DNA of 38,749 nt from Flavobacteriales bacterium (lineage in GTDB: Bacteria; Bacteroidota; Bacteroidia; Flavobacteriales; TMED113), in assembly GCA_002718035.1 (NCBI GenBank), contig PBCX01000017.1, positions 1-38,749 on the forward strand, given 5' to 3'. Every line of letters begins with the position of its first letter. Positions within the stretch are counted from its first letter, which is position 1. A model generated the notes under the pieces. It saw only the letters and a program-made list of their open reading frames with translations. It was not told where the DNA came from and searched no databases. Of this stretch, positions 1 to 38,749 are shown in pieces. A program made the position numbers and the translations under genes.

Positions 1-109
1 GATAGTAGTTTAAATTTATTCCTGAAATCTGAATTGTAAATGAAAGTGATTTGTTGGTATTGTTCAATTCATCCCTCTCTGACAAGTTAGTTACCGTTGA
101 GTAGTTTTC
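1..109 (-). pseudogene. Partial copy 1 of a tandem 'NYSTVT' element, running off the left edge; reading ENYSTVTNLSERDELNNTNKSLSFTIQISGINLNYY
   Basis: Hand translation of the minus strand. Frame is open 1..181 with no ATG. Aligns with copies at 389-769 and 926-1327. Confidence 0.5.
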
Positions 110-158
110 AACCCGACTTTTAGGTCCTTTTAATTCATCCTTCCAACCATTAAATTTT

Positions 159-371
159 TCATTTTTTGATACTACAAGTACTTATTCCTAAGACTCTATA
201 AATATAACATGTTCCGACCACTGAATTAAATAATAAAATTCCCCCCAATATTCCTAAAATCATAGTATAAGTTGTACACTCAAGAACAAATGGGGTGGGT
301 AATAAAAATAGTGATACAATAAATCGGACTATTCTTTCTGATCTGTTTTGATTTGTTATAAATAATTTCAT
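159..371 (-). CDS. DUF2892-like small membrane protein
   Basis: 70 aa; N-terminal 'NRSERIVRF' and C-terminal 'CYIYRVLGISTC' match the DUF2892/YgaP-type membrane domain pattern. Confidence 0.65.
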   Translation of the reverse strand: MKLFITNQNRSERIVRFIVSLFLLPTPFVLECTTYTMILGILGGILLFNSVVGTCYIYRVLGISTCSIKK

Positions 372-388
372 GTTACAAATTTACAAAT

Positions 389-769
389 TTATTTAACTAC
401 CAATTTTATATTGGAATATATTCTTAGATATGAACTAATTCTCTCATCTCTTTGTTGACCCTTTTTATAAATTGACCAAACATAATTAGGTTTCAGAACT
501 TTATTTTTTCTAATACTTCTATATCCATCTTTGAATAGTAATTCACTAATTCGTTTGTAAGAAAGGTGTTGATTGTCCTTGTATTTTTTGATTAAAGAAT
601 ACAAATGTTGTTGTTTAAAATTGTAGTGATGTTTATTTATTAAACCTCCAACATTAACTGTTAATGTGAATGATAAAATTAGTTTGTTGAAATCAAATTG
701 GTGATCACTTTTAGAGTTACTAACTATATTGGAATCTAATCCCGGTACGGTAGAATAGTTATAAAGGGA
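389..769 (-). pseudogene. Copy 2 of the tandem 'NYSTVT...KRISELLFKDGYRSIR' element; possible degraded HTH/recombinase-tail-like gene
   Basis: The called ORF (389-604) starts at TTG. The same frame is open to 769 and translates SLYNYSTVPGLDSN...HHYNFKQQHLYSLIKKYK..., collinear with 926-1327. No ATG. Confidence 0.5.
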
Positions 770-925
770 TTAATTGGATGATACTTGTTAACTAATTATT
801 CTTATTTCTCTTATCTTTCCTTTTATCGAATAAATAGTTTCCTCCATACAATGCTATAAATACTGAAATCCAAAATATAATATCAGATGACTCCATTTCT
901 AATTATTTCATTCAAATATAATAAA

Positions 926-1327
926 TCATATCTCATTGGGTATAACAATTATATTAGTAATCTCAGACTTAAAACTTCTACCAATTCGTTCTTCTCTAAC
1001 TTTACCTTTCTTATATATAGAATGTATATAGTTTGATTTCAACACACTTTTAGTTCTTACACTTCGATATCCTTTTTCAAATAAGATGTCTGAAATTCTT
1101 TTTAAACTCAACTTCTTTTTTTCTATTAAGAACTTTATAATTCTATACAATTTTGTTTGGTAACTATTGTAATGATAAATTTTTGAAAGTCTTGGTGTTT
1201 GAATGTTCAACACAAATTTGATTGTGAGTTGTTCTAAACCTTTTGTGATGGAAGGTTTCGAGTTCTGTTTAGTGGTACCAAACAAGTCCGTTACGGTGGA
1301 GTAGTTTTGTACCATTATTTTTTTCAT
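926..1327 (-). CDS. Hypothetical protein with C-terminal HTH-like segment; copy 3 and only copy with an ATG
   Basis: 133 aa ORF; MKKIMVQNYSTVTDLF...; paralogous to copy 2. Confidence 0.55.
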   Translation of the reverse strand: MKKIMVQNYSTVTDLFGTTKQNSKPSITKGLEQLTIKFVLNIQTPRLSKIYHYNSYQTKLYRIIKFLIEKKKLSLKRISDILFEKGYRSVRTKSVLKSNYIHSIYKKGKVREERIGRSFKSEITNIIVIPNEI

Positions 1328-1398
1328 TTATAAAGCTTGACTCAAAACCATTCAATGACTTTTGAATAAAAATTGGTTTAATATGATTTTTAATTATA

Positions 1399-1581
1399 TT
1401 ATTGACCTATTGGTATAGCGGAGAACGATACTATGTGGTTATTTATAATATTAAGGGTAAACTCAATTGGGTTACAGCAAACTTCACAGTCTTCAATGAA
1501 GATTTGTTTTTCAATGGTTGAGTCAATCATTTTTAATTGGTTTTCCCAACAATGAGGACAGTCAAAATAATATTCAATCAT
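1399..1581 (-). CDS. CPXCG-motif-like cysteine-rich small protein
   Basis: 60 aa; IEYYFDCPHCWE...IEDCEVCCNPIEF: two Cys pairs in the pattern of the CPXCG family. Confidence 0.6.
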   Translation of the reverse strand: MIEYYFDCPHCWENQLKMIDSTIEKQIFIEDCEVCCNPIEFTLNIINNHIVSFSAIPIGQ

Positions 1582-1608
1582 ATTTAAATAATTTTATTAT
1601 AGGAACAA

Positions 1609-2019
1609 TTATTCTTGATTTTTTAAAAAAGTAGAATGTTCATTTGACCCCATTGACATTGTTGAAATTAAATTAAGACACTCATTTGTAATTTCAATAG
1701 CCGAAATGTTATTTTCGAAAATATATTTTCTTCCATCGTATGATGTTAAACTATTTTCATGCGAATTAAAACAAATATTACAGTAAAAGTGTTCAATCAA
1801 TAAATCAGAACATTTTAATCCAAATTTTTCATAAAGTAAATCAAAGTCTGATTTTAATAATGAAGTTTTTAATTCTCTACGATTTTCAAAATAATTTACC
1901 GGATTGATATTGTTGTTTGACAAGTAATTATTATTGCTACAACTTACTATAATTTTGTTTGAACAACTATTAAAAAATAATAACTGCAATAAGCATAGTA
2001 TTAAATATTGATATTTCAT
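1609..2019 (-). CDS. Hypothetical lipoprotein
   Basis: MKYQYLILCLLQLLFFNSCSN signal peptide/lipobox. Confidence 0.5.
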   Translation of the reverse strand: MKYQYLILCLLQLLFFNSCSNKIIVSCSNNNYLSNNNINPVNYFENRRELKTSLLKSDFDLLYEKFGLKCSDLLIEHFYCNICFNSHENSLTSYDGRKYIFENNISAIEITNECLNLISTMSMGSNEHSTFLKNQE

Positions 2020-2058
2020 TTGTTTAAATAAAATTGGCTTTATTTGCTATTCATGTAA

Positions 2059-2349
2059 TTAATCACAACCTTCACCATAACTTACCATTTTAACGTTAAA
2101 ATCTTCTCCGTACCTAACAACTTTAATTTTATAATCTTCACCATATTCAACAGACTTCCATTTCCCAACATTCTTCTCTCCATAACTTACATACTTTACT
2201 TTTAAATCTTCACCATAGTCAACGAATTTTACCTTATAATCTTCGCCATATTCTACAAATTTTATTTTACCAAATACATGACAACCACTTTGACTTATTG
2301 CAGAGAAAGGAATAAAATAAAATAATAGAACAATTAATAATTTTTTCAT
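2059..2349 (-). CDS. Secreted internal-repeat protein, DUF6150-like
   Basis: Signal peptide, then short repeats KFVEYGEDYKVKFVDYGEDLKVKYVSYGE...KSVEYGEDYKIKVVRYGEDFNVKMVSYGE. Confidence 0.6.
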   Translation of the reverse strand: MKKLLIVLLFYFIPFSAISQSGCHVFGKIKFVEYGEDYKVKFVDYGEDLKVKYVSYGEKNVGKWKSVEYGEDYKIKVVRYGEDFNVKMVSYGEGCD

Positions 2350-2466
2350 AAAAGTAGCATAATATATTTCTAAGTTAAGCTTTTTTTATTTTTGACAATC
2401 AAGTCATTTTCTATATCATTATAAATTAATTTTTAAAATGATTAATGTTGTTAGTTTTTAAGTTTA

Positions 2467-2474
2467 TATATTTG
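2467..2474 (+). promoter_or_regulatory. Bacteroidota -7-like box TATATTTG upstream of 2499
   Basis: Matches TAnnTTTG, 24 nt before the ATG. Confidence 0.45.
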
Positions 2475-2498
2475 GCATATTAAAAAAAATAATGATAA

Positions 2499-3005
2499 AT
2501 GAAAAATCTATTTTATGTAGTTCTTAGTGTATTGGTTGTATCCTGTTGCAACGAACCAAAAAAAAATCAAGTAACACAAATAGGATATGAGATCTTAGAA
2601 AGTGGAGAAAAAGTCTCTCTTAATGCGGGAGATTTGTCAACTATTGAAGTTTGGGAAAGATATTTAGATGCTCACAATAAAAAAAATTTGCAAACAATAA
2701 AAAGTTTAAACCATAACGATATTAAGATTATGACACCAGGCGGAGAAATAAACGGCTCTGAAGAGCACATTGAATTTCTAAGTGCTTGGTTCAAGCAGAA
2801 TAATCCAAATTGGAAGACATATTACATGATTTCTAATGAATTAACTGAAAAAGACACATTAAAACAATACGTTACATCATGTCATGAATTGACCCTCACT
2901 ACTGACTCAGGTCAAATAAAGATTTCTCAAATTCATGATGCCTGGATCGTAGATGGAAAAGTAAAAAAGTTCTATGTGTATGAAAAGCCAGGTGGTTTTA
3001 ATTAA
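2499..3005 (+). CDS. NTF2/SnoaL-like lipoprotein
   Basis: Lipobox VVSCCNE; WERYLDAHNKKNLQTIKSL...HDAWIVDGKVKKFYVYEK resembles an NTF2-like fold. Confidence 0.55.
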   Translation: MKNLFYVVLSVLVVSCCNEPKKNQVTQIGYEILESGEKVSLNAGDLSTIEVWERYLDAHNKKNLQTIKSLNHNDIKIMTPGGEINGSEEHIEFLSAWFKQNNPNWKTYYMISNELTEKDTLKQYVTSCHELTLTTDSGQIKISQIHDAWIVDGKVKKFYVYEKPGGFN

Positions 3006-3107
3006 AGATTGGAGGGGCTCTAATTAAGATTAAATTTCATTTGGTAAAATTTTCATACTGATATTACAGTTGGTTTAATAAAGTGTATTTGTGTTTAAAA
3101 TATTTAT

Positions 3108-3989
3108 ATGAAGTTTGCTACTATAGAAAATAAGATTTTTGATTTTTTTATTGGTGAAAACACAAAAAGTTATATTGAAAAAATTATACTATATATTTCA
3201 ATATTCGGATTTTTAGTTCATTTACTATTAATCTATTTGTTTCAGTCAAATGTTTTAATGATTGATGACCGCTATAATTTATTAAGTAGTCCAATTTCTG
3301 CAATATATACTCCTTTTTCTTTTATTCTTGTATATGAGATTTATCAATTAATTTTCTATTTACCACGGTCAATTTCAGTTTATATTTCTAAACAGTATGA
3401 AATAATTACTTTAATTATAATTAGAAGAATTTTTAAAGACATTTCAAATTTAAATTTGAACCAAAATTTATTTACATCTAGTACAAATGAATACTTGTTT
3501 ATAGATCTTGCTGCAGCGGTTATTTTATTTTTTTTGATATTTTTATTTAGGTTAAGTTTTCAAAAGAAAAAATCACAATTATCAGAAAACCACAATTTAT
3601 TAAGTTTTATCAGGGTAAAAAAATGGATATCAACTATACTTCTTCCAGTAATTTTTATATTAGCCATTGTTCATTTTTATAACTGGACAATAGATAGTCT
3701 ATTTAATGAAAAAGTGGAATATTTAAAGTCTTTAAATTCAATATTTTTTGATGAGCTATTTCAAACTCTAATTCTTGTTGATGTTTTTCTACTACTATTT
3801 TCATTTTTTAACTCAGATAGATTCCATAATATTATGAGAAATTCTGGCTTTATAATATCAACTATTTTAATAAGATTATCATTTATGACAGAGGGATTAA
3901 ATAATATTGCTCTAATAATTATTTCTGTTTTATTTGGACTATTTATACAACTAATATTTAATGCATGTGAAAAGAAAAATCTGTTTTAA
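3108..3989 (+). CDS. Hypothetical multi-pass membrane protein
   Basis: 293 aa with several long hydrophobic segments; family not recognised. Confidence 0.6.
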   Translation: MKFATIENKIFDFFIGENTKSYIEKIILYISIFGFLVHLLLIYLFQSNVLMIDDRYNLLSSPISAIYTPFSFILVYEIYQLIFYLPRSISVYISKQYEIITLIIIRRIFKDISNLNLNQNLFTSSTNEYLFIDLAAAVILFFLIFLFRLSFQKKKSQLSENHNLLSFIRVKKWISTILLPVIFILAIVHFYNWTIDSLFNEKVEYLKSLNSIFFDELFQTLILVDVFLLLFSFFNSDRFHNIMRNSGFIISTILIRLSFMTEGLNNIALIIISVLFGLFIQLIFNACEKKNLF

Positions 3990-4128
3990 AAAATGGAATA
4001 ATAAATGTATATAGAGCCTGACTTTATTACATCTTTTTCTTATGAGCCTAGTAGCTAAAATATTCTTTAATAATATCTATGGAAAATAATTTTCTATATT
4101 AAAAAAGTTGTAACTAATATTATTTATC

Positions 4129-4434
4129 ATGAATAAATTATTTTTCTTACCAATTATATTTACCTTATTGTTATTTAATAGCTGTGAAATAGAAGATGAG
4201 TGTAAAGATTGTACGCCTCAAGTAAATTGGACATGGGATGATATGCTAACCGCTGATGAGTTACAAGATTTGAATGAATCTTATCAAGATCTGGGTTATG
4301 AAGACGCAGATGACTATTATAATTCTTTGTACCAATTTGAAACAGAGGAGTTCTGTGGTGAAGATCTTCAAGATGCAGAAGATTATAATGAAAGTACTCT
4401 TGGAGCATTTTCACTTACTTACGATTGTCAATAA
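4129..4434 (+). CDS. Small acidic lipoprotein
   Basis: LLLFNSCEIEDECKDC lipobox with acidic residues after the Cys. Confidence 0.55.
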   Translation: MNKLFFLPIIFTLLLFNSCEIEDECKDCTPQVNWTWDDMLTADELQDLNESYQDLGYEDADDYYNSLYQFETEEFCGEDLQDAEDYNESTLGAFSLTYDCQ

Positions 4435-4444
4435 ATTTTTAATT

Positions 4445-4693
4445 TTATTTTTTTAATATTCTTTTTAAAACCGAAAGAAGTTTTTTTTCACTAACCCCAC
4501 CCCAACTTTCAAGCACGGATTTATCTTTATATAAATAGAAAAAAGGATAATAAGGTGGTTGCAATTTTTCAGGCATACTTTCACCCATTATAGTTCTGAA
4601 TTCTAGCGAGTTTTTTTCAGCAGTTTCTTTAACAAAAGGTTCAAATTTTTTACAAGGCATGCACCCCTTTTTTTTAATCATCACTATTTCCAT
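4445..4693 (-). CDS. Thioredoxin-like small protein
   Basis: 82 aa; KKGCMPCKKFEPFVKETA CxxC and PFFYLYKD...WGGVSEKKL. Confidence 0.6.
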   Translation of the reverse strand: MEIVMIKKKGCMPCKKFEPFVKETAEKNSLEFRTIMGESMPEKLQPPYYPFFYLYKDKSVLESWGGVSEKKLLSVLKRILKK

Positions 4694-4820
4694 AACATTT
4701 TTACAAATACAATTAATTAACTAATAATAATGTAAAATTACAAAATAAATTATTGTATTACTTACTTGAAGCTTACTTATAATTTTATATCTTGACATCA
4801 TATTAACCAATACTATAATT

Positions 4821-5408
4821 ATGAAAAAGATTTTTTATTTACCAATTCTCTTATTTTTTGTTTTAAGTAATATTACTTACGCACAGGATTCTAATTTTTA
4901 CATTGGTGTTTCTGCTGGGTATGCATCTCCAGGTGGAACAAGTATGGAAGGGGTTGAACCAGGGATAGACCTTGGTTTTGCACACCTAGGTTACAGGTTT
5001 ACTGAAAATTGGGGAGTTGTTGCTAATTTAAATTCATCAGGTCATCTAATTGAAGATGTTGACGATGTTGCTGTGGGAGTAGCTTACATTGGAGTTGGCC
5101 CTATGTATTCTCTTTTAATTGGAGATAACATGAGTCTAGATATAAAGCCACAAATTGCTTTAAATATGACTGCCGGTTATACATATGATTCAGAATTTGT
5201 TGATGACTTGTCGTTTACAGGTATGGGATATGTTTTAGGAAACTCTTTAGTTTTTGGAACTGATCAAGGTTTTGCTTTTTCTATAAACATTGATTATTTA
5301 ATGGGAACATGGACAGAATTAGAAATATTAGGCGAAACTATGAAAATAGATGATGATAATGAGATTTCTCAGCTCAAGGTTGGTGTAGGTTTGAGGTATA
5401 ATTTTTAA
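4821..5408 (+). CDS. Outer-membrane beta-barrel protein
   Basis: Signal peptide; amphipathic strands; terminal 'LKVGVGLRYNF' ending in Phe. Confidence 0.65.
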   Translation: MKKIFYLPILLFFVLSNITYAQDSNFYIGVSAGYASPGGTSMEGVEPGIDLGFAHLGYRFTENWGVVANLNSSGHLIEDVDDVAVGVAYIGVGPMYSLLIGDNMSLDIKPQIALNMTAGYTYDSEFVDDLSFTGMGYVLGNSLVFGTDQGFAFSINIDYLMGTWTELEILGETMKIDDDNEISQLKVGVGLRYNF

Positions 5409-5430
5409 TTATATTTTGATTCTAACAAAT

Positions 5431-5465
5431 AAAAAAAGGGCTTTACGACAAGCCCTTTTTTATTT
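5431..5465 (+). terminator. Rho-independent, possibly bidirectional terminator
   Basis: aaaaaaaGGGCTTtacgacAAGCCCtttttt between convergent genes. Confidence 0.75.
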
Positions 5466-5918
5466 GTTAAATATTTCATTCATTTTTTGAAATCTGTAGT
5501 TGAAAATAGTATTAATTTGTTTTTCTATAAATAAATAATTTAATAATCTTCCTAATATCCCAAAAGGTATTTTATAAGAAATAATATCAATCATCAAAAC
5601 TCCATTTTTTTCCTTTTTAAAAATATGTTCATGGTGCCATATGCTGTACGGGCCCACTCTTTGTTCATCAACAAAGTATTTATTTTTTTCTACGTGGGTA
5701 ATTTCAGTGACCCATGTAGTTGGTATATTTAAAAGAGGAGATACTTTAAAAAATATTATCATTCCCGGATACATTTTGTCATTTAAATTATCTGATATTA
5801 CTGTAAAGTTCATGTATTTAGGTGTGATCTTTTTTAAGTTTATGGGTGAAGATGCAAATTCCCAAACATCTTCTAGTTTAGCCTTTAAAAACTGTTCTTT
5901 TTTAATCTGATGAATCAT
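5460..5918 (-). CDS. SRPBCC/START-like ligand-binding protein
   Basis: 152 aa; EDVWEFASSPINLKKITP...WVTEITHVEKNKYFVDEQRVGPYSIWHHEHIF. Confidence 0.7.
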   Translation of the reverse strand: MIHQIKKEQFLKAKLEDVWEFASSPINLKKITPKYMNFTVISDNLNDKMYPGMIIFFKVSPLLNIPTTWVTEITHVEKNKYFVDEQRVGPYSIWHHEHIFKKEKNGVLMIDIISYKIPFGILGRLLNYLFIEKQINTIFNYRFQKMNEIFNK

Positions 5919-5959
5919 GTATTCAAAAATAAGTTTTTTTATACAAAGTATAAAACAAC

Positions 5960-5967
5960 TATATTTG
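5960..5967 (+). promoter_or_regulatory. -7-like box TATATTTG upstream of 5991
   Basis: Matches TAnnTTTG. Confidence 0.45.
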
Positions 5968-5990
5968 ATTTAATTATATATTTTTTATAA

Positions 5991-6332
5991 ATGAAAAATT
6001 CCATTTTTATTTTTTTATTATCATTGTCTTTTTCTTGTATGAATACCACTAAAGTTGACCAGTGTTTAGTAAACCATGATTGGTGTATTCCTAATTGTGA
6101 AAAATCAAATATGACATGGAAATTTTTAACTGATGGTTCCTTTATTGTAAATACAACTGTTTTTGGTGGAAAAGAAGCAACTGGAAAATGGATTGATTTA
6201 GGAGAAAATAAATTCCTTTTAAAATATACTAAAACTTTTACAGGTAAAAATATACCTGATCAAGAAATTTTAAAGTTAGATTGTGTTACATTAAAAATTA
6301 AGAACACTATTTACAAAAGATCAGAACTATGA
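5991..6332 (+). CDS. Small lipoprotein
   Basis: Lipobox LSFSCMN; lipocalin-like 'TWKFLTDGSFIVNT...GKWIDLGENKFLLKYT'. Confidence 0.5.
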   Translation: MKNSIFIFLLSLSFSCMNTTKVDQCLVNHDWCIPNCEKSNMTWKFLTDGSFIVNTTVFGGKEATGKWIDLGENKFLLKYTKTFTGKNIPDQEILKLDCVTLKIKNTIYKRSEL

Positions 6333-6826
6333 AAAAATTAATTACTCTATTTGTTTTACCGTTTATATTATTTTCACAAGAAAATAACATCGAACCCAAT
6401 TATTTTAATGGTAAAGAATCTAATGTTAATTATCATGGCTGTCAAGATTTTGATGAAACACTAATTGATATTGTCTCTATTTTTGGTGACACTTCTTTGC
6501 TTGAAGGAATTTTGGGTTGCTCAGAACTAATTCCAACTTTAGAATCAGGTATACTATCAGCATTTCTTCCATTTGAAATTCCTTTAGATTGTAATACTGA
6601 TTTAACACCATTTAATCTAGTTGATTTAGTTGATGTAAATTTGTATGATGTGTGCCAATGTTCATGTGAGCCCTATGTAACTTTAACAGAACAACCAATT
6701 TTAAGCAACAAAAAAACTAAATTATTAAAATCAATAGATATTTTGGGGAGAGATAACTTTAACAAGAATATAACTTTGGAATTATACGAAAACGGAGAAG
6801 TTATTAAGAAAATGAAAATAAATTGA
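6329..6826 (+). CDS. Secreted protein with T9SS-like C-terminal sorting domain
   Basis: Signal peptide; C-term KLLKSIDILGRDNFNKNITLELYENGEVIKKMKIN; start overlaps the upstream stop. Confidence 0.7.
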   Translation: MKKLITLFVLPFILFSQENNIEPNYFNGKESNVNYHGCQDFDETLIDIVSIFGDTSLLEGILGCSELIPTLESGILSAFLPFEIPLDCNTDLTPFNLVDLVDVNLYDVCQCSCEPYVTLTEQPILSNKKTKLLKSIDILGRDNFNKNITLELYENGEVIKKMKIN

Positions 6827-6912
6827 TAGCTATTGTTGTAATTTTTTATTTATTAGCGCCCAAAATCGTATTTTAATTTAGATCAACTTCACATAAGCTA
6901 AAAAATAATTAC

Positions 6913-8766
6913 ATGATCCAATATTTAATTTATTTTTTCCCAATCTTACTTTTTACCCAAAGTGTATTTGTTTTAGAGCTAGATCAAAATATTAGAAAAA
7001 TACCTGAGTTAGGATTAAATGGTAACACCATAAGAGGACCATCCTGGTCTGACACGGTATTTAATGATTCTGTCAAAAGCATGTCACCTCAACTATTAAG
7101 ATACCCGGGGGGGAATGTTTCAAACTATTGGAATTGGGATGAGGGATGGTTTCACCCTCAGTCTTACTTAGATACATTTTTAGAAGACACAATATATACA
7201 ATGCCAAATGGTTGGAATAATTTAAATCAAATTGATATCAAGCCAAATACATTTAATACAGCTTTAAATCAAATTAACTCTGATGGTATTTATGTTTTAA
7301 ATATGATGAGTTCATCTATAGAAAATCATATTGAATATTTACAGAATGCTATGGACTCGGGTTTGACATTTAATTATATTGAGATGGGTAGTGAATTTAA
7401 TCACGAAAATCCTTTTTCAGAAATTAAATTTCCAACTTCTGGAGATTACGCTAGAACAACTAACCTGTGGATTGACTCAATAAGAAATATAATACCAGAT
7501 GTAAATATTGGGGTAGTGGCTGGAAATAGAGGGCCTGATTTTTCAAGAGCTTGGAATTGGAATGATAGTATATGTGAAATAGTAAATGATGCAGATGCTC
7601 TAATATGGCACATCTACTTGTATTTACAGGACAATGATACTACATATACGGATAAACAAATATTAGGATATCCATTTTATAAGGTTCCAAAATATGAGCA
7701 ATGGAGAGGTTTTCAGGACACAACAAGTTTAATACAAGAATATAAAATTTGGGTTACTGAATATAATTTATTTGATAAAACAAGTGATAAAAGATACGCT
7801 AATACTTGGGCTCATGTCTTATTTTTAGCAGGATTGAATGATCAATTATTACAAAATCAATTAGTTGATATTATGATTCAACATAATGTTAGTGGAGTTT
7901 TACCAAATTTCGATGCGTTAGATATTGATAACCTTTTTCGTAAAAGAGCAAGCGGTTATTCATCATTAATTTGGAATAATCAAATGAACGAAATGGATAG
8001 TATTCAAAAAATTATCACTCCTACAACTTTAATAGATACTACAATTTATCTTAATAATAATGGCCTTGTTAACGAAGTAGCTGTCCCGAATATTTTTGGC
8101 TGGAAAATTTATAACTTAAATGAAGAAAGGGCAATTATTGTAAATATATCAAATGACACTATTCCAATTGATGCTTCCAATATATTGCCACAAAGTTCTA
8201 ACTGGGTACAATGGACAACCGATTCTCTATTTACAAAAATAGAGGATGGAACATTATTAAAAAAAGATACTATTTTTAACACTAATATGATTTCCTTACT
8301 ACCTTATTCAATGAATATTGTAAATAGTTTTTGTTATAATGATGTGGATAATGATGGTATTTGTGATTACTTAGAAATAGAAGGGTGTAGTGAAGATTTA
8401 ACAGCCTGTAATTATAATCCATTAGGAACTCAATCATGTATTTACCCTGAAGATATTTATGCTTTAAACTATTTAGATTGTAATGGTCTTTGTCTTAATG
8501 ACAATGACATCAACCCATCTAATTTAAACTTAATGGGTGATGGAATATGTGATGAGGTTGATAATTGTCCTGGTGTCTATAATCCAAATCAGTTAGATTT
8601 TAATCAAGACGGGATTGGGGATGAATGTGATGGATTAGGCTTGGAGATAAATAATTCATCAAGAAAAATTGTACGAAAATTTGATTTGTTAGGAAGAGAT
8701 AATGTAACAAAAGGATTTATGATTTATATTTTTGATGATGGTACCATAGAAAAAATAAATAAATAA
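6913..8766 (+). CDS. Secreted GH-A-like glycosyl hydrolase with TSP3-like repeats and T9SS-like C-terminus
   Basis: LLRYPGGNVSNYWNW; YIEMGSEFNHE and WVTEYNLF as candidate acid/base and nucleophile Glu; DVDNDGICDYLEIEGC...DNCPGVYNPNQLDFNQDGIGDECDG; KFDLLGRDNVTKGFMIYIFDDGTIEK. Confidence 0.7.
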   Translation: MIQYLIYFFPILLFTQSVFVLELDQNIRKIPELGLNGNTIRGPSWSDTVFNDSVKSMSPQLLRYPGGNVSNYWNWDEGWFHPQSYLDTFLEDTIYTMPNGWNNLNQIDIKPNTFNTALNQINSDGIYVLNMMSSSIENHIEYLQNAMDSGLTFNYIEMGSEFNHENPFSEIKFPTSGDYARTTNLWIDSIRNIIPDVNIGVVAGNRGPDFSRAWNWNDSICEIVNDADALIWHIYLYLQDNDTTYTDKQILGYPFYKVPKYEQWRGFQDTTSLIQEYKIWVTEYNLFDKTSDKRYANTWAHVLFLAGLNDQLLQNQLVDIMIQHNVSGVLPNFDALDIDNLFRKRASGYSSLIWNNQMNEMDSIQKIITPTTLIDTTIYLNNNGLVNEVAVPNIFGWKIYNLNEERAIIVNISNDTIPIDASNILPQSSNWVQWTTDSLFTKIEDGTLLKKDTIFNTNMISLLPYSMNIVNSFCYNDVDNDGICDYLEIEGCSEDLTACNYNPLGTQSCIYPEDIYALNYLDCNGLCLNDNDINPSNLNLMGDGICDEVDNCPGVYNPNQLDFNQDGIGDECDGLGLEINNSSRKIVRKFDLLGRDNVTKGFMIYIFDDGTIEKINK

Positions 8767-9258
8767 ATGGATACATTAAGTCATGCACTTTGGGGAAAAG
8801 GTCTTTTTGGTTACAGGGGAAAGCCTTACTGGAGTATCTTCTTTGGGGTTTTACCCGATTTATTTTCTTTTGGTATTTATTACTTATTAAATTTTCTTTT
8901 TAATTATAAAAATTTGAAGCATGGTAAGCCAGAACTACACGAACTTCCAGATTATATTTTTACACTATATGATGTAACACATAGTTTAGTTATAGCATTA
9001 TTTTTTATTTGTATTGTTTACTTTCTTTTTAACAGAAATTTTGCTTTTGCAATGTTAGCTTGGCCTTTACACATTTTAGTTGACTTTCCATTCCATACGA
9101 TAGATTATTTCCCCACACCAATTTTTTGGCCCATTATAGACTTTAAGTTTGATGGAATACCTTGGTCCAATAAATATGTTTGGTTGTCTAATTTAGCGGG
9201 AATTTTTTTATTGTATTTTTATAGATATAAATCAAGAAAAAAAAATAATATCCAATGA
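8767..9258 (+). CDS. YdjM/DUF457-like membrane protein (LexA-regulated/metal-dependent hydrolase-like)
   Basis: MDTLSHALWGKGLF...GVLPDLFSF...LHILVDFPFH. Confidence 0.6.
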   Translation: MDTLSHALWGKGLFGYRGKPYWSIFFGVLPDLFSFGIYYLLNFLFNYKNLKHGKPELHELPDYIFTLYDVTHSLVIALFFICIVYFLFNRNFAFAMLAWPLHILVDFPFHTIDYFPTPIFWPIIDFKFDGIPWSNKYVWLSNLAGIFLLYFYRYKSRKKNNIQ

Positions 9259-9833
9259 AAATAAAAAAAAAATATTATTTATTTGTTCCAATATTAATCA
9301 CAATGTTTCTAGTTAATTCCTTCTTTACAACTTCACAAAATCTAGATGAAACTTATATTGTTTTAAGAAAATTTGACAAGGTTGAAATTAGAGAATATAA
9401 ACCTTTGCTCTATGTGGCTTATAGTGATAAGGAAAAAAAAAGTGGTCAAAATTCTTATTTTAGAGTCTTAGCAGACTATATTTTTGGAGCAAATGAAACT
9501 AATGAAAAAATTGCGATGACATCACCGGTAGTGATTAAATTGCATAATGAAAGAGAAATGTTATTTCGAATGCCTAAAAAATATAATAAAAAAAATATAC
9601 CAAAACCAAATAACAAAGATATAGATATCGTTTTTAGTGAAAAAGTTCTAAAAGCTACAATAAGATATTCGGGTTATACAAATGAACAAAAAGAACAACG
9701 AATGATTAAAGAACTTAAAAATATATTATTAGAAAATAATATAAGTCATGATAATAAATTTGAGTTATTAGTTTATGACCCCCCCTATAGACTTATTAAT
9801 AGAAGAAACGAAATTTCTGTAAGAATTAAATAA
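9255..9833 (+). CDS. SOUL-family heme-binding-like protein
   Basis: YIVLRKFDKVEIREYKP...NEKIAMTSPVVIKL...FRMPKKY...ATIRYSGYTNEQ. Confidence 0.85.
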   Translation: MKIKKKYYLFVPILITMFLVNSFFTTSQNLDETYIVLRKFDKVEIREYKPLLYVAYSDKEKKSGQNSYFRVLADYIFGANETNEKIAMTSPVVIKLHNEREMLFRMPKKYNKKNIPKPNNKDIDIVFSEKVLKATIRYSGYTNEQKEQRMIKELKNILLENNISHDNKFELLVYDPPYRLINRRNEISVRIK

Positions 9834-9837
9834 AAAT

Positions 9838-9999
9838 TTATTTAGAGCCAACTAGTTTTTTTAGTTTTAATTTCAATTTATCAAGTTTCATTTTTCTCCA
9901 CCAAACTTTATTTTCATCACCTTGGCCAGAGGCTCGATGAATTTTTTTATTTAGTTTATTTATTTTTTTACTTAAGTATGCTTCATCAATTTTTTTCAT
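9838..9999 (-). CDS. Small lysine-rich hypothetical protein (53 aa), absent from the ORF track
   Basis: Hand translation: MKKIDEAYLSKKINKLNKKIHRASGQGDENKVWWRKMKLDKLKLKLKKLVGSK*. Confidence 0.5.
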   Translation of the reverse strand: MKKIDEAYLSKKINKLNKKIHRASGQGDENKVWWRKMKLDKLKLKLKKLVGSK

Positions 10000-10062
10000 A
10001 AACATTAATTATAATTTTAAGACAAATTATTTATTATTTTAGTGATATTATAACGTAAAATT

Positions 10063-11706
10063 ATGAAAAATAGTATCTATTTATACTTTCTATTTATTCC
10101 CATATTTATTCATTGTCAGGAAAATCAAATTATAATAGATGGTAAATTTCAAGATTGGGATGGCGTAGAGTTGATTGAAGATAATATAAATAATAATGAA
10201 TTAGGAGTAAATTTTACATCAGTTTCGATAACAAATGATAATAAATACTTATACATTAAATTTACAACAAACGGTGAAATAGATTTAATGGACTCTGACT
10301 CTAATGGAGAGTCTATTTATAATACAGTTATATATATTGATACTGACAATAATAATAAAACAGGATACGTTCCGAGCTATAACTCCAATATTGGAAGTGA
10401 ATTAGGTGTTTATCTAAATCAGCGTTATGTTTGGTATAACGTACCAGATCCAAATGTTCAAATTTCATTATATGATATTGGTTTTTTTTCTGCCCCTACT
10501 GTAACATCAAATGAATTTGAAATAGCAATTGACTTAGATGCTCAGTATGATGGTGAAAATTTATTTCAAAATCAAGAAATTAAAATTCAATTAAAAGATT
10601 TACTTTCTGATGATGAGATCCCCAACATAAATTCTGAGATTATTTATACTCTTAACACAAATAACTTAAATTATATTGATTTAAATACAGAGAGGGAAAA
10701 CGAATATTTAATAAGACTTTCCGCATATAATGTTTTATATAACGGTTTAGATGATAGTGAAAGATTAGAGCAACTAAAAAATATAATAAAATCAGTTAAC
10801 GCTGATATATATGCTTTTTCAGAATGTTATGAGACATCTTCGGAAACAGTCAAAAATATTTTAGATGAAATTTTACCAATTTCAAATAATCAAGGTTGGC
10901 ATGTAGTTAAAAAAGAGGATGATGATTTAATTACAGCGGCAAAATTCCCAATTATTCAAGACTGGCCAAATGAATTTTATGGAATCAAAAAAATGCACCC
11001 ATGTTTAATTGATTTACCTGATAGTGTTTTCACAAAGGACTTATTAGTTATCAATGCTCATATGAGTTGTTGTGATAATGATAATGATCGTCAAGAACAA
11101 GCAGACGATTTTGTAAATTTTATTTTAGATGCTAAAAGCATGGGAGGTGTTATCGATTTAGCTAATGAAACTCCTTTTGTTTTATGTGGAGATCTGAATT
11201 TAGTAGGACTTTCTCAGCAATTACAAACATTAATATCAGGAGAAATAATTGATACTGAAACGTTTGGCATTGGTGGTGGAATGAATTGGCTTGGTAATGA
11301 TTTAAAAGACAATACATGTATGCATGTAGAAACACCATTTTCATATACTTGGAGAGACATTACACCTTCACCTGGTAGTTACTCTTATGGCAAACTAGAT
11401 TATATTATTTTTTCAGATGATGTTATGAGCTCACAAAAGTCTTTTACTATTGACACAAAATTTATTTCACAACAAAAGTTAAATGAAATGAATTTAGATG
11501 TTAACGATTCTTATGGTTCAGATCACTTAATAACTACAATAGATTTTGATATACCTAAATCTTTAAGTCAAAAAGAAGATAAAAAAATTAATAAAAAATT
11601 AATTAGCAAACTAAATATCGTAGGTCAACATAAAAAAAAAAATAAAGGCATCTTGATTAATATTTACAATGATGGAACCACAGAAAAAAAATATAAGATT
11701 CAATAA
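10063..11706 (+). CDS. Secreted endonuclease/exonuclease/phosphatase-family protein with T9SS-like C-terminus
   Basis: RLSAYNVLYNG...YAFSECYE...VINAHMSCC...FVLCGDLNLVG...KLDYIIFSD...GSDHLIT; C-term KLNIVGQHKKKNKGILINIYNDGTTEKKYKIQ. Confidence 0.8.
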   Translation: MKNSIYLYFLFIPIFIHCQENQIIIDGKFQDWDGVELIEDNINNNELGVNFTSVSITNDNKYLYIKFTTNGEIDLMDSDSNGESIYNTVIYIDTDNNNKTGYVPSYNSNIGSELGVYLNQRYVWYNVPDPNVQISLYDIGFFSAPTVTSNEFEIAIDLDAQYDGENLFQNQEIKIQLKDLLSDDEIPNINSEIIYTLNTNNLNYIDLNTERENEYLIRLSAYNVLYNGLDDSERLEQLKNIIKSVNADIYAFSECYETSSETVKNILDEILPISNNQGWHVVKKEDDDLITAAKFPIIQDWPNEFYGIKKMHPCLIDLPDSVFTKDLLVINAHMSCCDNDNDRQEQADDFVNFILDAKSMGGVIDLANETPFVLCGDLNLVGLSQQLQTLISGEIIDTETFGIGGGMNWLGNDLKDNTCMHVETPFSYTWRDITPSPGSYSYGKLDYIIFSDDVMSSQKSFTIDTKFISQQKLNEMNLDVNDSYGSDHLITTIDFDIPKSLSQKEDKKINKKLISKLNIVGQHKKKNKGILINIYNDGTTEKKYKIQ

Positions 11707-11769
11707 AATATCTATTTAATTTTATCAACATAAATTTACCAATTGGCTTTAAAATTTTATATTTATTCT

Positions 11770-12228
11770 ATGAATTTTGAGCCAAAAAAAATATATAGGA
11801 ATGATCATTTAGAGTTTTATATTTCAGACACTAAAACATCCATAAAAGTCCCATACTTTGAAGATGGTATTTCAGCTGGATTTCCATCTCCGGCAGAAGA
11901 TTTTATGGACTCTAAAATTGACTTAAATACTCTTTTAGTTGATAATCCAGTATCTACTTATTATGTTCGAGTTTTTGGTGACAGTATGAAAGGGGCTGGT
12001 ATTATTAGTGGAGATTTATTAGTAGTTGATAGGTCTTTAGAAATAACTAGTAACTGTATAGTAGTCGCGCATATAGATGGAGAATTCACTGTTAAACGAA
12101 TAAAAAAATCAAAAACTAAAATGTTTTTAAAAGCAGAAAATAAAAATTATAAAGACATCGAAATAAGTGAAGAAATGGACTTTCATTTATTTGGTGTAGT
12201 CACCCATGCAATACATCATCTTTTATGA
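11770..12228 (+). CDS. umuD: LexA/UmuD-like S24 peptidase
   Basis: GFPSPAEDF...YYVRVFGDSMKGAGIISGDLLVVDRS...HIDGEFTVKRIK. ATG at 11770 (MNFEPKK) preferred over the track's TTG at 11743. Confidence 0.9.
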   Translation: MNFEPKKIYRNDHLEFYISDTKTSIKVPYFEDGISAGFPSPAEDFMDSKIDLNTLLVDNPVSTYYVRVFGDSMKGAGIISGDLLVVDRSLEITSNCIVVAHIDGEFTVKRIKKSKTKMFLKAENKNYKDIEISEEMDFHLFGVVTHAIHHLL

Positions 12229-13475
12229 TAGGTTTAGCGGATTGTAATAATTTTTACGCTTCTTGTGAAAGGGTATTTAAACCAAGTTTAAACAACAAAC
12301 CTGTTGTTGTATTATCTAATAATGATGGCTGTATAATTGCGAGAAGTAATGAGTCAAAAAGATTAGGTATAAAAATGGGAGAACCGGTATTTAAAGTAAA
12401 AAATTTAATTAAAGAAAATAATGTCAGAGTTTTCTCTACAAACTTTTCATTATATGGAGATTTATCAAAACGTGTGATGACAACTCTAAAGTCTGAGGTG
12501 AGTTCAGTTGAGGTTTATTCAATAGACGAAGCTTTTTTAGATTTTTCAGATCATCTAAATTTAGACAGACTTATTTATATTAGGAGTAAAGTGAAAAAAT
12601 GGACAGGTATACCGATATCTATTGGGGTAGCTCCTACTAAAACTTTGGCAAAGGTGGCTAATTATTTGGCTAAAAAGCACAAAGAAAAAGGAGTATTTAT
12701 ATTAGATGACGATGATTTAATAAAAAAAGTGTTAAAAGACTTTTCTGTTCAGGATTTATGGGGAGTAGGGAGAAGATATAGTAGAAAATTGAACCAATTA
12801 AACATTCATAATGCCTTACAACTTAGAAATCTTGACACTGATTGGCTAAGAAAAAAATTTTCTATAAATATGGTCAGGTTACAAAAAGAATTGAAAGGTG
12901 AGGTTAGTTATAGTTTTGATTCAAATGATTCAATAAGAAAAAGCATATGTACTTCAAGGTCTTTTGCGAAGGAGGTGAGAGAATTTAACACATTAAAAGA
13001 GTATGTTAGTAATTTTGCAGTTAATTGCGCCTCTAAATTAAGAAAACAAAAAAGTTATTGTTCAAAGCTTTCTTTATTTTTAATGACAAACAGATTTAAA
13101 TCCAATGTTAAACAATACTATCCAAGTATTACTTTAGATTTTTTAACACCAACTAATGATAATCTTGAGATTGTTACCATGGCAAATAAGGCGCTCAAAA
13201 GGATTTATTCTTCAAATTTTATTTATAAAAAAGCAGGAGTTGTTCTTCATAATACAGTTTTAAAAGAAGATATTCAAATGTCTTTATTTGATCAAATAGA
13301 TAGAAAAAAGAGAGCAAAATTAATGTGCTCAATTGATTATTTAAATAATATATTAGGTAAGAATAAGGTTAGAGTTGCTTCACAAGGTTTGAAGGAAAAT
13401 CTAGATTTTAAAAGGAATAACTTATCTCCTTCTTACACAACGAAATACTCAGATATTTTAACAATTAAAATTTGA
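12225..13475 (+). CDS. umuC: Y-family DNA polymerase UmuC
   Basis: MIGLADCNNFYASCERVFKPSL...VVLSNNDGCIIARSNE...VEVYSIDEAFLDF; overlaps the umuD stop by 4 nt. Confidence 0.95.
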   Translation: MIGLADCNNFYASCERVFKPSLNNKPVVVLSNNDGCIIARSNESKRLGIKMGEPVFKVKNLIKENNVRVFSTNFSLYGDLSKRVMTTLKSEVSSVEVYSIDEAFLDFSDHLNLDRLIYIRSKVKKWTGIPISIGVAPTKTLAKVANYLAKKHKEKGVFILDDDDLIKKVLKDFSVQDLWGVGRRYSRKLNQLNIHNALQLRNLDTDWLRKKFSINMVRLQKELKGEVSYSFDSNDSIRKSICTSRSFAKEVREFNTLKEYVSNFAVNCASKLRKQKSYCSKLSLFLMTNRFKSNVKQYYPSITLDFLTPTNDNLEIVTMANKALKRIYSSNFIYKKAGVVLHNTVLKEDIQMSLFDQIDRKKRAKLMCSIDYLNNILGKNKVRVASQGLKENLDFKRNNLSPSYTTKYSDILTIKI

Positions 13476-14092
13476 AATTTATGAAAAAAGAAATTTGTTA
13501 TGAAATAAAAGATTTGAAAGAAATGGATAGAGTTAAAAGACTTAAGCTTATTAATTCGATATCAGGAATTAAAAGCGCCAATCTTATAGGTACAAAGTCT
13601 CTTGTTGGAGTAACAAATCTTTGCATCATTAGCTCTGTAACACATATAGGTAGTAACCCAGCCTTAATAGGATTTATTTGCAGGCCAAATAATAAAGTTA
13701 AAAGAGATACATTTAATAATATTTTAGAAAACCCATACTTTACTATTAATAGTGTTGAGCAATCCAAAGTAAAAAACGCACACTTGACATCAGGTAAGTA
13801 TCCCAAAGACATATCTGAATTTCAAGAATGTGGTTTTAACGAGTTTTATATAAAAAAATTTCCAGCACCTTTTGTTTTAACAAGCAGAGTAAAAATAGGA
13901 TTAGAATTAGCTCAAAAAGTAGAGTTATTAAATGGAACTTTTTTTCTAATAGGCAAAGTAAAAGTTTTAAATATCCCAATAGATTTTATGGAAAAGCAAA
14001 TCGAAAAAAATGTAGGTGTAGTCGGATTAAATAGTTATTATTCAATAAAAAAAATAGATGATTATGAATATGTTAGAGTTAAAAAGAAGTAG
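13472..14092 (+). CDS. Flavin reductase-like (split-barrel FMN-binding) protein
   Basis: SANLIGTKSLVGVTNLCIISSVTHIGSNPALIGFICRP; overlaps the umuC stop; ATG at 13481 also possible. Confidence 0.75.
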   Translation: MKFMKKEICYEIKDLKEMDRVKRLKLINSISGIKSANLIGTKSLVGVTNLCIISSVTHIGSNPALIGFICRPNNKVKRDTFNNILENPYFTINSVEQSKVKNAHLTSGKYPKDISEFQECGFNEFYIKKFPAPFVLTSRVKIGLELAQKVELLNGTFFLIGKVKVLNIPIDFMEKQIEKNVGVVGLNSYYSIKKIDDYEYVRVKKK

Positions 14093-14119
14093 TTCAATAT
14101 AAAATCAAATAATCTAATT

Positions 14120-14127
14120 TATATTTG
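14120..14127 (+). promoter_or_regulatory. -7-like box TATATTTG, 4 nt before the ATG at 14132
   Basis: Matches TAnnTTTG. Confidence 0.45.
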
Positions 14128-14131
14128 TATT

Positions 14132-14677
14132 ATGAAATTTGTTTTTTATTTATTATTTCCTTTTTTTTCCTATAGTCAATTTTTTACAATTGATGATGAT
14201 TATCTTGAAATGTATAACTCATCTAATCAAGGAAATTTTAGTCAAAATACATACTTGAATACAATTGATGACTTGATAATTTCATATGAAATAATTACTG
14301 ATTCATTACCCATTGAATGGGAGTTCCAAAATTGTTTTCCAACGTGTAACCCTATTAACACTTACTCCTTTGGTCCAATTTCCTTCCCTTCGGATTCAAG
14401 CGTTTATTTAAATGGTCATTTTTATCCAAACGGATTTGAGGGAGAAGCTTTATTAGTCATGGAATTAAACGCTAATCATGGGACACAAATAGACACAGTA
14501 TCTTGGAGAGGTGTTGCAATGTCAGAAATAAATATAAATGAACATATTGATTTAAATTCACAAATTAAATTAATTACTAACTTAAATGGTCAAGTCGTTA
14601 AGGATATAAGAAAAGAAAAAGTTTTGATAATTACTTATCAAAATAATCAAAGTAAATTGTTCTACATATTAAGATGA
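14132..14677 (+). CDS. Secreted hypothetical protein, possibly with a divergent T9SS-like tail
   Basis: Signal peptide; C-term LITNLNGQVVKDIRKEKVLIITYQNNQSKLFYILR. Confidence 0.55.
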   Translation: MKFVFYLLFPFFSYSQFFTIDDDYLEMYNSSNQGNFSQNTYLNTIDDLIISYEIITDSLPIEWEFQNCFPTCNPINTYSFGPISFPSDSSVYLNGHFYPNGFEGEALLVMELNANHGTQIDTVSWRGVAMSEININEHIDLNSQIKLITNLNGQVVKDIRKEKVLIITYQNNQSKLFYILR

Positions 14678-14683
14678 TTTCTC

Positions 14684-16039
14684 ATGCTTAAATATATTTA
14701 TCTATTTTTATTTTCCATCACAGTTTTTTCTCAGAATGGTTTTGATTACTCATTTACGAATCCACTAATTATTTCCAATGATTCTGAGCTTGGGTTAAAT
14801 AGACCCAGGATTGTTGTTGATCAAGTTGGTAATCCTATAATTATTTGGACATCATTTTCTGAAAACAAATTATTTGTTTCAAGGAAAACAGAAAATACAT
14901 TTACAGAACCCCAGCTAATTACACCAGAAGGTTTTACGTTTTTTTCTGGTCCAAATTATGGCCCCGAAATACATAGTCATGAAAATAACATTTTGATTTC
15001 TTTGTATAATGTCATTGATGGTTTATATAATCTTTATGTAATTTATTCGCAAAATGGTGGTATTACGTTTTCAAACCCAATAAAAATTGTTGAGGAAAAT
15101 AGTTATATAGAAGGGGCGGGTATACATATTACAGAAAATAATACTCCTGTTTTAACTTATGAAAAACTAACGAATTCAGGAGAAGCTAGTCATTTAATTT
15201 CTTTTGGTCAATTTATAGAAGAATCGCCAGGTTTTATTTTTTCAGATTTTATAATTGTAAATGAATCTACAGAGGGAATTCCATGCGAATGTTGCTTAGG
15301 AGATATTGCATCGAGTAATCAAGATTTAGTATTTACTTATAGAAATAATATTGATAACGTTAGAAATATGTATGCTTGTTATTTTGATAACGAAAACCAA
15401 GTATTTAATGAAGGTTTTTCAATTGATAATTATGACCAATCACTTACAGTTTGCCCTACAGAAGGTCCCAAATCATTAATTTATAATAATCTTTTATTTT
15501 CAACTTTTAAATCTTATGCTTATTCACCTGCTAGGATAGGGCTTACTGTTACAGATTATTCAAATGAAATAGTTCAAAATGATTTTGTAGTTGATTGGCA
15601 ACAAGGTTTTGGAACGCAAAGTCTTCCGGAAATTTCTAAAAATAATTCTCATATTGCTATTGTTTGGAAAGAATTTAGGTATTATAATATTGATGCTTTC
15701 ATTTCAGTTTTTGATATTTCAACAAAAAATAATTTTTCTATTACATCATCATTATCTGTTAGTTCATCGGAGCCAAATTCAACTTCAGCTGAAGATTTTA
15801 CAGCTGTCGATATAATTGGTTTTGATGATGAGTTTCATTTGACATATTTAGATTATAATAATAAGATACTTTATTACCGTAAATTGACTCCTCAAAATAA
15901 TACTCATTTAGAAAATTTTAAATTAAATAGATATAAATTAAAAACAATTGATATTTTGGGTAGAAATCAATTTAAAAGTGGTTTTAATATAGACATTTAT
16001 AATGATGGATCAACTGAAAAAAAATATATAGTAAAATGA
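14684..16039 (+). CDS. Sialidase/BNR-type beta-propeller-like secreted protein with CECC motif and T9SS-like C-terminus
   Basis: Repeated 'VVDQVGNPIIIWTSF', 'YSQNGGITFSNPIKIV'; PCECCLGD; C-term TIDILGRNQFKSGFNIDIYNDGSTEKKYIVK. Confidence 0.7.
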   Translation: MLKYIYLFLFSITVFSQNGFDYSFTNPLIISNDSELGLNRPRIVVDQVGNPIIIWTSFSENKLFVSRKTENTFTEPQLITPEGFTFFSGPNYGPEIHSHENNILISLYNVIDGLYNLYVIYSQNGGITFSNPIKIVEENSYIEGAGIHITENNTPVLTYEKLTNSGEASHLISFGQFIEESPGFIFSDFIIVNESTEGIPCECCLGDIASSNQDLVFTYRNNIDNVRNMYACYFDNENQVFNEGFSIDNYDQSLTVCPTEGPKSLIYNNLLFSTFKSYAYSPARIGLTVTDYSNEIVQNDFVVDWQQGFGTQSLPEISKNNSHIAIVWKEFRYYNIDAFISVFDISTKNNFSITSSLSVSSSEPNSTSAEDFTAVDIIGFDDEFHLTYLDYNNKILYYRKLTPQNNTHLENFKLNRYKLKTIDILGRNQFKSGFNIDIYNDGSTEKKYIVK

Positions 16040-18021
16040 AAAAATTTATAATAATTTTAATTTTTCCTTTTATAATCTTTTCACAAGATGAAAATGAAAA
16101 TATTAATCTTGAAACTGTTAATATATACGGTACATTGATTGATTTAAATAATTTTGAAACAGGAAAAAATGTAACAATTATTTCTTCAAAACAAATCCAA
16201 GAATATTCATTTAATTCTATTGATGAGTTATTAAAATTAGTGCCTAGTATTGAAATACAATCAAGAGGCGGATTTGGAAATCAGTCAGATTTAGCATTGA
16301 GAGGAACAACATTTAACCAAACACTAGTTGTTTTAGATGGGGTTAGGGTTAATGATCCCTTAACGGGCCATTTTAGTATGTACATTCCGATAAATCCATA
16401 TGAAATTTATCAAATAGAAATAATTAGAGGTGCAGGCTCTTCTATATATGGCCCAGATGCTGTTGGTGGAGTAATTAATATAGTCACTAAAAGTTTTAGC
16501 AATGAATTTAATGATGATGAATTAACTCTTGAATCAAAAATTGGTTCAAATAATCTGAACAGTATTAATCTGTATTTTTCTAAAAAATTTGGCGACAAAC
16601 TAAATACAACAATTTCTTTGAGTAAAATAAAATCAGATGGACAAGAATTATATGATAGTTTAGAAAATATATATAGTTTTTTTGACCACCAACTTTTCTC
16701 AATTTCTCAAAACTATCAACCAAATAAAAAGTTAAGTTTAAATTTTAGATATTCATATTCTATAAATGATTTTAATTCTCAATATTATTACACTAGAAAC
16801 CCATTTGACAGGTCAAGCGAGAAAGTAAAAAAAAATTGGGCACAATTTAACTCAACTTACAAAATCAATGAACAGAGTAAATTAGTTTTTCAGAATGTTT
16901 ATAAAAGAGCAAATGATTTATTTATTTTTAATCCAGATTTTCCTCCATTTAATGAAAATAAAACAGATCTAATTAATAATAAACTATATTATTTTAAAAA
17001 ATCTGATCGATATAATTTAGTTTATGGATTAGACTATCAAAGTAGAAAAATAAATAGTATTGATAGAGGAAGTCATGATGATTTTTATTTTGGATCGTTT
17101 ATTAATTTCGTTTTAAAACCACGTGAAGGATTGAGATACCGAGGCGAAGGAAGTAACTACGGATTTTATTTTAACCCTTCTTTAAGATTAGATTATAATG
17201 AGAGCTATAGTTTACAATATTCTCCACAAATTGATTTAAATTATAATCAAAAAAATTATAATTTAAGGGCTAGTATTGGAAAAACAATAAGATCTGCTGA
17301 CTTTACAGAAAGATTTTCAAACAATAACAAATTAACACTATCACCCGGTAGGAATCTAGGTAATCCAGACTTAGATTCTGAAAAAAGCGTAAATTTTGAA
17401 ATAGGTGTTGATTATAAAGGATTTAAAAATATATCTTTTAAGAACACTTTTTTTTATAGAAATTCAACTGATTTAATTGATTGGGTTACTACAAATTCTA
17501 ATCAAATAGAAACAAGTGTAGATTTAGAAGAAAATACCACATATTTATATGCTCAAAATATAAGTAAATTAAATACTCTAGGTTTAGAGTCAGAAATTTG
17601 GTTTAATTTATTTGCTGAACATAGTTTAAAGATTGACGGTACTTTGGGTTATACAAAGATATTTTCATCTGAAAAATTTGAAAATTTATTCAACAATGAT
17701 GAAGAGTTAAGTTCAAAGTATTTAGTAAACAATTCAGGCGATAGATTTAATTATAACCTCTTCTTTAATTTAAAAAATGTTCGTTTAAATTTTAATGGTA
17801 TATTAAAAGTAAGAGGAAGTGAAATGGCCCCTGATTTTAGTTTATTTTTAAGTGATTCGTACTTTGTTCATAACTTAAATTTGAGTTATCAATTTTCAAA
17901 ACAATTTTCTTGTAATCTTGAAATAATGAATATCTTTAATGAAGATTATTCAGATGTTTTTGGTGCAATTATGCCAAGGAGATGGTTTATTTTTGGTGTT
18001 AATTATTTTATAAACAACTAA
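16036..18021 (+). CDS. TonB-dependent outer-membrane receptor
   Basis: Plug domain 'SIDELLKLVPSIEIQSRGGFGNQSDLALRGTTFNQTLVVLDGVRVNDP...RGAGSSIYGPDAVGGVINIVTK'. Confidence 0.9.
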   Translation: MKKFIIILIFPFIIFSQDENENINLETVNIYGTLIDLNNFETGKNVTIISSKQIQEYSFNSIDELLKLVPSIEIQSRGGFGNQSDLALRGTTFNQTLVVLDGVRVNDPLTGHFSMYIPINPYEIYQIEIIRGAGSSIYGPDAVGGVINIVTKSFSNEFNDDELTLESKIGSNNLNSINLYFSKKFGDKLNTTISLSKIKSDGQELYDSLENIYSFFDHQLFSISQNYQPNKKLSLNFRYSYSINDFNSQYYYTRNPFDRSSEKVKKNWAQFNSTYKINEQSKLVFQNVYKRANDLFIFNPDFPPFNENKTDLINNKLYYFKKSDRYNLVYGLDYQSRKINSIDRGSHDDFYFGSFINFVLKPREGLRYRGEGSNYGFYFNPSLRLDYNESYSLQYSPQIDLNYNQKNYNLRASIGKTIRSADFTERFSNNNKLTLSPGRNLGNPDLDSEKSVNFEIGVDYKGFKNISFKNTFFYRNSTDLIDWVTTNSNQIETSVDLEENTTYLYAQNISKLNTLGLESEIWFNLFAEHSLKIDGTLGYTKIFSSEKFENLFNNDEELSSKYLVNNSGDRFNYNLFFNLKNVRLNFNGILKVRGSEMAPDFSLFLSDSYFVHNLNLSYQFSKQFSCNLEIMNIFNEDYSDVFGAIMPRRWFIFGVNYFINN

Positions 18022-18026
18022 TAATT

Positions 18027-18704
18027 ATGAGATTTTTTTTTATAAGTTTTATTATATTTTTTTCTTCCTGTAATCACGAAAAAAATATAAATAATGAAAA
18101 ATTACCCAACGATGTTCTATGGGTAACACAGTCTTTAGAATATAAAGCAATCTGCCAACAAGTTTATCAATTAGCTTATGAAAGTTTAGAATCAACACTC
18201 GATAAAATTGATTCGCCATTTATTGTAATGGACTTAGATGAAACAGTACTTGATAATTCATCTTATCAAATTGATTTATATAATAACAAAGAAACTTTTA
18301 ATGAAACCTCATGGAACAAGTGGGTCAATTTAGAGTTGTCTAAACTTGTCCCAGGTGCTAAAAAATTTATTTACAGGTATAAAAATAACTTTAAAGATGC
18401 TAGGATTATATTTTTAAGTAATCGAAGTCAAGTTACATTAGAAGCAACAATAAATAACATGAAGAAGCTTGGGGTTTTGTTTGAGAATGACATATTTCTT
18501 TTAAGAGAAAAAAAATCTGATACTAAAATAGTTAGACGAAATGAAATAAATACAGGATTAAATAGAATGCTTAAATATGGACCTAAAAATGTAGTAGCAT
18601 ATTTTGGTGATGCCATTGGAGATTTTCCAAGTAGCAACGAACTAGATTTTCCAAGTAAAAACTTTGTATTTCCTAATCCAATGTATGGTAAATGGCAAAG
18701 ATGA
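18027..18704 (+). CDS. HAD class C-like acid phosphatase lipoprotein (5'-nucleotidase e(P4)-like)
   Basis: Lipobox [40 protein letters not shown]. Confidence 0.85.
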
Positions 18705-19930
18705 AACTATTATTTTTTTTACTCCCGCTTTTAATTATTGCACAAACTCCGTGTTTAGATGCTGTTGCTAATGCTTCAGGTTTATTAGGAGAATATATTC
18801 CTCAATGCGATGAAGATGGGTCATATACTCCTTTGCAATGCTGGTCAAGTACTGGTTATTGTTGGTGTGTTGATCAAGATGGGAACGAAATACCTGGAAC
18901 CTCCTTAGGTCCTGGCCAAGGAATCCCTGAATGTAATGAACAAATTGATTCTTTAAATGTTCTTTTTATTGGTAATAGTTATACTTTTTTTAATAATTTA
19001 CCTGATCTAGTTTCTTCAATTGCAGCTTCCATGGGAGATTATTTAAGTACCGACGGTAGTTTAATAGGCGGCGCGACATTACAATCTCACTCTGCAAACA
19101 ATAATACAATTGAATTAATTTCTAATGGAAACTGGGATTATGTAGTTTTACAAGAACAAAGTCAGTTCCCTTCATTTCCTTTATGGCAAGTAGAGCAAGA
19201 TGTTTTTCCATATGCCGTTGAATTGAATCAGTTGATTAAAGATTATAATGATTGTGGGGAAACTGTTTTTTTTATGACTTGGGGAAGAGAAAATGGAGAT
19301 GTAGGAAATTGTTCTAATTGGCCTCCGGTATGTACATATGAAGGAATGGATGACTTATTAAGGGAGAGATATATTATGATGGCTAATTATAATAACGCAT
19401 TGCTGTCTCCGGTAGGAGCTGTATGGAGATATATAAGAGAGTTTAATAAATTTGGACAATATGAAGTTGATTTATACAGCCCTGATGGAAGCCACCCATC
19501 TGTTATGGGTTCATATGTTGCTGCAATTTGTTTTTATACAACATTATTTCAAAAAGACCCAACAGAAATTCCATGGAATGGAAATGAAGAATGGAATATT
19601 GCTGAATTAGATGCAGATTTTATCAAAGAAGTTGTAAAATATATTGTTTATGATGATCTAGATCAATGGAATATTATTTCCAATGACATTGACTCTGATG
19701 GTATTTGTAATAACATAGATAATTGTCCTCAAACATATAATCCCAATCAAGAAGACATTGATAATGATAATACTGGAGATGCGTGTGATGGTATTGGAAT
19801 TTTAGAAATACCATCAAAAAAAGAAATTATAAATACAGTCGACATCCTTGGAAGGGAAACAAAAACTAACGGCTTTTACATAGAAATTTATAATGATGGA
19901 ACTGTAAAAAAGAAGTTAAAGTTAGATTAA
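18692..19930 (+). CDS. Thyroglobulin type-1 domain + SGNH-like hydrolase + TSP3-like repeats + T9SS-like C-terminus
   Basis: [65 protein letters not shown]...[63 protein letters not shown]. Confidence 0.85.
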
Positions 19931-20578
19931 CTTTAATATACTTTTATTATTAATAATATTATTGCCTGACATATTTGATTTTGCATAAAGTATCATGGCT
20001 TTCGCTACTTGTTCAGCATTTATAGGTTTTACATTTGGTGGTATAATTTTAGAAAACAATGGTAAAATAATTTGACCGGTTCGTTCTCCTAATCTAAATT
20101 CATTTCTTTTTCCTAGTAATAAAGAAGGACGTAAGACAATAAAAGAATTTAAGTTTAATTTATTTATTTCATGTTCTATCTCTCCTTTTAGTTTAAGATA
20201 AAAATTGGAACTTTTGGAATTTGCTCCGCTAGAAGAAATAAGAATAAATTTATTTACGTTGTTAAGTTTACAAGACTTAGCTATGTTGAAATTTATGTCA
20301 AAATCAATTTCTCGGTACTTATCTTTATTATTTTGAACCTTTGCTTTTGTTGTTCCAATAGATGAAAAAACTATTGAGCAATTTTTAACAGAATTATCAA
20401 TTTGAATTTTATTAGAAAAATTAATTATTTGATTACTTAATTTTTTGTGATTTATATTTAAAGGCCTTCTACTAACTACTACTATTTGTTCAAATGAAGA
20501 GTCAGACAATAAATAATTTATTAGTAAGCCACCAATGAGGCCTGTAGAACCAAATACTACAACCTTTTTATTTTTCAT
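19922..20578 (-). CDS. NAD(P)H-binding Rossmann oxidoreductase (HTATIP2-like)
   Basis: [60 protein letters not shown]; overlaps the 3' end of 18692-19930. Confidence 0.8.
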
Positions 20579-20673
20579 ATTTTTTTTTTAAAAGCAATTA
20601 TTATTAAATTTTTCATTATGATATGATAATAACCAACATTATTTAATTATTCCATACTTTACGAAAACCTAAC

Positions 20674-20681
20674 TATATTTG
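20674..20681 (+). promoter_or_regulatory. -7-like box TATATTTG upstream of 20705
   Basis: Matches TAnnTTTG. Confidence 0.4.
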
Positions 20682-20704
20682 AATAATTATATATATTTAA
20701 CAAT

Positions 20705-21136
20705 ATGCAAAATTTAATACTATTATTATTATTTCCACTATTTTCATTTTCACAATTAGACTATAATAAATATGTTACAAGTAATCATATTGAAAAAATG
20801 ACATGGAATTCAGAAAAAAATCATTATCAGGTTAATGATCAAATGTATAGAAGATATGTAATTTATCCTGAAGCTGATCAGTACTCATTTAATTTTAATT
20901 ACGGAGAGTCCGAAGGTGTTTTCGAATGGGAATTTATTGGAAAAGATGAATTAAACATGGATAAATATATTAATAGTAATGGCGAAAAAATTATTATTAA
21001 TCATGAAGAAAAAGAAATTTGGATCTTTTTAAATTACGATAAAGAAATTAATAGATATTTAAATATAAAGGTACTTTCAAATATTGACTTCCATGTGAAA
21101 AAAGTTGATTATATACCTCAAACCAAAAGAAATTAG
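20705..21136 (+). CDS. Secreted hypothetical protein
   Basis: Signal peptide MQNLILLLLFPLFSFSQ. Confidence 0.55.
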   Translation: MQNLILLLLFPLFSFSQLDYNKYVTSNHIEKMTWNSEKNHYQVNDQMYRRYVIYPEADQYSFNFNYGESEGVFEWEFIGKDELNMDKYINSNGEKIIINHEEKEIWIFLNYDKEINRYLNIKVLSNIDFHVKKVDYIPQTKRN

Positions 21137-21140
21137 ATAA

Positions 21141-22592
21141 ATGAAGTTATATTTTTTTATAATTATTTTTATACCAATTCTTTCTTTTTGTCAGGCCTTT
21201 AAGTCAAATTTACCAATAATTGTAATAAACACATTTGGAAATGAGGTCTTGGATGATCCAAGAATCATTGCTAACATGGGAGTAATTGATAATACTAATA
21301 CTGAAAATAATTTAAGTGATTTACACAATAATTATTCAGGACAAATAAGTATTGAGCTGAGAGGAAGCTCATCACAACAATTATTTCCAAAAAAATCTTA
21401 TAGTTTTGAAACACAAGATTATAATGGTGAAAATAATAATGTCTCAATTCTTGATTTACCTGAAGAAAATGATTGGGTATTATATGGAGCATATTCAGAT
21501 AAAACATTTTTAAGGAATAGTTTAACTTATCACCTTTCAAAACAAATGGATCATTATGCTCCAAGAACAAAGCATTGTGAGCTGTTTTTAAATGATGAAT
21601 ATCAGGGTTTATACTTACTTGTAGAGAAAATAAAAAGAGATAAAAATAGAGTTGATATTGAAAAAAATGAAAAAAATGATATTACAGGAGGTTATATAAT
21701 CAAAATTGATAAATTAACTGATGCGCCAATTAATTCCTCATGGTGCTCAGACTTTACAAATTTTAACAATGATCAAGTTTGTTTTCAATATCATTATCCA
21801 AAGGCAGATGAAATTACAGAATCTCAAAAATTATATATTAAAGATTATATGAACAATATAAATTCAATAATTAAAGAAATGTCTATTAATCAAACTCCGA
21901 TTGATTCAGTAGAAAATATAAATTTCACATCATTTTTAGATTACTTAATTATAAGTGAATTAACTAAAAATGTAGATGCTTATCGTTTAAGTACTTTTTT
22001 ATATAAAGACAGCGATTTAAATGATGGCCTTTTAACTATGGGGCCTGTTTGGGATTATAATTTATCTCTTGGTAATGTTGATTTTTGTAAGTCATCAGAA
22101 ATTAGTGAATGGGTTTTAGAAAAAGAAACCGCATGTAGATCTAGTATTCCAAGCTATTGGTATGATCTATTACAAAATGACTCTTTTAGTATTGCTTTAT
22201 CAAATAGATGGTTTGAGTTAAGAGAAAACGTATTAAGTTTTGATGAAATATTTGAATACATTGATTTAAATAGTAATTATATCAAAGGTGCCCAAGAAAG
22301 AAACTTTGAGTTATGGAATATCATGAATGAATATGTTTGGCCAAACTACCAACTTGGAGATAGTTTTGAAAGTGAGGTGGATTATTTAAAGTATTGGATT
22401 TATCATAGAATTAATTGGATAGAGGATAATATTAGTGACTTTAGATTGATTTTTCCAGACTGTAGTTCTAGTCAAAAAAAATTATTAAAAAAAGTCAATC
22501 AGTTAGGACAAGTAATCAATAATATAAATAATGAAATTGTATTCTATATTTATGATAACGGTTGCGTAGAGTCAAAGTTTGTTACAGATTAA
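21141..22592 (+). CDS. CotH-family kinase-like secreted protein with T9SS-like C-terminus
   Basis: ISIELRGSSSQQLFPKKSYSFETQ...WVLYGAYSDKTFLRNSLTYHL...CELFLNDEYQGLYLLVEKIKRDKNRVDI...KNVDAYR...GPVWDYNLSLGN; C-term KKVNQLGQ...YIYDNGCVESKF. Confidence 0.88.
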   Translation: MKLYFFIIIFIPILSFCQAFKSNLPIIVINTFGNEVLDDPRIIANMGVIDNTNTENNLSDLHNNYSGQISIELRGSSSQQLFPKKSYSFETQDYNGENNNVSILDLPEENDWVLYGAYSDKTFLRNSLTYHLSKQMDHYAPRTKHCELFLNDEYQGLYLLVEKIKRDKNRVDIEKNEKNDITGGYIIKIDKLTDAPINSSWCSDFTNFNNDQVCFQYHYPKADEITESQKLYIKDYMNNINSIIKEMSINQTPIDSVENINFTSFLDYLIISELTKNVDAYRLSTFLYKDSDLNDGLLTMGPVWDYNLSLGNVDFCKSSEISEWVLEKETACRSSIPSYWYDLLQNDSFSIALSNRWFELRENVLSFDEIFEYIDLNSNYIKGAQERNFELWNIMNEYVWPNYQLGDSFESEVDYLKYWIYHRINWIEDNISDFRLIFPDCSSSQKKLLKKVNQLGQVINNINNEIVFYIYDNGCVESKFVTD

Positions 22593-23268
22593 TTATTTTT
22601 TCAAATTTAATTTCAAATCCAGGAAAGTAGTTAAATTTATTTATATTGTTTAAACTCCAGTCACTATTAACAAATAACAATAATCTTATTAGGTTTTTTT
22701 TCTTTAAATAAAAGTTAATTGAATAATTTAAACAAGAGGCCTTTTCTAAACTAGCTAAACTACCATTATCTTCCGAAGACGTTAGCCCTCCTAGTGAATT
22801 TAACTCAGTATTTAAAATATTTCCTTTTTTGTAAATCAAAGGGTATAACCTAAATTTTAAAATTATAGAATTAGAAATTACCTTCGATATTTTTTTCTCA
22901 ATTTCAAAAGAAAAATTAATATCAAATGATAAAATATTTGGGATTTTAGTGGTGAAATTAATATTTCCAATCTCTTCAATATTTTCATCTATTGTTATTT
23001 TTTTTGCTATTGCATTACTTAGAATAATACTGGTAGTATATCTTAATGATGAATTTTTGCTAATACTTTTTTTATAAAATGTATTAAAATTAAATACTAA
23101 CCCTTCTCTGCTATATTTATATTGATTAAGAAATAAGTTGCCAGTATAATATTTAATTCCAACTTCAGTTGAGTATTTTAGGTCTTTAGAGCTAAACAAA
23201 GGTTTATTAATTTCATTTTGTGATATTGATATAATAGGAATTAATAATATGTATAAAAGTAATTTCAT
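22582..23268 (-). CDS. Secreted/outer-membrane hypothetical protein
   Basis: Signal peptide MKLLLYILLIPIISISQ; alternating strand pattern; overlaps the CotH 3' end by 11 nt. Confidence 0.55.
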   Translation of the reverse strand: MKLLLYILLIPIISISQNEINKPLFSSKDLKYSTEVGIKYYTGNLFLNQYKYSREGLVFNFNTFYKKSISKNSSLRYTTSIILSNAIAKKITIDENIEEIGNINFTTKIPNILSFDINFSFEIEKKISKVISNSIILKFRLYPLIYKKGNILNTELNSLGGLTSSEDNGSLASLEKASCLNYSINFYLKKKNLIRLLLFVNSDWSLNNINKFNYFPGFEIKFEKIINL

Positions 23269-23384
23269 TTAATAAATATTAAATATAATTTTTAATTGAC
23301 TTACAAAAAATAAATTTTAAATACTTTATTTAAAATCAATATTGTTTAATCTCAATTAATATTATATTGTGAAAAATTTTTAAA

Positions 23385-23894
23385 ATGAAAAATTACTTTT
23401 GTTTATTCACAATATTTACTCTTTTATTTATTTTTAGTTCATGTGAAAAAGAAGATGACCACAATCACGACCATGAGTCTATTCAGGGTTGCACCGACTC
23501 ACTAGCTTGCAATTATAATGAGAATGCTACGGATGATGACAACTCTTGTACATATCCTGAAGCTGGTTATGATTGTGATGGAAATGTTCTTGCACTTATC
23601 CACACTATTTTTGCGGGTAACTTTTATTATGACCCCGCTAATATTACAATTAATGTTGGGGATCAAGTAAGATGGATAAATGATGGAGGTTTTCATGATG
23701 TTAATGGTGAAATAAATTCAATGACAAACACATCATTTGAAAATCCTGAATCATTTAATTCCCCGATTGTTTCTGATGTGGGTGCCGTTATATATACCCA
23801 TACCTTTAATTTAACTGGTGTGTATAATTATGATTGTTCAGTTGGTGGACATGCTCAAAGCGGTATGGTTGGCACAATAATAGTTGAAGATTAA
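23385..23894 (+). CDS. Cupredoxin (plastocyanin-like) lipoprotein with His-rich N-terminus
   Basis: Lipobox SSCEKEDDHNHDHE; GCTDSLACNYNENATDDDNSCTYP; ligands in 'DGGFHDVNG' and 'YDCSVGGHAQSGM'. Confidence 0.8.
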   Translation: MKNYFCLFTIFTLLFIFSSCEKEDDHNHDHESIQGCTDSLACNYNENATDDDNSCTYPEAGYDCDGNVLALIHTIFAGNFYYDPANITINVGDQVRWINDGGFHDVNGEINSMTNTSFENPESFNSPIVSDVGAVIYTHTFNLTGVYNYDCSVGGHAQSGMVGTIIVED

Positions 23895-23931
23895 TAAATA
23901 TTTATTATATAGCTTTAATTAACAATAAGCC

Positions 23932-24825
23932 ATGAAATATTTTTTAGTAATATTTATTATTCCTCTAATTTCTTTTTCTCAATATCTATTCTCAGACAAT
24001 TACCCTGTCAATACTTATCAAATGTTTTTTAAAAAAAATATTTTTTCTGAACCAGGGCTTAACGATATAGTTTCTGATCATAAAAAAATAGCAATTTTAC
24101 CTGTGTCTGTTTCATACAATATAAATAACAGAGAGAAGAGAAAAGAAACTTTTTCCACTTATGATATTAAGGAAATGGAAATAGAGTGCTCACAGGCTTT
24201 TTTTATAGACTTTTACTCCAAAATTTCAGATTCTTTTAAGGAGATTAATAATACAATATCAAAATCTCAAAATAAAAAAAAGATAACAATTGATGAAGAT
24301 GGGTATGTTCCGCAAACTCAAAGAGACAGATTTATTGCAATAAATAACAGAGAAAAAAATTTAATTAGTTTTATAAAAAGACCAAAAGTAGATCTCCTTA
24401 ATTCTACTCAAACAATTAATAAGCTAAATAATAACAATATAAATATCCAAGATATTATAGAGCATTCACCAGAAAAATTGTGTAAAATTTTAAACGTAGA
24501 TGCAATAATATACATCAATATTGATAGCTCAAAAATTATAAGATTATCATCTTTTGGAATAAAAGATGAAAAAAAAAGTATAACCTATCAAAGATCGTTC
24601 AATAATACTGCAACTGATATTTTTTTAATAGGAACATCAATTGTAGATGAAATAAAAGGAGCAAAGTTTGTAGAAGCTTCAATCTCTATTTATAATAATA
24701 ATGGCATGTTATTTTGGGCATATAAAGATGATATTTCTTCTAGATATTTTAGAAATCATACAGATATTGTTGAACATATTTTTTCAAATAATTTAATAGA
24801 TAGATTTCCTTATTTAGTAAAATAA
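23932..24825 (+). CDS. Secreted hypothetical protein
   Basis: Signal peptide MKYFLVIFIIPLISFSQ; 297 aa. Confidence 0.55.
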   Translation: MKYFLVIFIIPLISFSQYLFSDNYPVNTYQMFFKKNIFSEPGLNDIVSDHKKIAILPVSVSYNINNREKRKETFSTYDIKEMEIECSQAFFIDFYSKISDSFKEINNTISKSQNKKKITIDEDGYVPQTQRDRFIAINNREKNLISFIKRPKVDLLNSTQTINKLNNNNINIQDIIEHSPEKLCKILNVDAIIYINIDSSKIIRLSSFGIKDEKKSITYQRSFNNTATDIFLIGTSIVDEIKGAKFVEASISIYNNNGMLFWAYKDDISSRYFRNHTDIVEHIFSNNLIDRFPYLVK

Positions 24826-24836
24826 ATCATAAAAAA

Positions 24837-25010
24837 TTGAAAAGAAAAGATAAATTAAAATTGGGAATATTTGTTGTAGCAGTTATAATTCCTTTTGGAG
24901 TTATGACTTTACTAGTATATTATTCTATAAGATATTTTTTATTTAAAAAACCTTTCACTCAAGAGCTCGAATTAATCAAAGGATTATTAAAAAAATTTAC
25001 TAAAAAATAA
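24837..25010 (+). CDS. Small membrane protein (57 aa, TTG start), absent from the ORF track
   Basis: Hand translation: (M)KRKDKLKLGIFVVAVIIPFGVMTLLVYYSIRYFLFKKPFTQELELIKGLLKKFTKK*; one TM segment, charged ends. Confidence 0.4.
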   Translation: MKRKDKLKLGIFVVAVIIPFGVMTLLVYYSIRYFLFKKPFTQELELIKGLLKKFTKK

Positions 25011-25019
25011 TTTTCATTG

Positions 25020-25256
25020 TTAAATAAGCCTTTCTATATATTTTGCAGTATCCAAAATAGTTTTTTCAAAAGGAATATGGCTCCAATTAAATATTTTCGT
25101 TGTTTTTGAAATATCGCTTTTTATTTCTTTGTACTTAGAAAAATCTCGCAATGAACCCTTAACGACGTAATCATTTTTAAGTAATTCTACTGCACAGTGT
25201 AGACCAATATAACCAGAAATGCCTGTCAGTAAAACTTTATTTTTTATTTTTTTCAT
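25020..25256 (-). pseudogene. NAD-dependent epimerase/SDR remnant with large internal deletion
   Basis: N-term Rossmann KVLLTGISGYIGLHCAVELLKNDYVVKGSLRD joined in frame to an SDR-like C-terminal end FNWSHIPFEKTILDTAKYIERL; 78 aa in total. Confidence 0.65.
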
Positions 25257-25332
25257 ATCTTATAATAAATGTATTTTTATTTATACTCGACTTCGTTAAG
25301 TTAGTATATTAATTTATTTATATCATTCAATT

Positions 25333-26349
25333 ATGACAAAAACAATAATTATATTTTTAATAACTCAAATTGTCTTTGGTCAATGTGTAAAAGGAGTTTG
25401 TGATAATGGTGATGGGAAATATATTTTTACAAACGGTGACTATGCAGTCGGCATATTTAAAGATAGGTATTTAGTTAAAGGAAAGTATACATCTTCAACT
25501 GGCGATTGGCTAGAAGGCAGTTTTAAAGAATCGAATTTAATTGAAGGCACAAGGTTTTATAAAAAAAATGGCGCCTATGCCATTGGAACATTTAAAGATG
25601 GATTTTTAGTTAAAGGAAAGTATATATTTTCAACTGGCGATTGGGAAGAAGGTAGTTTTAAAGAATCGAATCTTGTGGAAGGAACAAGGTTTTATGAAAA
25701 AAGTGGTGGCTATGCAGTTGGAACATTTAAAGATGGATTTTTAGTTGAAGGAAAGTATACATCTTCAACTGGCGATTGGGAAGAAGGGAGTTTTAAAGAA
25801 TCGAATCTAATTGATGGCACACGTTTTCATAAACTTTCTAGTGGTCAGGAATGTTTTAATATTTTCAAAGATGGATTAATAATTCAAACAACTTGTAACA
25901 CTCAAAATTATTATAATGAAGATGATATAGTTTCTGGTCCTTATTCAAGTACAATTAACTTAAAAAAATTTGATAATAAATTAAATGCCTATTACATCAA
26001 TTTAACAATTAATAATCAAAAAGTTAAGTTTCATTTTGATACTGGCTGTAGTTCATTCACAATGAATCAAACTCAGTGGAATGAATTAAGTAAAGGATTA
26101 GACTATGAAGATTTAAAAGTGTCGGGAAAAATTGAGGCTGTAGGAGCAGAACATAATGTTAAATATTATAAAATTATAGATCCAATTATTATTGATAAAT
26201 ATTCCATAAAAAATTTAATTGTTGGTGTAACACAAATTAGATCTTATAAAAATCCTGATAAAGACAATTTAATAGGACTGGGTTTTTTTAATAAGTTTTC
26301 AAATGTTATTTGGAATATGTCAGAAGAGACAATAAAGTTATATTTTTAA
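25333..26349 (+). CDS. MORN-like repeat protein fused to a retropepsin-like aspartyl protease domain
   Basis: Repeats 'GTFKDGFLVKGKY..STGDWEEGSFKESNL.EGTRFY'; 'INNQKVKFHFDTGCSSFTMN...NLIGLGFFNKFSNVIWNMSEETIKLYF'. Confidence 0.8.
   Translation: MTKTIIIFLITQIVFGQCVKGVCDNGDGKYIFTNGDYAVGIFKDRYLVKGKYTSSTGDWLEGSFKESNLIEGTRFYKKNGAYAIGTFKDGFLVKGKYIFSTGDWEEGSFKESNLVEGTRFYEKSGGYAVGTFKDGFLVEGKYTSSTGDWEEGSFKESNLIDGTRFHKLSSGQECFNIFKDGLIIQTTCNTQNYYNEDDIVSGPYSSTINLKKFDNKLNAYYINLTINNQKVKFHFDTGCSSFTMNQTQWNELSKGLDYEDLKVSGKIEAVGAEHNVKYYKIIDPIIIDKYSIKNLIVGVTQIRSYKNPDKDNLIGLGFFNKFSNVIWNMSEETIKLYF
25480..25830 (+). repeat. In-gene tandem repeat, 135-bp (45-aa) period, about 2.6 units
   Basis: 'ggaaagtat(a)...tcaactggcgattgg' recurs at 25480, 25615 and 25750. 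Confidence 0.85.
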
Positions 26350-26351
26350 TT

Positions 26352-26999
26352 ATGAAAAAATATATATTCTTTACTTTGCTATTTTTCCTTCCATTTGGAT
26401 GTGAGGAAGATAACGATCAAGATCAAGACTTAAATCAGGATTGTCAAAATTCTAGTCGGATTTCATTTAACTTCCAAGGTTCTAGTTTTTGGGACAGCGA
26501 TTTAGGAGAATATATTACACTAGATGATATTGAAATTATTGTATGTGACACTGATTTTGTCGTTGGTGCGTCATGTAATAATGTTTTTATGGATGATATT
26601 GACATCAACCCTGATGGAACAATTGATATAAAGGCTTCTATTCAGTATCAGTGTCATCCTGTAGCCCCCGGAATGTTTAATGGAGGGTATGTATCAACAT
26701 TAGATTTTGGATTCAAAAATATTGCTTCATTTCAAAATAATATTGGTGAAGAATTAAATATATCAACAGTTGACCCTGGTACTTGGTCTAATGGCCCCCA
26801 ATTTATGTTGGGAGAAAACTGTATTTATCAAACATCTTCTGGTAATTTTGTTTTTTCAGAAATAAACCTCAACACAAATACATTTAAAGGTTCATTTTCA
26901 TTTTCATTATCTCCTCACTCATTAATTCCGGAACAATGTAATCCCGGTTTAGATAATTTATTAGTGTCTGGAGATTTTGAGTTTTTGAATTTTAATTAA
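26352..26999 (+). CDS. Acidic lipoprotein, hypothetical
   Basis: MKKYIFFTLLFFLPFGCEEDNDQDQD from ATG 26352; the track start at 26310 is probably too early. Confidence 0.6.
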   Translation: MKKYIFFTLLFFLPFGCEEDNDQDQDLNQDCQNSSRISFNFQGSSFWDSDLGEYITLDDIEIIVCDTDFVVGASCNNVFMDDIDINPDGTIDIKASIQYQCHPVAPGMFNGGYVSTLDFGFKNIASFQNNIGEELNISTVDPGTWSNGPQFMLGENCIYQTSSGNFVFSEINLNTNTFKGSFSFSLSPHSLIPEQCNPGLDNLLVSGDFEFLNFN

Positions 27000-27042
27000 A
27001 ATATATAAACTTTAATAAAAACAAAATTTAAATTTACATTAG

Positions 27043-27050
27043 TATATTTA
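27043..27050 (+). promoter_or_regulatory. -7-like box TATATTTA upstream of 27068
   Basis: One mismatch to TAnnTTTG. Confidence 0.35.
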
Positions 27051-27067
27051 CTAAAATATTTTATTGT

Positions 27068-27484
27068 ATGAAGAGAACATTTTATTTATCAACGTTACTT
27101 GTATGCGTTTTTATTTTCACATCATGTGAAAAAGATGATGATCACGACCATGATTCTAATAGTGATTCAGGAAAAGTTTGTTGCTCTGAGGGTGTTTGTT
27201 GTTCTGATGATGCCGAAGGTATGAGACTTGCTATGCAAGAAGATGGGTATGTTGAGTTAGAGGTTAATCCAATGGAAAAAATTGACTGTTATTTTGAAGA
27301 TTGGGGTAAAACGATACTGACCCCAGTCTCAGGAACATTTGAATATTATAATCAAAATGATGAGTGGGTTGCTACTATAGATTATGGAGATGGGAACTGT
27401 GACAAGTGGGCAATTAAAACTTGGGATGTCAGTCTCTTTCCTGAAAATCCAGAGGGCTCTTTAGAGTTTTCTTTGTTTGAATAA
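27068..27484 (+). CDS. His/Asp/Cys-rich lipoprotein
   Basis: TSCEKDDDHDHDSNSDSGKVCCSEGVCCSDD. Confidence 0.6.
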   Translation: MKRTFYLSTLLVCVFIFTSCEKDDDHDHDSNSDSGKVCCSEGVCCSDDAEGMRLAMQEDGYVELEVNPMEKIDCYFEDWGKTILTPVSGTFEYYNQNDEWVATIDYGDGNCDKWAIKTWDVSLFPENPEGSLEFSLFE

Positions 27485-28241
27485 TATGAAAATAAATTTC
27501 GGACTATTTTTATTTTTATTTGCAACTTACGTTTCCGCTCAAGGGGAATTAAGTTCTACAAATGAGAAAAAAAACCCTAAAAAGTGGCTGGAGTCATTGA
27601 CTTATAATCAATCCCAAGATATTGAGTTTTATAAAAATATAAAGAGTGGTACAAAATTAGGCGAATATATCACCTACGACGGAAACTCTATAAAATTAGG
27701 AGACACATTAATAATTGGAGCCCCCACATCTTCAAGTAGTTACAATGTAGGTCATGCATGGGGACAAAGTAGTAGTAGTAAAAATATTAGAACAGGATCT
27801 GCTATAGCGATTGGAAGATCTTCAAGTTATCAAACGTTTGCCACTATTCAATTGGGTCGACCTGCAGGAGTTGGTACTGTTTTAGGAGCTATAAATGGTT
27901 ACACACCCTCTATGGCAGGTTTATCTTTTATGGGAGAAAAAGTAATAGTAACTCAAATGAGAGCTAGTCATAATGGCGGAAGAAAAAAACCCCTTTATGT
28001 AAAAATATTACTCGGTGAAATCAACGGTAAAGCTTTTGGTCTAAATAAAGTTTTGACAGTATTAAATACTGAACTTGCTATTGAAATAGGGGAATTAATG
28101 TTGAAAAATAGATCTATGACTAGAAACGAGGCTATTGTTAAACTAAAAGAGGCAAAAGATTTATTGGATTTAGGTCTCATGAGTAGCGAAGAATTTGAAA
28201 AAATGAGAGAAGAGCTTAAAACTATTATTTTAGAAAAATAA
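27477..28241 (+). CDS. Secreted protein with C-terminal SHOCT-like domain
   Basis: Signal peptide; KLKEAKDLLDLGLMSSEEFEKMREELKTIILEK. Confidence 0.65.
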   Translation: MNNMKINFGLFLFLFATYVSAQGELSSTNEKKNPKKWLESLTYNQSQDIEFYKNIKSGTKLGEYITYDGNSIKLGDTLIIGAPTSSSSYNVGHAWGQSSSSKNIRTGSAIAIGRSSSYQTFATIQLGRPAGVGTVLGAINGYTPSMAGLSFMGEKVIVTQMRASHNGGRKKPLYVKILLGEINGKAFGLNKVLTVLNTELAIEIGELMLKNRSMTRNEAIVKLKEAKDLLDLGLMSSEEFEKMREELKTIILEK

Positions 28242-28271
28242 TAGTAATTTGAATTACAATTTTTAAAAATT

Positions 28272-28478
28272 ATGAATGAAAAAGTCAACAAAAACCCATT
28301 AGCTTTAGACGACAAAAATTATACAATTGAGGAATTTGCTTTGCTTATTAGAAAAAAATTTGGTGTAAATGATAATCTTCCAAATGAAATACTAGTTAGT
28401 GCATTTATTGAAAAATATCCAATGTATTCATGTAAAATAAAGAAAGATTCTAACCAAGGTGGGTGTTCTTGTTGCTAA
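28272..28478 (+). CDS. Small protein with C-terminal GGCSCC
   Basis: 68 aa; ends SNQGGCSCC*. Confidence 0.55.
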   Translation: MNEKVNKNPLALDDKNYTIEEFALLIRKKFGVNDNLPNEILVSAFIEKYPMYSCKIKKDSNQGGCSCC

Positions 28479-28531
28479 ACAAAAAAATAATACAATTAAT
28501 TTTAAACTAATTTTTGGGTTCTATTAACGAT

Positions 28532-29223
28532 TTACAGAATCTCTGATAATTTATCAATAGCTAACTTTATATTATTGTAAACATCATTAATCTTAACATT
28601 CATCATATAACAAGGAGCTGTAATTATTTTTAATTTTTTATCATAACATAATTCGTTAGTTGTTTTATCAATAGTCACAGATCCAAGGGAAGAGATAGCA
28701 TTATTTATTTCATGAATATTATATTCTGAATCTTCCTGAGTTGACCCTAGAGTTAGATTGGGATTATAATCAGTTCCTTCAAGTGATTTAGCAATAAGAG
28801 TTGGGGATATACAAAGAGAAACAATGGGTTTTTTGCTATTGATACAATGATTAATTAATTTTTTCACATCATTAATAACACTTCCATTTGGTCCTTTAAA
28901 AGCCCAATTACTTAAGTTTTTAGCAGCGCCAAATCCCCCAACAATTACGATTGATGATATTTCTTGTGTGTTTAGCTCAGATAATTTACAAATTTACCTC
29001 TTGAAATTCTTGAGGACTCAATAAATGCGTTTCTCTTTTCATTCATTTCATTTCCATTTACATGATTTATCACATGGTGTTGATCTAAATCCGGAGCTGT
29101 ACAAATAAAATCCAAATTATTTTGAGAAAGAGCTAGTAAAGTTAATACAGATTCATGAATTTCTGATCCATCAAATACCCCACAACCCGATAATAATACT
29201 GCAGTCTTTAAATTTTCATTCAT
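28532..29223 (-). pseudogene. elbB: ElbB-like glyoxalase (DJ-1/PfpI class), split by a frameshift
   Basis: ORFs 28972-29223 (AVLLSGCGVFDGSEIHESVLTLLAL...HHVINHVNGNEM) and 28532-28867, the latter open upstream (ELNTQEISSIVIVGGFGAAKNLSNWAFKGPNGSV), form one ElbB-like protein. Confidence 0.85.
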
Positions 29224-29356
29224 GTTATAATTTTTTTAAATTTTGAAATCTTTTTCTAATTTAAAAATAAATAAAAGTAAAATATTAATACGTATTTTAA
29301 AATATAAGATCTTATATAAAACTATTATATTAGTTCAAGATTTAAATTATTAAAAA

Positions 29357-29722
29357 ATGATATCAAGTAAGATTAATTTGCATGAAAAATTTTCAAAATT
29401 TACAAACCATTGGTCACCTAGGGTAATTGCAGAAATGAATGATTATCATTTTAAAATTGCTAAAATTAAAGGTGAATTCGTGTGGCATAATCATAAAGAT
29501 ACAGACGAAACTTTTATTGTTTTTGAAGGAGAGATGATATTAAAATTTAAAGATAAACAGGTGAAATTATCAGAAGGTGAAATGTTTGTTGTTCCTAAAG
29601 GAGTTGAGCATAAACCTTGTGCAAAGAAAGAATGTAAAATTTTAGTAGTTGAACCTAGAGGGGTTATAAATACAGGGGATGCGGGTGGAAAATTTACAAT
29701 GACTGAAGATATTTGGATTTAA
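29357..29722 (+). CDS. Cupin-domain protein
   Basis: GEFVWHNHKDTDETFIVFEGEMILKF...GEMFVVPKGVEHKP. Confidence 0.85.
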   Translation: MISSKINLHEKFSKFTNHWSPRVIAEMNDYHFKIAKIKGEFVWHNHKDTDETFIVFEGEMILKFKDKQVKLSEGEMFVVPKGVEHKPCAKKECKILVVEPRGVINTGDAGGKFTMTEDIWI

Positions 29723-29753
29723 GTTAAATTTTAATCAAAAAAAATTATATTTT

Positions 29754-30608
29754 TTGAAAACAAATTATTTATATTTTTTATTAATTTTTTTATCTATAAT
29801 TTGGGGTAGTTCTTTTATTCTAATAAAAAAATCATTATTAGTGTTTTCAGATTACGAAGTCGCCTTATTAAGAATGGTAATTGCTTGGTTAATCTTAATA
29901 CCCATTACCTTTAAAAAATTTTTTTCTTTAAAAAAAAAAATAATTTTACCTATTTTGGTAGTGGCGTTTTTAGGAAATGCTTTTCCTGCTTTTTTATTTG
30001 CTAAAGCACAAACACAAATTAATAGTTCAACCGTTGGGATTTTAAATTCACTTGTTCCAATATTTACAATTTTAATAGGTTTTCTTTTCAAGAACAAAAC
30101 TAGCACCAAACAACTATTAGGTGTTTTGATTGGTTTTGTTGGCGCGGTTCTTTTATTTGCGGGGGACGTAAATTTAGGATTACTTAATTCTTATAGCTTA
30201 TTAATAATTTTAGCTTCAATATTTTATGCAATAAATTTAAACACAATAAAATCTTTTTTAAAAAAAACGTCAGCTGTTGAAATAGCAGGCTATGCTTTCT
30301 TTATAATAGGTCCAATTTCAACTTTTTTATTACTTTTTTCAGATTTTTTTGATAAAATGAATAATCATTCAGGTGCATATGAAGCTTTTTTTTATGTTTT
30401 TATACTGGGTGCATTTGGCACCTCCTTCGCTATTATTATATTTAATTATTTAATAATTAAAACATCAGCAATTTTTACTTCTTCGGTTACCTATTTGATT
30501 CCTATTATTGCTCTTACATGGGGGTTTATAGATGGAGAAATAATTAATGAAAATCATATATTTTCTTTACTAATAATAATTTTGGGAGTTTATTTAACGA
30601 ATAAATAA
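29754..30608 (+). CDS. EamA/DMT-family transporter
   Basis: SIIWGSSFILIKKSL...ALLRMVIAWLILIP; about 10 TM segments; TTG start. Confidence 0.88.
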   Translation: MKTNYLYFLLIFLSIIWGSSFILIKKSLLVFSDYEVALLRMVIAWLILIPITFKKFFSLKKKIILPILVVAFLGNAFPAFLFAKAQTQINSSTVGILNSLVPIFTILIGFLFKNKTSTKQLLGVLIGFVGAVLLFAGDVNLGLLNSYSLLIILASIFYAINLNTIKSFLKKTSAVEIAGYAFFIIGPISTFLLLFSDFFDKMNNHSGAYEAFFYVFILGAFGTSFAIIIFNYLIIKTSAIFTSSVTYLIPIIALTWGFIDGEIINENHIFSLLIIILGVYLTNK

Positions 30609-30634
30609 CGTACTTAAGTTTTCTTAGTAATTAC

Positions 30635-30661
30635 TACACTAACCTGGAACTATTATATTTG
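30635..30661 (+). promoter_or_regulatory. Extended promoter motif ACACTAAC-N10-TATATTTG
   Basis: tacactaacctggaactattatatttg upstream of 30710. Confidence 0.5.
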
Positions 30662-30709
30662 TAAATTAAATAATATAGTTAGTATTAATTCTTAATTTTA
30701 CATAAAAAA

Positions 30710-31228
30710 ATGATTACAATATTTTCAACTACAAATAGAAAAGACAGCTATACAAACAAAGTAGCTAACATATATTTTTCTATACTGAAAGAAAAAAACA
30801 TTCAATCTCAAGTTTTAGATTTTCAGAAACTTCCAATAGATTTTTTATTTTCTAATGCATTTGGAAATACAACAAATGATTTTGATTCCATTGTAAATAA
30901 ACATTTATTAAATGTTGATAAATTTATATTTATTTGCCCTGAATATAATGGCAGTATACCTGGAGTTTTAAAGTCTTTTATTGACTGCACAAATCCTAAA
31001 TTATATAAATCAAAAAAAGTTAGTTTAGTAGGTTTGTCAAGTGGAAGAGCGGGAAATTTAAGAGGATTAGATCACTTGACTTCTATTCTTCATTATTTAG
31101 GTAGTGAGGTTTTAAGTTTTAAGCCTATATTTTCTAGAATACATGAATCTTTTCAGGGCGATGAATTAATTAATGCACAATATTTAAAAGAAGTTAATAA
31201 TCATATTGATTCATTCAATGGATTTTAA
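30710..31228 (+). CDS. NADPH-dependent FMN reductase-like flavodoxin-fold protein
   Basis: ICPEYNGSIPGVLKSFIDCTNP...VSLVGLSSGRAGNLRGLDHL. Confidence 0.85.
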   Translation: MITIFSTTNRKDSYTNKVANIYFSILKEKNIQSQVLDFQKLPIDFLFSNAFGNTTNDFDSIVNKHLLNVDKFIFICPEYNGSIPGVLKSFIDCTNPKLYKSKKVSLVGLSSGRAGNLRGLDHLTSILHYLGSEVLSFKPIFSRIHESFQGDELINAQYLKEVNNHIDSFNGF

Positions 31229-31295
31229 CTAAATTATAGCTTTGGTTAATAACAATTGATTTATTATAAAAATCTTTTATTTAAAAAAACTCATT

Positions 31296-32285
31296 ATGAA
31301 AAATTTTATTTTATCATTAATTATACCTTTTTCAATTTTTGGACAAGAGTTCTTGACTTATAATCATAATGGTCAACAAAGAGCCTATATTTATTATGAG
31401 CCAAGTAACATTGAAGAAGATGCCCCTTTAGTTTTTGTAGCTCATGGTTACTCTGGAAGCGCGCAAGAAATCATGAATTACTGCGGAATGAATGATTTAG
31501 CTGATCAATATGGATTTTCAGTATGTTATCCTGAGGGTACATCGGATAATTGGGGCTTAAATTTTTGGAATGTAGGTTATGAATTCACACAGGACAGTAA
31601 TGTTGACGATATAGATTACATTACTCAACTTGCTAGTTTTTTACAAACTACAAAAAATCTAAGTGTTGAGAACACTTTTTTGACTGGAATGTCTAATGGA
31701 GCAGAACTATGCTATTTAATTGCTTGTGAATATCCAGGATTATTTAAAGCTTATGCACCTGTAGCTGGAACAATTTTCCCTAATGGCCTTACGAATAATA
31801 GTTGTAGTGGCTTACCAGTTTCAATATTTGAACTTCATGGTACTAATGACAACGTAACTCTTTTTGAGGGCGATTCAAATGACCAATTTTGGGGACCTTA
31901 TCTGGGGATTGATTCTATAATAAATTATTGGACAGATTTAAACGAACTTGAGTATTTAAATATTGATACTCTACCTAATTTTAATAATAATAACAAGTTT
32001 GTGATAAGTTATAAGTATTTTTCTAAACAAAATGATAAAAAAGTGTGGCTTTACAAACATAAAAGTGGTCACTCATGGGATGTTGATGATATAGTAGTAG
32101 CTGAAGAAATTTGGGGGTTTTTTTCTCAGTTTTTATCCAATAACAATTCTTCAATGACTTTTATAAATAATAAAAAGTTTTTAATAAAAAAAATAGATCT
32201 ATTAGGTCGTGAGGCTATTAATAAGGGATTTCAATTATTCATCTATGATGATGGTAGTGTTGAGAAGAAGTATTTTCTTGAATAA
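31296..32285 (+). CDS. Secreted PHB depolymerase/feruloyl esterase-like alpha/beta hydrolase with T9SS-like C-terminus
   Basis: PLVFVAHGYSGSAQEIM...CYPEGTSDNWG...FLTGMSNGAELCYLIACEYP...FELHGTNDN; C-term KIDLLGREAINKGFQLFIYDDGSVEKKYFLE. Confidence 0.85.
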   Translation: MKNFILSLIIPFSIFGQEFLTYNHNGQQRAYIYYEPSNIEEDAPLVFVAHGYSGSAQEIMNYCGMNDLADQYGFSVCYPEGTSDNWGLNFWNVGYEFTQDSNVDDIDYITQLASFLQTTKNLSVENTFLTGMSNGAELCYLIACEYPGLFKAYAPVAGTIFPNGLTNNSCSGLPVSIFELHGTNDNVTLFEGDSNDQFWGPYLGIDSIINYWTDLNELEYLNIDTLPNFNNNNKFVISYKYFSKQNDKKVWLYKHKSGHSWDVDDIVVAEEIWGFFSQFLSNNNSSMTFINNKKFLIKKIDLLGREAINKGFQLFIYDDGSVEKKYFLE

Positions 32286-32485
32286 AAAAATTGGCCAATC
32301 AAGCTTGATTTTTATTAATGTGTCGTGTAAAGTTTTCAGCTATTAAACCCACTTAGCTATTATCGAAGTAATTAAGGAAAGATGTAAATCAATTTCTTAT
32401 GTTTTCTTTAGAGATTTCAGAATTTAAAGTAGAAACTTAATTTACCATCATTATGTGTTGCTATTCCAGTTGTTACTTAAACCAC

Positions 32486-32493
32486 TATATTTA
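32486..32493 (+). promoter_or_regulatory. -7-like box TATATTTA upstream of 32531
   Basis: aaaccacTATATTTA. Confidence 0.35.
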
Positions 32494-32530
32494 CAACTAA
32501 ATTTTTAATGAAAACTAATATTTTTGAAGA

Positions 32531-32977
32531 ATGAAGAATACAGTTCCCCCTCCTATTGTAACTTTAATATGTGCGGTATTAATTTATTTATCTAAACCTT
32601 TATTCCCTGAATTAATTTTTAACCATTCTGTTCAACTATGTTTATTTTTTTTGGTCTCGGGTTTTATTATAATTTTAATCTCTTTTCAAACATTCAAAGA
32701 AGAAAAAACTACAATCAATCCAATCAAGATAGAAAAAGCTTCATCATTGGTTACGTATGGGATATTTAAATATTCAAGAAATCCCATGTATCTTGGGATG
32801 GTATTAATTTTGATTTCAGTAGCAATTAAATTTAACTTTTATGGAGGCATTCTTATAGTTGTATTTTTCATTTATTTTATGACATATTTTCAAATTATAC
32901 CTGAAGAAAAAACTATGTTAAAATTATTTGGAGAGGATTTTATAAACTATAGAAATAAAACTCGTAGATGGTTTTAA
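32531..32977 (+). CDS. Isoprenylcysteine carboxyl methyltransferase-family (PEMT-like) membrane protein
   Basis: SLVTYGIFKYSRNPMYLGMVLI...IPEEKTMLKLFGEDFINYRNKTRRWF. Confidence 0.85.
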   Translation: MKNTVPPPIVTLICAVLIYLSKPLFPELIFNHSVQLCLFFLVSGFIIILISFQTFKEEKTTINPIKIEKASSLVTYGIFKYSRNPMYLGMVLILISVAIKFNFYGGILIVVFFIYFMTYFQIIPEEKTMLKLFGEDFINYRNKTRRWF

Positions 32978-33000
32978 TTAATCATCAATTGATTTATTCA

Positions 33001-33027
33001 TACACTAACAAAAATCCACTATATTTG
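33001..33027 (+). promoter_or_regulatory. Extended promoter motif ACACTAAC-N10-TATATTTG
   Basis: tacactaacaaaaatccactatatttg. Confidence 0.5.
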
Positions 33028-33062
33028 TGCAACTAAATCATTATCTTTACAAAAAATTATTT

Positions 33063-33266
33063 ATGAAAAAATTTATGTTGTTTTGGAAAACATTTTATCC
33101 AGTTATTTTAGCATTTATTTCTTTTCTTTATTCGGTGAGTCTTTGGTTTTATGGATTTCAGTTAGAAGGTATTTTTGTTGGTATATGGGTGCCGTCTATT
33201 TTAATTTTGTCTGTTGTAATTAGACAAAGAGCTCAAGATTATAAAAATGAAATTAATAATAAATAA
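33063..33266 (+). CDS. Small two-TM membrane protein
   Basis: MKKFMLFWKTFYPVILAFISFLYSVSLWFYG...IRQRAQDYKNEINNK; ATG preferred over the track start. Confidence 0.55.
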   Translation: MKKFMLFWKTFYPVILAFISFLYSVSLWFYGFQLEGIFVGIWVPSILILSVVIRQRAQDYKNEINNK

Positions 33267-33410
33267 ATGATGGAAAATATTACAATGTTTATTATTGGCT
33301 TAATTATTTTCTGTGCATATGTTATAACATTATTTACAATAATTATTAAATCAAATAATGCTCAACAAAAAGATTTAGATAATGATCCAGAATTGAGGGG
33401 GAAATCCTGA
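33267..33410 (+). CDS. Small single-TM protein (47 aa), absent from the ORF track
   Basis: Hand translation: MMENITMFIIGLIIFCAYVITLFTIIIKSNNAQQKDLDNDPELRGKS*; ATG abuts the previous stop. Confidence 0.55.
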   Translation: MMENITMFIIGLIIFCAYVITLFTIIIKSNNAQQKDLDNDPELRGKS

Positions 33411-33420
33411 TTTAATCCAC

Positions 33421-33428
33421 TATATTTA
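33421..33428 (+). promoter_or_regulatory. -7-like box TATATTTA, 7 nt before the ATG at 33436
   Basis: aatccacTATATTTAtattactATG. Confidence 0.4.
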
Positions 33429-33435
33429 TATTACT

Positions 33436-33843
33436 ATGAAAAAATTAATAATTACTCTTTTTTTAATAAGCAATTTTATGATAGCTCAAAATAATGACAA
33501 GAAATATAAAGATTTGTTAAAAGAAAGTCCGTTTAATTCAATGTACCCTAAATTTATGGCCGAAGATGCTGCTGAATATTTCAAAGAGTTTAATATGCTC
33601 TTTTCAGATAAGAGCCCAATAGCTACAAAAGAAGCCAGATTAGCTGCAATTTCTGCATCCGCTGCGATAAGATGTGAGTATTGTATTTCTGCTCAGGTTC
33701 ATTTAGCTAAACAAGCAGGTGCCAGTGAAGAAGAAATTAAAACCGCTATTCAAATTGCAGCTGAAATTCAAAGATTTTCAATTCTTCTTTATGGAAATGA
33801 ATTTGGTTTAGAAAGACTTAATAAAATTTTAGGTGTAGAATAA
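33436..33843 (+). CDS. Secreted carboxymuconolactone decarboxylase/AhpD-like protein
   Basis: EARLAAISASAAIRCEYCISAQVHLAKQAGASEEEIKTAIQIA. Confidence 0.85.
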   Translation: MKKLIITLFLISNFMIAQNNDKKYKDLLKESPFNSMYPKFMAEDAAEYFKEFNMLFSDKSPIATKEARLAAISASAAIRCEYCISAQVHLAKQAGASEEEIKTAIQIAAEIQRFSILLYGNEFGLERLNKILGVE

Positions 33844-33962
33844 TTGAAAAACTTTTTTACAAAGTTTTTTAGTAAAACAGGAAATCTTGTTTGAAAATTG
33901 AACACTTATTATTAATATTGAATACTATGATTTTCTAAAAAAATAATTTTTAAAAAAAAACT

Positions 33963-34475
33963 ATGAAAAAAATATCTAAAATAATTTTTTGTGCTTTTTT
34001 AATTTCCTGTGGTGGTCCAAATAATGGAGTTGAAAAACAACTTACAAACTCAAATCTAACAAAAGTCCAAGATGCAGAAATAGAAAATTCAAAAAAAGAA
34101 TGGGTTGAATTTGAAATAAGAGCCGTCGGAAATACTATGTCTGATATGAAATTTGATATAGAAAATATCCAGGTTAATAATGACTCATGGATCAGAATAA
34201 TTTTAATAAATGAAGGTGAACAAATTGCGATGAAACATAATATAGTTTTTGTTAACTATGGTTCAAGAAAAGAAGTCGCTACTCAGGCACTTAACGCTGG
34301 TCCAAATATGAAATATGTGCCAAATAATGTAAATGTCATTGCTTCCTCTGATTTAGCTGAACCAGGAGAGACTGTTATACTAGAATTCAAGGCTCCTAAA
34401 AAAGGAAATTATGAATATGTATGTACTTACCCTGGTCACAGTGAGAGTATGAGAGGATATTTTATTGTAAAATAA
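33963..34475 (+). CDS. Azurin-like cupredoxin lipoprotein
   Basis: FLISCGG lipobox; AMKHNIVF and YVCTYPGHSESMRGYF supply the His-Cys-His-Met ligand set. Confidence 0.85.
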   Translation: MKKISKIIFCAFLISCGGPNNGVEKQLTNSNLTKVQDAEIENSKKEWVEFEIRAVGNTMSDMKFDIENIQVNNDSWIRIILINEGEQIAMKHNIVFVNYGSRKEVATQALNAGPNMKYVPNNVNVIASSDLAEPGETVILEFKAPKKGNYEYVCTYPGHSESMRGYFIVK

Positions 34476-34633
34476 ACAATTAGTAAATGAGAAGAGAATA
34501 TAGAGTCTGCTGGAAATTAGCAATAATTGCTCTCTTTTTAATTATACCATGGAAACCATCTTTGAGTCAGATTAATGTTGAATGGAGTGCCACCTTAGTA
34601 ATTTAGTTTTTTTTGTTCCCCAATTAATTTAGT

Positions 34634-35017
34634 TTGAAAAAAGGTTATAAAATATATAGTATTCTAAATAATCTGTGTCCAAGATGCCACTCTTCTCAAT
34701 TCTGGAAGTATAATAATCCCTATAAAAATATTTTTATTTCGAACCATTATGATATTGGGCGTTGTGAAAAATGTAAATTAAAATTTGAACTAGAACCTGG
34801 ATTTTGGTTTGGAGCTATGTATGTGAGTTATGCCATTTCTGTTTTTATTTTTTTATTGACGTGGTTTTGCTTTGATTTCTTTTTTTATGATATTGATGTA
34901 AAATATCTAATAATTTCAAATGCTTTCATATTATTTATATTAACACCAGTTACATACTTTTTTTCACGAATCATATGGATTAATTTTTTTATTCATTATG
35001 ACCCAAAATTTCAGTAA
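34634..35017 (+). CDS. DUF983-like membrane protein
   Basis: LCPRCHSSQFW...GRCEKCKLKFELEPGFWFGAMYVSYA. Confidence 0.8.
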   Translation: MKKGYKIYSILNNLCPRCHSSQFWKYNNPYKNIFISNHYDIGRCEKCKLKFELEPGFWFGAMYVSYAISVFIFLLTWFCFDFFFYDIDVKYLIISNAFILFILTPVTYFFSRIIWINFFIHYDPKFQ

Positions 35018-35078
35018 TTTTAGTTATGGCGTAATTATATATTTCTTGAAACTGATAATTAAAAACTAAATAAAAAAT

Positions 35079-35104
35079 CCACTAAACTAAAACTACTATA
35101 TTTA
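35079..35104 (+). promoter_or_regulatory. Degenerate extended promoter motif CACTAAA-N10-TATATTTA
   Basis: ccactaaactaaaactactatattta upstream of 35125. Confidence 0.4.
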
Positions 35105-35124
35105 TATAACTAAACAATATCGTC

Positions 35125-35607
35125 ATGAAAAAATATATTACTTTACTAATAGTTCCGGTTATTTTTTTTTATTCAGGTTGTGCAACAACTCATTTAAATG
35201 ATTCTGAAAAATCTATACATAACAAAGAAAAAGATTTTATTGTCCTAGGAAACCTTAAAGTTATTGTTGGTCCCATGGAACATTTATATGATAAAGTAAT
35301 GAATTCAGCCATTAAACAATATGGGAATGGTGTAGATGTTATTAATATTAAACGAGATAAAGGGGGTGTAACAACGGGAACTATAATAAATTGCCTTGTA
35401 ATTAAATATGATAATCATATAACCAAACAAGATTTTAAGGAATTAAGTTCAGTTAAAAAAACATCAAATCAAATATGTGATTGTTACAAAGCGTTAAATG
35501 ATGGAAAAATGTTATCTGAAAATTGTCAAAAAATTTTTCAAAAATACAGCCTCAACAACGAATTAGGCAGGTTAGCTTTAGAGAGAGATGCGGCAAATTG
35601 TGAATAA
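35125..35607 (+). CDS. Hypothetical lipoprotein
   Basis: IFFYSGCATTHLN lipobox. Confidence 0.55.
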   Translation: MKKYITLLIVPVIFFYSGCATTHLNDSEKSIHNKEKDFIVLGNLKVIVGPMEHLYDKVMNSAIKQYGNGVDVINIKRDKGGVTTGTIINCLVIKYDNHITKQDFKELSSVKKTSNQICDCYKALNDGKMLSENCQKIFQKYSLNNELGRLALERDAANCE

Positions 35608-36148
35608 AATATTACTTTCACTTATTATACCACTATTGAGCTTTGGGCAAATAGTCCCAGCAGAATTATGTGATTCAATAAATACTACATTTACTGGTAC
35701 TGGTACTATTCCTGAAAACAGTATGCCCTTTCTTAAAATTCAGGTTACAACAGATTATGTCTCCAGTTATTGGTTTCCGTATTGTGGTCTTATATTGAGA
35801 AATGAGATGGAAGAAACTATTGCCAATGAAGAACTAGAAACTGCTCTCAATGCATATGGACTGGGCCCTGGAATGATGGAAGAAAGGATGTTAACTGTTT
35901 TAGGAGCTATCGATTTTCCATTTAATGGAACCCTTCATTTAGCAAATCATCTATTTTCAGGACCAAATCCAGAAATAGTATGTTCTTGGCCAATTACTAT
36001 AAATAATTTAAATATTATAGAATTATCACAAAATAAATATTTGATAAAAAAAACAGACATACTTGGAAGAGAAAATAATAACAACGAAGGCTTCCAATTA
36101 CACATCTATATTGATGGTTCTATAGAAAAGAAGTATATTCTAGAGTAG
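35588..36148 (+). CDS. Secreted protein with T9SS-like C-terminus
   Basis: C-term YLIKKTDILGRENNNNEGFQLHIYIDGSIEKKYILE; overlaps the previous CDS by 20 nt. Confidence 0.7.
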   Translation: MRQIVNKILLSLIIPLLSFGQIVPAELCDSINTTFTGTGTIPENSMPFLKIQVTTDYVSSYWFPYCGLILRNEMEETIANEELETALNAYGLGPGMMEERMLTVLGAIDFPFNGTLHLANHLFSGPNPEIVCSWPITINNLNIIELSQNKYLIKKTDILGRENNNNEGFQLHIYIDGSIEKKYILE

Positions 36149-36200
36149 AAAAACCTACAGACTTAAAAATGCGTTTTTACCTGCTCCCCCCTTCTTGTCT

Positions 36201-36335
36201 TCAGTTCGAACCATTTAGATGAATCTTATTCATTTCATCTGTTGTATAAAGAGATACTAAAAGATACAAAACAACCTAAGTTGTATAAGCAATAGATTTA
36301 CATATTCTTATACTAACCTAAAACCACTATGTTTA
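36201..36335 (+). repeat. Dispersed intergenic repeat, copy 1 (blocks A+B)
   Basis: cagttcgaaccatttagatgaatcttattcatttcatct...atactaaaagatacaaaacaacctaagttgtataagcaatagatttacatattcttatactaacctaaaaccactatgttta. Confidence 0.8.
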
Positions 36336-36357
36336 AAATATGAATACCTAATTAAAA

Positions 36358-36546
36358 TTATACAGGTCGTACATTGACAGCCCGCATTCCTTTTTGGTCC
36401 TCTTCTAATTCAAACTCAACAGAGTCGCCATCTTTAATTTGCTGAGAAACACCCGTTGTGTGTACAAAGTAATCTTTCCCTCCTTCTTCATTAATAAAAC
36501 CAAATCCTTTAGTTTGATTAAAAAACTTTACTGTTCCTTTTTTCAT
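36358..36546 (-). CDS. Cold-shock protein, CspA family
   Basis: MKKGTVKFFNQTKGFGFINEEGGKDYFVHTTGV...GDSVEFELEEDQKGMRAVNVRPV. Confidence 0.97.
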   Translation of the reverse strand: MKKGTVKFFNQTKGFGFINEEGGKDYFVHTTGVSQQIKDGDSVEFELEEDQKGMRAVNVRPV

Positions 36547-36575
36547 TTTATATATTTAAAAATTAATCTACGAAT

Positions 36576-36657
36576 ATACTAAAAGATATAAAACATCCTA
36601 GGTTGTATAAGCAATAGATTTACATATTCCTACACTAACCTAAAACTATTATATTTG
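36576..36657 (+). repeat. Dispersed intergenic repeat, copy 2 (block B), forming the promoter region of the CotH gene
   Basis: About 73/82 identical by eye to 36253-36334; ends in CACTAAC-N10-TATATTTG (box 36650-36657). Confidence 0.85.
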
Positions 36658-37938
36658 ATTTATGAAAAAGCTTTTTTTTTTACTATCATTTTGATTAGTT
36701 CTTGTAAAAAAGAGAGTTTGTTTTTTACAGAATACACAGGTAATTTACCAAAACTAGACATTACCACTAATGAAAACTATTTATGGTCTCCTGATTCGGG
36801 ATTATATGTAATTGGTATAAATGGAGCTGAAAAATGTGGGCCAATTGCAAATTATAATCAAAAATGGGAATACCCAGCAGAAATTGAATATCTAAAAAAT
36901 GGTCATATTTTATTTAGTGACCATGTAGGGCTCCGCATAAAAGGTGGTTGTAGTAGAATGAAATCCATGAAATCATTTGGACTTTATTGGAGAGGTAAAT
37001 ACGGAAATAATATACTGAATTACCCAGTTTTTAAAAATTCAAACCTAAATTCCTTTAAGCGATTGTTTGTTAGAAACTCTGGCAATGATTTTGGAGAAAC
37101 TCACATTAAAGATATTTCTATTATTTCAATAGTAAAAGATTATGGTGATTTTGAATTTCAAGCATACCAGCAATGTGTCGTTTATTTAAATGATCAATAT
37201 TGGGGAATCTATAATTTAAGAGAAATGATTACACCACATCATTTTGAAAATCATTTTGGTTTTCCAAAAGATAATATTGACTTATTAGAAGGTTCCGAGC
37301 TATATCCGCACGCAGATGATGGTACTATTGATGATTATACAAACACCGTTTTGGGTTTTATACAAAATTATGATTTATCAGATGACTTTAATTATGAACA
37401 TATATCAAATTTAATTGATGTTAATAGTTACATTGATTACATTATTGTAAATACATACATATGTAATAAAGATTGGCCAAATAATAATGTTAAATGGTGG
37501 AAGGATCGCACAAATAATAATTCAAAATGGAGATGGGTTTTATATGATACTGACCAATCTTTTCAACTAAATAACGTTGAGCATTTATGGATTGGAGACT
37601 TAATTGGTAATTATCTTTTATGGCCAGAATCAAAATATAGTACCCCTGGTGCATTTTATCTTTTTAACCACTTGATTAAAAACTCCGATTTTCTTGATAG
37701 TTTTTTAGCAAGATATATGTATTTCATAGAAAATGTTTTTGAGCCCAGAAGAGTAGAGTCATTAATTAGAAATAAACAAAATAGAATTGAGTCTGAGTAT
37801 GGTGATTTTTATGTTCGCTGGAGTATTGCAAATAAATCTGAATGGAATAAAAATATTAAGGAATTAATCGACTTTAATAACAAAAGACATGAATTCATGA
37901 AAACTGTAATTGAAAATTTAATAAATGAAAACAATTAA
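36655..37938 (+). CDS. CotH-family kinase-like lipoprotein; probable true start ATG 36662 with a -1 frameshift in the T10 tract
   Basis: VGLRIKGGCSRMKSMKSFGLYWRGKYG...LFVRNSGNDFGETHIKD...CVVYLNDQYWGIYNLREMI...WVLYDTDQSF; lipobox TIILISSCKK. Confidence 0.8.
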   Translation: MIYEKAFFFTIILISSCKKESLFFTEYTGNLPKLDITTNENYLWSPDSGLYVIGINGAEKCGPIANYNQKWEYPAEIEYLKNGHILFSDHVGLRIKGGCSRMKSMKSFGLYWRGKYGNNILNYPVFKNSNLNSFKRLFVRNSGNDFGETHIKDISIISIVKDYGDFEFQAYQQCVVYLNDQYWGIYNLREMITPHHFENHFGFPKDNIDLLEGSELYPHADDGTIDDYTNTVLGFIQNYDLSDDFNYEHISNLIDVNSYIDYIIVNTYICNKDWPNNNVKWWKDRTNNNSKWRWVLYDTDQSFQLNNVEHLWIGDLIGNYLLWPESKYSTPGAFYLFNHLIKNSDFLDSFLARYMYFIENVFEPRRVESLIRNKQNRIESEYGDFYVRWSIANKSEWNKNIKELIDFNNKRHEFMKTVIENLINENN

Positions 37939-38455
37939 TTTTATTTTAATTACAGTAATTTTTTTTTGTTTAGAATTATCGGGGCAAAATAAAAATATAA
38001 TGCTCACATATCAACAATCAAAATTTATTTATTCTCCTGGATTAGAATTTAATTACTTTTTTAATGAAAAAACAGCAATCAATTTGGGAATCAACTCATT
38101 TATTTTTGACTACGATCCATCTCAGTTGGTGAACATATCAAACCATTACATAACTAATAATAATCATTTACATTTTTATAATTTTAATATCGGTCTATGT
38201 TATGTTTTTTTTAATTATAAAAGTTTTAAAATTTCTGGATTAATAGGGGGAAAGTGGTCTTATGGCCCATATTTTAAACCATTATATTTTTATGAAGATG
38301 GAAACTACAATATCTATTATGATTCGGCAATAGAGGGGCAAAGTGATTTTGGTATAGATACAGGGATATTCAGTTATATTGGGCGTTTTATTCTCGGAGT
38401 GAAGTTTAGCACTGATAATAATAAACTAAGATATTCTATTGGATGGGCATTTTAA
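37925..38455 (+). CDS. Secreted/outer-membrane hypothetical protein
   Basis: Signal peptide MKTINFILITVIFFCLELSGQ; beta-rich, C-term 'LRYSIGWAF'; overlaps the CotH stop. Confidence 0.6.
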   Translation: MKTINFILITVIFFCLELSGQNKNIMLTYQQSKFIYSPGLEFNYFFNEKTAINLGINSFIFDYDPSQLVNISNHYITNNNHLHFYNFNIGLCYVFFNYKSFKISGLIGGKWSYGPYFKPLYFYEDGNYNIYYDSAIEGQSDFGIDTGIFSYIGRFILGVKFSTDNNKLRYSIGWAF

Positions 38456-38457
38456 AG

Positions 38458-38485
38458 AAAAAACCCACCAATTAAGGTGGGCTTT
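38458..38485 (+). terminator. Rho-independent terminator
   Basis: aaaaaaCCCACCaattaaGGTGGGcttt just after the stop at 38455. Confidence 0.7.
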
Positions 38486-38531
38486 AGTTAATGTGACGCG
38501 TAGCAGTTACGCTAAGCTCTCCCTCTCTTTC

Positions 38532-38666
38532 TCAGTTCGAACCATTTAGAATAATCTTATCCATTTCATCTTTTTGTATGAAGAGATACTAAAAGACATA
38601 AAAAAACCTAAGTTACATTGGATTTAGATTTATATTTTTTGAGCTAATATAAAACAACTATATTTA
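38532..38666 (+). repeat. Dispersed intergenic repeat, copy 3 (blocks A+B, more diverged at its 3' side)
   Basis: cagttcgaaccatttagaataatcttatccatttcatct...gagatactaaaagacataaaaaaacctaagtt...aaaacaactatattta. Confidence 0.8.
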
Positions 38667-38695
38667 CGCAAATAAATATTATTTAAACAAATATT

Positions 38696-38749
38696 ATGAG
38701 AAAAATTACCCTATCTATATTTACAATTTTGAGTGTTTTAATTTCAACA
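38696..38749 (+). CDS. 5' end of a CDS truncated by the window edge (signal peptide only)
   Basis: MRKITLSIFTILSVLIST; -7-like box TATATTTA at 38659-38666. Confidence 0.5.
   Translation, partial: MRKITLSIFTILSVLIST

Follow-up and report, generated by a model that had tools for sequence, protein, structure and literature searches.

The break at the start of cotH in this Flavobacteriales draft genome is best explained, with a probability of about 70%, by an unremarkable T run whose length is off by one base; this figure covers both an artefact and a recent real allele. The window, that is, the whole 38,749-nt stretch of contig PBCX01000017.1 that was analysed, carries ten T just behind the start codon of the gene. 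A consensus or sequencing artefact is tentatively the somewhat likelier origin of T10; a recent indel that arose by replication slippage and is present in part of the population is possible but doubtful. cotH would be an ordinary CotH-kinase-family lipoprotein gene, read from the ATG at 36662 on a leaderless mRNA, and T10 would be a one-base length change within the T-rich codons of the signal peptide. The break would be one instance of a broader tendency of the assembly, namely the interruption of several unrelated conserved genes at long A/T runs. An earlier note on this DNA had named homopolymer miscalling as the main competitor of phase variation. An erroneous run length, or else an indel of recent date, is now the better reading, given the T7 of the closest relative and the other breaks.

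The cotH locus

Read directly from the sequence, the ATG (36662–36664, forward strand) is followed by AAA AAG C, the T10 run (36672–36681) and ACTATC. As assembled, the frame of this ATG encodes MKKLFFLLSF and closes after ten residues with a TGA stop at 36692–36694 (reading 36662–36694). The CotH frame sits one frame off and is intact downstream. It extends from an upstream stop through a TTG at 36655 to 37938 and was listed from this TTG as a 427-aa ORF (36655–37938, forward strand) with a translation that starts MIYEKAFFFTIILISSCKKES... and stays open to 37938. A one-base change at the T run would join ATG 36662 to the open CotH frame, and a length change would in this way switch the gene. 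The out-of-frame position of CotH behind this ATG, as described in the earlier note, was confirmed.

The best relative is the single cell AG-343-M05 (G002, L016), with a CotH ortholog of 93% identical amino acids. A positive n-region, a hydrophobic stretch and a lipobox cysteine are present in this relative and in the ATG-joined frame of the window, and absent for the ATG as assembled. The predicted lipobox cysteine (LISSC) is encoded at 36703–36705 on the forward strand; the relative has GAC at the aligned place. The suggestion of a lipoprotein signal in front of an intact 420-aa CotH domain stands in its first part, a CotH protein with a lipoprotein signal once the frames are joined. Its second part needs correction, as the Pfam domain comprises about 322 aa inside a predicted mature protein of about 411 aa.

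The genome search located the CotH kinase-family domain PF08757 at 36931–37899 on the forward strand (hmmscan E-value 3.8e-35). The match covers the full model (positions 1–322 of 322) with 122.4 bits against a curated cut-off of 23.8. Of seven CotH matches in the genome, the window contains two. The likeness to the spore-coat kinase CotH of Bacillus subtilis (PMC7821199) lies in the full-length PF08757 match, and the blocks of the present CotH are conserved among relatives. In contrast to the B. subtilis enzyme, it is a predicted lipoprotein of a marine Bacteroidota, and kinase activity and substrate are putative. Solved structures gave no significant sequence match to the CotH protein, and viral contigs searched for the cotH gene had none.

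A downstream gene of 176 aa (37925–38455, forward strand) overlaps the cotH stop by 14 nt and also adjoins cotH in the relative. A Pfam search with this gene had no match. Both genes form a sharply bounded block of 94% identity between window 36661–38463 and contig L069 5756–3949 of the relative. The surroundings differ in the relative, which suggests that cotH and the downstream gene may have moved as a unit.

Intergenic repeats of approximately 90–150 bp occur around this block. The copies at 36189–36344 and 36576–36666 flank a cold-shock gene on the minus strand (36358–36546), and another copy is located after the cotH block (38521–38666). The copy at 36576–36666 (forward strand) is 88% identical to 36254–36344, carries the promoter box described below and extends over the ATG. 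The repeats (36189–36666 and 38521–38666) and the blocks shuffled with respect to the relative raised the idea of an integron or cassette array. It was rejected: in the genome, the search for an IntI integrase yielded only TIGR02249 matches below the cut-off, of a kind present in 14 of 14 control genomes. An Rfam search of the window found no RNA element. Elsewhere in the window, three tandem 135-bp copies (25431–25835, about 85% alike) are located inside a 338-aa ORF (25333–26349).

Promoter and start codon

ATG 36662 is very probably the true start of cotH, since the ortholog of AG-343-M05 begins at the same ATG, in frame and with a lipoprotein signal (MKKVYFFIIIILIGACKKES), and a promoter box is located 4 nt upstream. 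DNA homology between window and relative starts at about the ATG (window 36661). The box, TATATTTG at 36650–36657 on the forward strand, corresponds to the Bacteroidota −7 box TAnnTTTG by its sequence, by a spacing enriched in this genome and by the published consensus. It ends 4 nt before the ATG, and the TTG from which the ORF track starts the gene lies within it. A −33 element was not evident upstream of cotH.

The spacing was studied in a sample of 299 ATG-started genes of this genome. TAnnTTTG boxes cluster 15–28 nt upstream of the ATG, the leadered arrangement, and again 4–5 nt upstream. The latter position was observed seven times, with 0.52 expected (p 1.3e-6, approximately 13-fold enrichment), and probably represents a class of leaderless promoters. 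Boxes of this type, ending 4–5 nt before an ATG, are also found at window positions 14132, 32531 and 5918 and at other loci. In Flavobacterium psychrophilum, the −7 box spans −12 to −5, and leaderless mRNAs account for 5.5% of those examined (PMC9723704). Judged by the box spacing, the cotH mRNA is probably leaderless as well, with transcription starting at 36662 on the A of the ATG. TTG 36655 would then fall within the promoter and would probably be absent from the message.

This bears on the gene as annotated, with translation from TTG 36655 (MIYEKAFFF...) and no break at all. Read from the TTG, the frame stays open and continues with a hydrophobic stretch and a lipobox, and the TTG starts at 29754 and 34634 in the window look genuine. 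However, this TTG falls within the TATATTTG box, ahead of the point where transcription is inferred to start, an n-region read from it has a net charge of zero compared to +2 from the ATG, and the relative uses the ATG, with homology beginning at about that position. A TTG start, which the earlier note had posed from the ORF track, is thus very unlikely, and the well-placed ATG of the same note has gained support by the in-frame ortholog and the box 4 nt upstream. Other TTG-start ORFs of the window were considered as hidden frameshifts and rejected: those at 11743, 13472, 26310 and 27477 have downstream in-frame ATGs, and those at 29754 and 34634 look like true TTG starts.

Comparison with the relative

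After the signal, the CotH frames of window and AG-343-M05 differ at 70 of 1242 sites, distributed as 14, 8 and 48 over the three codon positions. The dN/dS ratio of 0.127 indicates purifying selection. Both values show a maintained protein, so that the break is either young or unreal. By this substitution pattern, cotH is a gene kept as a protein during most of the divergence of the two genomes.

The relative has only T7 at the cotH start, in frame. Its stretch from the ATG to the lipobox cysteine is 4 nt longer than in the window, which places the window frame off by one. The comparison of tract length in related genomes, proposed in the earlier note as a check, thus revealed that the long tract is not kept: the single close ortholog has T7. 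As the gene is carried by only one close relative, a single genome is the basis for calling the run absent elsewhere. The neighbouring gene illustrates the origin of such runs: it has T9 in its signal region and CT6 with other substitutions in the relative, and both versions are of equal length and in frame.

Homopolymer runs in the genome

Simple-sequence contingency loci are known from Neisseria and Campylobacter, in which homopolymer runs cause phase variation of surface proteins. A contingency locus at cotH would turn a surface lipoprotein on and off within the population by slipped-strand mispairing at the T run. The earlier note had proposed it for the position of the tract. The likeness is a homopolymer within the first few codons, which leaves a lipoprotein gene shifted in frame relative to the ATG: the run falls among the codons for the signal peptide of a protein predicted to be a surface or periplasmic lipoprotein, and a one-base change links the ATG to an open frame under selection.

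These features were compared with the background in a 430-kb sample of the genome (28.4% G+C, 371 kb coding) and by genome-wide pattern searches. The sample has approximately 42 A/T runs of at least 10, 32 of them in ORFs within the 371 kb of coding sequence. Runs of at least 8 at a distance of up to 75 nt from an ORF start number 60. The whole draft has about 43 A/T runs of at least 11; such runs occur in 12 of 12 genomes of the family, and this genome has the most. T10 is not unusual for a genome of about 28% G+C and does not stand out from this background. T runs are concentrated around the beginnings of ORFs, which fits the use of TTT and TTA codons in signal peptides.

A second clear start-proximal frame offset was not found in the 430-kb sample. 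Candidate breaks at runs of 8–9 appeared at about the control rate, and many look like joined neighbour genes or alternative starts. An A12 candidate (L153) proved to be two different adjacent genes.

Phase variation at cotH is unlikely, and little weight is given to a contingency locus. In contrast to the loci of Neisseria and Campylobacter, the cotH poly-T belongs to the genome background and is not conserved in the relative, where it is T7; no enrichment in surface genes was seen. Runs of at least 10 are common, the second start-proximal case is missing in 430 kb, and breaks also strike unrelated conserved genes, as described below. The tract position is better seen as a by-product of AT-rich Phe and Leu codons in signal sequences. 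A search for literature on homopolymer phase variation in Bacteroidetes lipoproteins found none with the terms used.

Other broken genes and possible transcriptional slippage

In this genome, three unrelated conserved genes are interrupted at A11 runs; all relatives in which these genes were located have them open. A DUF58 gene (A11 at L089 5920–5930) has an open frame of 167 aa, compared to 307–318 aa in seven orthologs of at least 57% identity. An ABC exporter gene (G000 C3:102656–102666; L157, L171) is open for 364 aa, compared to 598–619 aa in seven genomes, and an MFS transporter gene (G000 C3:152823–152833; L158, L186) for 285 aa, compared to 417–427 aa in ten genomes. The relatives have runs of at most 9 at the DUF58 and ABC sites. 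AG-343-M05 has five runs of at least 11, none of which breaks a gene. About 20 other runs of at least 11 in the present genome lie within genes and are in frame; the assembly is therefore not generally error-ridden at homopolymers. The frame offset has the same sense in all three A11 breaks and the opposite sense in the cotH T10. Counting cotH, the draft has at least four such breaks, and those outside cotH do not concern surface antigens. DUF58, ABC exporter and MFS genes are not what a contingency system targets.

T10 may also be real and fixed, with an RNA polymerase that adds a U, so that a fraction of the mRNAs is read into CotH in the manner of Blochmannia and Buchnera. In E. coli and Buchnera, slippage at A/T runs is dominated by insertions that rise exponentially with run length (PMC5574713), and Blochmannia vafer has eight genes with poly-A/T frameshifts (PMC3017870). 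The likeness consists in several otherwise intact conserved genes with a one-base offset in a long A/T run, here at about 28% G+C. The cotH gene has its frame break inside such a run, is otherwise intact and its CotH frame is under purifying selection. The run of ten would be nucleotides 11–20 of the inferred mRNA. However, the T run is not conserved in the relative, and a single insertion does not mend the three A11 breaks. Compared to Blochmannia and Buchnera, the runs are not conserved here, and the three cases are off in a direction that a single insertion cannot fix. The present genome is a draft, probably strain-mixed, from a marine Bacteroidota lineage not known as an endosymbiont. A fixed T10 allele expressed through slippage has a small chance of being correct. 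A one-base length change remains the preferred reading; if the T10 allele is real, polymerase slippage on U10 just after the start could still provide some in-frame mRNA.

Nature of the draft assembly

The draft has 19 contigs and is 86.8% complete; a 16S gene was not found in it. Many contigs have scattered single N with a codon periodicity (spacing modulo 3 of 738:341:322), namely the sequences L081, L084, L086, L087, L089, L100 and L143. The window itself has zero N. The scattered N suggest a strain-mixed consensus, in which sites differing between strains were written as N. Such a consensus may carry a wrong or minority run length.

Implications

Should the breaks be artefacts, they caution against taking homopolymer frames of this assembly as biology, and they warn that a TTG start in gene calls can mask a break. 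The leaderless-promoter spacing offers a simple rule for the choice of start codons in this lineage. If the breaks are real, a marine Bacteroidota would join the insect endosymbionts in tolerating frame-broken poly-A/T genes. There is a slim chance that this marine, possibly free-living Bacteroidota lineage, whose genome is small and AT-rich, tolerates A/T runs that break the frame of several conserved genes by means of transcriptional slippage, and that the leaderless cotH mRNA would give a mixed output of a surface kinase.
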